Of a stretch of DNA of 64,000 bases, positions 1 through 64,000 are shown one piece after another. The first letter of the stretch is position 1, and the number at the start of each line of letters is the position of its first letter. The translations under genes were made by a program, and so were the position numbers. Under the pieces are notes generated by a model. The model had not been told where the DNA came from. It worked only from the letters and a program-made list of their open reading frames with translations, and did no database searches. This DNA is from Azospirillaceae bacterium (GTDB taxonomy: Bacteria > Pseudomonadota > Alphaproteobacteria > Azospirillales > Azospirillaceae): NCBI GenBank assembly GCA_031291675.1, contig JARLIO010000034.1, forward strand, positions 248,001-312,000. The letters are read 5' to 3'.

Positions 1-7
1 CGACGCG

Positions 8-736
8 ATGCGGCGCGAGTATTGGAAATGGCATAGCCCGGCGTTGAACCGGGACATGGAAATATTGACTTTCGGTGACCACGGCACGCCGGTTCTGGTC
101 TTTCCCACTCGCATGGGACGTTTCTACGAATACGAAGATCGGCATATGATCGACGTCCTGAGCCCGCAGATCGAGCATGGATTGCTTCAATTTTTCTGTG
201 TCGACAGTATTGACAATGACAGCCTGTATTGCGACTGGCGCCACCCGCGCGACCGGATTGCCCGCCATCTCGACTATGAACGCTACATTCTGGACGAGGT
301 CCTGCCCTTCATCGCCTGGCGCAATTCCACCCGCTTCCTGATGGTCCATGGCTGCAGTCTCGGGGCCTTTCACGCGGTCAATATTGCGTTTCGCCATCCG
401 CAGCGCTTCAGCAAGATTGTCGCGTTCAGTGGCCGGTATGATTTGTGCCAACCTTCGTTCGGATTCGGCGATCTTTTCGGCGGCTATTACGACGAGACGA
501 TCTATTTCAACACGCCCTGCCATTTCGTGCCGAACATCGGCGATCCGCACTTGCTAGCCGCGTTGCGGCAACTGGAAATCGTCCTGGCCATCGGCAGCGA
601 CGATCCGTTCTTCGACAACAATCATCATTTCAGTTCGATTCTAACAGGCAAAGCAATCGGCCATACGCTGAGCGTCTGGCCGGGCCGGGCCCATGATTTT
701 CACGCCTGGCGCGCCATGGCGACGGCGCTGCTTTAG
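8..736 (+). CDS. Putative esterase of the alpha/beta-hydrolase fold (esterase D-like)
   Basis: A 242-residue protein with the fold of the cytosolic putative-esterase family. The nucleophile elbow reads GCSLGA with Ser117. The likely acid is Asp199 in GSDDPFF, and the base is His229 in GRAHDFHAW near the C-terminus. There is no signal peptide, so it should act in the cytoplasm on a small ester or thioester; the substrate cannot be read from sequence. The start MRREYWKWHSPAL is typical of the family, so the gene is probably complete although it begins only 7 bases into the window. Its stop is followed by about 120 bases before the convergent DUF1217 gene. Confidence 0.85.
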   Translation: MRREYWKWHSPALNRDMEILTFGDHGTPVLVFPTRMGRFYEYEDRHMIDVLSPQIEHGLLQFFCVDSIDNDSLYCDWRHPRDRIARHLDYERYILDEVLPFIAWRNSTRFLMVHGCSLGAFHAVNIAFRHPQRFSKIVAFSGRYDLCQPSFGFGDLFGGYYDETIYFNTPCHFVPNIGDPHLLAALRQLEIVLAIGSDDPFFDNNHHFSSILTGKAIGHTLSVWPGRAHDFHAWRAMATALL

Positions 737-859
737 TCGCGTACTCGGTCATTGCCCCGAAGGTAGCGCGGCGCTTCCCGGGACGAAGGTCTTTTGTCGG
801 GGGTGGCACCGCCGGCCGCGGCGATCAAGGCCACGGCGCCGTGATTGCCGGCTTGCCCC

Positions 860-1738
860 TCACGCAATAATCGACATCAGGTTCACCGACGAGGACGAAC
901 CATTCAACAAGCCAAGAGCGGTCTGCGCGCCGACGTTGTTATTCGCTCCGCCATTAGCATTTTGCGCATAGGAGAGAAGATAGCGTTCGACGAACCGGTC
1001 CAAACTCTGTTTATTCTTCAGCGAATGAATATTGATCTTCGCCTGGATTTCCTTCGCCTGTGTGCTGACGTCCTGATACACCAGCTCTGTCGGCAGATTC
1101 AACGCTGTCGTCAACACGCCCTTCAAGGTCCCATTCCCCATCAGCGTGTAAATCGCATCTGACGAGGTCAAATCCATCGTCGAAACCTGGCTGCGGAACT
1201 CCAGCGCTGCCGACAATCCAGGATACTGGCTTTCCAGACCCTGGTAGTATGATTGCTGTTCGAAGTCTGTGATCAGCGTCGAAATCATTGAAGACGTCTG
1301 AATAGTCGAAAGCCCCGATGTATTCAATGCCAACACGGATTGCGCCGATTTCAACTGGCTGTCGCTCAGTTTCGTCGCCAGATTCTTCGACCCCGACGTC
1401 TTGTCAAGAAGAGCTTTCTTGACCATGTTGGGCTCTGATGCCCAGGTCGTAATGCCCAGCGCCGTCGTTACGAAGCTATATAGTTTCTTGTTGGAAAAAA
1501 GCTGATCAACCGAGGTCAACGTCCCGATTTCTTTTTTGAAATACTGTACCGACGTCAACACCGATGGATGCAGCTTCAGAAAGCTGCTGACAGACGCCGT
1601 TGTATGACTTTCAATCGTGTTGTACTCGACAACCAGACTGCTTCCGCTGACTTTAGAAGCACTACTGGTCACACCGAACAGCGACAACGCCGACGTCGTG
1701 CCGGAAACGCCAAACAGGGACAAGACCGACGAGCTCAT
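860..1738 (-). CDS. DUF1217 family protein, paralogue 1
   Basis: A 292-residue, Ser/Thr-rich protein. The segment from about residue 60 (SVQYFKKEIGTLTSVDQLF) through the region ending near RFVERYLLSYA matches the DUF1217 pattern of alphaproteobacteria, whose members often sit in flagellar gene regions; their molecular role is not established. The N-terminus repeats SVLSLFGV / ALSLFGV twice and is rich in small residues, as in secreted or surface-assembled proteins, but no classical signal peptide is visible. A GAGGT Shine-Dalgarno lies just before the ATG. It is a tandem paralogue of the next gene, about three quarters identical by eye. No flagellar structural genes lie beside it, though motA is 11 kb away. 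Confidence 0.75.
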   Translation of the reverse strand: MSSSVLSLFGVSGTTSALSLFGVTSSASKVSGSSLVVEYNTIESHTTASVSSFLKLHPSVLTSVQYFKKEIGTLTSVDQLFSNKKLYSFVTTALGITTWASEPNMVKKALLDKTSGSKNLATKLSDSQLKSAQSVLALNTSGLSTIQTSSMISTLITDFEQQSYYQGLESQYPGLSAALEFRSQVSTMDLTSSDAIYTLMGNGTLKGVLTTALNLPTELVYQDVSTQAKEIQAKINIHSLKNKQSLDRFVERYLLSYAQNANGGANNNVGAQTALGLLNGSSSSVNLMSIIA

Positions 1739-1942
1739 CGCATACCTCGTGGCAATAATGCCAAATCTCGTTCAAGGCGATTTTCGCCCGACCTGGAGGA
1801 TGAACCATCTTTCGGCAAAATGCCACAGCAAAAAATCGGGGGCCCCCGTTCGGCCTGCCGTCCTTGCCATTCCGTGATGGCGAGCTCTCTTCGTGTCGGC
1901 GGTGGGTAGGCATGCCGCCGGCGGTGATCGCCGGCACCGCCA

Positions 1943-2821
1943 TCAGGCAATGATCGAAAGCAGATTGACCGACGATGACGAACCGTTCAACAGGCTGAGA
2001 GCGGTCTTGGCGCCGCTGTTACTCGATGCCCCGCCATTAGCATTCTGCGCATAAGCAACAAGATAACGCTCGATGAATTGGTCCAGACTCTTCTTGTTAC
2101 TGAGCGTGTGAAGATTGAGCTTCGACTTAATTTCCTTCGCTTGCGTGTCCGTGCTTTGATACACGATCTCCGTGGGCAGGTTTAGCGCCGTCGTCAACAC
2201 GCCCTTCAAGGTTCCATTCCCCATCAGGGTGTAAATCGCATCCGACGAGGTCAAATCCATCGTCGAAACCTCGCTCCGGAACTCCAGTGCCGCCGTCAGA
2301 CCGGGATACTCACTTTCCAGTCCCTGATAATATGATTGTTGCTCAAAATCGGTAATCAGGGTCGAAATCATTGATGATGTCTGGATAGTCGACAATCCAG
2401 ATGTGTTCAGTTGCAGCACAGACTGCGCCGATTCCAGTTGGCTGTCACTCAGCTCATTCGCCAGATTCTTTGATCCCGACGTCTTGTCAAGAAGGGCCTT
2501 CTTGACAAGGTTTGTATCCGATGACCAAGTTGTAATTCCCAACGCTGTTGTTATAAAACTGTAGAGCTTTTTATTCGAGAAAAGCTGGTCTACAGAGGTA
2601 ATGGTCCCAATTTCTTTCTCAAAATACTGAACGGAGCTCAATACAGAGGGATGAAGCTTCAGGTAGCTGCTGACTGACGCCGTCGTGTGGCTTTCGATGT
2701 TGTTATACTCAGCAATCAGGCTGGTGGCGCTGCTTTTCGAGCCACTGCTGGTAACGCCAAACAACGATAATGTCGACGACGTGCCGGTGACACCGAACAG
2801 GGACAGGACCGATGAACTCAT
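1943..2821 (-). CDS. DUF1217 family protein, paralogue 2
   Basis: The same length (292 residues) and architecture as the downstream copy: duplicated SVLSLFGV / TLSLFGV N-terminus, the DUF1217 core, and an identical C-terminal motif ending NGSSSSVNLLSIIA. It lies 204 bases upstream of paralogue 1 in the same orientation, and the bases before both ATGs (GAGGTATGCG) are conserved, so the duplication included the ribosome binding site. The intergenic stretch shows no clear terminator, so the two may be co-transcribed. Substitutions are spread along the protein, which suggests an old duplication with both copies kept under selection. Confidence 0.75.
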   Translation of the reverse strand: MSSSVLSLFGVTGTSSTLSLFGVTSSGSKSSATSLIAEYNNIESHTTASVSSYLKLHPSVLSSVQYFEKEIGTITSVDQLFSNKKLYSFITTALGITTWSSDTNLVKKALLDKTSGSKNLANELSDSQLESAQSVLQLNTSGLSTIQTSSMISTLITDFEQQSYYQGLESEYPGLTAALEFRSEVSTMDLTSSDAIYTLMGNGTLKGVLTTALNLPTEIVYQSTDTQAKEIKSKLNLHTLSNKKSLDQFIERYLVAYAQNANGGASSNSGAKTALSLLNGSSSSVNLLSIIA

Positions 2822-3002
2822 CGCATACCTCGCGGCAAGAGCGTCCGAGGATCACGCCCTTGATCAACATGAATACCCATCATCACGGCAGGCGATTGTC
2901 GGCCCGTCTGACGAACAGATCCCTCGTTCGGCCTAATGCCGCCGCAAAATCGGTGGGTCGCGGCGGTCGGGCGACCGGCCCGTGACGCCCCGACATCCGC
3001 CA

Positions 3003-3194
3003 TCAAACACCACCGCCAACCGGTTCCCCGCCGTTTCCGTCGCGCAACCGTTCCAAAATCGCCTGCCGCTGCCGCGGCGACATCCGGCGCCAGCCGGCCA
3101 TCTCCTCAAGACGCCAGCCGCAGCCGAGACAAACATGCCTCTCCCCCATGCGGCACTGTTGGCGGCAGGGGATCGCGATCGTGCCGCGGGCCAT
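3003..3194 (-). CDS. DUF1289 family small Cys-rich protein
   Basis: A 63-residue protein with the DUF1289 signature: PCRQQCRMGERHVCLGCGW followed by LEEMAGWRRMSPRQRQAIL. The four cysteines (10, 14, 22, 25) form two pairs spaced like a metal or Fe-S binding site, and the tryptophan after LEEMAG is the family hallmark. It follows the aldo/keto reductase by 21 bases on the same strand, so the two are probably co-transcribed. DUF1289 proteins are common in proteobacteria beside oxidoreductases; their function is not known. Confidence 0.82.
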   Translation of the reverse strand: MARGTIAIPCRQQCRMGERHVCLGCGWRLEEMAGWRRMSPRQRQAILERLRDGNGGEPVGGGV

Positions 3195-3215
3195 CGCCGG
3201 GCGCCGGCGGCGCGA

Positions 3216-4163
3216 TCAGGCGCTGGCCGCGTCAAGCTGCGCGATCGCATCGCGATCAAGATGGATCCGGGTCGCGTCGATCAAATCCTCCAACTGGCTG
3301 AGACGGGTCGCACTGACGATCGGTGCCGTGACCGCGGGCCGGGCTATCAGCCAGGCCAGGGCGATCTGTGCCACGGTTGCCCCATAGCGTTCCGCAACCG
3401 CGTCCAGGGCGTGCAGAATGCCGAAGCCCCGCGGCGTCAGATAGGCCTGGGCCCGCGCCCCGCGCGGACTCTGGCCGAGATCCGCCACCGACCGGTACTT
3501 GCCGGTCAGAAAGCCCGCGGCCAGGGAATAGTAGGTGATGACGCCGATCCCCTGCTGCAGGCACAGTGCCTCCAGCGCGCCCTCGAACCCGGCCCGTTCG
3601 ATCAGGTTGTAATGGGGCTGCAAGGTTTCGTAGCGGGGATAGCCCAGCCGGCGGCTCACTTTGAGCGCCTCGTCGAGGCGCGCCGCCTCGTAGTTCGAGG
3701 CCCCGATGGCCCGCACCTTGCCCTGCTCGATCAGCCGGGCATAGGCCCCCAGCGTTTCATCCAACGGCGCCGCCGCGTCATCGCGGTGCGATTGATAGAG
3801 GTCGATCACGTCGGTTTGCAGCCGGGACAGCGAGCGCTCGACCGCATTGATGATATGCGCCTGCGACAGACCCGCGCCATCCGCCCCCATATCCATGCCG
3901 ACCTTGGTGGCGATGACCACGCGATCGCGCCAGCCGCGGCTTTTCAGCCAACGGCCGATGATGGCTTCGGACTCACCGCCCTGGTTGCCCGGTACCCAGC
4001 GGGAATAGACGTCGGCGGTATCGATCAGATTGAAGCCTTCGGCAACGAAGGCATCCAGCAACGAAAAAGACGTCGCCTCATCCACCGTCCAGCCGAAAAC
4101 ATTACCGCCAAACGCCAGCGGCGCGACGGTCAGACCGGTATTGCCAAGCTTGCGCAGTTCCAT
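3216..4163 (-). CDS. Aldo/keto reductase
   Basis: A 315-residue protein with the full AKR (beta/alpha)8 pattern. The catalytic tetrad is visible as Asp49 and Tyr53 (IDTADVYS), Lys87 (ATKVG) and His126 (YQSHRDD). The GASNYEAARL and C-terminal SATRLSQLEDL segments bind NADP(H). The family reduces aldehydes and ketones with NADPH. Residues 55-63 (WVPGNQGGES) match the subgroup that also includes YghZ-like and plant auxin-induced AKRs. It is the first gene of a two-gene unit with the DUF1289 protein and is divergent from kdpE across about 300 bases. Confidence 0.92.
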   Translation of the reverse strand: MELRKLGNTGLTVAPLAFGGNVFGWTVDEATSFSLLDAFVAEGFNLIDTADVYSRWVPGNQGGESEAIIGRWLKSRGWRDRVVIATKVGMDMGADGAGLSQAHIINAVERSLSRLQTDVIDLYQSHRDDAAAPLDETLGAYARLIEQGKVRAIGASNYEAARLDEALKVSRRLGYPRYETLQPHYNLIERAGFEGALEALCLQQGIGVITYYSLAAGFLTGKYRSVADLGQSPRGARAQAYLTPRGFGILHALDAVAERYGATVAQIALAWLIARPAVTAPIVSATRLSQLEDLIDATRIHLDRDAIAQLDAASA

Positions 4164-4465
4164 CCTTGCCCCTTCGGAGGACAGGGGCGATCAGCCGGCG
4201 ACGCCCCGAATCCCTGCAGATATCCGTTGCACGGCGGGGGCGGGCGAATCCCTGCGCCCGATTCAGCAATTTCGGGCGCACCCCGGTCGCAATTTCATCC
4301 CATCTAGCCAATTCCCCGATGAAACACCACGGGAATGCTCGAAACGGCGCCGCGCGGACCGCCGCCGCGTCTTGGAAACCAGACTCCGACTTCGGCCCCG
4401 CGGTGCTATACTGGCGCCGACCAGCCCCGTGCCGGGCCCGCAACAGCTGACGATGGAACCCTCCG
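4164..4465. other. Divergent intergenic region, aldo/keto reductase and kdpE
   Basis: About 300 bases between two divergent genes, so promoters for both are expected here. A TATACT hexamer at 4408-4413 is the best -10 candidate for kdpE, but no good -35 sits 16-18 bases upstream of it. No small gene or RNA was recognised. Confidence 0.4.
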
Positions 4466-5272
4466 GTGCCCTCCCCTCCCGCGACGCCACAAGTGACGGA
4501 CCCGACGGCCATAGCGACTTCCGCCGCGGGGACAGCCACCGTCCTGGTGGTCGACGACGATCCCTCCCTGCGCCGGATGTTGCGCACCGGCCTGGCCGCC
4601 GAGGGTTATGCCGTCATTGAGGCCGCGTCGGGAACCGAAGCCCTGCAACAGCTCGGCGCCGAACCACCGTCGGGGCGGCATCCGGATATCTGCCTGCTCG
4701 ATCTCGGGCTCCCCGATATCGACGGCATCGACCTGATCCACCGGATCCGCCAGGCCACGGCGTTGCCGATCATTGTCCTGTCGGTCCGCGATCACGAGGA
4801 GGCCAAGGTCGAGGCTCTCGACTTCGGCGCCGATGATTTCGTCACCAAACCATTCGGCATGGGCGAACTGCTGGCGCGGCTGCGGACCGCCTTGCGCCAT
4901 CGCGGCCAGGACCAGGGCGGACCGTCGCATCTGCGCATCAAGGATATGACGCTGGACCTGGTCCGGGGTGAAATCCTGTTTGGTGACAAGATGATCCGGC
5001 TGTCGGCCACGGAATTCCGGATCCTGCGTGTCCTTGCCCAGCACGCCGGGCGGATCCTGACCCACCAGCAGATCATCGCCGAGGTCTGGGGCACCAAGGT
5101 GCCCCGCGACATCCAATATTTGCGCGTCTATATCCGGGCCTTGCGACAGAAGATCGAGCCCGATCCGGCCCGACCGGCCTATATTCTGACCGAATCGGGC
5201 GTCGGTTATCGCCTGCACGCCGCCGACGAGCCTTTCGGCAGTAGCGCCGCGCTCCCGCCCCCGATTCTTTGA
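4466..5272 (+). CDS. kdpE: KdpE, OmpR-family response regulator
   Basis: A 268-residue two-component response regulator. The receiver domain (about residues 25-140) has the acidic pair in VVDDD, the phospho-acceptor Asp79 in LLDLGLPD and Lys128 in VTKPF. A C-terminal winged-helix DNA-binding domain runs from about 155 to 255. The best family match is KdpE, activator of the high-affinity K+ ATPase genes, supported by kdpD lying 78 bases downstream. The start is GTG; a 20-residue Pro/Ala/Thr-rich leader precedes the receiver, so a later start is possible. Gene order is E then D, the reverse of the usual kdpD-kdpE, and no kdpFABC genes are nearby. Confidence 0.88.
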   Translation: MPSPPATPQVTDPTAIATSAAGTATVLVVDDDPSLRRMLRTGLAAEGYAVIEAASGTEALQQLGAEPPSGRHPDICLLDLGLPDIDGIDLIHRIRQATALPIIVLSVRDHEEAKVEALDFGADDFVTKPFGMGELLARLRTALRHRGQDQGGPSHLRIKDMTLDLVRGEILFGDKMIRLSATEFRILRVLAQHAGRILTHQQIIAEVWGTKVPRDIQYLRVYIRALRQKIEPDPARPAYILTESGVGYRLHAADEPFGSSAALPPPIL

Positions 5273-5350
5273 TTTTTTATCCCAGTCCCGGCATTTTGGT
5301 GACGGCGTGCGGCCGGGCGTCGCAATGCGAAAGCGGAGTTTCATCCCTCG

Positions 5351-8122
5351 ATGAGCACGGAAAAACAACGGCCATCGCCTGATGCGCTGCTGGAGCAAGT
5401 CAAACGCGAAACCCGCGGCCGGCTCAAGATCTTCCTCGGCGCGGCCCCCGGGGTCGGCAAAACCTACGAGATGCTGCAGTCGGCCCATGCCGCCGTCGCG
5501 GACGGCATTGATGTCGCCATCGGCGTCGTCGAATGCCATGGTCGCTCCGAGACCGAGGCCCTGGTCCGCGGCCTTGAGGTGATTGCGAACCGGCGGGTCG
5601 ACTATCGCGGCCGGGTGCTGGAAGAGATGGACATCGACGCGGTGCTGCGTCGCCATCCCAAGCTGGTCCTGGTCGACGAACTGGCCCACACCAACGTGCC
5701 CGGCAGCCGGCACCTCAAGCGCTATCAGGATGTCGACGAACTGCTCGACGCCGGCATCGACGTGCTGAGCACCGTCAACATCCAGCATATCGAAAGCCTG
5801 AACGACGTCATTGCGCGGATCACCCGCGTCCGGGTTCGCGAGACCCTGCCCGACAGCGTTCTGGAGGCCGCGGACGAGATCGAGCTGGTGGATCTGACCC
5901 CGCAGGAGCTGATCAAGCGCCTGTCCGAAGGCAAGATCTATGTCCCCGAACAGGCCAAGCGCGCGCTGCTGCACTATTTTTCGCCGGGCAATCTGACCGC
6001 GTTGCGCGAATTGGCGCTGCGCCGCACCGCGCAGCGCGTCGATGAGCAGATGCTGAGCTATATGCGCCAGCATGCCATCGTGGGTCCCTGGGCGACCGAC
6101 GAACGCATTCTGGTCTGCATTTCCGGCGACGAGCGGGCGGCGGCCCTGGTCCGTTATGGCAAGCGCGTCGCCGATCGCGTCCGTGCCAAATGGACCGTGC
6201 TGATGATCGAAACCGCCCGCCAGGCGCAACAGAGCGAAGCGGAACGCGACCGGGTCGCCGATACCCTGCGCCTGGCCGAGCGGCTCGGCGCCTCGACGGT
6301 CACGCTGCCCGGGCGACGCGTTGCCGAGGACATCCTGGCCTATGCCCAGGAATACAACATCACCCAGATCATTCTCGGCAAGACCGAGCGATCGCGCTGG
6401 GCCGACCTGGTCCGGGGCTCGGTCACCCGCGACCTGTTGCGCCATGCCGGTTCGATCAGCGTCCATATCATGGCCGGCGACGGCGGCGATGACCCCCTGC
6501 CGCCCAAGACCGTCAAGACCCGCGACGCACCCCGCACCACCAACCCCTTTGCCGCCAATCCGATCGGTTACATCGCGGCAACGCTGTTCGTCGCGCTGGC
6601 CCTGGGCGCCGGTGAGTTGATCCAGATCGTCGCCAATGTGTCAAACGTGGCCCTGGCCTTCCTGATGTCGGTGCTGGGCAGCGCGGTGCTCTATGGCCTC
6701 GGCCCCTCCTTCTATGCCGCCCTGTTGAGCGTGGTCGCCTATAATTTCTTCTTCCTGCCGCCGCTTTACACCTTCACCATCGCCGACCCCGCCAATGTCA
6801 TCGCCCTGTGTTTTTTCCTGGTTGCCGCGGTCCTGACCAGCCAGTTAGCCACGATCGCCCAGTTCCAGATCGAGGCCGCCAAGCGCCGGACCCGGATCAC
6901 CGCCGAGCTGTACGGCTTTGCCCGCAAGCTGGCCGGCATCGGCAAGCTCGACGATCTGTTATGGGCCACCGCCCACCAGTTTGCCGTGATGTTGCAGGTC
7001 CGCGTCGTGATTTTGATGCCGCCGGTTCACCGCGCCGATGCCCCGCTGCGGGTCTGCGCCGGCTACCCGCCCGAAGATCAGCTTGATGACGGCGATCTCG
7101 CCGCGGCGCAATGGGCGTGGAACCACAATCGGGCCGCGGGACGCGGCGCCGATACCCTTCCCGGCGCCCGGCGTCTGTTCATGCCGATGCGCACCGAGCG
7201 CGGGCCCCTGGCGGTGATCGGGATCGATGCCGACGTCAACGGCCCGATCCTGACCCCCGACGGCCGGCGGCTGTTCGACGCGCTGTCGGACCAGGCCGCG
7301 ATCGCGATCGAGCGCGTCGCCCTGGCCGAGGATCTCGACGAAGTGCGGATCATGGCCGAGACCGAGAAACTGCGCTCGGCCCTGCTGACCAGCATCTCCC
7401 ATGATCTGCGGACGCCGCTGGCGTCGATCATCGGCGCGGCAACCGGTCTGGTCGCCAATGGCGACAATTACGCGTCGCCGATCCGGGCCGAGCTGGCGAG
7501 CACGGTGCTGACCGAGGCGGAACGGCTCAACCGCTTCATCGGCAATCTGCTCGACATGACCCGGCTGGAGTCCGGGGCGATCCATGCCAAGCGCGAGGCC
7601 TTCGATGTCGAGGACGTGGTCGGCACCGCGCTGGAACGCTGCCGACAGATCCTGGCCGGACACAAGGTCAAGGTCGCGATCCCGCGCAATCTGCCGCTCG
7701 TCGTCGGTGACTTTCTGCTGATCGAACAGATCCTGGTCAATCTGCTCGACAATGCCGGCAAATACGCCCCCGCCGGCACGACAATCCGGGTCGAAGCCGT
7801 GGCGAACAACGGTTCGGTCAGCATCGCGGTCGCCGACGAGGGCCCCGGCATCCCTGCCGAGGCCACCGACCTGATCTTCAACAAATTCTACCGGGTGACG
7901 GCGCGCGATCGCCAGGTTGCCGGCACCGGGCTGGGGCTGGCGGTGTGTCGCGGCTTTGCCGAGGCGATGGGCGGCACCGTCATCGCCGCCAACCGCCACG
8001 ACCGGCTGGGCGCCCTGCTGACCCTGACGCTGCCCGCCAGCACGGCGGCCACCCTGACCGACGAGGTTCTTGAGGCCAACGCGGCCGCGGAAGCAGGGCA
8101 TCCCGAAATTTCCGCCCGGTAG
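5351..8122 (+). CDS. kdpD: KdpD, osmosensitive K+ channel sensor histidine kinase
   Basis: A 923-residue membrane sensor kinase with the complete KdpD architecture. The N-terminal KdpD domain carries a Walker A motif GAAPGVGKT (residues 30-38). A universal-stress-protein-like domain lies at about 250-375. About four membrane segments lie between 397 and 497. A GAF-like domain follows, then HisKA with phospho-acceptor His684 in SISHDLRTPLAS, and a HATPase with N (NLLDNAGKYA) and G boxes (GPGIP, GTGLGLAVC). It senses K+ limitation or turgor and phosphorylates KdpE. The target operon kdpFABC is not in the window, so this pair acts in trans or has another regulon. Confidence 0.95.
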   Translation: MSTEKQRPSPDALLEQVKRETRGRLKIFLGAAPGVGKTYEMLQSAHAAVADGIDVAIGVVECHGRSETEALVRGLEVIANRRVDYRGRVLEEMDIDAVLRRHPKLVLVDELAHTNVPGSRHLKRYQDVDELLDAGIDVLSTVNIQHIESLNDVIARITRVRVRETLPDSVLEAADEIELVDLTPQELIKRLSEGKIYVPEQAKRALLHYFSPGNLTALRELALRRTAQRVDEQMLSYMRQHAIVGPWATDERILVCISGDERAAALVRYGKRVADRVRAKWTVLMIETARQAQQSEAERDRVADTLRLAERLGASTVTLPGRRVAEDILAYAQEYNITQIILGKTERSRWADLVRGSVTRDLLRHAGSISVHIMAGDGGDDPLPPKTVKTRDAPRTTNPFAANPIGYIAATLFVALALGAGELIQIVANVSNVALAFLMSVLGSAVLYGLGPSFYAALLSVVAYNFFFLPPLYTFTIADPANVIALCFFLVAAVLTSQLATIAQFQIEAAKRRTRITAELYGFARKLAGIGKLDDLLWATAHQFAVMLQVRVVILMPPVHRADAPLRVCAGYPPEDQLDDGDLAAAQWAWNHNRAAGRGADTLPGARRLFMPMRTERGPLAVIGIDADVNGPILTPDGRRLFDALSDQAAIAIERVALAEDLDEVRIMAETEKLRSALLTSISHDLRTPLASIIGAATGLVANGDNYASPIRAELASTVLTEAERLNRFIGNLLDMTRLESGAIHAKREAFDVEDVVGTALERCRQILAGHKVKVAIPRNLPLVVGDFLLIEQILVNLLDNAGKYAPAGTTIRVEAVANNGSVSIAVADEGPGIPAEATDLIFNKFYRVTARDRQVAGTGLGLAVCRGFAEAMGGTVIAANRHDRLGALLTLTLPASTAATLTDEVLEANAAAEAGHPEISAR

Positions 8123-8144
8123 CGGCGAATGGCGCAAATTGCGC

Positions 8145-8173
8145 TTGTCAGATCCCGGGCGCCTTTGCATACT
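8145..8173 (+). promoter_or_regulatory. Sigma70-type promoter of a small transcription unit
   Basis: TTGTCA (8145-8150), a spacer of exactly 17 bases, then CATACT (8168-8173), close to the consensus. It lies just after kdpD and about 37 bases before a very strong Shine-Dalgarno, and it points at the short ORF at 8210. Confidence 0.6.
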
Positions 8174-8209
8174 GAGAACGGTTTTCAATTAAAGAGAGGA
8201 GGTGATCCA

Positions 8210-8287
8210 GTGTCTCATTGTCATCTGCCGCGGCCTTCGGCTCGCGTGACCTGGGTCTTCGCTTCCATCCGCGGATACCGCGCGTAA
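8210..8287 (+). CDS. Possible 25-residue small protein or leader peptide
   Basis: A GTG-initiated ORF of 25 codons (starting VSHCHLPRPSARV), preceded at 7 bases by GGAGG inside AGGAGGTGATCC (8197-8208). That stretch is complementary over 11 or more bases to the usual 3' end of 16S rRNA, far beyond a normal ribosome binding site. A promoter lies upstream and an intrinsic terminator begins 44 bases after the stop, so the unit could make a transcript of about 185 nt. A second GTG at 8202 would give a 15-codon ORF in another frame. The peptide is not recognised; it could be a leader peptide, an independent small protein, or part of a small RNA. Confidence 0.45.
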   Translation: MSHCHLPRPSARVTWVFASIRGYRA

Positions 8288-8330
8288 GTCGATGTTCCGC
8301 GCTTCGCGTTGAATCGCGGTTTGACAAGGG

Positions 8331-8366
8331 AACGGCTGCCCCACGGGGCGGCCGTTCTTTGTTTTG
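8331..8366 (+). terminator. Intrinsic terminator between small ORF and yaiI
   Basis: AACGGCTGCCCC pairs with the complementary arm ending GCCGTT at 8356 (one T-G pair), around a short loop, followed by CTTTGTTTT. It ends the small transcript from the promoter at 8145. It also argues that the long ORF reading through it is not the true start of yaiI. Confidence 0.75.
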
Positions 8367-8398
8367 GGCCCGCAACCGCAACAGAACCGACGAAAACT

Positions 8399-8848
8399 GT
8401 GAGCATCTTCATCGACGGCGACGCCTGCCCGGTCAAGGACGAGGTGCTCCGCGTCGCCGAGCGGCATGGCCAGACCGTGCATCTGGTCAGCAATCGCTGG
8501 CTTCGCGGCTACGATCACCCGCTGGTCGAGAAGACCGTCGTTGCCGACGGCATGGATGCCGCCGATGACTGGATTGTCGCGCATATCGGCCCCGACGATA
8601 TCGCCGTCACCGCCGATATTCTGCTGGCCGGCCGCTGCCTGGAGCGTCAGGCTCAGGTCCTGGGGCCAACGGGGAAACCGTTCACCGCCGATTCGATCGG
8701 CATGGCGAAGGCGATGCGCGAGTTGTCGGCCCAATTGCGCGACAGCGGCGATCTGAGCGGCGGCCCCGCCCCTTTTGTTCGCCAGGACCGGTCGCGCTTT
8801 CTGTCGGCCCTGGAAAACATGGTCCAGGCGATCCGCCGCCGCGGTTGA
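8399..8848 (+). CDS. YaiI/YqxD family protein (DUF188)
   Basis: A 149-residue protein of the UPF0178/DUF188 family, recognised from IDGDACPVKDEVLRVAERH at the N-terminus and GRCLERQAQVLGPTGKPFT in the middle. The conserved acidic residues at the front resemble a PIN-like nuclease site, but no activity is proven for the family. I chose GTG at 8399 because it gives the family's usual start and length (about 150 residues) and lies after the terminator at 8331-8366. An upstream in-frame start at 8309 would add 30 unlike residues. Confidence 0.85.
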   Translation: MSIFIDGDACPVKDEVLRVAERHGQTVHLVSNRWLRGYDHPLVEKTVVADGMDAADDWIVAHIGPDDIAVTADILLAGRCLERQAQVLGPTGKPFTADSIGMAKAMRELSAQLRDSGDLSGGPAPFVRQDRSRFLSALENMVQAIRRRG

Positions 8849-8872
8849 TCCGCTGGTGGCGCTCGCATTCGA

Positions 8873-9127
8873 TCAGGCGGCGGGATCGTCGGTGAGATCC
8901 AGGCGACGGCTGATCCGGGCGATCTGGCCCCGCACCCGGTCGAGTTGCGCCTGCAGATGCGCCACGGTTTCAGCATCGGTGGCCTGATCGCGGCGATTGC
9001 GCGCCTGTCCTTCCTCAAGACGGTTGAGGTGGACCAGGACTTCATCCTGTCCACGCTGGAGATCGTCCAGCGCAGCGTCCATCCGGCGCAGATAGACCAG
9101 CACAAGATTCTCAGGTTCATCGGACAT
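8873..9127 (-). CDS. Small coiled-coil protein of unknown function
   Basis: About 84 residues beginning MSDEPENLVLVYLRRMDAALDD, followed by heptad-rich helix (LNRLEEGQARNRRDQ, LQAQLDRVRGQIARISRRLDL) typical of a coiled coil. Similar short proteins starting SDEPENLVLVYLR are common in alphaproteobacteria and have no assigned role. An in-frame ATG at 9142 would add MMGGP; the internal ATG fits the conserved N-terminus better. It is convergent with yaiI. Confidence 0.65.
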   Translation of the reverse strand: MSDEPENLVLVYLRRMDAALDDLQRGQDEVLVHLNRLEEGQARNRRDQATDAETVAHLQAQLDRVRGQIARISRRLDLTDDPAA

Positions 9128-9430
9128 AGGGCCACCCATCAACGATCAGGAACAAGGATAGCTCATGGGCCGGATGCCGACGATTCCGAACCCGCGAGTT
9201 CATCACCTGTTTCAGTAAAGCAGATGGCGGCGGATTTGGTGATCGGCATGGCGCTCGCCCCGCTGACTCTTGTGCGTGCTCACGCAATGTCTTCCAGATC
9301 GACGCTTCGATAAGAAGTATATCTTGCAACGACTCAATTCAAGGGCGCAGCATCAAGCGCTTTGCGCCCATCGCGCTCAATCAGTCGAGGCCGTCAGCCC
9401 TCCAGAACAGACATCCCACCCGCCCCGCCG
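9128..9430. other. Intergenic stretch without a recognised gene
   Basis: About 300 bases upstream of the coiled-coil gene and downstream of the exported hydrolase gene. It presumably holds the promoter of the small coiled-coil gene. No RNA gene, repeat or clear hairpin was seen. Confidence 0.35.
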
Positions 9431-10537
9431 CTACTCCGCCGCCGAATCGAACAGCGCGGCCCGCGCGGCGTCGGCGGGGAACACGCAGCGGACGTCGTGC
9501 GCACAATCCGGGACGATAACCAACGGATGCGGCCGGTCCGGGGCCAGGACCTGACGGTCATACTGGGCGTAACCCAGCCCGCGTTGCAGCCGGAACGGTC
9601 CCTGGGCCATCGCGGCACAGGACTTGTCCAGGATCCGATAGGCGGTGCCCCGGGCGGTGCCGGTGTCGAGGGCGCCCTCGAGATAATGGATATCGGCCTG
9701 GACATAGCGCGCCCGCGCCGCCGCGGCATCGCGCCCCAGGCGCGCCGGCATCCGGTCGGTACCATATTTCCAGTCGTTCGCACTGGCGCAGGACGCCGTC
9801 ACCGGCGCCAATGACAGCGGACAATCGCCTGCCGCTCCGCAGGCCGCGGCATCAACCGCCGGGCTCGGTTGCGGGCGCACCGGATCGAAATAGAGCCAGG
9901 AGCCGGGATCGGCGATGACATAGCGGATCTTCAGCCCGAGATCCGGCGGCACCGCGGCGAAACCGATATAGTGCTGCACAAATTGCGCCCCGGCGGAAAA
10001 GCCCGCGATCGTGACGCGGTGCAGGCTGGGCCAGCGGCGATGCAGTTCGAGCACCAGGGCGTCCATCGCCGCGAAAGACGTGAAGTCCGCACTGTTGTCG
10101 GCCGCGTCGCCGCCCTCCCAGGAGTCGCAGCGCCACAGCAGGTCACCCGGTGCCGCCTCGGGCACGCCGGCGCTATGGCAGCGCGCGGCGTCGGCGGCCG
10201 CGACCTGAAACACCGGTGCGACGATCAGCATCCCGTCCGCCGCACCGGCGCGGCGCGCGGCGCGCAGGGCCGCGTCAAAGGTGCGGTTGGCATCACGGGG
10301 ATGGCCATGCACCGCGATCAATGCGGTTCCGGGTGCGGCATTTTCAGACGCCGGGGCCGCGAAATAATCCAGACGGCCGCCGGCTCCCGGCGGCTCGAAC
10401 GTAAAATAACAGGCGGATGATGCGGAATCAGAGCACGCGGTCGCGGCGATCCCGGGCCGTGGCATGGCGGCGACAAGCGCCACGCCGATCGTCGACAACG
10501 CGGCGCACACCGTCTTGCGAATTGTCCTGATCGTCAT
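9431..10537 (-). CDS. Exported alpha/beta hydrolase
   Basis: A 368-residue protein with a Sec-type signal peptide (positively charged start, hydrophobic stretch, likely cleavage after GIAATA near residue 33). The hydrolase core shows LIAVHGHPRDANRT (oxyanion region), AGFSAGAQF (nucleophile Ser) and VIVPDCAHDVRC, whose His is the likely catalytic base. There are many cysteines, as in disulfide-bonded periplasmic enzymes. It should act in the periplasm or outside on an unknown ester or peptide. It stands alone, 35 bases upstream of the sirtuin gene on the same strand. Confidence 0.7.
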   Translation of the reverse strand: MTIRTIRKTVCAALSTIGVALVAAMPRPGIAATACSDSASSACYFTFEPPGAGGRLDYFAAPASENAAPGTALIAVHGHPRDANRTFDAALRAARRAGAADGMLIVAPVFQVAAADAARCHSAGVPEAAPGDLLWRCDSWEGGDAADNSADFTSFAAMDALVLELHRRWPSLHRVTIAGFSAGAQFVQHYIGFAAVPPDLGLKIRYVIADPGSWLYFDPVRPQPSPAVDAAACGAAGDCPLSLAPVTASCASANDWKYGTDRMPARLGRDAAAARARYVQADIHYLEGALDTGTARGTAYRILDKSCAAMAQGPFRLQRGLGYAQYDRQVLAPDRPHPLVIVPDCAHDVRCVFPADAARAALFDSAAE

Positions 10538-10572
10538 CGCCGACGCTCCCAGATCACAGCCGGTTCAACCGA

Positions 10573-11286
10573 TCATCCGCCGCGTGCCAGCAACCGGCTG
10601 ACATAAGCGGGAACCGCCGCCGTCGCCGGACCATAGATGGTCTCATCGAACCGGCTGGCGCCTTCAGAGGGTTCCAGATTCAGCTCGACGGTGTGTGCCT
10701 TGCCGATCGACTGCACCGACTGAACAAAGCCGGCCGCCGGATAGACATGCCCCGAGGTGCCGATCGCGATGAACAGGGCACAGGTTTCGAGTGCCCGATA
10801 GATGCGCTCCATCTCCAGCGGCATTTCGCCGAACCAGACGATGTCGGGTCGCATCGCCCCGACCCGGCCGCAGCTCGCGCAGCGATCGGTCACGCCGAGG
10901 GCGCCATGCCATTCGACGGTCTGGCCACAGGAGGCGCAGCGCGCCTTGAGCAACTCGCCATGCATATGGATCAGATTGCGCGATCCCGCCCGCTCGTGAA
11001 GGTCATCGATGTTCTGGGTCACGATCAGCACCTCGGCCGGCCAGCGCCGTTCCAACTCGGCCAGCGCGTGGTGGGCCGGATTGGGTTCGACCCCGGGATC
11101 GCCAAGCTGGGCGCGCCGGTCATTATAGAAGGCATGGACCTGATCCGGATCCCGGTCAAAACCCTCGGGAGTCGCAACATCCTCCAGCCGCACCTTGGCC
11201 CAGATCCCATCGACGCAACGAAACGTATCCAGTCCGGATTCCTTGCTGATCCCCGCACCCGTGAGGATAACGATCGGTCCCTGCAC
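10573..11286 (-). CDS. cobB: NAD-dependent protein deacylase, class III sirtuin (CobB-like)
   Basis: A sirtuin of about 237 residues. NAD-binding motifs are GAGISKESGLDTFR and TQNIDDLHERAG; the catalytic His is in HMHGEL; a zinc site is formed by two CASC pairs. The FYNDRR motif supplies the Tyr and Arg that in SIRT5/CobB-type enzymes recognise succinyl- or malonyl-lysine, so desuccinylase activity is likely besides deacetylation. The GTG start at 11286 has GGAG eight bases upstream; a longer in-frame ORF to 11430 would add 48 non-homologous residues. Confidence 0.92.
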   Translation of the reverse strand: MQGPIVILTGAGISKESGLDTFRCVDGIWAKVRLEDVATPEGFDRDPDQVHAFYNDRRAQLGDPGVEPNPAHHALAELERRWPAEVLIVTQNIDDLHERAGSRNLIHMHGELLKARCASCGQTVEWHGALGVTDRCASCGRVGAMRPDIVWFGEMPLEMERIYRALETCALFIAIGTSGHVYPAAGFVQSVQSIGKAHTVELNLEPSEGASRFDETIYGPATAAVPAYVSRLLARGG

Positions 11287-11478
11287 GTGACACACTCCTT
11301 CAACCGTCGACGCACCGCGCGCCGCGCCAACGCCACCCCCCGGCAATGGCAGGGCGACGGCGGGGCCGACCATACGATTCCATCCCGGATGCCGCCAGAA
11401 TGAACCGTGCCGGCGCGCGCAAAAGATCAAAGGATTCTGGTTGGATGCCGGTCACCAAACCGCTATAAGGGCGGACCA

Positions 11479-11773
11479 GTCCGCGTAGCTCAGTCGGATA
11501 GAGCACAGGATTCCTTGTGGTAAACTGGGCGTTGCATGTGGAAACCGTGCAACGGATCTGCTCAAAGTCGGGGAACGCTGCGACGCATCTGCGTCATGCC
11601 AATCCCGAGCCAAGCCCCGAGTCGGGGAAGGTGTAGAGACTGGATGGGCAGCACCTACGGGTTTCGACCTAGGGTGAAGGGACAGTCCAGACCACGAACG
11701 CCAGCAGGCGGCGGCGAAAGCCGAAGTGGTATGAATCCTGGGGCCGTGGGTTCGAATCCCGCCGCGGACACCA
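11479..11773 (+). tRNA. tRNA-Arg(CCU) interrupted by a group I intron
   Basis: Two exons, 11479-11515 and 11734-11773, join to a 77-nt tRNA with encoded CCA. The acceptor GTCCGCG pairs with CGCGGAC. The D stem is GCTC/GAGC, the anticodon stem CAGGA/TCCTG with loop TT-CCT-AA, the variable loop 5 nt, and the T arm GTGGG-TTCGAAT-CCCGC. The anticodon CCU reads AGG arginine codons. The 218-nt insert falls directly after the third anticodon base. A tRNA scanner that ignores group I introns would miss this gene. The following crcB gene is on the opposite strand. Confidence 0.95.
11516..11733 (+). ncRNA. Self-splicing group I intron (tRNA-type, IC3-like)
   Basis: The 218-nt intron follows U36 of the anticodon and ends in G (the omega G). 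Core elements can be traced: a GGG guide (11527-11529) pairs with exon CCU with the U-G pair at the 5' splice site (P1). A P2 hairpin begins GTTGCA and ends TGCAAC. P3 is CTGCTC with GGGCAG. P4/P6 includes GAGCCAAGCC. P7 is AGACTG with CAGTCC. P8 begins CACCTAC and ends AGGGTG. The segment AAGGTGTAGAGACT is shared with the Azoarcus tRNA-Ile intron. No homing endonuclease ORF is present. Introns at this site are known in Agrobacterium tRNA-Arg(CCU). Confidence 0.93.
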
Positions 11774-11836
11774 ATTTCTGGTCCATGCCGGCCGCCGCGA
11801 CGGCATCTTCTGTCCCGCGGCGCCGGTCCGGCGCGA

Positions 11837-12232
11837 TCATCCTCTCATTTGATTCAGGGTCGCCGCCAGGACATGGCCGATCCACACGAAAAGCAGGCAC
11901 AACACCACCGACAGCACGACATTGGCCCCGGCATGAAGCCATTCCCCGTCGCGGGCCAGGGCCAGGGTTTGCAGGCTGAAGCTGGAAAAGGTGGTGTAGC
12001 CGCCACAAATGCCGACCATGACAAAGGTCCGCAGATCCGGCGAGACCACAAGCCGCCCATCAAGACCGGTCAAGGTCGCGGTAAACCCGATCAGGAACGA
12101 CCCGGTAACATTGATGACCAGCGTGCCCCAGGGGAATGCCGGCCCCAGGGCCTCGGCGATCAGGCTGGACAGCCAGAAGCGAAAAACACTGCCAATCGCA
12201 CCGCCGACGGCAACCCAGCAATAAGTGACCAC
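11837..12232 (-). CDS. crcB: Fluoride ion transporter CrcB (Fluc)
   Basis: A 131-residue, four-helix membrane protein. It carries the Fluc motifs GGAIGSVFRFWLS, GTLVINVTGSFLIG (the conserved Asn) and GICGGYTTFSSFSLQ (the pore Phe/Ser region with a bound Na+ site). It forms dual-topology dimers that export fluoride. The GTG start at 12232 has GAGGGAG six to seven bases upstream and gives the normal family length; the longer frame adds a hydrophilic leader not seen in CrcB. No crcB (fluoride) riboswitch pattern was found in the 150 bases upstream. Confidence 0.93.
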   Translation of the reverse strand: MVTYCWVAVGGAIGSVFRFWLSSLIAEALGPAFPWGTLVINVTGSFLIGFTATLTGLDGRLVVSPDLRTFVMVGICGGYTTFSSFSLQTLALARDGEWLHAGANVVLSVVLCLLFVWIGHVLAATLNQMRG

Positions 12233-12772
12233 CAGAGACTCCCTCAGAACCAGAATGCCGGACGCAGCGCGACGGGAAACCCCGCCGGGACCCCGGGGTC
12301 GCCGCCACCGGACCGACCGGCCGCGCCATAACGCAACCCACGGACACACAAAGGCCCGCGACTTCGCGGGCCACCGCCGTGCAACCGGAACCGTCGACCG
12401 TCCCCGGTGCCCCGGATCAGGATCGGCAGACCCGATTCCCTCGCGCGCACAAAGCTACACCGCCGCTTCGCAGAATCAACCCGCTTTGCGCCGGTCACAA
12501 TGTCTGCGGCCCGGGCGGCTGCGACGTGTCAGCGCGATCTCACCATAAACGCGAGAATTCTCCGTGCCGACCGGCCGGAAGCATGAAGAAGAACTGGACC
12601 TTCTCGGTACAGTTCCGGATGTTAGCCGTGATTCGGTGTCGGTGTGTGTCACCTGCCGCAACGGCTTGTGGTCGCCGCCGTCATGTTGGGAACAGGATCG
12701 GAATTATCCGGCGGCCCGGATCTGTTGTGGTTGGGCGCAGCCACCGGCGCCGCCCGAGGAAAGAATACCTCC
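12233..12772. other. Long intergenic region between crcB and motA
   Basis: About 540 bases with divergent genes on either side. It contains a strong hairpin at 12353-12372. The minus strand upstream of that hairpin has an 84-codon open frame (12244-12498) that I do not trust as a gene because the hairpin lies inside it. The motA side has an ORF extension without family similarity. No tRNA or riboswitch was recognised. Confidence 0.4.
12353..12372 (-). terminator. GC-rich hairpin, terminator-like on the minus strand
   Basis: A perfect 8-bp stem GGCCCGCG / CGCGGGCC with a 4-nt loop. Read on the minus strand it is followed by TTTGTGTG, a weak U-tract. It would end a short minus-strand transcript starting upstream of crcB; no gene for that transcript is recognised. 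Confidence 0.45.
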
Positions 12773-13642
12773 ATGCTCAGCGTCATCGGTATCATTCTGC
12801 TGTTCGTCACCGTGTTCGGCAGCTTCATTCTCTCCGGCGGCAATATCGAGATCATCATCGGGGCGACACCCTATGAGGGCATGGCGATCGTCGGCGCCGC
12901 GGTCAGCGCCTTCCTGATTGCCAACGAGGCGGACGTGCTGCGCCGCAGCGCCATCGACCTCAAGAAGGTGTTCACCGGACCGGAATGGAAACCGCAGGAC
13001 TACAAGGACCTGCTGTGCCTGATGTTCCTGCTGACCAAACTGATGAAGACCAAGGGTCTGCTGTCGGTCGAACCGCACATCGAGGCGCCCCAGGACAGCG
13101 CGATCTTCAAGAAATTTCCGCGGATCCTCGGAGATCCGTTCGCGATCGAATTCATTTGCGCCAACCTGCGCATGGTGTCGATGAACCTCGACGACCCGCA
13201 CCGCCTCGAGGACGTCATGGAAAAACAGTTGGAAAAGCACCTGGAGGACATGTTGGCCTCCGCACACGCGCTGCAGACCATGGCCGATGGCCTGCCGGCG
13301 CTCGGGATCGTGGCCGCGGTGCTGGGTGTCATCAAGACCATGGGCAACATCAACGAGCCGCCCGAGATCCTGGGCCGGCTGATCGGCGGCGCCCTGGTTG
13401 GGACCTTTCTCGGCGTGTTTTCCTCCTATGGGCTGGTCGGCCCGGTGTCCTCGCGCCTGAGTCAGGTCGCCGATCTTGATATCCAGTACTACCGGATGAT
13501 CAAGGACACGCTGATCTCGCACCTTTTCGGCAGTGCCGCTCAGGTTTCGGTCGAAATCGCGCGGGGTGTCGCCCCGACCAAGATGCAACCCGGTTTCGAG
13601 GAGATGGAAGAGGCCTTCAATACAACCCATATCGAGCCCTGA
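12773..13642 (+). CDS. motA: Flagellar motor stator protein MotA
   Basis: A 289-residue MotA with four membrane helices (about 2-20, 30-50, 170-195, 200-220). The large cytoplasmic loop has the charged rotor-contact region (FICANLRMVSMNLDDPHRLED). The conserved pore motif is LPALGIVAAVLGVIKTMG, and GALVGTFLGVFSSYGLVGP follows. It conducts ions together with MotB to drive flagellar rotation. The ATG at 12773 gives the MotA start MLSVIGIILLFVTVFGSF; GAGGA lies about 13 bases upstream. The partner motB, normally next, is absent; the following gene is a DUF4337 protein. Confidence 0.93.
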   Translation: MLSVIGIILLFVTVFGSFILSGGNIEIIIGATPYEGMAIVGAAVSAFLIANEADVLRRSAIDLKKVFTGPEWKPQDYKDLLCLMFLLTKLMKTKGLLSVEPHIEAPQDSAIFKKFPRILGDPFAIEFICANLRMVSMNLDDPHRLEDVMEKQLEKHLEDMLASAHALQTMADGLPALGIVAAVLGVIKTMGNINEPPEILGRLIGGALVGTFLGVFSSYGLVGPVSSRLSQVADLDIQYYRMIKDTLISHLFGSAAQVSVEIARGVAPTKMQPGFEEMEEAFNTTHIEP

Positions 13643-13779
13643 CCAGGGCCGGCGCCGACGGTCGGCCCTGGAGAACCCGGTCGGCTGCGGCCGATTGACA
13701 GGGGAGCATTCGACAGGCCTTCTGCCTCGCTCCGACGCGACATTCACGCGGTTCACCGCGCCTTGCAGGGAAACGGGTC

Positions 13780-14388
13780 ATGGAAGTCCTCGAAAACCAC
13801 GAACGCATCGAACAAGCCGGCCATCAGCATCACGGCCCGACGTCGCCCAACAAGCGAATAGCGCTTCTGATCTCGGTCCTGGCCGCCCTGCTGGCGATCA
13901 CCGAAACCGCGGGCAAAGGCAAGCAGACCGAAGCGATCAACAACAATGTCCACGCTTCGGACCTGTGGTCGTTCTATCAAGCCAAGACCGTCCGCTCGAC
14001 GGTTGCCAAGACCTCCAGCGACCTGGCAAAGCTGTTCATCGGTCCGGATCTGCCTGCGGACCGCCAGGCCGCGATCCAGAAACAGCTCGACAGCTGGAAG
14101 GCCGATATCAACCGCTATGACAGCGACCCCGAGACCGGAGAGGGACGCAAGGAGCTGCTGGCGCGGGCCAAGGCGACCGAGGAAATCCGCGACACCGCCG
14201 CGGGCGCCTATCATCTCTACGAGTCCGCCGCCGCCGCGCTGCAATTGGCGATCGTCCTGGCCTCGGCGGCCGTGATCACCGATCTTGGCATCATGGCGAT
14301 CCTGGCGCTGGGGCTGGGTGGCGTCGGCGTCGTTCTCGACCTGCTGGCCTGGTGGACGCCGATGATCCTGCATGGCACCGGCTCCTGA
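13780..14388 (+). CDS. DUF4337 family membrane protein
   Basis: A 202-residue protein: a His-rich N-terminus (HERIEQAGHQHHG), one membrane helix (about 27-44), a helical periplasmic or cytoplasmic region, and two adjacent C-terminal membrane segments (about 150-195). The motif INNNVHASDLWSFYQAKT is characteristic of DUF4337. Function unknown. It begins 137 bases after motA on the same strand in the position where motB would be expected, but it has no OmpA-like peptidoglycan-binding domain and no MotB plug, so it is not a MotB substitute on sequence grounds. Confidence 0.85.
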   Translation: MEVLENHERIEQAGHQHHGPTSPNKRIALLISVLAALLAITETAGKGKQTEAINNNVHASDLWSFYQAKTVRSTVAKTSSDLAKLFIGPDLPADRQAAIQKQLDSWKADINRYDSDPETGEGRKELLARAKATEEIRDTAAGAYHLYESAAAALQLAIVLASAAVITDLGIMAILALGLGGVGVVLDLLAWWTPMILHGTGS

Positions 14389-14448
14389 GCCAGCCGCTCC
14401 TGAGCCGGCGGCTCCTGAGCGGGCGGCACCGCACCGGCGCGGCGGCGG

Positions 14449-15048
14449 TCACGCCTGTTCGATGCCCAGGGCGGCAGCGTCCAGCGCGGCGGCGACAGCG
14501 CGCAACTGCTCGTCGGACAGCGGTCCCCGGGCCAGGCGCAGGCGCAGCGCCAGTTTGACATTCTCCATCGCCCGTACGAGTTGGGGGGCCTGGCCGTCCG
14601 CCTGCGCCGACCGGGTGTCCTCGATCCGGGCGAAGATCATGTCGACCGTCACCCGGTTGGCGTCAAGATAGGCCGTTCCCTCCGGGGTGATCGTGTAGAG
14701 CTTCTTGCCGCCCTCGTCGAGGCCGAGGCTCGCATAGCCCAACTCCTCCAGCAATGTCAGGGTGGGATAAATCACCCCCGGGCTCGGGCTGTAAGCGCCG
14801 GCGACCATCTCCTCGATCGCCTTGATGATGTCGTAGCCGTAGCGTGGCTTCTCGGCAATCAACCGCAGAATCACATAGCGCAGATCACCATGGTCAAAGA
14901 CCCGGCGCCCGCGACGCCCCATGCCACCGCGGCCGGGCCCCCGGGCCCCCTCCGGCATCTCGTGATGCGAGCCAGCCACCCCGGAATGGGGATGATCGCC
15001 CCGGGCAAAACGTCGGCCGTGATGGCCGCACCGTGAAAATCCAAACAT
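14449..15048 (-). CDS. PadR-family transcriptional regulator
   Basis: A 199-residue regulator. A Gly/Arg/His-rich leader (about 1-45) precedes a PadR winged helix with the typical DLRYVILRLIAEKPRYGYDI and SPSPGVIYPTLTLLEELGYA, followed by a C-terminal helical dimerisation domain. The GRGGMGRRGRRVFDHGDLRY segment is typical of a subgroup with a glycine-rich N-terminus. Such regulators usually repress their own promoter; two palindromic motifs lie just upstream. The regulated partner is not obvious, since its flanking genes are DUF4337 (convergent) and ubiV (same strand, upstream). Confidence 0.88.
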   Translation of the reverse strand: MFGFSRCGHHGRRFARGDHPHSGVAGSHHEMPEGARGPGRGGMGRRGRRVFDHGDLRYVILRLIAEKPRYGYDIIKAIEEMVAGAYSPSPGVIYPTLTLLEELGYASLGLDEGGKKLYTITPEGTAYLDANRVTVDMIFARIEDTRSAQADGQAPQLVRAMENVKLALRLRLARGPLSDEQLRAVAAALDAAALGIEQA

Positions 15049-15066
15049 GCTCGTTGTCCCTATGTT

Positions 15067-15098
15067 ATCGATATCGATGTTTTAGATATATCGAAACA
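15067..15098. promoter_or_regulatory. Likely PadR operator
   Basis: ATCGATATCGAT (15067-15078) is a perfect 12-base palindrome. It is followed directly by the imperfect dyad TGTTTTAGATATATCGAAACA (15078-15098, arms TGTTT/AAACA; described in two overlapping parts). These AT-rich dyads lie 18-50 bases before the PadR start codon, where an autoregulatory operator is expected. Confidence 0.5.
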
Positions 15099-15141
15099 CA
15101 GTCTGATTCAAGAGTGTTTTTTGGGATTTCACGGCACCGCC

Positions 15142-16053
15142 TCACGCGGTCACCAGCGCCAACCCCTCCCGTCCATGGATGAAACCATTGGCCAGGGGCA
15201 AGCCCGCGACCAGACGGCCCAGATCGGCGCGCGCGGCGACGCCGTCGCGGCGCCCGTCGAGAACATCACGATAAAGCGTCACGACGGCTTTCATATCGAT
15301 GGTCTGCGGTGACAAGCGGAACCGGCTGACCCCGGCAGCAACCAGGTCGCGCAGTTCCGCCAACAGGCAGACGACGGCATGGGACAAGGTCTGGGTTCCG
15401 TTGATGGCCAGAAAATCCTGGCGATCGAGCGTCTGAACCGCCAGGCCATCGCCGTCGCGACCGCAGACGAACTGGCAGCCATCCTTGTGCAGCCCATGGG
15501 CCCGGGCATGGTTGCAGCGTGACGAGATCGCCAGGGGCACCCGGCCAAAAGCATGGACCTCGACCGCGACCCCGAGGCCGCGCCCGGCCTGGGCCATGGT
15601 CGCGATCGCGGCCGAATCGAGTTCACCGGGCAGGCAGATCGCCACCGCGCCCCGTTCCGCGAACCAGGCCATGGCGCCTTCATTGTAGCAATTGACCATC
15701 GGCCCGATCATGTGCGGCCGGCCGCCGAGCAGCGCCAACGCCCCGCCGTCATTGGCTTCGATCATGCGGTCCTGGCGCGCCGACAGCGCGCGCAGGGCCT
15801 GACGTTCGGCGGGCGAGACCACGAGATGGGGCGTGTCGAACACGATCCGCTTGCCCGCGGCGCCGAGTCGTTCGACCACCGGCTCCCAGACCTTATCCAG
15901 CAGGGGCGCGCGTTTCGAGCAGACGACCTCGCCCAGATGAACCCAATCGACCGCGACCTCGTCGGCAATCGCGAAATAGAAATCACGCCAGACTTCCGGG
16001 GCCCAGTTGAACAGCACCGGCCCCAACGACAATTCCGCGGCGGTCATCGCCAT
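15142..16053 (-). CDS. ubiV: UbiV, oxygen-independent ubiquinone hydroxylation subunit
   Basis: A 303-residue U32-family protein. Cys45, Cys180, Cys193 and Cys197 match in spacing the four cysteines that bind a 4Fe-4S cluster in E. coli UbiV. With UbiU it forms a heterodimer that hydroxylates the ubiquinone ring without O2, using prephenate as oxygen donor. It overlaps the 3' end of ubiU by 10 bases, so the two are translationally coupled. An alternative ATG two codons in (MTAAELSLG) is equally possible. Confidence 0.92.
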   Translation of the reverse strand: MAMTAAELSLGPVLFNWAPEVWRDFYFAIADEVAVDWVHLGEVVCSKRAPLLDKVWEPVVERLGAAGKRIVFDTPHLVVSPAERQALRALSARQDRMIEANDGGALALLGGRPHMIGPMVNCYNEGAMAWFAERGAVAICLPGELDSAAIATMAQAGRGLGVAVEVHAFGRVPLAISSRCNHARAHGLHKDGCQFVCGRDGDGLAVQTLDRQDFLAINGTQTLSHAVVCLLAELRDLVAAGVSRFRLSPQTIDMKAVVTLYRDVLDGRRDGVAARADLGRLVAGLPLANGFIHGREGLALVTA

Positions 16054-17030
16054 CTCCGTTCATAAGCGCCGGTGGTCTCGCGACCGCCCTCGGCCAGGCC
16101 GTCGAGTTCCGGCGAAGACCAGGTTTCACCCCGATCAAACGCATCGAGCGCATCGCGATGCTGGCGCACCACGGCCTCGATATAGGCCCGGCCGCGCTGG
16201 CGCCCTTCGATCTTGAGCGCGGTCACCCCGGCCTCGGCCAGTTGCGGCAACAGGGCCAGGGCATTGAGGCTGGTCGGCTCCTCGAACAGATACTGTTCCC
16301 GTTCGAGTACGACGAACCGGCCCTTGCACAGGGTCGGGTAACCCGCCTGTTCATCGCGGGGGAAACGGTTGATCGTGAACCCGCCCAGACGCGTCACCAA
16401 GCCATCGTCGCGGGTCTCATAGCGGACATGGCTCGCCGGGCTGCAAACGCCCTGGCGGTTGGGCGAATGACCGGTGACATAGGATGACAGGGCGCAGCGC
16501 CCTTCGGCCATCGGACACATGCCGCCAAAGACGAACACCTCGGTTTCGACATCGACCTCGTGGCACAGCCGCCCGACATCGCTGACGTCGAGAACCCGCG
16601 GCAGCACGACACGCCGGATGCCGAACTGTTCGCGCAGCATCGTGATCGCCTCGGGGTTGGATGCCGAGGCCTGAACCGACAGATGCAAACGCAGGTCCGG
16701 ATAGCGCCGCGCCGCATAGGCCAGCACCGCATAGTCGGCGACGATCACGGCATCCGCCCCCAGCGCGGCGGCGTCATCGATGGCGCGGTGCCACGGGGCG
16801 AGATTGCCGGCGACCGCGAAGGTATTGATCGCGATGAAGACCTGCCGGTGACGGGCATGGGCATAGGCGATGCCCTGCTCCATCTCGCGCCGCGAAAAAT
16901 TCAGGCCAGGAAAATTGCGGGCATTGGTGTCGTCGCGGAAACCGGCATAGACCGAATCGGCACCGGCATCGACGGCCGCGCGCAACGCCGCCGGCGTTCC
17001 GGCGGGACAGATCAGTTCAAAACGTCCCAT
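16044..17030 (-). CDS. ubiU: UbiU, oxygen-independent ubiquinone hydroxylation subunit
   Basis: A 328-residue U32 peptidase-like protein without known protease activity. Cluster ligands are Cys172, Cys179, Cys196 and Cys235, the same spacing as in E. coli UbiU. The start MGRFELICPAGTPAALRAAV is the family N-terminus. It begins one base after the ubiT stop, which indicates an operon ubiT-ubiU-ubiV. It works with UbiV and the lipid-binding UbiT to make ubiquinone under low oxygen, for anaerobic respiration. Confidence 0.93.
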   Translation of the reverse strand: MGRFELICPAGTPAALRAAVDAGADSVYAGFRDDTNARNFPGLNFSRREMEQGIAYAHARHRQVFIAINTFAVAGNLAPWHRAIDDAAALGADAVIVADYAVLAYAARRYPDLRLHLSVQASASNPEAITMLREQFGIRRVVLPRVLDVSDVGRLCHEVDVETEVFVFGGMCPMAEGRCALSSYVTGHSPNRQGVCSPASHVRYETRDDGLVTRLGGFTINRFPRDEQAGYPTLCKGRFVVLEREQYLFEEPTSLNALALLPQLAEAGVTALKIEGRQRGRAYIEAVVRQHRDALDAFDRGETWSSPELDGLAEGGRETTGAYERRWR

Positions 17031-17031
17031 G

Positions 17032-17649
17032 TCAGCGCCGTCCCGGCGCGTTCGCGCGCGCCTGCTGACGGGCCAGACGATCAAGGCGATCCAGCACCGG
17101 CCGCAACAGCCAGCCGCGCAGGGCACGGGCCAACGTTGCCGGCGGACCGATCAGCGCCGCGATCTCGTCACCGAGGTCAATGACCTCGTTATCAATCGCG
17201 TTGCGCACGGCCACGAGCAGGCCGGTATCGCCATCGATCGCCAGATCGCGCGAGAAAAACAGGGCATCGGCATCGACCCGCCCTTCGAACAGCGCGGCCA
17301 GATCGGCAAAACGGCCGCGAACCGAGGCCGCCCAGGTGATTTCAGGGTGATCACCACGCACCAGACGCAACCGGACCTGCGGCCCGATCAGCAGGGTAAA
17401 GCGGCAGGGCATGTCATCGGGCGCCACCAGGATCTCGGCCGGTGCCAACTCGGCGAAACGTTCAAATGCCGCGGGATGGCGGCGGGCCAGCGCCGTGACC
17501 AAGCGGTCGAGCAGCGCGCGCACCACCGGTTCCGGCAAATGGCTGAGCGTGGTCAGTGCGGCGCGGGTCGCCAGGAAGGGGACATCAACCGGCCCGGGCG
17601 GCACCCCGCGATCCGCGTCCGGTCCACTCGCAACAAGGTCTCGGTTCAT
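17032..17649 (-). CDS. ubiT: UbiT, SCP2-domain accessory factor for anaerobic ubiquinone synthesis
   Basis: About 205 residues with an SCP2/sterol-carrier-type domain (roughly 45-165: FERFAELAPAEILVAPDDMPCRFTL in two parts, then the ITWAASVRG and LFFSRDLAIDGDTGL segments). The domain is thought to present polyprenylated intermediates to UbiUV. It is the first gene of the ubiTUV operon. I chose ATG 17649 because GGAGG lies four to five bases upstream; an ATG at 17664 and a longer frame exist. No clear FNR/CRP-type palindrome was found upstream. Confidence 0.85.
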   Translation of the reverse strand: MNRDLVASGPDADRGVPPGPVDVPFLATRAALTTLSHLPEPVVRALLDRLVTALARRHPAAFERFAELAPAEILVAPDDMPCRFTLLIGPQVRLRLVRGDHPEITWAASVRGRFADLAALFEGRVDADALFFSRDLAIDGDTGLLVAVRNAIDNEVIDLGDEIAALIGPPATLARALRGWLLRPVLDRLDRLARQQARANAPGRR

Positions 17650-18079
17650 TGCCCCTCCAGTCATCACGTCGCGCCGGCCCGCCGCGATCGCACAAGTCGA
17701 CAGCGGCCGAAACCCGCGTCGCCACATTGGCGGAGAAAGCGGCTGTGCCCGGGAAAAAGTCAAGAGTCGTGATCGCGATACAGCAGACCGACAGAAATCA
17801 CCGGCAACATTGCCATCGGCCGCAATCGACTGCCGCGCCCATCACCATGGTGACTGCGTCATTTCGTCGCTATTCCGCCATTCGACACTCTATTGTTGCC
17901 GGCTTCGCACATGGACCCGAACCAGCCAATCCGCGGTGTCTCGAACGTTGCCTCATCTATCCCCGGATTTTTCGGGGTCGATCAGGGGGCGGTAACGCCG
18001 GGGACGGGCCCGGTCGTCGTCACCCATCCGATAAATCAGATATCCGAAACAGCGGATATCTCGCGAGGAAGACCCGACC
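17650..18079. other. Divergent intergenic region, ubiT and ATPase pair
   Basis: About 430 bases that must hold the ubiTUV promoter and the promoter of the ATPase genes. All plus-strand frames here are open for long stretches but carry no recognisable protein. A Shine-Dalgarno (GAGGAAG, 18065-18071) precedes ATG 18080. No FNR box (TTGAT-N4-ATCAA) was seen. Confidence 0.4.
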
Positions 18080-19253
18080 ATGCGGCTGCCTTTTTTGCGG
18101 CCCGGTGGGCGGCAACTCCCGCTTTCCCAGCCCGCGGCTTGAGGACCAGGCGCTTGGCTTGATCACCGGCGGCGCCGGATTCACAATGTTCGGCCTGCGG
18201 CGAACCGGCAAATCGACCTGCCTGCAATTTATCGCCGAGGAAATGAAACAGCGCGACTATGGCGTGATCGCCATTGATGCCCAAGGCATGCGCAGCGTCG
18301 ACAAATTGCTGTTCGATGTCCTGACCGCCCTGCATCAGACCCATAGGACGTTGCTTGGCCGCCTCCAGGCGACGTTGACCGACGGCATGTTTCCCGAGGC
18401 GGTCAAATCCTTCGTCAGGCTGGCCAGTGGCGGCAAAATTCTCGGCGACGCCGACAGCCGGGCGATCGCCGCCTACTGGCCGGTCCTCTCCGACCGTATC
18501 GTCGGGGTGTTGCGCCAGGAAAAAACCCGTCTGCTGGTGACCATCGATAAACTGCCCTTCCTGGTGCAGCACATGATCGCCGATCATCCCGACAAAGGAC
18601 CGGCCGAAGTCGATCAGTTGCTCGCCGCGCTGCGCGAATGGCGCAATGTCGGGGTCAAGATGGTCCTGGCCGGTTCGATCGGCATGGCCGGGCTGGCGCG
18701 CAAACACGGCTTCCGCGCCGATCACCTCAACGACCTGTCCTCTTTCGACATTGCCGAATTGACCGAGGCGGAGGCGCGCGCCTTCATCGCGGCGGCGGCG
18801 GGAAAAGGCCCGGCGTGGAGCGCGGCGCATAGCACCGCCCTGCTGCGCGAGGTCGGGGTATTTTATCCCAGTTTCCTGGTCAAGGCGCTGCAGACCCTGC
18901 CCGCCGCGGCCGCGCCGCAGGAGTTCCCGGACATTTTCGCGCAGACCATCCGCCCACAGTTGGACGACACCTTTTACGTGCAATTCGATCGCCGCTTCAA
19001 ATTCTACGCGGAAATCGACAAGTCGCTGCAGCGCACGCTGATTCTGCCGCTTCTCGCCGCCGTCCTGTCGCACGAGGGCGAAACCGCCGCGCTGCCGGAC
19101 GTGGCGGATTATGACGCCATCGACCGGCGCGAGGCGCTCGCCATGCTGGTGGAGGACGGATTCATCGCCTATAGCGAGGACGCCGAGGGCCGGCGCCTCT
19201 GGCGACCGGCCTCGCGGCTGGCCCGGCTGTGGTGGCGGCACGCCGGACTATGA
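18080..19253 (+). CDS. P-loop ATPase (ORC/AAA-like, STAND-type fold), apparent frameshift at codon 5-6
   Basis: The main frame encodes about 385 residues: FCGPVGGNSRFPSPRLEDQA, then Walker A in MFGLRRTGKST, a Walker B-like strand (RLLVTIDKLPFL), a sensor strand (KMVLAGSIGM) and a C-terminal winged-helix region. It resembles prokaryotic ATPases of the AAA_16/archaeal-ATPase type. The best start, ATG 18080 (GAGGAAG eight bases upstream), gives MRLPF in one frame, but the family sequence continues one base forward after the T6 run at 18091-18096. One T too many there would explain it. Alternatively translation starts at GTG 18105 without a good ribosome site. It overlaps the next ATPase gene by ATGA. 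Confidence 0.55.
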
Positions 19254-20334
19254 GCGAGCCGGGATCGCGGGCGCTGATCGAATCCTTCAACACCCACCGG
19301 ATGACCGAGGCGACGGTGGCGCCCTGATGACCGGGCGCGAGGCCCCGCGCGATCAGATCCTCGGCGTCATCCGCGACAACCGCCGCCTCGCCCCCGGCGC
19401 TTTGCAGCACATGATCGTCTATGGCCCGCGCGGTTTCGGCAAATCGTTCCTGATGCGCCTGGTGCAAATCGAGATCGAGCACGGACGCGATGACGCCCTG
19501 GCCTTTGTCCTGCTGCCCGAGGAACAGCACAACCTGACCCGCAACCCCCATGCCCTGCTGGGCTATATCACCGCCAAGCTGGCCGACCGGCGCCAGGGCA
19601 CCGACCAAAGCTGGACCGGCGCGATGGTTCCGCTGGCCGGATCCCGAAGCCGATGCCGGCGCTTGGCAGGCGGCGGCCGACGCGCTGGAGGGCGAACTCG
19701 ACGCCAGCTTTGGCACGAAGCGCGGACTGGCCGTGGTGGTGGTCGAGAATTTCGACATTCTGATGGCCACTGTGTTCAAGGAGGACGTCGCCCAGCAGCG
19801 CCTGCGGGCTGGATGATGCGGCCGGACAACCGCGTCATGCTGCTGGCCACCGCCACCGGCGCCCGCGCCTGGCGTGAGTTGGATGCTTTCCTGGATCGGC
19901 GCACCGACTGGCTGGGCCACCATTCTTACTGGTCAATGACGCCTGTCGGTCGCGCCATCGCCAATGTCGGTGCCGCGGAAGGACGAGCGGCCGGCTTCGA
20001 GGCCGCGGCCGGCATCCTGTCCCGTCTGGCGCGCCGCGCCACGATCTGGCCAAAATCCTGGCTGTCTCCGATCATCGCCGCCTTTGCCGCGGACTGCCGC
20101 GATGCCGGCCTGCTGCGCGACGTCGCCGGGCTGCTCGACGGCACCTTGTCGCCCGATGCCCCGGCCCACGCCCGTCTGCTCGCCGCGCTGGCCGACTATA
20201 AGGCCGACGCCGGGCGCCGCGACGCCGTGCTGGCCCGGCTTGATCCCGATATCGCCCTGTGGCTGCGGCGGCTGGGCGAGCTTGCCGACGAGGAGCCGCC
20301 GCAGCCGCGCAAACGTCGGCGTCCCCCGTCGTAG
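19250..20334 (+). pseudogene. Second P-loop ATPase, broken by at least three frameshifts
   Basis: It starts in the ATGA overlap with the preceding ATPase (MSEPGSRALIESFNTHRMTE) and hits a stop at 19325-19327. The protein continues one frame back with Walker A GPRGFGKS, shifts again near 19640 (then Walker B-like LAVVVVENFDILM), and returns near 19815 (NRVMLLATATG) to run to 20334. The part after LLATATG is short for this ATPase family, so an internal deletion is possible too. The gene pattern suggests an ATPase pair whose second member has decayed, unless the indels are assembly errors in GC-rich sequence. Confidence 0.65.
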
Positions 20335-20509
20335 GGCCTGTTGGCCGGCGAAATCGCCCCGCCGGCACAAGCGCGGCCGATGCGACGGCTGAACGCGACA
20401 AGGCTCGCGCTGAGGAGAGTGCGTGCAAGTCTCATGGGACGTTCTGATCCACCTTGTGTCCTGGCGACAGCGGCCGGGGTTGGGTTGTGCATGGCCTGGT
20501 CGCTGTTTC

Positions 20510-20929
20510 TCACAGCCGCATTCCATGGGTCATCTGCGGGTCTGCGAAGCTTCTGTCGTCATGCGCGGGCCCAGGATGGCGAAGTGAAGAGGAACGCCCC
20601 TCATCCCGCAAGCGACGCACGGCTTCGGGCCAATCGGGTAGATCTCTACCGGCTTGCATCCAGTGCACGACACCGGCTTCGTCCGCCCATTCCGCAAAGT
20701 GCGGCATGGCCTTTTGATGGGCGCCGCTCGCGCCGTAGGCACGCATCGCGTGCTCGTCCCGCCACATCGTCATGGTCCAGAACGCAAGATCGTTGTCGCG
20801 CTGGACAGCGCCCGCAAGAAAGCCATCGGCCTTGCGGATTTGCGCAATCGTGCGGTTCGCGTGGATCATGAAGAACGGGAAAAACCGAAGCGAGCGAAGG
20901 TGGAAGCGGGTTACGCTGACGAGGGTCAT
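20510..20929 (-). CDS. DUF3291 / antibiotic-biosynthesis-monooxygenase-like protein
   Basis: A 139-residue protein with a ferredoxin-like dimeric barrel pattern: LVSVTRFHLRSLRFFPFF, then GFLAGAVQRDNDLAFWTMTMW, then AMRAYGASGAHQKAMPHFAEW and the conserved EAGVVHW. These are the marks of the DUF3291-type proteins related to ABM domains; some bind heme or act on quinone-like substrates, but the role here is unknown. The chosen ATG (20929) gives the family start; the frame is open to 20962. It lies between the ATPase pseudogene and the MDR oxidoreductase. Confidence 0.7.
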   Translation of the reverse strand: MTLVSVTRFHLRSLRFFPFFMIHANRTIAQIRKADGFLAGAVQRDNDLAFWTMTMWRDEHAMRAYGASGAHQKAMPHFAEWADEAGVVHWMQAGRDLPDWPEAVRRLRDEGRSSSLRHPGPAHDDRSFADPQMTHGMRL

Positions 20930-21074
20930 GGCCGGGCTCACGAGGTGCCGGCAGGGCGGCACCTGCCTCCCTCAGAAGATTCGACGTTGTCCCGAACCGG
21001 GCCCCCAACCTCGCTGCCGAGCGCAGCGAGGTCGATGAAGCCGGCTCTGAGGATGGGCCGCGCTTGGCGGGCCA

Positions 21075-22193
21075 TCACAGCGTGACCACCAGCTTGGTCG
21101 CTGAAACGCCCTGGCGCTGGCGCTCAAGGCCGACCGGAATTTGTGCCAATCCGGTTCCGACGACCGTGGCACCGGGCGCCGCAACGAACCGGGCCTCGGC
21201 CAGGGCCGCCGGCAGGAAGGCCTCGAAAATCATCGGCCCCACTTCGTTCGCGACCAGGGCGCTGCCCCAGATCATTTTGGTGCGGACCTTGCGGCGCCGC
21301 GCCCTTTGGTTCAGGCCAATGGTGCCGACGATCATCCGCGCGAGCGCGGGAACGAGATGGAAAATCCGGCCGCGCCCTGCTGGAACGTCGTCCCAAGACG
21401 TTGGCAGCGTCGCCATCGACACGAACCGGTTGCCCTTGCAACGGCCGACAATATCGACGCATGCCGCCGCCGAGCCTGGCCCGATCGCCAGGGCGCCAAC
21501 GATCTCGCGCCCGCTCAGGAAGTTAACGATGTCGGCGACGACTGTCTTTGAGTGGTAGTCAAACGCCCCGCGGGCCCCGAGGCCTTTCACATAGGCAAAA
21601 TTGCGCGGCGATGCGGTCGTGACCACGTCATAACCGGCCGCGACGGCGAGCTGGATCGCGTTGCTGCCGACGCTCGTCGATCCCCCCCAGACGATCAGGG
21701 TCTTGCCCGTGGGCGAGGCGGATGCCGACGGCGCATTCAAAGCCAGGAAATCCTTCTGAAAGAGACCACAGGCCGCGGTTGAAACGCCAAGGGATATGAC
21801 CGAGGCAGCCTCGAACGAGACCGTATCGGGAATGGCGGACGTCATGGGGGCGAGCAGGACAACATAGTCCTGGAAGGCGCCCTCGGCGGCGCGCTTTCGC
21901 CCTTTATCCGAGCCGGCGGCATAGCCAACCACGCGGTCGCCGACGTGAAAGCGCTTTACGCCACTGCCGACTGCCACAACCTCGCCAGCGACGTCGGAAC
22001 CGAACACGAAGGGGTAGCGCGTCCAGGGCGTGATGATATCACCCAGCGTTTGTTGCAACCGGTCCATCGGATTGACGGCGACGGCGCGGGCGCGGATGAC
22101 GATCTCGTCGGCCCGGGGCGCCGTATAGGGCGCGGGGCCGACGGTGAACGGCCCGCGCTTCGCATTGATCCAAAGGGCTTTATTCTCGGGCAT
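21075..22193 (-). CDS. MDR-family (zinc-binding-type) alcohol dehydrogenase / enoyl reductase-like
   Basis: A 372-residue medium-chain reductase. The N-terminal GroES-like domain has YPFVFGSDVAGEVVAVG and FHVGDRVVGYA. The Rossmann domain has LIVWGGSTSVGSNAIQLA for NADP(H). Catalytic and structural zinc cysteines are missing, as in quinone reductases and fungal trans-acting enoyl reductases, which it resembles in layout. It likely reduces an activated double bond or quinone with NADPH. It is divergent from an AraC regulator across 116 bases, which suggests regulation by that protein. Confidence 0.85.
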   Translation of the reverse strand: MPENKALWINAKRGPFTVGPAPYTAPRADEIVIRARAVAVNPMDRLQQTLGDIITPWTRYPFVFGSDVAGEVVAVGSGVKRFHVGDRVVGYAAGSDKGRKRAAEGAFQDYVVLLAPMTSAIPDTVSFEAASVISLGVSTAACGLFQKDFLALNAPSASASPTGKTLIVWGGSTSVGSNAIQLAVAAGYDVVTTASPRNFAYVKGLGARGAFDYHSKTVVADIVNFLSGREIVGALAIGPGSAAACVDIVGRCKGNRFVSMATLPTSWDDVPAGRGRIFHLVPALARMIVGTIGLNQRARRRKVRTKMIWGSALVANEVGPMIFEAFLPAALAEARFVAAPGATVVGTGLAQIPVGLERQRQGVSATKLVVTL

Positions 22194-22309
22194 AGCGGTA
22201 ACTCCTGGTGCCGTGTGGGGCTTCGTGCCGAGATGAAAGATAGGGGATGGCCCTTGGACGTTCCATGCTTTAACATCTGCGATAGCGTCGCCATCGTCCG
22301 GGATTGCTC

Positions 22310-23221
22310 ATGGACCCTCTTTCCGACATCCTCTCGCTGCTGAAGCCCGCCAGCTATGGATTCCGCGGTCTCGATGCCGGTGGCGATTGGGCCCTGGCAT
22401 TTGGCGCGGACGACAGCATCCGGTGCTATGCGATCCAGTCGGGCTCCTGCTGGTTGGCGTTGGACCAGGCGGCTGAACCCGTGCGGCTCGCCGCCGGCGA
22501 TTTCGTGCTGATGTCGGGAGGGAAGGGCTATCGCCTTTACAGCGCGGCCGATGCGCCGCTGACCGACGCCTTTCGCTTCTTTCCGACTGTGGCCGCCGGC
22601 GAAACGGCGGTTCTGAACAGCGGCGGCGACGTTTCGGGCATGGGCGGGTATTTCGGCTTCGAGGGCATGCACGCCGAACTGCTCCTCGCCATGCTCCCGC
22701 CGCTCGTCCATATCCGCGCCGAAGCACACAAGGCCGCCCTTCGCTGGTCAATAGAAAGGCTGATGCGCGAATTACGTGAGCCGCAGCCCGGCAGCACCTT
22801 GATCGCCGAACATCTTGCCCAGGCGCTGCTGATCGAAGCGCTGCGATTGCACCTCGCCGAGCATTCGCGTCACAGCACGGGATGGCTGTTCGCGTTGGCG
22901 GATAAGCAGATGCGCGCGGTGATTGCGGCCATGCATGCGGAGCCGGGGCGCAAATGGACGCTGGAGACCCTGGCTAAGGTCGCTGGCATGTCACGGTCGA
23001 GCTTCGCCCTCCGCTTCAAGGATACGGTCGGCGAGCCCGCCATGGCGTATCTGACCCGCTGGCGGATGATGGTCGCATCCGATCGTCTCGCCAATGGCGG
23101 CATGCCCATCGCGCTGGTCGCGCCGATCGTCGGTTACGAGTCGGAAAGTGCATTCGGCGCCGCGTTCAAACGCGTGATGGGCTACCCGCCCAGGCAGTTT
23201 GCCAAAGCCGCGGCAACCTGA
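22310..23221 (+). CDS. AraC-family regulator with N-terminal cupin
   Basis: About 303 residues: a cupin-type ligand domain (about 1-170; GSCWLALDQAAEPVRLAAGDFVLM) and a C-terminal double helix-turn-helix (about 195-300) ending with GYESESAFGAAFKRVMGYPP, the second AraC recognition element. The cupin type is that of AraC regulators found next to oxidoreductases. Divergent from the MDR reductase, so it probably activates that gene in response to a small molecule. ATG 22310 is used; an in-frame TTG lies two codons earlier. Confidence 0.88.
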   Translation: MDPLSDILSLLKPASYGFRGLDAGGDWALAFGADDSIRCYAIQSGSCWLALDQAAEPVRLAAGDFVLMSGGKGYRLYSAADAPLTDAFRFFPTVAAGETAVLNSGGDVSGMGGYFGFEGMHAELLLAMLPPLVHIRAEAHKAALRWSIERLMRELREPQPGSTLIAEHLAQALLIEALRLHLAEHSRHSTGWLFALADKQMRAVIAAMHAEPGRKWTLETLAKVAGMSRSSFALRFKDTVGEPAMAYLTRWRMMVASDRLANGGMPIALVAPIVGYESESAFGAAFKRVMGYPPRQFAKAAAT

Positions 23222-23340
23222 GCGGCATGGGAACACGACAAGCCTTTTGGCGGCGCCGGAACGGGATCGCGCTGAATATCGGTGTGGATGATGAGCTGAA
23301 TGGTGCATGCCGGGTGCAGCCGATGGCGTGCCCGCGGTTG

Positions 23341-23421
23341 TCATTTTGGCGACGAAGCGTTGGGCTTTCGCCCAAACCCAACGGGGGCCATGCCCCAGAC
23401 CCCTTTGTTTTTGTCAAAATA
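23341..23421. repeat. Dispersed 81-bp palindromic repeat, copy A
   Basis: An 81-base element beginning TCATTTTGGCGACGAAGCG and ending TTGTCAAAATA. It has internal dyads TTGGGCTTTCGCCCAA and GGGGCCATGCCCC and terminal ATTTTG/CAAAAT complementarity. A second copy of equal length, differing at only a few positions, lies at 48595-48675. It is non-coding and intergenic in both places, so it behaves like a REP/MITE-type element. Confidence 0.85.
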
Positions 23422-23494
23422 GCGGGGGGATTCGGGGTTCACCCCGAGCGGGTGCGGGCGGCAGCCCGCTGCTGAAAGGACGCGCTGTCGGCGT

Positions 23495-24427
23495 TCAACC
23501 GGTGAAACCGGAGCGGCTCTCCTTCAGAAACGCCAGGACCCGCGCAATCCGCTCGGGATTGTGGGGCTGATCACGACGGATGATCGACATTTTCATTCGC
23601 TCGCCGGCCTCCGGTGGGAGTATCTTGACCAGTCGCCCAGCGCCCAGTTCGCGGTTCACCAGCCATTCCGGCGCCCAAAGCAGGCCCGCACCCGCCAAAG
23701 CCGCGGCGCACGCCGCGTTGGCGTCGTCCACCACCACGGCGGGCGAGGGCGTATGGCGCGTCGCCATGCTGTTGGCATCCGAGGCCGGAAACCGCCACGG
23801 GTCGACAAGCCCCGTCCTCTGGTTGCGGAACGCGATAAGATCATGCTGCGAGAGGTCCGTCAGGCTTGTGGGCGCCCCCTTTCGCGCGAGATACTCGGGG
23901 GCGGCGCAGGTCACCCACCGGAAGGTGAAGAGCAACTGCACGAGGTGCCCCGGTATATTGCTGATCGTACCGGTGCGAAGCGCGAGGTCGATCGCCTGGT
24001 CAGCGAGATCGACCATGGTGTCGCTGGCGCGCAGGTCGAGCAGGATCTCCGGGTAAAGCTCCCGAAACCTTGGCAAGAGCGGAACCAGGCAGGCACCCAC
24101 GAACGCGGCCGGGGCGCTGATCCGCACCCGACCGGCTGAATTCGCGGAAGCGACGCTACCGAGCGCGTCCTCGACCCGGCCGACGCTGAGGAGCGCTTCG
24201 CGTGCCAGGTGAATGAGGAATTCGCCCTCGTCGGTGAGCGACAACGAATGGGTCGACCGATTGAGCAACCGCACCCCCCTCGCCATCTCCAGACGCGCGA
24301 CCGTCTTGGACACCCCGGACGTCGTCAGTCCAAGCTGACGACCGGCCGCCGCAAAGGAGCCCGTATCGACGACGCCGACGAAGCACTGCAGTTGCGCGAA
24401 GGTTAGCGAGAGGTTCGTTGTGGACAT
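23495..24427 (-). CDS. LysR-family transcriptional regulator
   Basis: A 310-residue LysR regulator: an N-terminal winged helix (FAQLQCFVGVVDTGSFAAAG, SGVSKTVARLE) and a periplasmic-binding-like effector domain (about 95-300) with RVRISAPAAFVGACLVPLLP and AGAGLLWAPEWLV. It belongs to the CrgA/AaeR-like branch. Divergent from a small SnoaL-like protein across about 105 bases, the usual LysR-target arrangement, so it probably controls that gene and its own expression. Confidence 0.93.
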   Translation of the reverse strand: MSTTNLSLTFAQLQCFVGVVDTGSFAAAGRQLGLTTSGVSKTVARLEMARGVRLLNRSTHSLSLTDEGEFLIHLAREALLSVGRVEDALGSVASANSAGRVRISAPAAFVGACLVPLLPRFRELYPEILLDLRASDTMVDLADQAIDLALRTGTISNIPGHLVQLLFTFRWVTCAAPEYLARKGAPTSLTDLSQHDLIAFRNQRTGLVDPWRFPASDANSMATRHTPSPAVVVDDANAACAAALAGAGLLWAPEWLVNRELGAGRLVKILPPEAGERMKMSIIRRDQPHNPERIARVLAFLKESRSGFTG

Positions 24428-24532
24428 GGTGTCAACACTGCATCACCCCGTGCCCGGCTACAACCACGATCTGTTTTAATGACCTATAGGTCCGTTGTTG
24501 AACCGATGTCGCCGTCGCAGAAAGGACCTGAC

Positions 24533-24943
24533 ATGAATATGGACCATGTGACCCCCTATCTGGAGGGGATGGACGCCCGGAAGCCAGAGCTGTTGGGCGA
24601 GCATATGAGCGAGAACATCGTGCTCAAGAGCCCGTTTCTCACGACGCCGTTTGTTGGCAAGGCGGCGGCGCTGGGCGTCCTCGGCGTGCTGCTGTCAGCC
24701 GTGGACGAATTCGAGACGACCGCGGTCATCACCGGGGACAAGCGCGCGGCGGTCATGCTGCGCATCCGCCTTGGCGACGCCGAGGTCACCGGCGTCGACG
24801 ATATGGAGATCGACGATGACGGGCTCATCACCAGCATGACGGTCCAATGGCGCCCGCTCGATCAGATCGTGGCGATCCAGCAAAAGCTGGCACCCCTGGT
24901 TGGCGTGCCCCCTCTTAAACTGGTGGAACGGGACGTGGCTTAG
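24533..24943 (+). CDS. SnoaL/NTF2-like protein
   Basis: A 136-residue protein with the cone-shaped NTF2-like fold pattern: an N-terminal helix (VTPYLEGMDARKPELLGEHM), a short strand-helix region with FLTTPFVGKAAALGVLG, and curved-sheet strands (AVMLRIRLGDAEVTGVDDME, ITSMTVQWRPLDQIV). Such proteins are ketosteroid isomerase-like enzymes or small-molecule binders; the substrate is unknown. AGGA six bases before ATG 24533 fixes the start. It is the likely target of the divergent LysR regulator. Confidence 0.75.
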   Translation: MNMDHVTPYLEGMDARKPELLGEHMSENIVLKSPFLTTPFVGKAAALGVLGVLLSAVDEFETTAVITGDKRAAVMLRIRLGDAEVTGVDDMEIDDDGLITSMTVQWRPLDQIVAIQQKLAPLVGVPPLKLVERDVA

Positions 24944-25507
24944 GCCTGGTCATGCCCCGGCGGACGCCATCCGCCTTCGCCGGGGTGCGACGTCTGGCCA
25001 AGCCTGACGCGGTGAGAACAGCTCAGGTCTCTGTTTTGTCGCATTTTCTACGCCCAACCGGAACCCACCTGGTCGGAAAATGCTCTGGCAGCCTTTCACG
25101 AAACCGCCGGAGCGGCACGAGATGTGCTGAAGATCGACAGACTCGAACGGCCCGAGCCGTCGGCGGGAGTACGGAAATTTTGACACGCATTGGTCGTGCC
25201 GCAAGTCCCGGGCTTCTCCGATCGAAGGATTGAGACGCGCGTTTCAGGAATGGCCGCGTCTCGAGCCGCCGTCAGGGTCCAGGACTCACCGAATTCCCGA
25301 CAAACGAACATTGGTCAAGGAAATGACGGCGCAACAGCCGATGCGTCCGGTGGTGAGCCCTTTTGGTCAAGGGCGCACGCTCACCGATAAACGTCACTTG
25401 ACGTAACGACCATTCAAAAGGTAGCCAATCGCCTGCGAATATCAACCAAGGGGGCCGGACGAACCGGCATGCGACGCCCAGCTACAATGGAAGGTAGATA
25501 TCTAATT
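24944..25507. other. Gene-poor stretch before traT with a dispersed repeat
   Basis: About 560 bases. It holds a copy of a dispersed repeat (25034-25086) and otherwise only short frames without similarity to known proteins. The promoter of the TraT-like gene should lie near its end, where the sequence becomes less GC-rich. No RNA gene was recognised. Confidence 0.4.
25034..25086 (-). repeat. Dispersed 53-bp repeat, inverted copy
   Basis: The reverse complement reads AGAGCATTTTCCGACCAGGT and on to the end TGCGACAAAA. It matches 50312-50364 at all but about one position. The two copies lie 25 kb apart in opposite orientation, both intergenic. Confidence 0.85.
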
Positions 25508-26323
25508 ATGAACATTTTCTTAAAGGCTTTACTTGGCGCCTTTGCCGCGGGCGCTTTGGCCGGTTGCCAGGCGACAAGCGATGTGATTCATCACAGCGAC
25601 CTCAGTGTCCAGACGCACATGAGCGAGACGGTATTCCTGGATCCGGTTCCGCCTGCGCTCAAGACGATTTACGTTTCCGCGCGCAACACGTCGGACCATC
25701 CCGAGATTGATCTGCGCGGACCGTTGACGGCTGCGATCGCGGCACGCGGGTACCGGATCGTCGATGATCCGAACGCGGCGCACTACATGCTTCGAATCAA
25801 CATTCTCCAGGCCGGTCCGATCGATACCAAGAACCGCGACGCCATGCTGATGGGGCGTTACGGCGAGCCGTTGCTCGCGGGGGCAGGCGCGGCGGCAATC
25901 GCCGGCGGTCTGGGCGGCGGCTCCGGCGCGATGACCGGTGCGGGACTTGGCGTCGGTGTTGCCACATTCCTGGCGAATGAGATGATTCAAAACGTCACCT
26001 ACTCGGTGGTCGTCGACATTCAACTGTCCGAACGACCCCTGAGTGGCAAGAAGGTCAAACAAAGCACATCGACGGTTGCCCATCAGTCCAACGGATCGTC
26101 GGACTATGCTGTCACGTCACAGACGCCGACGGGCTATGGAACCAGCAGCAGCAATAGCTACAATGCCAGAACAAAAACACAAAACATCGACGAAGACTCC
26201 GATTTCAAACAGTATCAGACTCGCGATATCGCCTATGCGGAAAAGGTAAACCTGAAATTCGAGGAAGCATCGGGACCGTTGCTGGCGCGCCTGACGTCGT
26301 CTCTCAGCAATCTGTTCGAATGA
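25508..26323 (+). CDS. traT: TraT-family outer-membrane lipoprotein (complement resistance / surface exclusion)
   Basis: A 271-residue lipoprotein: signal peptide and lipobox LAGC, with Cys after GALAG. TraT hallmarks follow: DLSVQTHMSETVFLDP, then NTSDHPEIDLRG, a glycine-rich membrane stretch (LLAGAGAAAIAGGLGGG), and the C-terminal YQTRDIAYAEKVNLKFEEA. In F-like plasmids TraT forms an outer-membrane oligomer that blocks redundant mating and gives serum resistance. No other tra genes are present, so this is a chromosomal orphan, either domesticated or with an envelope role. The GGAAGG 14 bases upstream is a loose ribosome site; an in-frame ATG at 25487 is the alternative. Confidence 0.9.
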   Translation: MNIFLKALLGAFAAGALAGCQATSDVIHHSDLSVQTHMSETVFLDPVPPALKTIYVSARNTSDHPEIDLRGPLTAAIAARGYRIVDDPNAAHYMLRINILQAGPIDTKNRDAMLMGRYGEPLLAGAGAAAIAGGLGGGSGAMTGAGLGVGVATFLANEMIQNVTYSVVVDIQLSERPLSGKKVKQSTSTVAHQSNGSSDYAVTSQTPTGYGTSSSNSYNARTKTQNIDEDSDFKQYQTRDIAYAEKVNLKFEEASGPLLARLTSSLSNLFE

Positions 26324-26341
26324 CAGCTTGACCGATGACGC

Positions 26342-26368
26342 CCCTGGCTGTTCGCTGAACAGCCAGGG
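26342..26368. terminator. Strong hairpin after traT
   Basis: A perfect 12-bp stem CCCTGGCTGTTC / GAACAGCCAGGG with a 3-base loop, 18 bases after the traT stop. There is no T-run on either side, so it is either a weak intrinsic terminator or an RNA-stabilising hairpin. It lies between convergent genes. Confidence 0.55.
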
Positions 26369-26565
26369 CACCGTCACGGGCAGAGCTGTCAAATGACGGG
26401 GAAACCGGGGCCGCTTTACGCACTCCCCGCGACGGCAGTCCGGTCGCGGTGTACAGGTTTTGTCGGCGGAACGACCCGATCCGCCACTTCGGCTGAATTG
26501 CCTAATATGTCGCCATATTTTCACCGTTCCCCTGACCGGCGATGGCACAGCGGAAATAACCGGCT

Positions 26566-27681
26566 TTATCCGCTGACGGCTCGATTGACCAAATGACCGA
26601 TGAAACCAGCATAGGCAACCACGCTGAAAGCGGCGGCATAATGATTGATCCGCCTGACCGTGCGAGGGTGGTGCGCCTTGAACCACTGAATCACAACCGT
26701 CACCAGGATCCCAAAGATGATAGCCAAAAACGTTGCCAACTCGATGCCATCCGCAAGCGTAAAACTCGACGACGGCGGCAAATAGTTGTCGATAATATAT
26801 TTATTCCCAATTGCCGCAAAAATTGCTCCCGCGCTCAGGCCCACACGCGACGCTGCCATGCCAACGGCATCCATAAAATACGAGAGAAGAACCAACGTAA
26901 ATGCCACAAAAAATCCGATGAACATGCTGCAAAGAATTCGCAATCCGGCACGTTTTATCGTTATATCGGCAACAATGCGGGAATATGTGCTGTCTCCGTG
27001 AAGCGTAGGATCGCCATATGTGGTATCATATACGCTGTCTATAGATTTTATGGAAAATGACTCAATATTCCATCCCGGAAGCCTTACTTCCTTGTCAATC
27101 TTGCTGTTTTCTGCGTCTGCCACGAAAATTGTCTGAGATTCATCATTGACAGAATCTTCCAATGATATACGCAGTACCTGACGATCAAATGGAAAGCTAT
27201 CGATATTCCAATCTTGTATCAATAATGCATTATATTTTGCCTGCATCCAAAACACGTCGGCATTTCCGCCATCCCAGGGGATATTATTATATGGTATAAC
27301 AGCACTAAATTTTGTCGATGAGGCTTTTGCATTGACAACTTCAACATTATCGACTGGCTTATATTTTCCGTCTGTTGTCTGATACCAACCCCAAAAGGTC
27401 GCATTGAAGGATCGCTTTGCCATATCAATGTCATATAACTGCGTAAGGTATATCCCAACCTTGACCTTGTTGGGCACCGCGGTGACTGGCTGAGGCGGCG
27501 GAAGGGCTGTTGTTATCGTGACGCTGCCCGCTGGTTTCGACGAGGGCACAATGGGTTTCACCACGCCATTTTTCTCGGCGGGTGTCGCCGCCTGCACCCA
27601 CGATACGCCAAGCGAAAGCAGCAGCCCGATGGCAAGCGCCGCGCCTAGGGATACAAGACGATTTATTTTTACATGAAACAT
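26566..27681 (-). CDS. Pentameric ligand-gated ion channel homologue, copy 1
   Basis: A 371-residue protein of the Cys-loop/Pro-loop receptor superfamily. A signal peptide (about 1-31) and a Pro-rich linker precede a beta-sandwich extracellular domain (about 73-245) with the diagnostic Pro-loop FPFD at 163-166. Four membrane helices follow (about 247-270, 278-300, 312-333, 348-368). The pore-lining region includes GMAASRVGLSAGAIFAAIGN. Homologues such as GLIC and ELIC are cation channels opened by protons or amines; the ligand here is unknown. It is near-identical to copy 2 exactly 1563 bases downstream, with most differences in the linker and extracellular domain. Base composition is AT-richer than in neighbouring genes. 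Confidence 0.85.
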   Translation of the reverse strand: MFHVKINRLVSLGAALAIGLLLSLGVSWVQAATPAEKNGVVKPIVPSSKPAGSVTITTALPPPQPVTAVPNKVKVGIYLTQLYDIDMAKRSFNATFWGWYQTTDGKYKPVDNVEVVNAKASSTKFSAVIPYNNIPWDGGNADVFWMQAKYNALLIQDWNIDSFPFDRQVLRISLEDSVNDESQTIFVADAENSKIDKEVRLPGWNIESFSIKSIDSVYDTTYGDPTLHGDSTYSRIVADITIKRAGLRILCSMFIGFFVAFTLVLLSYFMDAVGMAASRVGLSAGAIFAAIGNKYIIDNYLPPSSSFTLADGIELATFLAIIFGILVTVVIQWFKAHHPRTVRRINHYAAAFSVVAYAGFIGHLVNRAVSG

Positions 27682-27830
27682 TGCGTCGCTCCACAGGGTT
27701 TGATCAGTTGCCAGCTTCTGTCTTTTTTTGATTCAAATTTCGTTCGGCCTTTTCTTTTATGGCTAGAATCGGATATCGACGCAATGATTCGACGAGCAAA
27801 GGCGGCGACGATGCTGTAACCGGGAAAACC

Positions 27831-27876
27831 GGGACGGACGTCCCCCGCTCTCTCCGGGAGACCGGAAATCCGTCCC
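27831..27876. terminator. Terminator between psp remnant and channel copy 1
   Basis: GGGACGGA (27831-27838) pairs with TCCGTCCC (27869-27876) and encloses smaller dyads. On the minus strand the stem is followed by GGTTTT and on the plus strand by GCTTTTT, so it could stop transcription in either direction. The second copy of this region (about 29395-29440) is more degenerate. Confidence 0.5.
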
Positions 27877-27889
27877 GCTTTTTGCCCGT

Positions 27890-28065
27890 TCAGCGCTCCA
27901 AATCCCGGAACTGACGATTCAGGGTGGAGTCATTGGCAGCGACATAACCTTCGATCCCACGCGACCGCCGCTCCCGGTCGTGGAATTTCTGCCTGAGCCC
28001 GGCCAGCGTTCGATCGGGCTTGAGGCTGACCGCGCGCCTTGATCCGGTTGACCGTTGTCGCCTGG
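27890..28065 (-). pseudogene. Remnant of a deleted pspA-pspB-pspC copy
   Basis: Bases 27890-28036 still encode, with stop codon, the last 48 residues of a PspC (AVSLKPDRTLAGL ... NRQFRDLER), parallel to the intact gene at 29448. At 28037 the match jumps to 29 identical bases from inside pspA (28037-28065 = 30294-30322, encoding QATTVNRIK). The junction removed the rest of pspA, all of pspB and most of pspC. It proves that a full psp operon once stood upstream of channel copy 1. Confidence 0.85.
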
Positions 28066-28128
28066 ATTACGTCATGCGTCCCCAGGGTCTCCGGGCCGAT
28101 AAGGGCACGGCAATAATCGCCGGCTTTG

Positions 28129-29244
28129 TCAACTGGCGGCTCGATAGACCAAATGACCGATGAAACCAACATAGGCAACCACGCTGAAGGCGGCGGACCA
28201 ATGATTGATCCGCTTCACCGTGCGGGGGTGGTGCGCCTTGAACCACTGAATCACAACCGTCACCAGGATCCCAAAGATGATGGCCAAAAACGTTGCCAAC
28301 TCGATGCCATCCGCAAGCGTAAAACTCGACGACGGCGGCAAATAGTTGTCGATAATATATTTATTCCCAATTGCAGCAAAAATTGCTCCCGCGCTCAGAC
28401 CCACCCGCGACGCTGCCATGCCAATGGCATCCATAAAATACGAGAGAAGAACCAACGTAAATGCCACAAAAAATCCGATGAACATGCTGCAAAGAATTCG
28501 TAATCCGGCACGTTTTATCACGATATCCGCAATAACACGGGAATATGTGCTGACCCCTTGAAGCGTAGGATCGCCATATGTTGTATCATATACGTTGTTT
28601 ACAGATTTTATAGAAAACGATTCGATAACCCATCCCGGAAGTTTCAATTCCTGGTCAATCTTGCTGTTTTTTTCATCTGCTACGAAAATTGTCTGTGATT
28701 CATCATTTATGCCATCTTCCAGATTTATGTGCAGCACCTGACGATCAAATGGAAAGTTATCGACGTTCCAATCCTGCATCAACAACGCATTATATTTTCC
28801 TTCCGTCCAAAATACATCGGCATTCCCACCATCCCAGGGGATATTATCCCTTGTCGTAACAGAACCAAATTTCGTCAATGAGGCTTTTGCATTGACGATT
28901 TCAACATTGTCGAGCGGTTTATACTTTCCATCAGTTGTCTGATACCAACCCCAAAAAGTTGCATTGAAGGATCGTTTTGCCATATCAATGTCATATAATT
29001 GGGTAATGTATATGCCAACCTTGACCTTGTCGGGCGCCGCCGCGGTTGGCAGGGGCGCCGGAAGCGGCGCTGCTGTTGTCGCGACGGTCCCCACTGGTTT
29101 CGACGCGGAGACGACGGGTGTCGTCGCGCCATTTTTCTCGGCGGGTGCCGCCGCCTGCGCCCACGACGCAGCAAGCGAAAGCAGCAGCCCGATGGCGAGC
29201 GCCGCACTTGCGGATACAAGATGATTTATTTTTACACTAAACAT
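28129..29244 (-). CDS. Pentameric ligand-gated ion channel homologue, copy 2
   Basis: A 371-residue paralogue of copy 1 with the same layout: signal peptide, Ala/Pro-rich linker (about 32-72), an extracellular domain with FPFDRQVL at the Pro-loop, and four C-terminal membrane helices almost identical to copy 1. Differences cluster in the linker and in extracellular loops, so the two could form heteropentamers or differ in ligand. It lies about 200 bases downstream of pspC on the same strand, with GGAG eight bases before ATG. It could be an extension of the psp operon or have its own promoter in the 29245-29447 gap. Confidence 0.85.
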   Translation of the reverse strand: MFSVKINHLVSASAALAIGLLLSLAASWAQAAAPAEKNGATTPVVSASKPVGTVATTAAPLPAPLPTAAAPDKVKVGIYITQLYDIDMAKRSFNATFWGWYQTTDGKYKPLDNVEIVNAKASLTKFGSVTTRDNIPWDGGNADVFWTEGKYNALLMQDWNVDNFPFDRQVLHINLEDGINDESQTIFVADEKNSKIDQELKLPGWVIESFSIKSVNNVYDTTYGDPTLQGVSTYSRVIADIVIKRAGLRILCSMFIGFFVAFTLVLLSYFMDAIGMAASRVGLSAGAIFAAIGNKYIIDNYLPPSSSFTLADGIELATFLAIIFGILVTVVIQWFKAHHPRTVKRINHWSAAFSVVAYVGFIGHLVYRAAS

Positions 29245-29447
29245 TGCGTCGCTCCACAGGGATTGATCGGCCGCCGGGTTCTCTACGTTCTTGACTCAAA
29301 TTTCGTTTGGTCTCTTCCCTTATGGCTAAAACCGGACATCGACGCAATGATTCGACTCGCGAAGGCGGCGACGATGCTGCAACCGAAAAGAACGGGACGG
29401 ACCGCCGCCTCCAGAGAGACCGGAGATCCTCCCCGCTTTTTGCCCGT

Positions 29448-29852
29448 TCAGCGCTCCAGATCCCGGAACTGGCGGTTCAGGGTGAAGTCATTGGAGGCGA
29501 CATAGCCTTCCATCCCGCGCAACCGCCGCTCCAGGTCATGGAATTTCTGCGTCAACCCGGCCAGCGTCCGATCGGGCTTGAGGCTGACCGAGCGCCAGAA
29601 CGCCTCCTCTTCGGCATCACGATACAGCCGGTTCGGCCGGGCCGGCAGGATCACCGCGGCGGCCAGATAACCGAGCAGCACCGGCGCGAAAAATACCACC
29701 AGCGCGACGATGCAGACCGCCCGAACCGGCAGCGGATCGACACCGAAATAATCCGCGACGCCGGCGCAGACGCCGAACACGATCCGATGCTCGCGGTCGC
29801 GGTACAGCCGGTGGGGATTGGGCGAACGGAAAAACGAATCCCTCCCGGTCAT
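29448..29852 (-). CDS. pspC: Phage shock protein C
   Basis: A 134-residue PspC: the N-terminal PspC domain NPHRLYRDREHRIVFGVCAGVADYFGVDP (named in parts: HRLYRD and GVCAGVADYFG), one or two membrane helices (about 43-70), and a C-terminal cytoplasmic helix (FHDLERRLRGMEGYVAS). With PspB it senses inner-membrane stress and releases PspF from PspA. Its start overlaps the pspB stop by four bases (ATGA). Confidence 0.92.
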   Translation of the reverse strand: MTGRDSFFRSPNPHRLYRDREHRIVFGVCAGVADYFGVDPLPVRAVCIVALVVFFAPVLLGYLAAAVILPARPNRLYRDAEEEAFWRSVSLKPDRTLAGLTQKFHDLERRLRGMEGYVASNDFTLNRQFRDLER

Positions 29853-30079
29853 GTCCTGGTCCTCCAGGTCGGGGCCTCGGTATCAAGGATCCGTTCCAGG
29901 CTGTTGATCCGGGCTTCGAGCCGGCCGGCGCTGCTCCACAGCTCGGCCAGCATCCGTTCGTCCTCGGCACTGAGCGCCCGGGCCCCGCGCCAGACCGTGA
30001 CATAATGCAGCACGATCCAGATCGGCGCGACGATCACCAGAAACAGAATCGACAGGACGAACATGGGGCCCCCGATCAT
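29849..30079 (-). CDS. pspB: Phage shock protein B
   Basis: A 76-residue protein: an N-terminal membrane helix (FVLSILFLVIVAPIWIVLHY) followed by a charged coiled coil (LSAEDERMLAELWSSAGRLE). This is the standard PspB layout. It overlaps pspA by ATGA upstream and pspC by ATGA downstream, so the three genes are translationally coupled. An internal ATG at 30064 (MFVLSIL) gives the more usual PspB N-terminus. Confidence 0.9.
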   Translation of the reverse strand: MIGGPMFVLSILFLVIVAPIWIVLHYVTVWRGARALSAEDERMLAELWSSAGRLEARINSLERILDTEAPTWRTRT

Positions 30080-30747
30080 CCGACACCGCCGGATTTCAAC
30101 CGGGCCTTGAGGTCGGCGAGTTCCTGGTCGACGGCGCTGTCGACCTCCAACTCGGCAAACTCATCGGCCAGGGTTTTCCGACGACCCAGATCAAAGGACT
30201 CGGCCTTGCCTTCGAGGGCGTCGAGGTTCCGTTCAACCTGCTCGAACCGGGCGAAGGCGTCGGCCAGGCGATCGTCATGCAGCCGCTCCCGCACCTTGAT
30301 CCGGTTGACCGTTGTCGCCTGGCGGTGGGCCAGCGCCTGCTCCCGGGTCTTGGCGTCGGCCAGCTTGGCTTGCAGCTTGGCGATATCGTCGCTGGTCTTG
30401 CCCAGGGCCTCGTCGAGATGGGCCAGATCCGTGGCCAGGGCGCGCTCGCTCTCGGCAACCTTGGCCTTGGCCATCAGGGCACCCTTGGCCAGATCCTCAC
30501 GGCCGCGGGACATGGCCAGCTCGGCCTTGCGCTGCCATTCGGCGATGTCATGGCGCAAGCCCAGAACGCGGCGTTCGATATCCTTGCGTTCGGCGATCGT
30601 CTTGACCGTCGAGGAGCGCACTTCAACCAGGGTGTCTTCCATTTCCTGGATGATCAGCCGGATCAGCTTGGCAGGATCCTCGGCGCGATCCAGCAGGGAG
30701 TTGATATTGGCATTGATGATGTCGGTCAGGCGCGAAAAAATGCCCAT
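30076..30747 (-). CDS. pspA: Phage shock protein A (IM30/ESCRT-III family)
   Basis: A 223-residue, almost entirely helical protein starting MGIFSRLTDIINANINSLLD, the amphipathic membrane-binding helix of PspA. It continues with the long coiled-coil hairpin (AEDPAKLIRLIIQEMEDTLV). It oligomerises on damaged inner membranes to limit proton leakage, and binds PspF to silence the operon without stress. A sigma54 promoter lies 72-86 bases upstream, and pspF is divergent. The first gene of pspABC; the ATG at 30747 has GAGGAGAA upstream. Confidence 0.95.
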   Translation of the reverse strand: MGIFSRLTDIINANINSLLDRAEDPAKLIRLIIQEMEDTLVEVRSSTVKTIAERKDIERRVLGLRHDIAEWQRKAELAMSRGREDLAKGALMAKAKVAESERALATDLAHLDEALGKTSDDIAKLQAKLADAKTREQALAHRQATTVNRIKVRERLHDDRLADAFARFEQVERNLDALEGKAESFDLGRRKTLADEFAELEVDSAVDQELADLKARLKSGGVG

Positions 30748-30818
30748 TGGGTTCTCCTCGGAAAGCCGCCCGGGGCAAGCCGTGCGCGGCTTGCCGATCG
30801 GGACCTGGCCCTCCTTAC

Positions 30819-30833
30819 GCAGGGTTCGTGCCA
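30819..30833 (-). promoter_or_regulatory. Sigma54 (-24/-12) promoter of pspABC
   Basis: The minus strand reads TGGCACGAACCCTGC, against the consensus TGGCACG-N4-TTGC, with one mismatch in the -12 box. It sits in the pspA-pspF intergenic region in the right orientation for pspA. Together with the PspF enhancer-binding protein this fits stress induction through RpoN. Confidence 0.8.
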
Positions 30834-30932
30834 GGTGCCACGACCCGCGTAATCCCTTGATTCTATTGATATCGGCAATTTCACCCTCAATTGATATGGC
30901 GGATTCAGCCACGCTGCTGTAAACAGATCACC

Positions 30933-31958
30933 ATGGCAACACCACTCCCCCCCGTTATCGGCACCGCACCGCTGTTCCTGGCCGCACTGGAGCAGGCGTC
31001 CCGGCTGGCACCGCTGGCCAAACCGGTTTTGGTGGTCGGGGAGCGCGGCACCGGCAAGGAACTGATCGCGGCACGGCTGCACTATCTGTCGCCCCGCTGG
31101 GCCCAACCCTTCATCAAGCTGAATTGCGCCGCATTGCCGGAAACCCTGCTCGAAAGCGAGCTGTTCGGCCACGAAGCCGGCGCCTTCACCGGGGCCAGCC
31201 GCCGTCGGCCCGGCCGATTCGAGCTGGCCGACGGCGGGACACTGTTCCTCGACGAGATCGCCACCGCCTCCAGTCGGGTCCAGGAACAGGTCCTGCGCGT
31301 GATCGAATATGGCGAGTTCGAGCGCGTCGGTGGCCGCGAGACCCTGTCGGTCGAGGTTCGGCTGATCGGCGCCACCCACGCCGATCTGCCGGCGCTGGCC
31401 GCCGCGGGCCGCTTCCGCGCCGATCTGCTCGACCGCCTCGCGTTCGACGTCATTACGTTGCCGCCCTTGCGGGCCCGGGTGGAGGATATTCCGGTCCTGG
31501 CCCAGCAGTTCGGCCAGGCCATGGCACATGAGCTGGGCCATGGCATCTTCGCCGGCTTCGGCCCGGCGGCGCTGGCGGCCTTGATGCAGCATAATTGGCC
31601 CGGCAATGTCCGGGAGTTGAAAAATGTCGTGGAACGCGCGGTCTATCGCGCCGCCGATCCCGCTCAACCGGTTGACAGCGTGATCCTTGATCCGTTCGCC
31701 CCGTCCTGGTGCGCGCCACAGACCGGGACGCCGGCACCGGCAGCCGAACGACCGCACGGCGGGGCCACCCCGGACGAGACACCGCCGACCGAGCCCCCGG
31801 GATTCGAAGCCAAAGTGCGCGCCTTCGAAATCAGCCTGTTGAGAGACGCGCTGCACCGTCATAATGGCAGTCAGAAACAGGCTGCCGAGGATCTTGGGCT
31901 CGGCTATCACCAATTTCGCCATTATTTGCGGAAATATCCCGACCTCTCCAAAGCGTGA
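30933..31958 (+). CDS. pspF: PspF, sigma54 enhancer-binding activator of psp
   Basis: A 341-residue AAA+ activator. Walker A is GERGTGKE, the sigma54-contact loop is GAFTGA, Walker B is TLFLDEIA, and the C-terminal Fis-type helix-turn-helix is NGSQKQAAEDLGLGYHQFRH. There is no N-terminal receiver or sensor domain, as expected for PspF, which is controlled by PspA binding. A Pro-rich linker (about 270-300) is longer than in E. coli. It is divergent from pspA, sharing the regulatory region with the sigma54 promoter. Confidence 0.92.
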   Translation: MATPLPPVIGTAPLFLAALEQASRLAPLAKPVLVVGERGTGKELIAARLHYLSPRWAQPFIKLNCAALPETLLESELFGHEAGAFTGASRRRPGRFELADGGTLFLDEIATASSRVQEQVLRVIEYGEFERVGGRETLSVEVRLIGATHADLPALAAAGRFRADLLDRLAFDVITLPPLRARVEDIPVLAQQFGQAMAHELGHGIFAGFGPAALAALMQHNWPGNVRELKNVVERAVYRAADPAQPVDSVILDPFAPSWCAPQTGTPAPAAERPHGGATPDETPPTEPPGFEAKVRAFEISLLRDALHRHNGSQKQAAEDLGLGYHQFRHYLRKYPDLSKA

Positions 31959-31985
31959 CCCCTGCAACCGACGGACCCGCCGCCT

Positions 31986-34001
31986 TTGTTCCGCCCCGCT
32001 CCCCCACCGCCCCAGCCGCCATCCCCCCGGCGCAACTTTTCACTGATCGGCTGGCTGCTGCGCTGGACCTTTGTCGCAGCGATCTGGGCGACCCTCGCGG
32101 TCGGCGCCGTGGTCGGGGTCTATTCCTACGATCTGCCGGACATCTCGCAGGTCGCGCAAAGCCTGCGCCGGCCGTCGGTGACCATCCTGGCCGCCGACGG
32201 GACCCTGATTGCGCGCTACGGTGACCTCCATGGCGCCACGCTGACCATCGCGGACCTGCCGCCGGCCCTGGTCCAGGCGGTTCTCGCCACCGAGGATCGC
32301 CGCTTCTATCATCATTTCGGCATCGATCCGATCGGACTGGTCCGTGCGGCCTTGACCAATTGGCGCAGCGGCCGGCTGGTTCAGGGCGGATCCACGATCA
32401 CTCAGCAACTGGCCAAGAACCTGTTCCTGACGCCGGCGCGGAACTTCAAACGCAAGGTCCAGGAGGCGGTGCTGGCCCTGTGGCTGGAGCATCTCTACAG
32501 CAAGGACCAGATTCTCGCGGCTTACCTCAACCGCGTCTATCTGGGCGCCGGCGCCTATGGCGTCGACGCCGCCGCGCAGACCTATTTTGCCAAGCCCGCC
32601 CGCGATCTCACCATCCGCGAATCAGCGACGATCGCCGGCCTGCTCAAGGCGCCGTCACGCTATTCCCCGATCGCCAACCCCGCCGCGGCGGCGGAACGGA
32701 CCGCGGTCGTGCTGCAGAACATGGTCGATGTCGGCTATCTGGCGCCCAAGGATCTCACCGCCCTCAACGATCCCTTGTCGGCGTCCAACCGCAGGTCGCC
32801 GGGCGGCGCCAGTGAACATTACTTCGCCGATTGGATCGCCGATCAGGTCAGCGATTTCGTCGGCCCCGACCATGCCGACCTTGTGGTCCGGACCACGCTG
32901 GATCCCCGTCTGCAGCAGGCGGCGGAGGCCCGGATTCGCGGCGCGTTGCAATCACCCCAAGCCGCCAAGGGCGATGCCGCGCAGGCGGCTCTGGTCACCC
33001 TGGCCCCGGACGGCGCGGTCCGCGCCCTGATCGGCGGCGCCGAGTATCACGACAGCCAGTTCAATCGGGCCACGCAGGCGATGCGCCAACCCGGGTCCTC
33101 GTTCAAACCCTTCATCTACCTGGCCGCCCTCGACACCGGCCTGACCGCTGACAGTCTGGTCGACGACGCCCCGATTTCGGTTCATGGCTGGCATCCTGCC
33201 AATTTCGAAAAGGAATTCCGCGGACCGATGCCACTGCGCAATGCCCTGGCCTATTCGATCAACACCGCCTCGGTCCGGGTCTTGCTGCGCGCCGGCATCG
33301 ACAAGGTGCGGTCGCTGGCACGGCGCCTCGGCATCACCGCGCCGCTGGGACATGATCTCAGCCTCGCGCTGGGAACCAGTGAGGTCACGCTGCTGGAATT
33401 GACCTCCGGCTATGCCGGTCTGGCCGATCGTGGCCACCCCGTCCGGTCCTACGGGATCACCACGATCACCGATAACGCGGGCGCGGTGTTGTATCAACGC
33501 CAGCACTCCGACACCGACCCGGTCGCGCCCCCGGAGCAAATCGCCGCGTTGACGCGGATGATGATGGGTGTCATCGAATTCGGCACCGGCAAGGCGGCCC
33601 GGCTGGACCGGCCCGCAGCCGGCAAGACCGGCACCAGTCAGGATTATCGCGACGCCTGGTTCGTCGGCTTCACCGCCGACTATGTCTGCGGCGTCTGGAT
33701 CGGCAATGATGACGGCACCCCGATGAAGCGCGTCGTCGGCGGCAGCATTCCGGCCCGGCTGTGGCATGATGTGATGTCCGACGCCGAGGCGCGGCTGCCG
33801 CGACGCACTCTCCCCAATCTCGAGCAGGAGGCGACGGTCCCGCTGATGGCCTCCGACGGCGAGGCGGCAGGGCCCGACAACAAGCCGGCGCCCCACTCCC
33901 CGGTTTCCGGCGCGCAAGCGGCAACGCACGCCGCCCGATCCTTGTTCCAACGACTGACCGACAATGTCCGGATTGAATATGAATACCCCAAGGACAAGTG
34001 A
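31986..34001 (+). CDS. Class A penicillin-binding protein (PBP1A family)
   Basis: A 671-residue bifunctional peptidoglycan synthase: a proline-rich cytoplasmic tail, a membrane helix (about 22-45), a GT51 glycosyltransferase domain (ATEDRRFYHHFGIDP with catalytic Glu; GGSTITQQLAKNLFL) and a transpeptidase domain with PGSSFKPF (SxxK serine), SINTAS (SxN) and GKTGTS. The start is TTG at 31986; no ATG or GTG fits, and no clear ribosome site is seen, so it may be coupled to pspF 27 bases upstream. Its place right after pspF suggests a link to envelope stress, but that is inference. Confidence 0.92.
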   Translation: MFRPAPPPPQPPSPRRNFSLIGWLLRWTFVAAIWATLAVGAVVGVYSYDLPDISQVAQSLRRPSVTILAADGTLIARYGDLHGATLTIADLPPALVQAVLATEDRRFYHHFGIDPIGLVRAALTNWRSGRLVQGGSTITQQLAKNLFLTPARNFKRKVQEAVLALWLEHLYSKDQILAAYLNRVYLGAGAYGVDAAAQTYFAKPARDLTIRESATIAGLLKAPSRYSPIANPAAAAERTAVVLQNMVDVGYLAPKDLTALNDPLSASNRRSPGGASEHYFADWIADQVSDFVGPDHADLVVRTTLDPRLQQAAEARIRGALQSPQAAKGDAAQAALVTLAPDGAVRALIGGAEYHDSQFNRATQAMRQPGSSFKPFIYLAALDTGLTADSLVDDAPISVHGWHPANFEKEFRGPMPLRNALAYSINTASVRVLLRAGIDKVRSLARRLGITAPLGHDLSLALGTSEVTLLELTSGYAGLADRGHPVRSYGITTITDNAGAVLYQRQHSDTDPVAPPEQIAALTRMMMGVIEFGTGKAARLDRPAAGKTGTSQDYRDAWFVGFTADYVCGVWIGNDDGTPMKRVVGGSIPARLWHDVMSDAEARLPRRTLPNLEQEATVPLMASDGEAAGPDNKPAPHSPVSGAQAATHAARSLFQRLTDNVRIEYEYPKDK

Positions 34002-34046
34002 TGATACGCCTCCGCCCTGGCCGCCCTCCCCGCTTTTGACCGGCCG

Positions 34047-35360
34047 GTGATCTTCCCCGTCATGATCTGGAATCTTGGCTTTCTCCTCCTGCTGTTCGGC
34101 CTCAACGGTTTCTTCGCCTTGTCGGAGATGGCCATCGTGTTGTCGCGCCGCACCCGTCTCCAAGCCCGCGTCGACAATGGCGATCGCGGGGCCCAGGTGG
34201 CACTGCGGCTGCTCGCCAACCCGGGACGCTTCCTGTCGACGGTCCAGATCGGCGTCAGTGTCACCGGGATCATCGCGGGCGCCTTTGGCGGCGCCCGGCT
34301 CGCCGAACCCGTCGGTACGCTGCTGAACCGGATCCCGGGCGTGGCGCCGTTGGGGCCGGTACTGGCTTTCGGCCTTGTCGTTGTCGCGATCACCTATCTG
34401 ACCCTGGTTGTCGGCGAGCTGACCCCGAAACGCATCGCCCTCAACGATCCGGAGCGGATCGCCAGCCGGGTCGCCGCGCCGATGGACGCGCTGTCGCGCA
34501 TCGCAGCCCCGCTGGTCTGGCTGCTGGAAGCCTCAACCAACCGGATGTTGCGCCTTCTTGGCACCAGCACCGCGCCGCGCGAATCAGTGACCGAGGACGA
34601 AATCCGCGCCCTGATCGCCGAAGCGACGCGCAGCGGCATCTTCCAGCTTGCCGAGAAGCAGATGATCGACGGGGTGCTGCGTCTGGCGGATCGCACGATC
34701 CGCAGCATCATGACCCCCCGTCTGGACGTGGCCTGGCTCGACCTCGAGGATAGTGCCGAGACCTGGCAGCGCACCATTCTGGCGTCGGGTCATTCCCGTT
34801 TCCCGGTCGCCCGCGGCGATCTGGACGAAATCGAAGGCATCATCGAAACCAAAACGCTGTTGGATCGCGCCCTGCAGGGCCAGCCGTTCCAACCAATGGC
34901 GGCAATTCGGCGCCCGATGATCGTCCATGATGGCGCGTCGGTGATGCGGCTGCTCGAACTGTTCAAGCAAACGGACCTGCATATCGCAATCGTCGTCGAC
35001 GAGTATGGCAGCGCCGAAGGGCTCGTCACCATCACCGACATCATCGAGATGATCGCCGGCGCGTTGGTGGAGTCGACCGGAACCGCCGATCCCGATCTGG
35101 TTGCCCATGATGATGGAAGCTGGCTGATCGACGGCATGACCTCGGTCGACGATGTCGAAAAGACGCTTGAGCTTCACGGCATGGCCGGCGCGGCCGATTA
35201 TTTCACCCTGGCCGGTTTCCTGCTGTTCCAACTCGGGCATCTCCCGCTTGTCGCCGAAACGGTCGAATGGCAGGGTTGGCACTTCGAGGTCGTCAGCATG
35301 AAAGGCCGACGTATCGACAAGATCCTGGCCCGGCCAAGCCCGACCCCGCCGCCGGCCTGA
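34047..35360 (+). CDS. CNNM/CorC-type membrane protein with CBS pair (hemolysin-like, UPF0053)
   Basis: A 437-residue protein: a CNNM transmembrane domain (about 1-190; FFALSEMAIVLSRRTRLQ, VGELTPKRIAL), two CBS domains (about 210-335; MTPRLDVAWLDLED, VVDEYGSAEGLVTITDIIE) and a C-terminal CorC/HlyC domain (about 350-430). Family members export Mg2+ or Co2+ or stabilise ion transport; hemolysis is a historical label. The start is GTG 34047 or ATG 34062, neither with a clear ribosome site. It lies 45 bases after the PBP gene on the same strand. Confidence 0.92.
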   Translation: MIFPVMIWNLGFLLLLFGLNGFFALSEMAIVLSRRTRLQARVDNGDRGAQVALRLLANPGRFLSTVQIGVSVTGIIAGAFGGARLAEPVGTLLNRIPGVAPLGPVLAFGLVVVAITYLTLVVGELTPKRIALNDPERIASRVAAPMDALSRIAAPLVWLLEASTNRMLRLLGTSTAPRESVTEDEIRALIAEATRSGIFQLAEKQMIDGVLRLADRTIRSIMTPRLDVAWLDLEDSAETWQRTILASGHSRFPVARGDLDEIEGIIETKTLLDRALQGQPFQPMAAIRRPMIVHDGASVMRLLELFKQTDLHIAIVVDEYGSAEGLVTITDIIEMIAGALVESTGTADPDLVAHDDGSWLIDGMTSVDDVEKTLELHGMAGAADYFTLAGFLLFQLGHLPLVAETVEWQGWHFEVVSMKGRRIDKILARPSPTPPPA

Positions 35361-35391
35361 CGGCGCCGCCCCGATTGCCGGGGCGGCGCCG
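35361..35391. terminator. Bidirectional terminator between CNNM gene and alaS
   Basis: A perfect 12-bp stem CGGCGCCGCCCC / GGGGCGGCGCCG with a 7-base loop lies exactly between two convergent genes. T-runs are absent on both sides, so termination may need other factors. Confidence 0.65.
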
Positions 35392-35400
35392 CGTCGATCC

Positions 35401-38016
35401 TCAGTCGCCGACGGCCTCGGCGACCGCAGCCCGTGCGATCACTTCGACCTGGTCCTGAGCCACGTCCTTGAAGCCGGTCTGGGCGAAATCCGGACGGCCG
35501 CCACCGCCGGCGCCCAGCTTCTGCCCGATCGCCTTGGCGAGCGCCCCGGCATTGAGTTTGCGGGTCTTGATCGCCTCGGCACCGACGCCGACGACGATAC
35601 TGCCCTTGCCGTCGGATTCACCGATCAGGATGAACAGCCCCGCCGGGTGCTTGGCCTTGAGATCGTCCAGCAGATTCTTGATGCTGGCGGGATCGGCCGT
35701 GCCCAGCGCCTTGACCAGGGTCAGGACGCCGTCCTTCTGCTCGGCCTCGGCCAGCAGGGCATCCGATCCCTTGCCGGAGAAGGCCTGACGCGCCAGAGCC
35801 TGGCGTTCCTTTTCCAGCTTTTTGAGATCCTCGGTCAGTTTCAGGATCCGGGTCGGGACCTGCTCGACCGTAACATTGAGAGCCGCCGCGGCCTGGTGCA
35901 ACAGCTCGCGGGTGTCACGGGTGCGCAGGACCGACGCCCGATGGGTGACCGCCTCGAGGCGGCGGACCCCGGCGCCGACGCTCTGTTCCGAGAGGATCTG
36001 GAAGCTGCCGATTTCAGAAGTCCGGTTGATGTGGTTGCCACCGCACAATTCGATACTGACCGACGGGATCTCCAGCACCCGGACCCGCTCGCCATAATTG
36101 TCGGCGAAGAACGCCAGCGCGCCCATGTCAAGCGCCTGCTGCAAGGGCACATTGAGATGCTTGTTGACGACATGGTCCTCAAGCACCCAGCCATTGACCA
36201 TGTCCTCGATCGTGACCAGTTCGGCCGGGGTCAAGGCGCGATCGGTCGCGAAATCGAACCGCAGCCGGTCCTCGGTCACCAGCGAACCCATCTGGCGTGT
36301 CGCCGGGCCCAGGATCGAGCGCAGCGCCGCATGGGCCAGGTGGGTCGCGGTGTGATGGGCCGCCTTGCGCTGGCGCCGCTCGCGATCGACCACCGCCAGC
36401 AGCACCGGGTCCCGCTCGAGCCCGGCGGAGAGGCCACGCCGGATCGTCCCGGTATGAACAACGCCGACATCGATCCGCTTGACGTCGCTGACCGCGATCT
36501 CGATGGCGTCGTTGCTCAGCGTGCCCTGGTCGGCCAACTCGCCGCCGCCTTCAACATACAGGGGTGTCCGCGACAGGATCAGATCGATCTGACCATCGCC
36601 ATGATCGCGATAGCGCAGAACCTGGACCTCAAGCGAACTGAGATCGTAACCGGCGAAGCCGCCATCGGTTCCCTCCTCCAGCACGACCCAGCCGCCGGCG
36701 TCATAGAAGTCCTGCGCGTCCTTGGACCGGGCGCGCTGCTGCTCCAGCTCGGATTCGAAACCGTTGAGATCGACCGCCAGCCCCTCCTCCTCGGCGAGGA
36801 TCCGGGTCAGATCAACGGGAAACCCGTAGGTGTCATAGAGCTGAAACGCCGCCGGTCCCGCGATCGTGATCCCGCCGGCTTGGCGGGTCTCATCGGCCGC
36901 CTTGCGGAAATAGACCAGACCGCGATCCAGCGTGCGCAGAAAGCGCTCCTCCTCGTCCCGGATCGCCGCGGCGATCGACTGCTGGCGATCCTCGGGGACA
37001 TCATAGACCCCGATCGTCGACACCACGGTCGGAACCAGGCTGTAAAGCCACGGCTCCTTGAGCCCGAGATCACTGGCATGCATCACGGCGCGCCGCAGAA
37101 TCCGGCGCAGGACATAGCCGCGCCCGACCCGGCCGAACTCGCCGCCGTCGAACAGAACAAAGGTCAGAGCCCGGATATGGTCGGCAACGACGCACATCGC
37201 CGTGGCGTCGGCACCGGCGAAGTCCCGGCCACTGCGCGCCGCCACCGCCTCGATGATCGGCATGAACAGGTCGGTGTGGAAAACATTGCTTTTGCCCTGC
37301 AGCAGCGACGCGACGCGCTCCAGCCCCATGCCGGTGTCGACGCTGCGCATCGGCAGGGGCTTGAAGCTGCCATCCTCCTGGCGATCATATTGCATGAACA
37401 CCAGGTTCCAGAATTCCAGGTACCGATCGGTGGCACCACCGACGACGTCCTGGCCAAAGCTCTCACCCTGATCGAAATAGAGTTCGGTGCAGGGACCGCA
37501 GGGACCGGTTGGCCCCATCGACCAGAAATTCTCCTCGTCGCCTTTGTCGATGTCGCCCAGGCGCACAATCTGGCTGTCGGGAAGACCGGCCACCTTGCGC
37601 CAGATCTCATAGGACTCGTCATCGTCCTTGTAGACCGAGGCATAGATCCGCTGCGGATCCAGTCCCAGTCGCCGCGTCGACAATTCCCAGGCAAAGGCGA
37701 TCGCGTCTTCCTTGTAGTAATCGCCAAACGACCAGTTCCCCAGCATCTCGAACCAGGTCAGGTGACGGCCATCCTTGCCGACCGCATCAAGATCATTGTG
37801 CTTGCCGCCGACCCGCATGCAGGGCTGAATCGACGAACACCGACGATAGGAACGCTTTTCCCGACCAAGCAGGGCGTCCTTGAACTGGTTCATTCCGGCA
37901 TTGGTGAAGAGCAGGGTCGGATCACCGGCGGGAATGACGTTGCTGGGCTTGACCAAAGTATGGCCATGTTCAACGAAATAACCGGAAAACTGCTGACGGA
38001 TCTCAAGATGCTTCAT
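35401..38016 (-). CDS. alaS: Alanine-tRNA ligase (divergent type)
   Basis: An 871-residue class II synthetase with all AlaRS parts: an aminoacylation core (FTNAGMNQFKD, GGKHNDLDAVGKDGRH, FEMLGNWSFGDYYKED), an editing domain with HHTATH and CGGNH for mischarged Ser/Gly, and the C-Ala domain (GGGGRPDFAQTG). The core reads NWSFGDYYKE and FWSMGPTGPCGPC, where typical alphaproteobacterial enzymes have NFSFGDYFK and MGDTGPCGPC. It also lacks recA upstream, the usual neighbour. It could be a horizontally acquired or second AlaRS. Domain content looks complete and functional. Confidence 0.93.
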   Translation of the reverse strand: MKHLEIRQQFSGYFVEHGHTLVKPSNVIPAGDPTLLFTNAGMNQFKDALLGREKRSYRRCSSIQPCMRVGGKHNDLDAVGKDGRHLTWFEMLGNWSFGDYYKEDAIAFAWELSTRRLGLDPQRIYASVYKDDDESYEIWRKVAGLPDSQIVRLGDIDKGDEENFWSMGPTGPCGPCTELYFDQGESFGQDVVGGATDRYLEFWNLVFMQYDRQEDGSFKPLPMRSVDTGMGLERVASLLQGKSNVFHTDLFMPIIEAVAARSGRDFAGADATAMCVVADHIRALTFVLFDGGEFGRVGRGYVLRRILRRAVMHASDLGLKEPWLYSLVPTVVSTIGVYDVPEDRQQSIAAAIRDEEERFLRTLDRGLVYFRKAADETRQAGGITIAGPAAFQLYDTYGFPVDLTRILAEEEGLAVDLNGFESELEQQRARSKDAQDFYDAGGWVVLEEGTDGGFAGYDLSSLEVQVLRYRDHGDGQIDLILSRTPLYVEGGGELADQGTLSNDAIEIAVSDVKRIDVGVVHTGTIRRGLSAGLERDPVLLAVVDRERRQRKAAHHTATHLAHAALRSILGPATRQMGSLVTEDRLRFDFATDRALTPAELVTIEDMVNGWVLEDHVVNKHLNVPLQQALDMGALAFFADNYGERVRVLEIPSVSIELCGGNHINRTSEIGSFQILSEQSVGAGVRRLEAVTHRASVLRTRDTRELLHQAAAALNVTVEQVPTRILKLTEDLKKLEKERQALARQAFSGKGSDALLAEAEQKDGVLTLVKALGTADPASIKNLLDDLKAKHPAGLFILIGESDGKGSIVVGVGAEAIKTRKLNAGALAKAIGQKLGAGGGGRPDFAQTGFKDVAQDQVEVIARAAVAEAVGD

Positions 38017-38462
38017 GGACGGTTTCGTCGGGCTGGGCCGGGCGGGGCCGGGGCGGGAACAGGACGGGCGACGGCAGCGCCCCGTCGGGTCGTCCGCAAA
38101 ACGGGATGCCAGACAGGACGTACGCCCGGTTTACACCATGTCCTGCGGAAAAGCACCCTGGATTGCGGTCGTCGCCGGGTCCGCAGGCGCAGAGTCCGAT
38201 CGGGATCGGGCATGCCCCCCGACCCGGCGCACCCGCAAGGTCGGGCGATCTCACCCCCAGGTTTTGCTTTCCCCGGCAACGCGGGACGTCACCTCATTGT
38301 TTAATTGCATCAAAACTGAAATATGTGTGTTCGCTTGCCGGAAAGACTGGTATATTATTATTGGCGTTTTTTTACTGAGCTTGCTTTTAAACTTGGCGGC
38401 AACTCGCGACTGCTGCGGGGGTTTCAACATAAAGGGGTGTCCATGACGGGCAGGATCGCGCA
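38017..38462. other. Intergenic region upstream of alaS and the EAL-like gene
   Basis: About 450 bases between divergent genes. The half near 38290-38400 is AT-rich and includes a T7 run and TATATTATTATT, suitable for promoters of the plus-strand gene. No RNA gene, riboswitch or T-box-like leader for alaS was recognised. Confidence 0.4.
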
Positions 38463-39743
38463 ATGAGGCCGACAGGGCAAAAGCCGGCCCGGGATTGGGT
38501 GCGCTTCAAACCAGGCGAGAAGCCGAGCGCGGTGCCGGAAAAGCCACAGGACGATGATGAGAAGCTGCTACAGCTGTTGCAATCGGCCAAGCGCGAACTG
38601 CAAGGGTTGAGGGTCGTTCATCTTCACCTGTCCTTGTTGAAAGACAAGAACAGCACCGACACCCTGAGCATCAAGCACGCGTTCCAGGAAGCCGCCAGCA
38701 CGGCAACGTTCCTTCAGACCTATTCCCTGTCCAATGATGACTTGATCATTCTCTACAAGGGAATGCGTTTTTCCAATGTTTCAGACATTTGCCAAAAAGT
38801 TGAAAGGGTTATCCTGTCCCGCACCAAAATGACGGGACCGAACCCCTACAATGAAAAGGCCCTGTTTTCCGTCCTGGAACTGTCCCTTAATTTCGTTAAT
38901 GTAATTCGTTTCATCGAAAGCCTGGCCGCCAAAAATCCGGGTCACATCAACAGCGCCGCGACCAAGCCGCCGATCACGTTGGAGGAATTGGGAAAGATCG
39001 AACGCGCCATGGCGATTTTCGATCTGTCACCCTTCATTCTGAACCAACCGATCATTGACATCAGCGAAGAACCGAATCTTCGGGAGTATTACGAAGTCTA
39101 TATAACGGTTCGGGAACTGGAGAACCGGGTCAGCCCGAATTTCGACATCACGTCGAATCGCTGGCTCTTTAACTACTTCACCTCGAATCTGGACCAGTCG
39201 ACCCTGCGCAGCCTGAATTACAGCGTCGAGTTTTTGCGCAACAACAGGATCGGCCTCAATCTCAACCTGACCACGGTTCTTTCCGATGTCTTTGTCCGTT
39301 TCGACGAACGCCTGAACGCCGAGCTCAAAAACAATCTGGTAATCGAGATCAACAAGGTTGATCTGATCGAAAACGAGTATCTTTTCCGCGAGGTCATCGA
39401 ATACGCGGCGTACAAGGGGTTCCGCGTCTGTATCGATGGCTTGAGCCCCTACTGGGTGGCCCATCTCGATATCGACAATATGGGCTGTGATTACGCCAAG
39501 ATATTCTGGAATGCCGACATGGACTCGCTCAAGGAGCCGGAGAAGAGCATCTTTCTCGACAAGATCAAGAACCAGTCCTCCTGCCAATATATCCTGGCCC
39601 GCTGTGGCACCGTATCGGGGCTGTTGTTCGCCCATCGCCACGGCATCAATCTGGTTCAGGGGCGGATCGTCGACAATATCCTGCGCAAAGGCGTGTCGAT
39701 CAGCGACGCCATCAAGACCGCCAAAGTCATGGATGGCGATTGA
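38463..39743 (+). CDS. Protein with a degenerate EAL-like domain
   Basis: A 426-residue protein, less GC-rich than its neighbours. The N-terminal half (about 30-230) is helical and not recognised. The C-terminal half (about 235-420) follows the EAL phosphodiesterase topology: LVIEINKVDLIEN aligns with ELTE, YKGFRVCIDGLSPYW with the DDFG strand, and FAHRHGINLVQGRIV with the final GFxxxQG segment. The metal-binding EAL, Asp-Asp and Lys residues are replaced, so catalysis is very unlikely; it may bind c-di-GMP or a protein partner. It stands alone between alaS and the convergent cobT. Confidence 0.6.
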   Translation: MRPTGQKPARDWVRFKPGEKPSAVPEKPQDDDEKLLQLLQSAKRELQGLRVVHLHLSLLKDKNSTDTLSIKHAFQEAASTATFLQTYSLSNDDLIILYKGMRFSNVSDICQKVERVILSRTKMTGPNPYNEKALFSVLELSLNFVNVIRFIESLAAKNPGHINSAATKPPITLEELGKIERAMAIFDLSPFILNQPIIDISEEPNLREYYEVYITVRELENRVSPNFDITSNRWLFNYFTSNLDQSTLRSLNYSVEFLRNNRIGLNLNLTTVLSDVFVRFDERLNAELKNNLVIEINKVDLIENEYLFREVIEYAAYKGFRVCIDGLSPYWVAHLDIDNMGCDYAKIFWNADMDSLKEPEKSIFLDKIKNQSSCQYILARCGTVSGLLFAHRHGINLVQGRIVDNILRKGVSISDAIKTAKVMDGD

Positions 39744-39755
39744 CGCCGGATGACG

Positions 39756-41639
39756 TTATGACCGGCGCCCTGATTTTCCCGCCGCCCGCCCGGACCACCG
39801 GGTCGGCGTGTCTTCCTCGAACAGTTCCGCCAGCTTTTCGGTCATGATGCCGCCCAACTGTTCGACATCGACGATCGTGACCGCGCGCCGGTAATAGCGG
39901 GTCACGTCATGACCAATCCCGATCGCCACCAGCTCAACCGGCGACGAGGTCTCGATCCATTCAATCACCTGGCGCAGGTGGCGCTCAAGATAGTTGCCGC
40001 TGTTGACCGACAATGTCGAATCATCGACCGGGGCGCCGTCAGAGATCACCATCAGAATGCGCCGTTGTTCGGGGCGGGCGATCAGCCGGGTATGCGCCCA
40101 CAACAACGCTTCGCCATCGATATTCTCTTTCAGAATGCCTTCGCGCAGCATCAGGCCCAGATTCTTGCGGGCCCGGCGCCACGGCGCATCGGCATCCTTA
40201 TAGATGATGTGGCGTAGATCATTGAGACGCCCGGGCGTCGCCACCTTGCCCTCGGCGATCCAGCGCTCGCGCGCCTGGCCGCCCTTCCAGGCCCGGGTGG
40301 TAAATCCGAGAATCTCGACCTTGACGGCACAACGTTCCAGGGTCCGGGCCAGGATATCGGCGCTCATCGCGGCGATCGAGATCGGCCGCCCGCGCATCGA
40401 TCCGGAATTGTCGATCAGCAGGGTGACGACCGTGTCGCGGAAATCGGTCTCCTTCTCGCGCTTGAACGACAGCGGCAGAACCGGATTGACAACGACGCGG
40501 GACAACCGGGCGGCATCGAGCATGCCTTCCTCAAGGTCAAATTCCCAGGCCCGGGTTTGCTTGGCCAGAAGGCGCCGTTGCAGCCGGTTCGCCAGCTTCG
40601 AAATGACGCCCTGCAGGTTCTGCAGTTGTTGATCCAACAGCATCCGCAGTCGTGTCAACTCGTCCTGGTCACACAGCCGATCGGCCTCCACGATCTCATC
40701 AAATGCCGCCGTGAAGATCTTGTAGCCATCCTGCATCGGTTCATTGCGACCGCGCTCCGGGCGCCAGGGTTGCCCCATCGTGCCCGGTTCATCCGAGCCC
40801 GCCCCCTGCCCGACCTCCGCGTTGACATCGTCGTCGCCGCCCTCACCGACTTCCTCACCGCTGGCTTCGCCATGGTCGGAATCGGACAACTGCTCGGTCC
40901 GCGTCGCCGCTTCGTCGCTGGCCCCCCGCGTCTGGCCGTCATTGTCCTCGCCCTCGCCCTCATCGCCCGGGCTGTTGTCGCCGTCGCCGTCCGCCTGATC
41001 AGGGTCAATGCCGATATCGACATCAAGCCCGAGCAGCAGCTGTTTGACTTCGCGGGCGTAGGCGTCCTGATTGGTCAGCACGCGATCGAGCCGGCCAAAC
41101 GCGTCGCCGATATGGTCACGAACCCAATTGCGCCACAGATCGACAACGGCCGCCGCCGTCGCCGGCGGTGGTTCACCAGTGATCGCCTCGCGCGCCAGCA
41201 GCCGGACAATCTCCGACAGCGGCGCCTGTTCCCGTTCCGTGATCCGCTCGAAACCAAGGCGCCGATAGCGTTCCTGGAGTGCCGCCTCAAGATTGTCGGC
41301 GATGCCGACCATGGCCCGGGCCCCCAGCGCATCGCACCGAGCCTGCTCCAACGCATCAAACGCCGCGCGGGCGATGTCGCCGGCGGGCATCCGTGCCGCG
41401 TGAACCACCGGATCGTGATGACGCAGGCGCAAAGCCACACCATCGGCCGCGCCTCGGATCGTGGCGACGTCATGGGGGTTGAGATCGCGCGGCGGCATGG
41501 GAACCCGGATCCGTCCGCCCGCGACGCCCGCGGGCTCCGGGGAAAAGCCGACCTGGATGTCCGAGCGTTCCGCCAGCGCCCGGATCACGGCGGCGGTGGA
41601 ACGCTTGAAGACCTCGACGGGCGTATCCTTGGTGGTCAT
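39756..41639 (-). CDS. cobT: CobT-like cobaltochelatase subunit with VWA domain
   Basis: A 627-residue protein: an N-terminal helical region, a very acidic low-complexity linker (about 205-300, many Asp/Glu/Gly), and a C-terminal von Willebrand A domain with the MIDAS motif [12 protein letters not shown] and the CobT segment [20 protein letters not shown]. With CobS (AAA+) and CobN it inserts cobalt in aerobic cobalamin synthesis. No cobN or other cobalamin genes are nearby. In many alphaproteobacteria this cobS-cobT pair sits with bolA and a J-domain gene, as here. It begins 17 bases after cobS. Confidence 0.92.
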
Positions 41640-41656
41640 AACCGCTTGCGGTCCCG

Positions 41657-42682
41657 TTACACGAGGTTGATCTTGACGCCGGTTTCCCGCAACTCGGTCC
41701 CGAAACAGCGCTGATAATATTCGGCAACGGTTGACCGCTCGACCTCATCGCATTTGTTCAGGAACGTCACGCGGAACCCGAACGCCACGTCATTGAAGAT
41801 CCGGGCATTCTCGGCCCAGGTAATGACGGTGCGCGGCGACATCACGGTCGAAATGTCGCCATTGACGAAACCCGACCGGGTCAGGTCGGCCAGGCGCACC
41901 ATCGCCGAAACGATCTTGCGCCCGCTCTCGGTGTCGTAACCGGGGGCCTTGGCCAGAACGATCCCGACTTCCTGGTCATGGGGCAGGTAATTCAACGTCG
42001 CCACGATGTTCCAGCGGTCCATCTGGCCCTGGTTGATCTGCTGCGTGCCGTGATAGAGCCCGGTGGTATCGCCCAGGCCGACCGTATTGGCCGTCGAGAA
42101 CAGCCGAAAGGCCGGATGCGGCCGGATCACCCGGTTCTGGTCCAGCAGGGTCAGCTTGCCCTCAACCTCAAGCACGCGCTGAATCACAAACATGACGTCG
42201 GGACGGCCGGCATCATATTCATCGAAAACGATGGCGCAGGCATGCTGCAGCGCCCAGGGAAGAATCCCCTCGCGATATTCGGTGACCTGCATACCCTCGC
42301 GCAGCACGATGGCGTCCTTGCCGATCAGGTCGATCCGGCTGATATGGCTGTCGAGATTGATGCGGATGCACGGCCAGTTGAGCCGGGCCGCCACCTGCTC
42401 GATATGGGTCGACTTGCCGGTGCCGTGATATCCCTGGATCATCACGCGCCGGTTATAGGCAAACCCTGCCAGAATCGCGAGCGTCGTCTCCCGATCGAAG
42501 CGATAGGCATCGTCGATATCAGGCACATGTTCAGTGATACGACTGAACGCCGGCACCTGAAGGTCGCTGTCGATGCCAAAGGTTTGCCGCACCGACACCT
42601 TGATATCGGGCAGCATCGTTTCAGGCGCCGCTGCTGTCTTCGCGACCCCGTTCGCGGCCGGGGACGTCATCTCTGAAGCCAT
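41657..42682 (-). CDS. cobS: CobS-like cobaltochelatase AAA+ subunit
   Basis: A 341-residue MoxR-like AAA+ ATPase. An N-terminal alphaproteobacterial CobS segment ([20 protein letters not shown]) precedes Walker [10 protein letters not shown], Walker [10 protein letters not shown], sensor 1 [19 protein letters not shown], and a C-terminal lid. It forms hexameric rings with CobT and powers cobalt insertion into hydrogenobyrinic acid a,c-diamide. It is the second gene of the J-domain-cobS-cobT unit. Confidence 0.95.
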
Positions 42683-42722
42683 AGTGCTGTTCGGTCCTGT
42701 TACAAGGCGATCGCTCCGGAAA

Positions 42723-43316
42723 CTAGATCCCGAAACTGGCCTTAAGGGTGGTATAGGCTTGGTTAATTCTCTTCAAACGTTCCTCGGCATCCCGGTCGCC
42801 GCCATTGGCGTCGGGATGGTGCAACTTGACCAACTCCCGATAGCGGGCTTTGATCTGGACGACATCGGCATCACAGGGGAGGTCGAGCAGATCAAGAGCC
42901 TCCGCCTCGGCACTGCGGGGTTGCCCCTGCGGCCGTCCGGCCCCGGCATCGGCCCCCATGCCCTCGCCACGCCCGGTGCCCGCGGATCCCCCGTAGAAAT
43001 CATTCGTCGCCCGATGGCGCATCTGATGTTCGGCGGCGCGCCAGCCGCCGATCGGCCAGCTCGGTCGCTGCCACGTGACATCCTGGCGCAACTGGGCCTC
43101 GATCTCCTGCTCCGACATGCCGGCATAGTAGTCCCAGTCCTTGTTGTATTGCCGGACGTGATCAAGGCAAAACCAAAAATAGTCATTCAAGCGCGTGCGT
43201 GATTTCGGCGCCCGGAATTCGCCCGCAGCCGTGCAACCAACCCGGTCGCAACAGCGCAGCCCGGGGCACGGAGATTCCTCGTCGGTTGGGGTGTGGCGAA
43301 TTCGAAACTTCTGCAT
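42723..43316 (-). CDS. J-domain protein adjacent to cobS
   Basis: A 197-residue protein: the N-terminal half has a conserved Cys-rich segment ([20 protein letters not shown]) and [20 protein letters not shown], and the C-terminal about 60 residues form a J domain with the HPD tripeptide in [13 protein letters not shown] domains stimulate DnaK-type ATPases; the N-terminus is specific to the alphaproteobacterial family beside bolA/cobS. The ATG at 43316 gives the family start MQKFRIRHT. It is 40 bases upstream of cobS and divergent from bolA. Confidence 0.9.
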
Positions 43317-43583
43317 TGGCGAAGTATGGCCGCCCCCGGCGACGGAGGCAAGCGCGTCAGCGCGACCCAATCACGCCGATTTGTAATCGCCGCGCCCCCG
43401 TTCAACCGGGCTCCACGCCCGCCGGTCCGGGCAGGGAGACGCCGCGCGCCGCGGCGTTGACAACCGATGGTGGCCACATCACCTTGCGCACAGAGAAATC
43501 GACCCCGTGGCGGTCGCCCCATGACCGTGCAACAGGAACCAACCCCACAACAGTCGCGCCGCGACCGCGCAACAGGAGCCGAC

Positions 43584-43874
43584 ATGGAAATCGCTGATCG
43601 GATACGCCGCAAGCTGACCGAGACATTCGCACCGCAACAACTGGTGATCGTCGACGCGTCCCACCGTCATGCCGGCCATGTCGGCGCGGCGGCGGCGGGG
43701 GAAACCCATTTCGAGGTCACGATCATTTCGGATGTTTTCGACGGCCGAACCCGGGTCGACCGCCAACGTCTGGTTTACGCGGCCCTGGCGCAGGAACTTG
43801 CCGAACGGGTCCATGCCCTGGCGTTGACGACTTTGACGGTCGATGAAGCGATAAAACGGGGCAACTCGGATTGA
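43584..43874 (+). CDS. bolA: BolA family protein
   Basis: A 96-residue BolA: MEIADRIRRKLTETFAPQQL, then SHRHAGH (the conserved His used with monothiol glutaredoxin for Fe-S binding), then THFEVTIISDVF and FDGRTRVDRQRLVYAAL. BolA proteins act in Fe-S trafficking or as stress and envelope regulators. Divergent from the J-domain gene across 267 bases. ATG 43584 chosen by family length; the open frame extends further upstream without similarity. Confidence 0.93.
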   Translation: MEIADRIRRKLTETFAPQQLVIVDASHRHAGHVGAAAAGETHFEVTIISDVFDGRTRVDRQRLVYAALAQELAERVHALALTTLTVDEAIKRGNSD

Positions 43875-44028
43875 ATATGTCGGTCCTCGCAGCCAAAATT
43901 CCCGGCACAGTTCCACGGAGTTGAAAATATCGAGCAATTAGGTAAAGTCTTCGGCAACCAAACCTGCGCCACGACCGGATGGTTGTGCGTCCGACAATCA
44001 ACGGTGTATCGAAGGGAGTCGTCGTCAC

Positions 44029-44484
44029 ATGTCATCCGCCAAATCGGTACCGAACCCCGGTTCGAATGGCCCTTCGTCCCGCGCCAAACGAACCGAACTT
44101 GAACCGAGCACGCTCGAGCCTCGCAACATTCGGGTTGATGAACATCGGACAAGCGTCCGTCTGGAGCCGCCGATGTGGCAGGCCCTGGAGGAAATCGGTG
44201 CCGCCGAGAAATTATCGATCCACGAGATTTGCACCCGGATCGATCATCGACGGTTGCCGGGAACCTCGTTGTCCTCAGCGATTCGGATTTTCGTCATGGC
44301 CTATTTCCGGGCCGCCGCAGCCGTCCGACAGAACCAGACAATGCCGACCGTTCCCCTGGACCTCGACGAGGCGTTGAAATCGCTCGATATCCAGCCGCGC
44401 AAAACCAAGACCCGCACCAAACTCCATGGCGAGGCGATCGGCTTGGTGGCGCGCGCGGAGGCGGCGACCCAGGCGAACCGGTAA
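44029..44484 (+). CDS. Ribbon-helix-helix domain protein (RHH_4 type)
   Basis: A 151-residue protein. After a Ser/Pro-rich leader the RHH_4 domain reads RTSVRLEPPMWQALEEIGAA, then KLSIHEICTRIDHRR, and ends in SSAIRIFVMAYFRAA (residues about 42-103). The tail is basic and Thr/Lys-rich. The domain is widespread in alphaproteobacteria, usually near amino-acid or housekeeping genes, with an unproven DNA-binding role. A GC-rich hairpin (GCCGCGC/GCGCGGC at 44539-44555) follows and may end the transcript. Confidence 0.82.
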   Translation: MSSAKSVPNPGSNGPSSRAKRTELEPSTLEPRNIRVDEHRTSVRLEPPMWQALEEIGAAEKLSIHEICTRIDHRRLPGTSLSSAIRIFVMAYFRAAAAVRQNQTMPTVPLDLDEALKSLDIQPRKTKTRTKLHGEAIGLVARAEAATQANR

Positions 44485-44911
44485 TCCCAAGCCTCGCCCC
44501 CGGAAATGGTGAAGCCGCGTCCAGCGGACGCCGCGCCAAGCGCGGCGCACGCCCGGGGCGCGGCGCAGGATCACGAGTCGCGGCTCTTTTTCGCCGGACA
44601 TCGGCGATCGGAGCCCGGGCCGTGATGATGCCGGGTCACGACAGGCGAATCGTCGGACACCACCAAAGCGAGTGATCGCCAAGACCGCCGCGACTCGGTT
44701 GATAACCGCGGTGTCCACCGGGCCGGCCGCCGCCGCCGACTTCGCCGATCGTGCGGTCGATGCCATGACGTCCTTCTCGGATTTCAATTATTTCACTTCA
44801 CTGCAATAATTGTGTCGCGATTTGCGGACAATCCTGAATTTCCCCGCGTCAACGTGATGACGCGGCCGGGGCCATTGCGCCACCACTTCTTGTCGCCCAG
44901 GGATCCGCAGC
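44485..44911. other. Intergenic region before the chemoreceptor gene
   Basis: About 430 bases. The first part has the hairpin noted after the RHH gene; near 44780-44820 there is an AT-rich patch (TTCAATTATTTCACTTCACT) that likely holds the chemoreceptor promoter. Reading frames here show no family similarity. Confidence 0.4.
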
Positions 44912-46477
44912 ATGCTGAGCTTCTATCGTCGCACCCTGACTGTCCGCGTTGTTGCCCCGATCGCCCTGCTGCTGACAATCGTCGCGCTTGCCGCGGCTCT
45001 GGCATTGACGATGGTCAATACCGCCGCGGCACGCAAGGCCCTGTCCGAGCGTGCCCGCATGATGGCGACCGTGCTGTCGGGCGGTGCCGCCGAAGCCCTG
45101 TGGAACATGGACAGCCCAACCGCGGTGGCCCTGCTGGCCTCGCTCGCCGGCGACCCCGACTATCGCGGCAGCCGGTTGGTCGGCAGCGACGGCAAGATTT
45201 TCGCCAGCAACGGGACCATCGTCGATGATGCGCCCGACGTCATCCGCGCCAGCGTGCCCGTCACCTGGACGTCCGGCGGAAAATCGAGCGAGGTCGGGCA
45301 CCTTGATGTCCATCTCACCGCCGCCCGCAGTTACCAGCAAATCCGGCGCGAGACACTGACGATCGCCGGGATCGGCGGGATGTCTCTGATTGTGGTGTGC
45401 GGTGTTCTGCTGGCGATCATTCGCACGGTGGTGCGCCCGATCGCGACCATGACGGGGGTCATGACCCGGCTCGCCGATGGCAGCACCGAAGTCGAGATTC
45501 CCGCCTTGAACCGCCGCGACGAGGTCGGACAGATGGCCCGCGCGGTCAGTACCTTCAAGGACAACGCGATCGAGAAGATCCGGCTTGAGGCCGAACAGAT
45601 CCAACTGCGCGACCAGGCCGAACAGGAGCGCCGCCAGACCCTGGCCGCCGTGGCCGGCCGTTTCGATACCAATATCGGCAGCGTGATCGGCGATGTCGAT
45701 AAGACCGCCCATCAGATGGCAGAATCGGCGACGCAGATGGCCGACAGCGCGACCGACAACCTTCGTTTGAGCGGCGACGCAACTCACGCCGCCGATCAGG
45801 TCAGCGCCAACATGCAGACCGTCGCCACGGCTCTGGAGGAGCTGGCGGCATCGATCCGCGAGATTTCCAGTCAGGCCCAGAGTTCCAACCAGGTCGCCGA
45901 TACCGCCGCCCGACGCGCCGGCGACACCGTCGACAAGATGTCGCGCCTGGTCGAAGACGCCAACCGCGTTGGCGACGTCGTGACGCTGATTTCGGACATC
46001 GCCAGTCAGACCAATCTTCTGGCGCTGAATGCGACGATCGAGGCCGCCCGCGCCGGTGAGGCCGGCAAGGGCTTCGCCGTGGTCGCCGGCGAAGTCAAGA
46101 ACCTGGCCAATCAGACTGCAAAGGCGACCGACGAAATTGCGGCGCTGATCGCAGCCATTCAATCCTCGACCGGAACCGCGGCCGGCGAAATCAACGACAT
46201 CGCCCGGGTGATCGGGACCATCAGCGAGATCAGCGCCTCGATCGCCGCGGCCGTCGAACAACAGAACGCCGCGACCGCGGAAATCAGTCGCGCCGTTCAC
46301 GAGGCCGCAATGGGAACCGAGCGGCTGCGCGAGGATGTCCGCACCGTGGCTGTTTCGGCGGAACGGAACGGCGGGGCGACCGGCGCGCTGATCGAAGCCA
46401 TCCACAGCCTGGGCACACGGTTCGACAGTCTCAAGGCCGAAATCGATCGCTTCGTTTCGACGATGGATGCGGCATAG
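44912..46477 (+). CDS. Methyl-accepting chemotaxis protein
   Basis: A 521-residue chemoreceptor: a membrane helix at about 12-35, a small periplasmic domain of about 110 residues (too short for a standard double Cache; a single PAS-like fold with [18 protein letters not shown]), a second helix at about 148-170, a HAMP domain (about 172-225), and a signalling coiled coil with the invariant hairpin tip [20 protein letters not shown]. It relays a signal to CheA/CheW. No che genes lie nearby. The next gene, a GGDEF-EAL protein with a similar N-terminal layout, follows after 55 bases and is likely co-transcribed. Confidence 0.94.
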
Positions 46478-46532
46478 TGTTCGGTTGTGAAGCACGAAAC
46501 AGGCGTCGCGCCAAAAGACGGGGGCTTGCGCC

Positions 46533-48554
46533 GTGCCACAGCGGTTGTTGAAAAGCCTGACGGTCAAGCAGGCGGTGTTGGCGGTCGTCACGGCGTTCCT
46601 GATCGGCCTGGTATTGACAATGGTCGAGCTGGGTTGGACCGGATGGCGGGAACGCGAAAAGGTCCTCGGCCAGACTCGCGAGATCTTCACGATGGCCCAA
46701 GGACCGGCGACGGCGGCAGCCTGGGATCTTGATCAGGATCTGGGGGCACAAGTCCTGCTTGGCATCCTGGCCATCGACGCCGTGCGCGACGCCACGATTG
46801 AGACCGAACAAGGGGCCGTCATCGCCCAACGACACCGCGACCGGCCCCAGAGGGGTCCCTTCGCCCAATGGATCGGTGATTTCCTGTTTGCGGATATTGT
46901 CAGCGCGGAACGACCGCTTTCGATCGCCGTCGCCGGTGGCAACCGTCGCGATGTCGGCCGCCTGCGTATGACGCTTGATGCCGGGATCCTGGCCGGTGAT
47001 TTTCTGGCCTTCAGCGCAACGCAATTGCTGGGTGGCGTCGCGCGCCAGTTGCTTCTGGGTTTGGCTCTGGTGCTGGTGTTTCATCGCTTTCTGACCCGCC
47101 CGCTGATCCAGATCGGCCGTGCCGTGACCCGGATCGACCCGGAGCAACCCCTTGACAACCCGGTGCCGGTGCCGCGGGGCCACGATGATGACGAGCTGGG
47201 ATATGTGGTCCGGCGCTTCAATCAGACCCTGGCCCGACTCGATCGCGAACAGCAGGAGCTGCGCCAGTTGGCGACGCGCTGCAGCCTGACCGGGCTGGCG
47301 AATCGGACATTGCTGATCGACCGCCTGACCCATGCGATCAACCAGGCGCGGCAGGATGGCCGGCCGCTGGCGGTGTTGTTCCTTGATCTTGACCGGTTCA
47401 AGCATGTCAATGACAGCCTGGGTCACGAGGCCGGGGACAATCTGCTGCGCATGGTCGGCGCCCGCCTGCTCGACAGCGTGCCGCCCACCGACACCGTCGG
47501 CCGGCTGGGCGGTGATGAATTCCTGCTGGTCTGCGAGCGGATCCGCGAACCCAGTGATGCCGCCTCGATTGCGGAACGGATCCTGAAACGTCTGGGCAAG
47601 CCGATGTTCATCGGCGACAACATGATCCACGTCAGTACCAGTATTGGCATCGCCTTGTTTCCCTCCGACGGGACCGACGCCCAGAGCCTGATGCGCATGG
47701 CCGACGTCGCCATGTATGCCGCGAAATCCGCCGGAACCGGACGGTTCGTGTTCTATCGGCGCGACATGACCGAGCGTGCCATGGTCCGGCTGCGGACCGA
47801 AGCCAGCCTGCGCGAGGCGTCGGATCGCGGGGAATTCGAATTGTTCTTCCAGCCCAAGGTTGCCGCCAAGACCGGCGAGCTGATGGGGTTCGAAGCCCTG
47901 ATCCGCTGGCGCCTCGCCGGCCGGCTGATCCCGCCGATGGATTTCATCCCGATCGCCGAGGATACCGGGCTGATCAACAGCATCGGCGACTGGGTGATCG
48001 ACGCCGCCTGCCAGACCATCGCCCGCTGGCAGGCCAAGGCGAGCGCGCTGCCGCTCGCGGTCAATGTCTCGGCCCAGCAACTGACCGATACCGGTTTCCC
48101 GGGCCGGGTCGCCGCTGCGCTGCAGCGCCATCGCATCGACCCGGCCTTGCTGGAACTGGAAATCACCGAGACCGTCCTGATGCAGGACGTCCTCAGCAAT
48201 ATGGCCGTTCTGGAAAAGTTGCGGGCGATCGGGACACGGATCGCGATCGATGATTTCGGGACCGGCTACTCGTCACTATCCTATCTGCGTCGTCTGCCGA
48301 TTGACGTCCTGAAGATCGACCAGAGCTTCGTCGCCGACCTGCCGAATGAACCGGCGATCGCCGCCACGGTGATCATGCTGGCGCAGCGGATGGATCTGAA
48401 AACCGTCGCCGAAGGCGTGGAAACCGTGGAGCAGCGCAATTGGCTGGCCGAGGCCGGCTGCGACCTGCTGCAAGGCTATCTGATCGCGCGCCCCATGCCG
48501 TTGGCCGAAGCCGAACAACTGCTGCGCACCCGCCGCGTGCGTGGCGCCGCCTGA
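46533..48554 (+). CDS. Membrane GGDEF-EAL protein
   Basis: A 673-residue protein: two membrane helices (about 13-33 and 168-188) flanking a small periplasmic domain with AAAWDLDQDLGAQVLLGILA, then HAMP, a GGDEF domain with intact RLGGDEFLLV, and an EAL domain with GFEALIRW, the ELEITE strand, IDDFGTGYSSLSYL and the final QGYLIARPMP. Both sites keep catalytic residues, so it could make or degrade c-di-GMP. The periplasmic domain resembles that of the preceding chemoreceptor ([12 protein letters not shown] vs WDLDQDLGAQVLL), suggesting a shared type of signal. GTG start. Confidence 0.94.
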   Translation: MPQRLLKSLTVKQAVLAVVTAFLIGLVLTMVELGWTGWREREKVLGQTREIFTMAQGPATAAAWDLDQDLGAQVLLGILAIDAVRDATIETEQGAVIAQRHRDRPQRGPFAQWIGDFLFADIVSAERPLSIAVAGGNRRDVGRLRMTLDAGILAGDFLAFSATQLLGGVARQLLLGLALVLVFHRFLTRPLIQIGRAVTRIDPEQPLDNPVPVPRGHDDDELGYVVRRFNQTLARLDREQQELRQLATRCSLTGLANRTLLIDRLTHAINQARQDGRPLAVLFLDLDRFKHVNDSLGHEAGDNLLRMVGARLLDSVPPTDTVGRLGGDEFLLVCERIREPSDAASIAERILKRLGKPMFIGDNMIHVSTSIGIALFPSDGTDAQSLMRMADVAMYAAKSAGTGRFVFYRRDMTERAMVRLRTEASLREASDRGEFELFFQPKVAAKTGELMGFEALIRWRLAGRLIPPMDFIPIAEDTGLINSIGDWVIDAACQTIARWQAKASALPLAVNVSAQQLTDTGFPGRVAAALQRHRIDPALLELEITETVLMQDVLSNMAVLEKLRAIGTRIAIDDFGTGYSSLSYLRRLPIDVLKIDQSFVADLPNEPAIAATVIMLAQRMDLKTVAEGVETVEQRNWLAEAGCDLLQGYLIARPMPLAEAEQLLRTRRVRGAA

Positions 48555-48570
48555 CGTTCTGCGCCAGCCG

Positions 48571-48714
48571 CGGGCGCCGTTCTTGCAGCGGTTCTCATTC
48601 TGGCGACGAAGCGTCGGGCTTTCGCCCAAACCCAACGGGGGCCATGCCCCAGACCCCTTTGTTTCTGTCAAAATAGAGGGCCGACAGCAAAAATGAGAAC
48701 GGGCGCCGTTCTTG
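48571..48714. repeat. Dispersed palindromic repeat, copy B, flanked by 15-bp direct repeats
   Basis: The 81-base core (48595-48675) matches 23341-23421. Here it is enclosed by a 9-bp inverted repeat GTTCTCATT (48591-48599) / AATGAGAAC (48692-48700) and by a 15-bp direct repeat CGGGCGCCGTTCTTG at 48571-48585 and 48700-48714. The direct repeats look like a target duplication or a recombination scar. Confidence 0.8.
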
Positions 48715-48771
48715 ACAGGTTGGCTCGATAAAATGTAATGTAAGTTACGTTCTGGATTCAGGATTGCAACC

Positions 48772-50313
48772 ATGGCTGGTAGCACATTCCATCGAGCACG
48801 ACCTCGCGGCGAAATGCGGCGGGCGCAAATCCTGCAAGCCGCGACCGAGGTCTTCCTCGAAAACGGCTTCGGCGGCGCGACGATCGACCTTGTCGTCACG
48901 CGGGCCGGCGCCTCTAAGTCCTCAATCTACAGCTTTTTTGGGGACAAGGAAGGTCTGTTCGCGGCGATCATTGAGGATTGCTCCCGGCGTCTCATGGAAG
49001 CGTTCCTGACGATCGACGTCACCGGCGTCGGGATCCCGAATGCCCTGACCCAAATCGCGCGGCGCTATCTCGAAATCACGCTTGCCCCTGATGTCATGGG
49101 CATCTTTCGCCTGATCCTGGCCGAAGGCATCCGCTTTCCGGCGCACGCCCGGACTTTCTTTCGCCTCGGGCCCGATCGCAATTGCGCCCATCTCGCCGGG
49201 ATCCTCCGGACCTGGCAGCGGCGCGGCCTGATCACGGTCGACGATCCGGAAATCACGGCGGCCCAGTTCCTGGGTGCGGTCGCTGGCGAACTCCATCTCC
49301 GCGCCGTGGCCGGCGTGCCACCGGCCGACCTTGCAACAGCAATCGATGACAACATTCAAAATGCTGTCCGGATCTTCGGCAACGCCATCCGACAGCCGCG
49401 CGCGCCGCCATCACCCACCGGCGTCACACCCGGGCAGAGACACGCTGAAGCGGAGGATACCATGCTGACAAACTGGAAAAGCATCGCGGTCTTTCTCGAC
49501 GACACCCCACAGGGTGAGAAGGTCGGTGAGTATGCGGCCCGCCTTGCCCGGCGTTGCGAGGCGCACCTGGTCGGGATCCACGCCATCGCCGGTTTTCCGG
49601 GGGAACAGCCCAGCGACGGTTTCGCCCGCGGCCAGCAGGCGGTCGGCGCCGTCGTCGCCCGGCGCCGTGCTGCCGAAGAGAAGACGGCCCTCGCTGTCGG
49701 CCGCCGTTTCGCCGCGCTGTCCCACGATAACGATATCAGCACCGAGTTCCGTGTGATCTGGAGCGGACGTGCCGATCGTGATGATCTGCTGACCTCGCTG
49801 CGCTGCGATCTGGTGGTTCTCGGCCATCCCACCCCGCCGGGATTGCCCAAGAACTGGTCCGCCGACCAGTTGCTGATCGCGAGCGGCGTCCCCGTCCTGA
49901 TCATTCCCGAGGTCTGGAATGCCGGCACGGTCGGAACCCGGGCGCTTGTCGCCTGGAACGCCAGCCGTGAATCGCGGCGCGCCATCGTCGACGCTTTGCC
50001 GTTGCTGCGAACCGCACAGGCCGTCACGGTCCTGATCGTCGACCCGGACAAGAGGCCGGGAATCTTCGGCGAGAATCCCGGCGCCGACATCGCACTCTAT
50101 TTGGCACACCACGATGTCCAGGCCCAGGTTCAGCAGACAACCGCGAACGGCTACCCGATCGCCGATACCATCCTTGCCCAGGTCGCCGCGCAGAACAGCG
50201 ATCTTCTGGTCATCGGTGCCTACAGCCATTCGCGATCGAGCGAGATCATCTTCGGCGGTGTCACCCGGTCGCTGCTGGCCCACGCCCCGGTACCAATCCT
50301 GCTGTCGCGTTAG
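48772..50313 (+). CDS. TetR regulator fused to a tandem universal stress protein
   Basis: One open frame of 513 residues. Residues about 17-210 form a TetR/AcrR regulator (GATIDLVVTRAGASKSSIYS helix-turn-helix, then a helical ligand domain). Residues about 231-513 form two UspA domains: SIAVFLDDTPQGEK ... SGVPVLIIPE and ALVAWNASRESRRA ... APVPILLSR. The second half begins at an internal ATG (49462) with GGAGG five bases before it, so a free UspA protein may also be made. In other genomes the two halves are separate genes. An inverted-repeat block after the stop may be the terminator. Confidence 0.85.
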   Translation: MAGSTFHRARPRGEMRRAQILQAATEVFLENGFGGATIDLVVTRAGASKSSIYSFFGDKEGLFAAIIEDCSRRLMEAFLTIDVTGVGIPNALTQIARRYLEITLAPDVMGIFRLILAEGIRFPAHARTFFRLGPDRNCAHLAGILRTWQRRGLITVDDPEITAAQFLGAVAGELHLRAVAGVPPADLATAIDDNIQNAVRIFGNAIRQPRAPPSPTGVTPGQRHAEAEDTMLTNWKSIAVFLDDTPQGEKVGEYAARLARRCEAHLVGIHAIAGFPGEQPSDGFARGQQAVGAVVARRRAAEEKTALAVGRRFAALSHDNDISTEFRVIWSGRADRDDLLTSLRCDLVVLGHPTPPGLPKNWSADQLLIASGVPVLIIPEVWNAGTVGTRALVAWNASRESRRAIVDALPLLRTAQAVTVLIVDPDKRPGIFGENPGADIALYLAHHDVQAQVQQTTANGYPIADTILAQVAAQNSDLLVIGAYSHSRSSEIIFGGVTRSLLAHAPVPILLSR

Positions 50314-50470
50314 AGCATTTTCCGACCAAGTGGGTTCCGGTTGGGCGTAGAAAATGCGACAAAATAAAGATCTAGAGCTGCTTCCGATCCAACGTGATCG
50401 GAAGCAGCTCTAGGCGTTTTCCGGCCCGTTGGACTCCCACCGGGCGTCGAAAATGCGCCGAAACGAAGAT
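50312..50470. repeat. Two tandem copies of a dispersed repeat with a long hairpin
   Basis: The first unit begins AGAGCATTTTCCGACCAAGT (matching the inverted copy at 25034-25086). A diverged second unit starts at about 50412 (GCGTTTTCC), offset 99 bases. Between them is a perfect 18-bp stem: CTAGAGCTGCTTCCGATC (50372-50389) with its complement at 50396-50413 and a 6-base loop. It follows the TetR-USP stop directly and could also act as a terminator. Confidence 0.85.
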
Positions 50471-50534
50471 CGAGAGCTGTTTTTCGACCCGAATTGACCG
50501 GAAACGGCTCTCCTCTTCCGGTTGACCGCGCCGC

Positions 50535-51257
50535 TCAAACCACCGCCGGCTTGGCAAAGACCCACATGGCAATCATCGGCTGCCCGCGATACCTGGTCCA
50601 GGACGGTTCGAGGGTTGCGAGGTCGGATGTGCCGAAAACCGTCGCCTCGGACACAATTTCCAGACCGGCCGAAGCGCCCGCCGCGGCGATCGCCGCCGCA
50701 CTGTGAGCATGGCTTTCCAGCCAGACATCCGCGCCCGTTTCCGGATCCGGGAAATGCGCCCGTGATCCCCTGGCAATCCGATCCGGATGGATTTCCGACA
50801 GAAAAAACAGGCCCCCGGGCCGCAATAACGCGGCCAGACGCCCCAAGGCCACGGTCGGATCGGCAAGATGTTCCAGAACCAGGCTCATCACCACCATGTC
50901 GAAGGACACCGCCATCAGGGCGTCATCGGTCATGAAATCCGCCAGCACGAAGGTGACACGATGCGCCAGATCCGATCGGTCCAGGCGCTGCCGCGCCTGT
51001 GCCATCATACCCGGCGACAGATCAATCGCCGTGATGGTGTGACCCGCCCGCGCCAGCTTGACCGTATGACGGCCGGTGCCACAGCCGATTTCCAGAACCC
51101 GCCGCGGCGACAAATTTGCCCACAGTCCGGGGAAATGCCGTTCGTCGACGGTGACCGTCGAATTCAGATGCCGATCATAAAAGCCGGACCAACGGTCATA
51201 GCCCTCACGATTGACCTCACCGGTGGTCGGAACCGACCGGGTCTCGATATCAGCCAT
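50535..51257 (-). CDS. Class I SAM-dependent methyltransferase
   Basis: A 240-residue methyltransferase: motif I VLEIGCGTGRHTVKLA, motif II region ITAIDLSPGMMAQAR, motif III region SFDMVVMSLVLEHLADP, then LLRPGGLFFLSEIHP. This is the UbiE/COQ5-like subfamily; the methyl acceptor is unknown. The ATG at 51257 with CAGGGAG seven bases upstream is used; the open frame extends to 51509. It stands alone between the repeat block and pbpC. Confidence 0.88.
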   Translation of the reverse strand: MADIETRSVPTTGEVNREGYDRWSGFYDRHLNSTVTVDERHFPGLWANLSPRRVLEIGCGTGRHTVKLARAGHTITAIDLSPGMMAQARQRLDRSDLAHRVTFVLADFMTDDALMAVSFDMVVMSLVLEHLADPTVALGRLAALLRPGGLFFLSEIHPDRIARGSRAHFPDPETGADVWLESHAHSAAAIAAAGASAGLEIVSEATVFGTSDLATLEPSWTRYRGQPMIAMWVFAKPAVV

Positions 51258-51421
51258 GTTTGCTCCCTGAGCCACGCCACAAGGACCCGAAAAGGAGCGT
51301 GAATTATCGTGCCCCGGCCGGGGCAGCCCGCAGCGCCACTGCACCGCGATCCTAACGCCTTCCAAGCCGACCGCACAGGCGGATTCGACCATCGGCATCG
51401 AGCCGCCGAGCCGCCCGGTTC

Positions 51422-53542
51422 TCACCGCACCTCGACCTCGGCGGCATCGCTGCGGCCATCGGCATCGATCACCGTGACCCGGATCGGGCCGGCGTGCGCC
51501 GGCTGCCATTCGGCATCGCGCTCCCGCGACGGCGCGCCCACCGGACGGCCATCAACGAGGAACGACAGCGGCCGGCGACCGCCGGTCGCCTGGATCGCCA
51601 GGGCATCCCAGCCCCCATCAGGATGCGACAGCTCGATGACAGAACCCCGCACCGGAAAGGTCAGTTGCAATCGATTGGGATCAGGCAACCGAATCGGTCC
51701 CTGCGGCCGTGCCGGTGCCAGATGGGCCAGCAGCACGGGCACCGGCGGCGGCGGTAGCGGCGGTGCCACCGGCGATTCCCCGGGCAACAAATCAAACACC
51801 TGATACACGATCGGCGCGGCTTGGCTCAGCCCCATCCGATCCGGGCTCGGGGTCCCGTCGGGTCGGCCCACCCAGACCCCGACCGTGAAACGCGGGGTCA
51901 CCCCCACCGCCCAGGCATCGCGGAAACCGAAGCTGGTGCCGGTTTTCAGCGCCACCGCCACGCGCCCGGCCCGGATCACCGAGGGCATCATCCCCGGCGG
52001 CGCCGACGCGCCGCGCAGGATATCCAGCAGCTGGGCCGCGCTTTCCGCGCTGAACAGCGGCACCGAGGCGGCCGGCGGCGCCGCGACCCGATCGCGCAAA
52101 GCCATGACCTTGCCACCCCGGGCCAGAGCTGAATAGAGCGTCGTCACGTCGCGCAGCGTCACGCCAACGCCTCCCAGCGCGATCGGCAGGCCGGGGGCGT
52201 CGTCGCCACGCGGCAGGCGCAACCGGACCCCGACGCGGGCCAGGGCATCAACGAAGTGAAGCGGCCCGAGATGGTCGAGGATCTCGACCGCAGGGATATT
52301 GAGCGATCGTTGCAGGGCCTCTGCGGCCGTCACCGGACCGTGGAACGCCTTGTCGAAATTCCGGGGAGCGTAGTCGCCGAATCGCGTGGAGACGTCATCA
52401 ATCACGGTGTCGGGATGCACGATGTGCTCGTCGAAGCCAAGACCATAGATAAACGGCTTCAACGTCGACCCGGGTGATCGCGGCGCGTTGACCATGTCGA
52501 TCCAACCCAGGCGCTGCGCGGCGCCGTAATCGGGTGCGCCGAGATGCGCCAGCACCGTGGCGTCGTGATTATCGACGACGAGGATCGCCATGCCGGCACC
52601 GTCGAGCAGGGTCGGCAGCAGCCGCCGCGCCAACCCTTCGACGGCACGCTGCAAGTCACCGTCCAGCGTGGTTTGAATCACTGACAGGCCCGGGGCGGCA
52701 CGACGGACGGCCGCGGTCAGATGGGGTGCGAGCCCCGGAAAGGGTTGGCGCCCCGTCGGAACCGCTTCGCCGCGGGCCTGCGCCGCACGCGCGGGATCGA
52801 GAAGGCCCGCAGCCACAGCGCGCGCCAGCACCGCGTCCCGGGCCCGGGTCACCGCCAGCGGATCGCGATCCGGACGCAATCGCGAGGGCTGGCGGGGCAG
52901 CGCCACCAGCAGCGCCGCCTCGGCCACGGTCAGGTCGGCGGGTGCCTTGCCGAACCAGGACCGGGACGCCGCCTCGATCCCCTGCAACGTGCCACCGAAC
53001 GGCGCCAGGGTCAGATACATGTCCAGGATCTGGCGCTTGTCGAAATGCCATTCCAACTGCAACGCCCGGGCGACCTGGCGCCCCTTGCCCAACAGCGATC
53101 GGGGCCGCGGTTCCAGCAAATGGGCCACCTGCATCGTCAGGGTCGACGCGCCCGACACCACGCGCCCGGCGGCCAGATCCTGACCCAGGGCCCGCAGCAC
53201 AGCGAGCGGATCGACACCCGGATGGGCATAAAACCGGCGATCCTCGTAGGCCAACAACAGATCAAGATAGATCGACGCCACCTGGGCCCGATCGCCGGGC
53301 AGACGCCAAGCACCATCGCGGGTCGGAAAGACCCGGAGCGGCTGCCCCTTGCGATCGGTCACCACCACCGACAGGTCGTTCAGCCGCTCCATCGGCAGGG
53401 GAAACGTCCGATCCAGCCCCGACGCGAGAACCAGACCCGCGGCGGCGGCCACAACCGCCCCCGATGCCAGCCGGGTCCACCGCGACCGCCGGCGCCACCA
53501 GGCAACGACGCGGCTGGCGGAACCGCGCTCACCCCTGATCAC
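51422..53542 (-). CDS. pbpC: Penicillin-binding protein 1C
   Basis: A 706-residue PBP1C: a cytoplasmic basic tail, a membrane helix (about 26-43), glycosyltransferase with catalytic Glu100 (AYEDRRFYAHPG), GASTLTMQVAHLLEP, transpeptidase with Ser359 (GSTLKPF), a second motif SLNIPA and KTGTS, and the C-terminal BiPBP_C domain (about 620-706) specific to PBP1C. Its start overlaps the stop of the alpha-2-macroglobulin gene by four bases. The pbpC-yfhM pairing is well known; the macroglobulin may trap proteases while PBP1C repairs the wall. Confidence 0.94.
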   Translation of the reverse strand: MIRGERGSASRVVAWWRRRSRWTRLASGAVVAAAAGLVLASGLDRTFPLPMERLNDLSVVVTDRKGQPLRVFPTRDGAWRLPGDRAQVASIYLDLLLAYEDRRFYAHPGVDPLAVLRALGQDLAAGRVVSGASTLTMQVAHLLEPRPRSLLGKGRQVARALQLEWHFDKRQILDMYLTLAPFGGTLQGIEAASRSWFGKAPADLTVAEAALLVALPRQPSRLRPDRDPLAVTRARDAVLARAVAAGLLDPARAAQARGEAVPTGRQPFPGLAPHLTAAVRRAAPGLSVIQTTLDGDLQRAVEGLARRLLPTLLDGAGMAILVVDNHDATVLAHLGAPDYGAAQRLGWIDMVNAPRSPGSTLKPFIYGLGFDEHIVHPDTVIDDVSTRFGDYAPRNFDKAFHGPVTAAEALQRSLNIPAVEILDHLGPLHFVDALARVGVRLRLPRGDDAPGLPIALGGVGVTLRDVTTLYSALARGGKVMALRDRVAAPPAASVPLFSAESAAQLLDILRGASAPPGMMPSVIRAGRVAVALKTGTSFGFRDAWAVGVTPRFTVGVWVGRPDGTPSPDRMGLSQAAPIVYQVFDLLPGESPVAPPLPPPPVPVLLAHLAPARPQGPIRLPDPNRLQLTFPVRGSVIELSHPDGGWDALAIQATGGRRPLSFLVDGRPVGAPSRERDAEWQPAHAGPIRVTVIDADGRSDAAEVEVR

Positions 53543-56500
53543 GGCGCCGGCTGAACCGTGACCCGGCCCACGGCCTGGCGGGCGAAAAAGCGCGGCTTCT
53601 GCATGTCCTCGACCGCAGCCCCCGGCAGCTCATAATTGCCCGGCGTCACAACCCGAACCAGATAGGCCAGGCGGAAGGTGTTGGACTGCGGCGTCAGGTC
53701 CAGCGCCGCGGCGAAACGGTCGTCACGCGCCTCCACCGCCACCACGGGCGACAGATCGCCGAGCCAAGCCAGCGACTTGGTGCTGTCGCCGCCCAGGCTG
53801 GGATTCTCAATCTCCCAGCCCGCCGCCAGACCATGGGTTACCAGCAGTTGATGATCCAGGCCGGTATTGGCCTCCCCCTCCAGCACGATCACGAACACAT
53901 CGTTTTGATGCATCTGGTCGAGATTATAGGCGGTCCCGTCACGGTTCAGGAAATTTCGCCGGATCCGCAGCCCCTCGCGCGCCGCCGGCGCCGGTTGGAT
54001 CGGGATCCCGGCGACCGAGGAAGCCTGCCAGATCGCCGCGGTTCCGGCATTGGCGATGGTGATTCCCTGCGACAGATCGGCCGCGGTCGGCACCAGCCAG
54101 GCCGGGTCGGCTTTGGTCCAGGGCCGGCCGTTTCGGGTCAGCGACAACTGCCCCGCGGCGCGCGCGCCCTGAGGCTGGCTGAGACTGGCGACCGCCATCA
54201 CCAGCCAGGCCTGCTCCTGGGTGCTGGTCCGCGCCGCGGCGGTATCGTTTGCCGGCAGACGATCGATCAGGGCCGGCAAATGGTCGCCCAGCAGCCCGGC
54301 CTCGCCCAAAGTCGGAATCAGGGCCGCGGCGTCGCGGATCGTCGACCCATAGTCGGGGCCCCAATCCTTGCGGGCCAACTGACCCAGAGCGGCATCGACC
54401 AGACGCTGCGCCCGTTCGGTTTCGCCCAAACGGACCAGGGCCGCGGCGACCTGCCCCCGGGCCAACGGCGTCGGCAGGGCATGGCTGCTTTCGTCACCCA
54501 GCAGGCGGGTGGTTCCCGGCATCCCGAGCCCCGCCGCGGACAGAACCTCGACAGCATAGGCGCGCGCCGCCAAACCATCCGCCGACGTTCCGCCATTGGC
54601 CGCGACATTCCGCAGGAAATCGAGCCCGTTCAGATAGGCCTCCGAGGGTACGGCAACGCCCTTGGCCCGCGCGCGGGTCAAGAAATCCATCGCATAGGCG
54701 CTCAACCAGCGATTGGCTTCGTCGCGCCCGCTCCACAGCCCGAAGCCACCGTCAAAGCGCTGCAGATCGGTCAACCGGGCGATGGCCTGCTGAACGCCGG
54801 CGGCAGCATTGCCATCGGGGTCGGGAATGCCCAGCCGGTCGCGCACCAGCAGCGCCGCGGCCGTACTGACCGTCTGTTCCAGGCAGCGATAGGGATAATT
54901 CTCCAACGCGGTCACAATCCCGCCGATGTCGATCGGCGGTGCGGCACTGAAGCCCAACCGAACCGCTCCGGTCCCCGGGATGAAGCCGGCCAGCAGGGCC
55001 GATCCCGCCTGGACCGAGGCGCCCGGGTCGATTGGATGGAGATCAAAATGGGTTTCCAGAGGTCGAACGCTGCGCACTGTCATTGACAGGCTGTGATCAA
55101 CCTTCAACCCATTGGGCCCGGTCACCGCGACCTGGACCGTGCCGATTCCCGGCGTGACCCCACGCAGCGTCCGGATCACGGTCTGCCGGTCACCGCCCGT
55201 GAAACCGAGATCGACGATCCCGTCATCAACGGCAACCGATCCAGCGCCGCTGATCACGACGTGGTACGCACCCGCCGGCGCGTCGACCGCGTGCAACGAC
55301 ACGGTGACCCGGCTCTCATCACCCGGGGCCAAGAAGCGTGGTAACGCCATCTGCGCCACCAGCGGTTCATGAACCGTCAGCGGCGCCGCGGTGGCACCGA
55401 CACGTTGACGATCGAACGCCACCGCCATCAGCCGCACCTGGCCGTCGAAGTCGGGCATATTGACGGTCAAGCGCGCCACACCCTGATCGTCCAGGCGAAC
55501 CGGACCCTGGAACAGCGACACGACCTGGACCGGCACCGCGGGTAGCGAGGCTCCCAGCGAATCGCCGCCCTGGCGCAATTCGCCGGGCGGCCCCAGCGCC
55601 GGATCGATCAGATGGCCGTAATCATCATGGATCAGAACACCCAGCCGGCGCTTGCCATTGAAGAAGCCGCCGGGGTCTGGGGTCTTGAACCCGGTCAGGT
55701 GCAAAATCCCCTCATCGACCGCCGCCAGCGTGACATAGGCCCCGGCCGCCGGGGCGCCATCACCGCCGGTGACGCGAACCGTGACCGGGATCGGTCCCCG
55801 CGGACGCGCATCGGCCGGTGCGTCGAGCGCGACCTTCAAGGTCCGCGGCGCCGGATCGACAGCAACCCAGGTCAGCCCCAGCGCCCGAACCGGCTGATGA
55901 TCGCGGCCGGCCTGTGGCGATCGATAGGCCGTCGCCAGAACATAGGCCCCGGGGCCCCAATCCGCCGCGACCGGAACATCGAGGGTGACGCCCTCGGTCG
56001 GCACCGTCAGGGTTTGCGTCGACAACACATGATCCGTCGCGACCGTCACCAGCAATTCGCCGGCGAAAGGCGGCGTGATCCGCAGCCGTGCCGTGGCCCC
56101 GGGCAGATACGCCGCCTGGTCCGCGGCGATCACCAGCTTGTCGGGAATATCCGCTGCGGCCCCGATATCCTGCCAGCCGACCCAGAACCGGATCGAACTC
56201 GTGACGGCGCCGGCCTGGTCGGCGACCTCCAGCCGGTAGCGGCCGAACGGCAGCTTGCCGAGGTCGAGACCGGTCGGCTGGGCCGCCGCCACGGCGAGTG
56301 CGACCGACTTGATCGGCTCACGCCGGGTGATCGTCCGATAGGTGAACCGCCCCGACTCGCTATACCACTGATATTGACTATGTTCGGCCGACAGTTTTGC
56401 CGTCAGCCCGGTCTGCGCGACCGGCGTCCCACTTGGATCGACCGCGATGACATTGAAGCCGGCCGAAGCATTCTCGGCCAGAGTCTCGTTGTCAAAGAGC

Positions 56501-58731
56501 GGTTTGATCCCGATCGCGAAGCTCTGATTGGCCACCGGAACGCTGATCTCGGCGCGGCTGGGCCGTCCTCCGGGTTCGGCGACGGCAACCCGGATCCGCG
56601 CGACCAGCGGGCGGGTCGCGTCGGGGATCGCCGGCAACACGGCGGCGACCGTCGCGCTGCCCGTGGCGTCCAGCGCCGGCACGTCGATTTCCGCGGTTTT
56701 CGCGGCGACCTCTTCGTCGGTCGCGCCGAATTGGTAATCCTTGAAGGCCGGGAACGGCGTCGGGTCGGCCTCGACCGTCACCTCCTCGCGCCCGGTGAGA
56801 CCCGCCGCCGGCGGGCCGTACAGGAAACGGCCGTGCACCGTAATCGGAAACGCCCTGGCCGCGACGGCGACCGCGGCCGAGGGCTGGATCTCAACCGCCA
56901 GCCGCTCGGGAACGAAATCCTCGACATCGAATTCGACCCGACCGATCGGGTCGGCCTTGGGATCGCCATAGGCGTTGACGGTCCACATCCCGAACGGCGC
57001 CGTGGTCGTCAGGTCGAGCGGCAGAACCTGGGCACCCGCCGCCCCCGGCTTGACGACGCCCTGGAAGAAGACGCTGCCCCCCGGCCGCAACACCTTGAGG
57101 GTCAAGGGAAAATCTTCGACGGCCCGGGTCTTGTCGTCGCGCAGCAGAACGGTCAGGTTGACCCGCTCCCCCGGACGATAGACGCCGCGGTCGGTATAAA
57201 GGAAGGCGTCGAGCGGCCCCGGCGGATCCCGCCCCGAGACGCCACGGTCCGACAGGTCGAACGCGGCCTTGGCGAGATCGAGCATGGCATAGTCGTTATC
57301 GAGGCCATAGGCCATCACCATGGCCGGGTTGTTGCCGTCATGCTCTCCCTTGGGCACCGCGAAACGAACCCGGCCGTCGCCATCGGTCGGCGCGCGCGCC
57401 AACTCGGCATTGTTGGACGCGACCAGCGCGACCGGGATCCCCGCCAGCGGCTTGGCCGTGCCATAGCTGCGGGCATAGACGGTGATCCCGTCCGATTCTT
57501 TATAAGCGGTCAGGCCGATATCGGAGACGACGACCCATTGGGTCGCGGCATCGCCGCTCGACACCGGATCCGCCGCCTGGGCGCGCACCAGATAGATACC
57601 GGGCTTGGGATCGCCCATCAGGGCGCGCATCGGCACCGGCGTCACGACAACGCCGTTATGGCTGCCCTTGATCGCGACCGAGCCCTGCCACACCCCCTCA
57701 CCGTCGCGGCTCTTCAGCCGTTCGAAGGCGTAGTCGTAGAGCTCATCGCTCATCACGCCGTGATTGTTGAGCGGCACGAGGTTGCGATCATTGATGCGCA
57801 CAACGCTGAGATCGACCTTGGCGACATTGACCGTGCTCAGGGGCAAACCGTCGGCGCCACCGCGCGGCAGGATGAAGCCATTGCCCTGAAAGGCGACCAT
57901 CGGCACGCGGTCGCCGACATCGACGCGCTGGACCTGCTCCTGATTCAGCACCAGCCCCTGGTCCCCGGGCAAACCGGCGCGCAAGGTCAACTGATAGCCG
58001 GTGCCATAGGCAACGCCGGCCAGACACAACGTGTCGTCCTCGACCTGCGGCACCACCGTGGCGGCGGGCTCGAGCTTCACATAGTCGCCATAATGCGCCT
58101 TGGCATCGACGAGGAGCGGGTCGGTGAAGGTGACGCAGATCCGCGCCGGATCGGCCCCGGTATCGCTGACGACCTTGCGGATTTCCAACCCGATCCGCCG
58201 CTTCAGGGCGCTGATTCGCGACTCGAGATCGGCGGGAACCGGCACCGTGGCATCATCCTTGGCCATTTGTTCGTGTTCCTGCAGGGCATGCAGGGCGTCG
58301 CGCGGCCGGTTGAGCGGCCCCTCCAGCAACGCGGCCAAACGGTCAAGCGCGGCGACATGGGAGGGATGCGCCGGGTTGCTTTTGCCCAGTGCCAGCCACG
58401 CCGCCTGAAGCGCGCGTTGCGGATTGGGCTTGGCCGCCGCCGTCCAGGCCTCGCTCAACGCCAGCCAGGTCTCGGCGCGATCGTCACCGGCCTTGATCGC
58501 CTGTTCAAAGGCCGGGATCGCGGCATCGGGCTGCCCTTGTTTCAGGGCCTCGGCGGCGCGGCCCAGCGCGTCGGCCTGAACCTTGAGCTGCGGCTGCGGC
58601 GGCGCCTTGTCGCGAACCGCCGTTTCGTAGGCATTGGCCGAGGTTTGCAATCCCGGAAGGTCCAACGCATGGCTGGATCCACCGACCAGGATCAAGGCGA
58701 GCGCCAGCACGAATGGCAGCAATCGGGTCAT
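53539..58731 (-). CDS. yfhM: Bacterial alpha-2-macroglobulin (YfhM type)
   Basis: A 1730-residue secreted protein: a signal peptide (about 1-23, SSHALDLP, without a lipobox), MG domains including the A2M_N region, a bait-like stretch in the middle (about 760-830), and the thioester motif CLEQ with Cys1283 and Gln1286 inside the terpenoid-toroid domain. It should covalently trap proteases that cleave it in the periplasm. The E. coli homologue is a lipoprotein; this one lacks the lipid Cys and is likely soluble. A short TPR-like segment (about 30-140) precedes the MG domains. It is the first gene of a two-gene unit with pbpC. Confidence 0.95.
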   Translation of the reverse strand: MTRLLPFVLALALILVGGSSHALDLPGLQTSANAYETAVRDKAPPQPQLKVQADALGRAAEALKQGQPDAAIPAFEQAIKAGDDRAETWLALSEAWTAAAKPNPQRALQAAWLALGKSNPAHPSHVAALDRLAALLEGPLNRPRDALHALQEHEQMAKDDATVPVPADLESRISALKRRIGLEIRKVVSDTGADPARICVTFTDPLLVDAKAHYGDYVKLEPAATVVPQVEDDTLCLAGVAYGTGYQLTLRAGLPGDQGLVLNQEQVQRVDVGDRVPMVAFQGNGFILPRGGADGLPLSTVNVAKVDLSVVRINDRNLVPLNNHGVMSDELYDYAFERLKSRDGEGVWQGSVAIKGSHNGVVVTPVPMRALMGDPKPGIYLVRAQAADPVSSGDAATQWVVVSDIGLTAYKESDGITVYARSYGTAKPLAGIPVALVASNNAELARAPTDGDGRVRFAVPKGEHDGNNPAMVMAYGLDNDYAMLDLAKAAFDLSDRGVSGRDPPGPLDAFLYTDRGVYRPGERVNLTVLLRDDKTRAVEDFPLTLKVLRPGGSVFFQGVVKPGAAGAQVLPLDLTTTAPFGMWTVNAYGDPKADPIGRVEFDVEDFVPERLAVEIQPSAAVAVAARAFPITVHGRFLYGPPAAGLTGREEVTVEADPTPFPAFKDYQFGATDEEVAAKTAEIDVPALDATGSATVAAVLPAIPDATRPLVARIRVAVAEPGGRPSRAEISVPVANQSFAIGIKPLFDNETLAENASAGFNVIAVDPSGTPVAQTGLTAKLSAEHSQYQWYSESGRFTYRTITRREPIKSVALAVAAAQPTGLDLGKLPFGRYRLEVADQAGAVTSSIRFWVGWQDIGAAADIPDKLVIAADQAAYLPGATARLRITPPFAGELLVTVATDHVLSTQTLTVPTEGVTLDVPVAADWGPGAYVLATAYRSPQAGRDHQPVRALGLTWVAVDPAPRTLKVALDAPADARPRGPIPVTVRVTGGDGAPAAGAYVTLAAVDEGILHLTGFKTPDPGGFFNGKRRLGVLIHDDYGHLIDPALGPPGELRQGGDSLGASLPAVPVQVVSLFQGPVRLDDQGVARLTVNMPDFDGQVRLMAVAFDRQRVGATAAPLTVHEPLVAQMALPRFLAPGDESRVTVSLHAVDAPAGAYHVVISGAGSVAVDDGIVDLGFTGGDRQTVIRTLRGVTPGIGTVQVAVTGPNGLKVDHSLSMTVRSVRPLETHFDLHPIDPGASVQAGSALLAGFIPGTGAVRLGFSAAPPIDIGGIVTALENYPYRCLEQTVSTAAALLVRDRLGIPDPDGNAAAGVQQAIARLTDLQRFDGGFGLWSGRDEANRWLSAYAMDFLTRARAKGVAVPSEAYLNGLDFLRNVAANGGTSADGLAARAYAVEVLSAAGLGMPGTTRLLGDESSHALPTPLARGQVAAALVRLGETERAQRLVDAALGQLARKDWGPDYGSTIRDAAALIPTLGEAGLLGDHLPALIDRLPANDTAAARTSTQEQAWLVMAVASLSQPQGARAAGQLSLTRNGRPWTKADPAWLVPTAADLSQGITIANAGTAAIWQASSVAGIPIQPAPAAREGLRIRRNFLNRDGTAYNLDQMHQNDVFVIVLEGEANTGLDHQLLVTHGLAAGWEIENPSLGGDSTKSLAWLGDLSPVVAVEARDDRFAAALDLTPQSNTFRLAYLVRVVTPGNYELPGAAVEDMQKPRFFARQAVGRVTVQPAP

Positions 58732-58876
58732 GTCGCAGGCCCCTCGGGCTCAATGAGTGAGATGCTGAGAAAAGTAGCAGATTCGCCCCGAAGCGTCGCG
58801 CATGGCGGTGATCCTGGTCAGGAAATTTCGGCTATGGCGGCGCAAGCGCCCGCAGAAAGTCCGCCACGGGACCGCC

Positions 58877-59221
58877 TCACGGCGGGTCACCCGCCAGGGT
58901 CGATCTGTTGCGGTTGCGTCCAATCGCCCACAAGCCCCGCATGAACGGTGCGACTCCGCCGATGATGGCCAGGAGGAACAAGACGCAGAACAGCAGAACG
59001 GCCGGGGTGCCCCCGAGCCGTTGCGATTTCAGCAGGATAACGAGTTCGAAACTGCCCGCGTCAAAGAAGGTATGCGCCGCGATGCCCGCGAGTGTCCCGA
59101 CGATCACGGCACCGGCCAACCCGCGGCGGGCGACAACCGCCTGCTGAACCAGGACCGCCAATCCCATCGAGAAAGCGATCAAGAGAGCCGTATCGAGCAA
59201 GGTTCGGATCGCCAACCGCAT
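58877..59221 (-). CDS. Small membrane protein, possibly the C-terminal half of a split gene
   Basis: 114 residues with about three to four membrane helices (about 10-30, 37-57, 73-93). GTLAGIAAHTFFDAG has the His-x3-Asp pattern at the end of PrsW-type membrane proteases. The frame is open upstream of the ATG across the stop of the preceding gene (SARTDLNLGASPTL), so the two could once have been one gene. Function unknown. Confidence 0.45.
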   Translation of the reverse strand: MRLAIRTLLDTALLIAFSMGLAVLVQQAVVARRGLAGAVIVGTLAGIAAHTFFDAGSFELVILLKSQRLGGTPAVLLFCVLFLLAIIGGVAPFMRGLWAIGRNRNRSTLAGDPP

Positions 59222-59243
59222 CAGCGTTGGCGAGGCCCCAAGA

Positions 59244-59576
59244 TTAAGATCCGTTCTCGCCGACGATTCGACCGAGAGTGACGACGAGCACCAGCGTGAA
59301 TGCCGCGGTTGCCGGCGCCCGCTGATGCAAAGACCGCCCGCGCCATCCCCAGATCACCAGGAAGACGATGCCGATCACCAAATGTTCCGGAACAGCCGCA
59401 ACGAAAAATGCGTAACGCAACGAAGAAATAACATCGACATGCGTGCCGACATCGCTGCTGATAGTTTTCTCAATCCACAATATCGAAATATTCACAACGA
59501 TCCCCAATATATATCCGATAAATAATAGATACCGCTCACCCATGACACCTGGCAATTGCACGATAGCCCATAACAA
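59244..59576 (-). CDS. Small membrane protein, possibly the N-terminal half of a split gene
   Basis: 110 residues with about three membrane helices (about 16-34, 58-82, 88-106) and AT-rich coding sequence at its 5' end. AAVPEHLVIGIVFLV and VTLGRIVGENGS loosely recall the glutamate motifs of PrsW-type proteases, but the paired glutamates are not intact. It is followed after 22 bases by another small membrane ORF in a different frame. Either two small proteins or a frameshifted single gene. Confidence 0.4.
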   Translation of the reverse strand: MLWAIVQLPGVMGERYLLFIGYILGIVVNISILWIEKTISSDVGTHVDVISSLRYAFFVAAVPEHLVIGIVFLVIWGWRGRSLHQRAPATAAFTLVLVVTLGRIVGENGS

Positions 59577-60034
59577 AACAAAATTGATACGCCTCTAGAT
59601 CGACGTGATGCGATCAGGAGATAATATCATTTGAGAACGCCCCTGCACTATTACGATCCAATCGACCTCATTGCCACGGCGCATCAACAATCCCCGGCAC
59701 GGTGACCCACGATGCCCCTGACGCGATCAAGGTCGCGCGGGTTCGCACTGATTAGGTTTAGGTACGGATCATCATCCTGATCGGAGGCCGGCGCCATCCC
59801 CCTCCCGGTTTCCGATCCAGAACCACCGCTCTCACCGACAGGCATAACCGTACCACCCGTCACAAAATCGAGCCTTGCCGCGGCCGGCATTGCGGCGCAT
59901 GAAGGCGAGAGTCGATTCCGTCACTCAACGGCCGGGTCGGCAACGATACCCAGTGACTTCGCCGGTTCACCCGCACCCGAGGCCATGATGACGCAACGCC
60001 GCAATACCTCCGCCCACCGCTGAAGGCCTCGAGC
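59577..60034. other. Intergenic region before mgtC
   Basis: About 460 bases between divergent genes. The first 100 are AT-rich, as expected for promoters. No Mg2+-riboswitch-like structure or leader ORF was recognised for the MgtC gene. Confidence 0.4.
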
Positions 60035-60784
60035 ATGGATCTGCACGCCCTGGCCGATGTCGCGGCCGCGTTCTGGTCAGGTTCGGTGATCCAGGACAGC
60101 TTCATTGCCGGTCTTCATGTGATCGGCGCCCTGATCCTCGGGGTCATCGTCGGCTACGAACGGACCTGGCACGGTCGTGCGGCGGGGATTCGCACCTATG
60201 CCTTCGTGTGCATGGCCTCGGCGGCCCTGACCGTCATCGCCGGGCACCCCGCCTCGTGGTACGGCGGCATGCACACGGCCAGCGAGACCGGTGACACCAC
60301 CCGCGTGATCCAGGGTATCGTCACCGGCGTCGGCTTCATCGGCGCCGGCGTCATCATGCGCGACGGCCGCACCATCACCGGGCTGACCACAGCCGCCTCG
60401 ATCTGGACCGTCGCCGTCATCGGTGTGCTGGTCGGAATCGGCTTTTACGCCACCGCACTGGTGATGACGCTGCTGGCAACCGTCGGCATGGTGATCCTGC
60501 GCGGGATCGAAAATCTCCTGCCGGCGCACCACGAGCTGGCGGTTCATCTGCGCTTTACCCGGGGTGCCGCGCCGGCGCGCACCACCCTGCGCCAAGTCGT
60601 CGGGGACAGCGGCTATGACCTGACCGAAAACTCGCTGGCTGTCACCATCGATCCCGATGGTGTCGACTGGCGCTTCGTCGCGGTGAGCCGGGACAGGAAT
60701 GCCATCTTCGCCGAGGGATTGGCCCATCATCTCGCACAGATCCCCGGCGCCGTCGTCGTCGAAGTGTCGCACGCGATGAATTAA
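60035..60784 (+). CDS. MgtC/SapB family membrane protein
   Basis: A 249-residue protein: a MgtC membrane domain with about five helices (about 20-160), including GVIVGYERTWHGRAAGIRTY, GIVTGVGFIGAGVIMRDG and TGLTTAASIW, and a C-terminal ACT-like cytoplasmic domain (about 175-249; HLRFTRGAAPARTTLRQVVG). The conserved Glu/Arg and Gly-rich motifs are intact. MgtC proteins support growth at low Mg2+ and adjust membrane potential or ATP synthase. It stands alone. Confidence 0.92.
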   Translation: MDLHALADVAAAFWSGSVIQDSFIAGLHVIGALILGVIVGYERTWHGRAAGIRTYAFVCMASAALTVIAGHPASWYGGMHTASETGDTTRVIQGIVTGVGFIGAGVIMRDGRTITGLTTAASIWTVAVIGVLVGIGFYATALVMTLLATVGMVILRGIENLLPAHHELAVHLRFTRGAAPARTTLRQVVGDSGYDLTENSLAVTIDPDGVDWRFVAVSRDRNAIFAEGLAHHLAQIPGAVVVEVSHAMN

Positions 60785-60899
60785 TCCCGGCGGTCATCAG
60801 AGATGACCCCTGCGTTGCGATGCCACGCCGGCTTCGGCCCCTGCGCGCCGCGGCGGCGATTGGCAGAACCCCTGTGCCCGGCTGATCCTGGCCGCCCCC

Positions 60900-61400
60900 T
60901 CAGGCAACCGCGGTGAACATTGCCGCTTTGGCCCGGCACACCGGACACTGATCGGGAACGGAGCCCTGAACCGTGTGACCACAAATGGCGCAGACAAAGA
61001 TCGGCGCATCCGGCAGGTCCTTGCCATCCCCGACGGCGGCCTGGGCCGCGGTGAACAGGCCGTAATGGACCTTCTCGACCTCCAGCGCGCGCGACATCGA
61101 CAGGGCCGCGGCCCGTGCACCTTCCGCCTCCGCGGTCGCGACAAAGCCCGGATACATGTCCTCGAACTCGTGCTTCTCGCCGGCAATCGCCGCCGCAAGG
61201 TTTTCCGCGGTCCCCTTGACCCCTCCCAGGGCGCGAAGATGGGCAAGCGCGTGGATGGTTTCCGCGGCAGCCACCGCGCGGAACAGCCGGGCGACCTGGG
61301 GCAACCCCTCCTTCGACGCGGCTTCGGCAAAAGCGAGATATTTGCGGTTGGCCTGGCTTTCGCCGGCAAAAGCCTCTGCGAGATTCTCGTCCGTCTTCAT
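60900..61400 (-). CDS. Rubrerythrin
   Basis: A 166-residue protein: a four-helix diiron domain with FAGESQANRKYLAF, AAAETIHALAHL, GEKHEFEDMYPGF and EVEKVHYGLF supplying the Glu/His ligands, and a C-terminal rubredoxin-like site CAIC and CPVC. It reduces hydrogen peroxide in low-oxygen cells using electrons passed through the rubredoxin iron. ATG 61400 has AAAGGA six to eight bases upstream; the frame is open far beyond it without similarity. Divergent from the EamA transporter across 173 bases. Confidence 0.93.
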   Translation of the reverse strand: MKTDENLAEAFAGESQANRKYLAFAEAASKEGLPQVARLFRAVAAAETIHALAHLRALGGVKGTAENLAAAIAGEKHEFEDMYPGFVATAEAEGARAAALSMSRALEVEKVHYGLFTAAQAAVGDGKDLPDAPIFVCAICGHTVQGSVPDQCPVCRAKAAMFTAVA

Positions 61401-61573
61401 GTCCTGTCCTTTCAGCGTCTGCGATCCCCCCAGAGGGCATCGTCCCCCACCTGACGCCGGTCGATCGCGGGGCGCAACCCATCCCGGGGCGGACACGTCG
61501 TCGCGCCCTCCGGGAGGCCTCGACAACCGCGCGCTCCCGACAACGAGACCGACAACCAGAAAGGACCCCGTCC

Positions 61574-62647
61574 ATGGCCGACAACCATCGTCCTTCCCCG
61601 CTTTGGCCCGGCGTTCCCCTCGCCCTGGCTTCGGCCACTTTGTTCGGGGCGACCACGCCGCTGTCGAAAGGGCTGCTGGCCGGCACCGATCCACAAGCGC
61701 TGGCCGGGCTGCTCTATCTCGGCGCCGGGATCGGACTAGCCGCGGTCCATCTCGCCCGCCGGCGCTTCGCCCGGGCCGCACCCGAGGCGCCGCTGCGGCG
61801 TCCCGATCTGCCCTGGCTGGCCGCGGTGATCCTGTCGGGTGGGGTTGCCGGCCCGCTGTTGCTGATGCTGGGCCTGACCCTGACCGATGCCGCTTCGGCC
61901 TCGCTGCTGCTGAATCTCGAGGGGCTCGCGACCATGGGCATCGCCTGGCTGGCCTTCCACGAGAATGTCGATCGGCGACTGCTGGCTGGCGCCCTGGCAA
62001 TCCTGCTTGGCGCGGCGCTGTTGTCCGGGAATGGGCACGGCATCACCGTCAACGCGGGCGCGGCCTTGATCGCCGGCGCCTGCCTGGCCTGGGGCCTCGA
62101 CAACAACCTGACCCGCAAGTTGTCAGCATCCGACCCGGTCCAGATCGCGATGGCGAAGGGGCTGGCCGCGGGTGTCGTCAACATCGCCATCGCCGCGATC
62201 CGCGGCGCGTCGGTGCCGGCGGCCGGCACCGTGCTGGCGGCAACCGTGATCGGGTTTCTCGGCGTCGGCGTCAGTCTGGTGTTGTTCGTACGCGCCTTGC
62301 GTCATCTCGGTACCGCCCGCACCGGCGCCTATTTCTCGCTGGCACCGTTCATTGGCGTCGCCGTCGCCATCCTGGCGCTCCACGAGGCCCTCACCTGGAA
62401 CGTGGCGCTCGCCGCCGCCCTGATGGGGAGCGGGCTCTGGCTGCATCTGGCGGAACGCCATGTCCATCCGCATCGCCATGAGGCGCTGGACCATGAACAC
62501 AGCCATGCCCACGATGACCACCACCGTCACGCGCATGACGGCACGGTCACCGAGCCGCACTCCCATCCGCACCGCCACGACCCGCTGCGGCACACCCATA
62601 TCCATTACCCGGACCTGCACCACCGCCACGATCACCGGCAGGCCTGA
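61574..62647 (+). CDS. EamA/DMT-family transporter with His-rich C-terminal tail
   Basis: A 357-residue transporter: ten predicted membrane helices in two EamA repeats (about 12-145 and 155-290) with FGATTPLSKGLLAG and RHLGTARTGAYFSLAPF. A C-terminal tail of about 65 residues contains some 25 histidines (HVHPHRHEALDHEHSHAHD) with Asp/Glu. The tail should bind Zn, Ni or Co and may sense or deliver metal; the transported solute is unknown. ATG 61574 is preceded by AGAAAGGA. Confidence 0.88.
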   Translation: MADNHRPSPLWPGVPLALASATLFGATTPLSKGLLAGTDPQALAGLLYLGAGIGLAAVHLARRRFARAAPEAPLRRPDLPWLAAVILSGGVAGPLLLMLGLTLTDAASASLLLNLEGLATMGIAWLAFHENVDRRLLAGALAILLGAALLSGNGHGITVNAGAALIAGACLAWGLDNNLTRKLSASDPVQIAMAKGLAAGVVNIAIAAIRGASVPAAGTVLAATVIGFLGVGVSLVLFVRALRHLGTARTGAYFSLAPFIGVAVAILALHEALTWNVALAAALMGSGLWLHLAERHVHPHRHEALDHEHSHAHDDHHRHAHDGTVTEPHSHPHRHDPLRHTHIHYPDLHHRHDHRQA

Positions 62648-62692
62648 TCACCAGGGCGCCCCTGTCGGAACCGCCCCGGCAACGTTCCGGCC

Positions 62693-64000
62693 TCACGGCA
62701 GACGCGACACGCCCGCCCGTGATCTTCCCTCACCCGGATTCAGGCCGGTGGCCACGGCGCGACGATCAAGGCGCAGGGTCAGGCAGAAAGCCGAACCGCC
62801 GCTGCGGGCGAAGGCGGCCAAAGGCATGCGGTGCACCCGATAACCCCGGACCTCCAGGGTCGCCTGCAGATCGGCGCTGCAGGATCCCATCAGCAGGTGG
62901 TGCCCGACCGCGAAGGCATTGACCGCCAGGGTCCCGGCGTCGGCCGGCGTCGCCGCAATCAGGCGGTCCGCGCCGACCAGGTCGCCGAGCAGGCCGTTGC
63001 CGGTGTCGTCGAAGGCCCCGGGATAATACAGCACCTCGCCCCCGGGCAGGACACAGAGGCAGGTGTCGAGGTGATAAAAGCGCGGATCCACCAGCCGCAG
63101 CGGCACGACGGTCTGACCGAAGACCCGGGCCACCACCGCACCGGCCCCGGCACTGGAACGCGGGCCGTGGCCGACCCAGAACATTCGGCGATGGGCGTCC
63201 CAGACCGCATCACCGGCCCCTTCGAAGAAGGCGCCGTCGGGCATCACCTCGATGCGATCGATCCGTCCGCTTTGCTGCAATTGTTCGAAGAACCGGCGAT
63301 TGGGTGCCTCCTCGCCCTGACGCTCGGGATGGCGGAACCGGGCCATCAGGGCAATCCGGTCAAGCACAACGGCGGCATTGGCGGTGAAGACCAGATCGGG
63401 CAGACCGGGTTCGGCCGGCATGACGTCAACGACGGCCCCCAGGGCGACATAGGCATCGTGCAGCGTCTGCCAACCGGTTCGGGCCTGATGCGACAGCGCC
63501 GCCGCCGCAGGCGACCATTGCCCGGGATCCATCCACGGGTTGATGGCGTAGCTGACCGTGAAGTGCTCCGGCGCACACATCAGGATCTGCGGCAGGGTGG
63601 CCGCGTCATCGGTCGCGACGGGATCGGCGAGCCGTGCCGCCGGCCAGCCGCCGGACAGCGAGCGCCCCCCCACCGCGTGTGGCGCCAGCTCGTGCAGAAC
63701 CTCTTCCAACGTATCGAGCGCACCGTCCAGGTCGGCGCGGCTGATCGTCAGCGGTGGTGCCAACCGGATCACTGTATCGTGGGTTTCCTTGGTCAGGATG
63801 CCCCGTGCCGCCAGCCGCTCGCACGCCATCCGGGCGCCGCCGGCCATCGGGGTCAGCTCGACGCCGGCCCACAGGCCCCGCCCCCGAACCGCCGCGATTG
63901 CCGGCGAGTCGATGCGCCGCAGCCTTTCGAGCATATGGCGGCCCAGGACGGCGCTGCGCTCCACCAGATGCTGATCCTCAAGCACCGCCAACGCCTCCAG
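62693..64000 (-). CDS. Ornithine aminotransferase-arginine dihydrolase (ArgZ-like) fusion, 5' part missing
   Basis: A frame of 435 codons running off the right edge. The first about 105 residues are the C-terminal end of a class III ornithine-oxo-acid aminotransferase (VRGRGLWAGVELTPMAGG, TKETHDTVIRLAPPLTI). The rest (about 130-430) is a guanidino-modifying domain close to cyanobacterial arginine dihydrolase: MCAPEHFTVSYAINPWM, VFTANAAVV, FYHLDTCLC and catalytic Cys in GGSAFCLTL. The pair would convert arginine to ornithine, ammonia and CO2 and then ornithine to glutamate semialdehyde in one polypeptide. The PLP lysine lies outside the window. Confidence 0.85.
   Translation of the reverse strand: MEALAVLEDQHLVERSAVLGRHMLERLRRIDSPAIAAVRGRGLWAGVELTPMAGGARMACERLAARGILTKETHDTVIRLAPPLTISRADLDGALDTLEEVLHELAPHAVGGRSLSGGWPAARLADPVATDDAATLPQILMCAPEHFTVSYAINPWMDPGQWSPAAAALSHQARTGWQTLHDAYVALGAVVDVMPAEPGLPDLVFTANAAVVLDRIALMARFRHPERQGEEAPNRRFFEQLQQSGRIDRIEVMPDGAFFEGAGDAVWDAHRRMFWVGHGPRSSAGAGAVVARVFGQTVVPLRLVDPRFYHLDTCLCVLPGGEVLYYPGAFDDTGNGLLGDLVGADRLIAATPADAGTLAVNAFAVGHHLLMGSCSADLQATLEVRGYRVHRMPLAAFARSGGSAFCLTLRLDRRAVATGLNPGEGRSRAGVSRLP

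Follow-up and report, generated by a model that had tools for sequence, protein, structure and literature searches.

Closest described systems

A tRNA-Arg(CCU) intron of Agrobacterium tumefaciens was reportedly described by Reinhold-Hurek and Shub in 1992, and alphaproteobacterial tRNA-Arg(CCU) group I introns are said to have been treated by Paquin, Heinfling and Shub in 1999. The label IC3 for introns lodged in tRNA anticodon loops follows the title of a work cited in PMC3984707. The intron described here is a further example of a kind of element already in print and known since 1992. It shares with the alphaproteobacterial Arg(CCU) introns, such as those of Agrobacterium, the same tRNA, the same insertion after the anticodon and the same clade; it differs in its host family, that of Azospirillum and Skermanella, and in nothing further of substance. 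The group IC3 introns of Azoarcus tRNA-Ile(CAU) and cyanobacterial tRNA-Leu(UAA) are also small and also lie in a tRNA anticodon loop (Azoarcus being likened by description), but they occupy another tRNA or another insertion site.

The closest characterized relative is BbgpI of Bartonella bacilliformis. According to its report, BbgpI is a group I intron whose host, a tRNA-Arg(CCU) gene, had gone unannotated, its splicing was demonstrated in vitro and in vivo, tRNAscan-SE found the tRNA only once the sequence had been spliced in silico, and the tRNA-Arg(CCU) intron family was first found in Agrobacterium (PMC7717549). Both are group I introns in a tRNA-Arg(CCU) gene that is recognized only after in silico splicing, whereas the splicing of BbgpI has been demonstrated and that of our intron is predicted only. 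We found nothing on Azospirillum tRNA group I introns in the literature covered, which included few subscription papers and does not establish absence from print.

A tRNA-Arg(CCU) gene split by a 218-nt insert

The DNA analyzed (the window) is a 64-kb stretch of an Azospirillaceae genome. Positions 11479-11773 comprise a 5' exon of 37 nt and a 3' exon of 40 nt with an encoded CCA, parted between U36 and A37 by an insert of 218 nt:

11479..11515 (+): 5' exon of tRNA-Arg(CCU), running from the acceptor 5' strand through the D arm and the anticodon stem 5' strand into the loop as far as U36 (ARAGORN on the spliced sequence)
11513..11529 (+): P1, exon CCU (11513-11515) with guide GGG (11527-11529) and a U.G pair at the 5' splice site (exon/guide pairs; coordinates counted by hand)
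11514..11736 (+): extent of the best covariance-model match, containing core helices P2-P9 and the P3/P7 pseudoknot
11516..11733 (+): group I intron of the bacterial tRNA type, 218 nt, starting after U36 with G as its last base (RF00028, leave-out model R2, covariation)
11734..11773 (+): 3' exon, running from A37 and A38 through the anticodon stem 3' strand, variable loop and T arm to the acceptor 3' strand, with CCA encoded (ARAGORN; 100% BLAST match to positions 38-77 of the spliced query)

When the exons are joined in silico, ARAGORN calls a 77-nt tRNA-Arg(cct) with a perfect cloverleaf. The original prediction, made from the sequence alone, had given these coordinates, the intron length and the split after the third anticodon base (U36), all of which proved correct to the base; it was likewise right that a U ends the 5' exon (CCU|, with its U.G splice-site pair) and a G ends the intron (...TATG|). 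Its expectation that standard annotation would call neither tRNA nor intron holds for ARAGORN, which at default settings finds no tRNA anywhere in the window, and for Rfam, which at gathering thresholds reports neither element. With introns allowed, ARAGORN calls a tRNA-His(atg), a mis-parse of this locus.

Just two ORFs of at least 20 aa are enclosed in the intron, of 39 aa (11517-11636) and 30 aa (11562-11654). The intron is thus too small for a homing endonuclease, and the only longer overlapping ORFs (147 and 117 aa), which extend beyond it, match no Pfam family, in agreement with the earlier claim that no endonuclease is encoded. A scan of the locus for sigma-70-like promoters and terminators was empty, which says little.

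The tRNA is flanked by genes for SIR2 (10573-11430, -) and CrcB (11837-12349, -). Neither was found within ~1.5 kb of the tRNA at any of 28 other loci (most with ~1.5 kb of flank). At the window's own locus, the positive control, the search did recover both genes; a run on 26 loci that lacked this control was empty as well. The locus is therefore not syntenic with its relatives, whose neighborhoods vary. Elsewhere in the window, at 8186-8355 (+), lies a match to Rfam CC2171, a Caulobacter sRNA (79.6 bits). Near its 5' end stands AGGAGGUGAUCC, an extended Shine-Dalgarno-like stretch that, we presume, could pair with the 16S rRNA tail.

The insert is a group I intron

In a search of a 361-base stretch with an E-value threshold, the full RF00028 (group I intron) model matched positions 11506-11704 with 30.4 bits (E = 4.1e-6; genome-wide, E = 1.5e-5), a significant match though below the Rfam gathering score of 50. 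This cut-off likewise misses an Agrobacterium cavarae member and the Leu(UAA) and Thr(UGU) introns of the same Azospirillaceae genome, so the failure reflects a limit of the model and not a feature that defines the class. A leave-out model (R2), built from 12 introns of relatives without any intron of the genome studied, scored the Arg(CCU) intron at 223.6 bits (E = 1.2e-66), the second-best match within the window reaching 8.6 bits. The covariance search thus bore out the original prediction with both models.

We examined pairing in a 15-intron alignment (the Arg(CCU) intron, the genome's two others and 12 from relatives), made with MAFFT from sequence alone, with the helices named by hand on the window sequence. 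Standard pairs filled 94.1% of the pair cells, and 31 of the 53 pairs changed on both sides, compared with 18.1 (sd 2.2) in shuffles, none of 500 of which reached 31. Sliding the partners by 1-3 columns lowered pairing to 33-44% (max 43.8%). Per-helix pairing was 98.9% for P3 and 100% for each of P4, P6, P7 and P8, and looser in the P2 and P5 extensions. When 88 introns were aligned to the model, an alignment that leans to structure, 94.7% of cells were paired and 43/53 pairs changed on both sides. In both sets P2-P9 covary across relatives, including P3, P8 and the P3/P7 pseudoknot with P7; the P1, P2, P3, P7 and P8 pairings that had been predicted are all present, and the last four covary. 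The minimum-energy fold, a poor guide to the core, lacked the native one.

The P1 guide tracks the exon across the 15 introns: GGG stands opposite exon CCU and, in the same columns, GAG opposite exon CUU (Leu, Thr(UGU) and Lys(UUU)), while in the lone Lys(CUU) intron, with exon UCU, the guide pairs only when read one base upstream. P1 of the Arg(CCU) intron has a U-U mismatch beside the splice-site pair, also present in the sequences of several relatives. The intron departs at none of the 75 conserved columns, those in which the other introns agree at 95% or more; the 85 other introns depart at a mean of 1.5 and up to 13 columns. The anatomy of the locus, its covariation, its homology and its intact conserved core are hereby established, as is, by the search described below, its standing as the sole Arg(CCU) gene found.

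Splicing and rival explanations

The reading we favor, at a probability of about 95%, is that this tRNA-Arg(CCU) gene is split between U36 and A37 by a small, endonuclease-less, self-splicing group I intron of the bacterial tRNA (IC3-like) type. We infer that the gene is transcribed, that the RNA is catalytic and that the exons are ligated, the chemical steps of splicing being drawn from membership in the group I class. The pre-tRNA would fold such that exon CCU pairs with the intron guide GGG, placing the U.G pair at the splice site; guanosine bound in P7 would attack after U36, and the freed U36 would in turn attack after the last intron G, yielding the 77-nt tRNA and the free intron. Ligation of U36 to A37 would restore the anticodon loop UUCCUAA.

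Could the insert instead be decayed, an inactive intron in a tRNA pseudogene that does little harm, AGG being a rare codon that tRNA-Arg(UCU) may be able to read? Among the 2,582 codons of seven ORFs of the window AGG occurs only twice, and the genome has a tRNA-Arg(UCU) gene, so that Arg(CCU) itself may be dispensable. Yet the exons form a perfect cloverleaf down to the encoded CCA, all 75 conserved columns of the intron are intact, and both tRNA halves are retained in 18/18 family genomes with a split Arg(CCU), this one among them, which together leave decay a very unlikely explanation. Still less probable is excision by a protein endonuclease and ligase in the manner of archaeal and eukaryotic tRNA introns: one source gives 37/38 as the canonical protein-spliced site, which the anticodon-adjacent position here resembles, but it also describes bacterial tRNA introns as self-splicing group I introns (PMC4033280), and the covariation reveals a full group I ribozyme. 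As for a chance pairing of unrelated tRNA-like halves around a GC-rich stretch, with which the silence of Rfam and ARAGORN at default settings would agree, it is refuted by the E-value of 1.2e-66 from a model devoid of this genome's introns, and relatives carry 87% identical introns at the same site. The Arg(CCU) intron is predicted, almost certainly correctly, to be a self-excising RNA.

The only Arg(CCU) gene found, and two further introns

The anticodons CCU, UAA and UGU were absent from all 41 above-threshold tRNA matches in the 5.87-Mb assembly, which is 97.7% complete and could hide a copy in a gap. BLAST of the spliced gene against the genome returned its two halves at 100% and other tRNAs at no more than 76% among the matches listed. 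A continuous tRNA-Arg(CCU) gene elsewhere, which the original prediction had named as a result that would count against it, was thus found neither among the 41 other tRNAs nor by BLAST, and the split gene is the only Arg(CCU) gene found in the genome. Two other tRNA genes of this genome are split as well:

G000:C5:17321-17561 (L002, L082): tRNA-Thr(UGU), with a group I intron of 233 nt inserted after U34
G000:C17:59816-60101 (L001, L084): tRNA-Leu(UAA), with a group I intron of 275 nt inserted after U34

Each of the three intron-split tRNA genes is the sole gene found for its anticodon. Recognizing the intron restores a tRNA gene missed by ARAGORN and at Rfam thresholds, and without its split genes the genome would seem to have no tRNA for Arg(CCU), Leu(UAA) or Thr(UGU). 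Three model matches per genome are not unique, occurring also in G129, G644 and G820, where some are weak. The Leu(UAA) intron departs at 2/75 conserved columns, and Thr(UGU) is the host in only 1 of 119 survey matches (see below). An origin of the three introns by internal duplication is unsupported, the window intron being 70.0% identical to the Thr and 68.7% to the Leu intron, versus 87.3% to the nearest Arg(CCU) intron outside the genome.

Under the usual wobble rules, UUA and ACA need the UAA and UGU anticodons. The Thr(UGU) intron is inserted after U34, as in Leu(UAA), and shows the same CUU/GAG guide pairing. We tentatively suggest, at somewhat under an even chance, that all three tRNAs are made only by way of ribozymes, such that UUA and ACA would be unreadable without self-splicing RNA, and that the Thr(UGU) intron was reverse-spliced from a Leu(UAA)-type intron. 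If true, the intron would have moved in nature from one tRNA to another, a three-base guide directing it.

Relatives and survey

The 15-intron model had matches in 22 of the 82 family genomes, in 49 of 385 across the class (Alphaproteobacteria) and in 42 of 398 from a sample of the phylum, in searches whose filters lose weak matches in large genome sets. Arg(CCU) accounts for 18 of the 26 family matches. Moreover, a pattern joining the intron 3' end to the Arg(CCU) exon recovered 67 stretches in the genome collection, from genera that include Agrobacterium, Rhizobium, Methylobacterium, Acetobacter, Asaia, Bartonella, Azospirillum and Skermanella.

A FastTree tree of 88 introns, drawn from 80 of the 119 survey matches and 8 of the 67 named loci (unplaced matches and some near-duplicates excluded), puts the window intron, by topology alone, among Azospirillaceae Arg(CCU) introns, with Rhizobium and Agrobacterium within the same clade. 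The Agrobacterium introns are 77.6-78.8% identical to it over ~222 columns, which, with the shared clade, upholds the kinship to Agrobacterium tRNA introns that had been proposed. Continuous, intronless alleles match the spliced sequence at 97% over all 77 nt in one relative and at 96% over 72 nt in seven; these are empty sites, three of which were read in sequence, making the presence of the intron patchy. Most likely, the lineage has retained the Arg(CCU) intron at a homologous site, and relatives have lost or gained it in a patchy manner.

Our tRNA assignment script placed 92 of the 119 survey matches and left 27 unplaced; among those placed, one (tRNA-Stop) is spurious and one (Arg(tct), without a guide match) doubtful, and three of the unplaced were assigned by eye (L080 to Leu, L086 to Arg and L110 to Lys(UUU)). 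We did not lean on the script's guide check, which is passed by chance in roughly 3/10 cases since it accepts a match anywhere within ~22 intron nucleotides and was itself used in ranking splice sites. The survey matches include tRNAs with a CAU anticodon and an intron after 36, and many introns of Leu(UAA), which lie after 34. Further hosts were Thr(GGU) (5 matches), Thr(CGU) (2), Lys(UUU) (7) and Lys(CUU) (4), with related group I introns at the following positions:

Lys(CUU), split after 35: L081, L102, L111, L112
Lys(UUU), split after 34: L104, L120
Lys(UUU), split after 35: L124-L128
Thr(GGU), split after 36: L109, L114, L117, L118, L121
Thr(CGU), split after 36: L119, L123

The Lys and Thr introns occupy three anticodon-loop positions. 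A cyanobacterial tRNA-Lys(CTT) intron is reported in another source (PMC5733544), and we found no alphaproteobacterial Thr or Lys tRNA introns in literature that covered few subscription papers. Introns in Thr and Lys tRNAs make guide-directed spread between anticodon loops testable. Together with the 49/385 genomes matched, the survey suggests that tRNA group I introns are common and overlooked in Alphaproteobacteria.

Split tRNA genes on resistance plasmids and, apparently, in a phage

In a plasmid collection, the intron core finds a match in 1,272 of 72,556 records, with an identity of 80-90% in 1,261 of these. On pCTX-M3 (L265:2925-3223) we observed an unannotated tRNA-Leu(UAA) gene in which U34 is followed by a group I intron of ~221 nt, scoring 210.9 bits with model R1; the exons were read by eye, ARAGORN mis-parsing the gene. 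This split gene matches 1,280/72,556 plasmid records and 635/5,426 complete E. coli genomes. All six plasmid or chromosome records inspected share a block consisting of a DUF3883 gene, two small ORFs, the split tRNA-Leu(UAA), an AAA ATPase gene and aac(3)-IId. A search for literature on a tmrB-linked tRNA intron, again with few subscription papers, found nothing.

Among 385 genomes of Alphaproteobacteria, the class to which the search was limited, the plasmid gene finds its best match at 86% along the full length of the split gene, suggesting an origin of the block in this class. The dedicated intron model revealed an unannotated split tRNA-Leu(UAA) on resistance plasmids.

In Gordonia phage Daredevil (L267:879-1190), near genes for an integrase and an HNH endonuclease, an apparent, unannotated tRNA-Lys(UUU) gene contains a group I intron (150.8 bits). 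Possibly, the phage serves as a carrier of the intron between hosts.

Follow-up and report, generated by a model that had tools for sequence, protein, structure and literature searches.

A tandem pair of divergent pentameric ligand-gated ion channel genes beside an ordinary phage-shock locus in an Azospirillaceae bacterium

An ordinary phage-shock (psp) locus, a channel gene of an infrequent but already described type and a clear duplication scar lie together in the 64,000-nucleotide stretch of Azospirillaceae DNA analysed here (the window). We put at roughly 80% the probability that a gene for a pentameric ligand-gated ion channel (pLGIC) was independently acquired or relocated next to this psp locus, was duplicated in tandem and was kept in both copies, which are probably expressed separately from psp. 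An initial annotation of the same DNA had noted that two pLGIC paralogues follow pspABC on the same strand, as they do (the minus strand), and had proposed that the channel belongs functionally with envelope-stress sensing. Little is known of what pLGICs naturally do in bacteria, so a conserved association with envelope stress would have offered a real clue. That the psp and channel genes lie close together seems to be a local chance event and not the mark of a shared system, and the channel pair is best seen as a neighbour peculiar to this lineage, duplicated along with the final part of the psp operon. The features of the locus are collected in Table 1.

Table 1. Features of the psp-channel locus, in the coordinates of the window
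Feature	Position	Strand	Basis and remarks
pspF, sigma-54 activator	30933..31958	+	TIGR02974 485 bits, above cut-off; Sigma54_activat and HTH_8; start codon position predicted
Candidate sigma-54 -24/-12 promoter TGGCACgaaccCTGC	30819..30833	-	1 mismatch to consensus; ~72 nt upstream of pspA
pspA	30076..30747	-	TIGR02977 277 bits, above cut-off; PF04012
pspB	29849..30079	-	PF06667 93 bits; TIGR02976 above cut-off
pspC	29448..29852	-	TIGR02978 113 bits, above cut-off
Terminator-like hairpin (29392-29436) with T-rich tail	29384..29436	-	starts 11 nt after pspC stop
pLGIC copy 1, divergent pentameric ligand-gated ion channel	28129-29244	-	371 aa; GLIC-type matches, NF033918, AlphaFold model and Foldseek
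Fossil of pspA interior, 33 nt	28033-28065	-	matches pspA 30290-30322 at 32/33 (97%); 29 nt exact
Fossil of pspC 3' end	27890-28039	-	150 nt: 147 nt (49 codons) and stop; PspC C-terminus alignment 41/48 identities
Duplicated hairpin between fossil pspC and pLGIC copy 2, diverged	27825..27882	-	19-nt arms
pLGIC copy 2	26566-27681	-	371 aa; 82% identical to copy 1; ligand-binding half dN/dS 0.21

All four NCBIfam equivalog models, for PspA, PspB, PspC and PspF, are matched within this one locus, where pspF is divergent from pspABC and the pspA/pspB and pspB/pspC reading frames overlap by 4 nt each; it is an ordinary, canonical pspF/pspABC envelope-stress locus. The site TGGCACgaaccCTGC is a candidate sigma-54 promoter of pspA, a consensus match as distinct from a mapped promoter, and about five such one-mismatch matches are expected by chance per window; what lends it weight is that it lies between pspF and pspA. 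It is the sole site of its kind in the locus, the consensus scan having given no sigma-54-like site before either channel gene.

The two channel proteins, of which the genome has no further copies, stand apart from the curated families. They score 18.9-19.9 bits against Pfam PF02931 (Neur_chan_LBD; cut-off 26) and 41-45 against NCBIfam NF033918 (cut-off 500), and their NCBIfam LGIC_1 match (1e-10 to 1e-11) is far under its cut-off, a curated threshold such as that of PF02931 or NF033918 being a criterion of library convenience and not a defining trait of pLGICs. With scores of this kind, membership rests on fold and motif. Among sequences of solved structure, GLIC variants and a GLIC-glycine receptor chimera match best (3e-5). 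An AlphaFold model, for which 13 sequences from the window and from related DNA served as input, predicts a beta-sandwich that is followed by four helices (pLDDT 87, pTM 0.76), and its top Foldseek matches in the PDB are GLIC and glycine receptor chains (E ~1e-19, probability 1.00, TM-score up to ~0.8). The Pro-loop residues F164, P165, F166 and D167 (FPFD) are invariant in 12 homologues. By this predicted fold and this motif the channels are genuine but divergent pLGICs, and both would most likely be pentameric channels of the inner membrane, gated by a ligand through a periplasmic ligand-binding domain. As a tandem pair, they could form mixed pentamers.

The nearest homologues of the channels, at 52-56% identity, come from one genus of the family (uncultured Rhodospirillales assemblies) and then from some Azospirillum. 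In a PspA comparison, genera without the channel are at about the same distance from the genome under study or nearer to it, so the channel family has a patchy distribution among Azospirillum and related Rhodospirillales; loss and transfer both fit such a distribution. Conserved neighbours of the channel genes in the relatives are confined to close genome pairs and are varied (a cNMP-gated channel, a GDT1 antiporter, a CheW-like protein and an MFS protein). In one relative (L070), the gene for a cyclic-nucleotide-gated type ion channel (Ion_trans and cNMP_binding domains; 8799-10037) adjoins the pLGIC gene (7125-8294), and a homologue of that cyclic-nucleotide-gated type channel is found beside the pLGIC gene of L071. 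Within the window, the second channel gene is convergent with a TraT-like lipoprotein gene (25469-26323; PF05818, 198 bits), for which the fetched pLGIC loci of the relatives gave no match. The "ART-LGIC" survey of Tasneem et al. (2004; PMC549065) named PBP-II, Cache and Na+/H+ symporter genes as pLGIC neighbours, and not psp.

Adjacency of psp and pLGIC genes is not conserved across lineages in the genomes sampled. Within an order-level set of 82 genomes, pspB was found in 81 and a channel homologue in 31 (the genome under study included), and the two are adjacent in the genome under study only; the pLGIC family is missing from many psp-bearing relatives. A class sample of 385 genomes contained the channel family in 7 and pspB in 45 and provided no second adjacency, the two other genomes with both channel and psp keeping them at least 188 kb apart. 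Both genes are thus present in 32 further genomes (30 from the order-level set and 2 from the class sample), and none of the 38 channel places in these genomes is near pspB: 6 are at distances of 188 kb to 4.6 Mb and 32 are on another contig, which is weaker evidence than a distance because some of the 32 assemblies are fragmented. When PspA, PspB, PspC and PspF were compared by tblastn with 77 loci that had pLGIC matches, psp DNA was detected only in the fossil of the genome under study and in 0 of the 76 other loci; these loci come from a class- and phylum-wide profile search for further pLGICs, overlap in part and have flanks of ~5-7 kb in many cases and ~1.5 kb in some. A scan of genome contigs with a single channel protein had found 0 loci and an alignment-based scan found 13. 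The genus is sampled by this one genome, and close relatives outside the sample may also have the adjacency. The gene-neighbourhood search that had been proposed with the initial annotation has therefore returned no pLGIC gene adjacent to psp in any relative sampled, an outcome that was named beforehand as speaking against a functional tie, and a psp link that is not conserved in the sampled genomes is unsuitable for assigning function to the channel through guilt by association.

The DNA between pspC and the first channel gene points the same way. The gap measures 203 nt, as opposed to the 4-nt overlaps within pspABC, and it contains a hairpin of about -28 kcal/mol that is followed by TCTTTT and was equalled in 1 of 60 dinucleotide shuffles. 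The T tail of this hairpin is short and interrupted, and no clear terminator shared after pspC across the relatives was demonstrable. In base composition, the channel genes (47.5-48.5% GC) differ from psp and the window (~64%). The hairpin, the gap, the restriction of the sigma-54 site to pspA and the GC content of the channel all point to a separate gene, and because a terminator-like hairpin ends pspABC, the channels are probably expressed separately from psp. Transcriptional read-through from psp into the channel is possible, and the same strand, the imperfect T tail and a sigma-70 scan that gave no clear promoter in the gap (and no enrichment overall) would all be consistent with channels that are passively co-induced by psp and have no role in its response. 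The stability of the hairpin, its TCTTTT tract and the rarity of its equal among the shuffles make such co-induction unlikely.

An inverted repeat of 13-14 nt, with its arms 88 nt apart, is kept in both copies (29239-29251/29340-29352 and 27675-27688/27777-27790), where the leader RNA could pair over the start codon of the channel and the sequence just upstream. A check of six relatives did not find it.

We regard as distinctly improbable the proposal that, in this lineage, the channel is functionally part of the psp response, whereby PspF and sigma-54 would drive pspABC together with the channel and ion flux or membrane potential would be altered under envelope stress. The shared strand and order of the genes, the placement of one channel so soon after pspC and the purifying selection on both copies (see below) are in keeping with it, but the adjacency occurs in one genome of all those sampled, a terminator-like hairpin follows pspC, the channels have no sigma-54 site of their own and many psp-bearing relatives do without the family. 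In addition, two published psp-neighbourhood surveys (PMC11237479, PMC9239133) mention no ligand-gated channel in their main text. Most improbable of the proposals weighed here is one limited to this lineage, that a pLGIC pair of predicted non-cation type was recruited into the PspF regulon and might add a ligand-gated conductance to the psp response.

Lineage-specific juxtaposition, followed by duplication, is the history to which the spacer between the two channel genes can be related. The initial annotation had described 147 bases that encode a PspC C-terminus and 29 bases identical to the inside of pspA; both are present, and the 29-nt exact core occurs in only two places in the window and was reproduced in 0 of 100 shuffles. 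The offset of exactly 1563 bases that it reported holds for the starts and for the stops of the two genes, but the register is 1560 nt over their 3' half, owing to a 3-nt indel. The two units are homologous over a stretch that starts within pspC, takes in the intergenic DNA and the complete channel gene, and ends ~40 nt beyond the stop of the latter; the pspA and pspC fossil matches overlap by a few bases at their junction. These alignments show a local tandem duplication of a segment with psp DNA and the channel, the psp DNA being missing from the second copy. The duplicated stretch would have started within psp DNA and finished shortly after the channel; either a deletion or a junction that took up a short bit of pspA may then have left just the tail of pspC, with 33 nt of pspA, between the channels. 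The proposal that a psp-pLGIC unit was duplicated and one psp copy deleted thus stands as to the duplication of psp DNA with a channel. Since neither the promoter nor the start of pspA survives in the second unit, where the remaining psp DNA begins within pspA, duplication of a complete unit is not demonstrated.

With somewhat less than even odds, the spacer might not be what is left of a duplicated psp unit at all: the channel and the pspC tail would have been duplicated, with 33 nt copied out of pspA to fill the junction. The small extent of the pspA material, its position directly at the pspC junction and the overlap of the two matches favour such a filler, but a longer duplication with a simple internal deletion of ~0.7 kb (from pspA to pspC) yields the same picture, and one genome cannot separate the two. 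The alternatives differ in history only, and function is independent of which of them holds.

Both channels are under purifying selection, as judged from codon comparison: the dN/dS of 0.21 in their ligand-binding half (dS 0.52) indicates that both copies were retained as proteins. That the channel was kept both times had been offered as a hint of its association with psp, but both copies go back to one and the same juxtaposition, and two retentions are therefore not independent evidence for an association. Synonymous divergence between the copies is unusually low in the membrane halves (28129-28510 and 26566-26950), where dS is 0.10 as against 0.52 in the ligand-binding half, and a weaker version of this disparity is seen in several orthologue pairs. 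In control comparisons of orthologues from other genomes, synonymous change was likewise lower in the membrane half (p < 0.01 in 3 of 5 pairs), which weakens gene conversion as the full cause. As a partial explanation, gene conversion between the copies is possible but unproven.

In the scenario that we favour, then, a pLGIC gene of a patchy family would have been independently acquired or relocated immediately downstream of pspABC, among the sampled genomes in this lineage only. The useful remainder is a small pLGIC family of Azospirillum and other Rhodospirillales, with a pore entrance that resembles those of anion-selective animal receptors.

The locus can be compared with two known systems. 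With the Psp system of Proteobacteria, it has in common the four equivalogs, the divergent pspF, the -24/-12 site before pspA and the overlapping pspA-B-C order; there is no difference in psp itself, and only the downstream neighbour is unusual. With the prokaryotic pLGICs GLIC and ELIC, the channels share a signal peptide-like N-terminus, a beta-sandwich ligand-binding domain, the FPFD Pro-loop and four transmembrane helices, but they remain under the curated Pfam and NCBIfam cut-offs. On general grounds of pLGIC selectivity, the inner end of M2 bears on the likely ion preference. At this intracellular end the channels have MAASRVGL, which HMMER aligns with AAPARVGL of GLRA1, and the positions of S279, R280 and G282 are invariant in the channel family. 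GLIC has a glutamate there, whereas the present channels have no acidic residue and resemble the glycine receptors with their PARVGL, and from this a preference for anions can reasonably be predicted.
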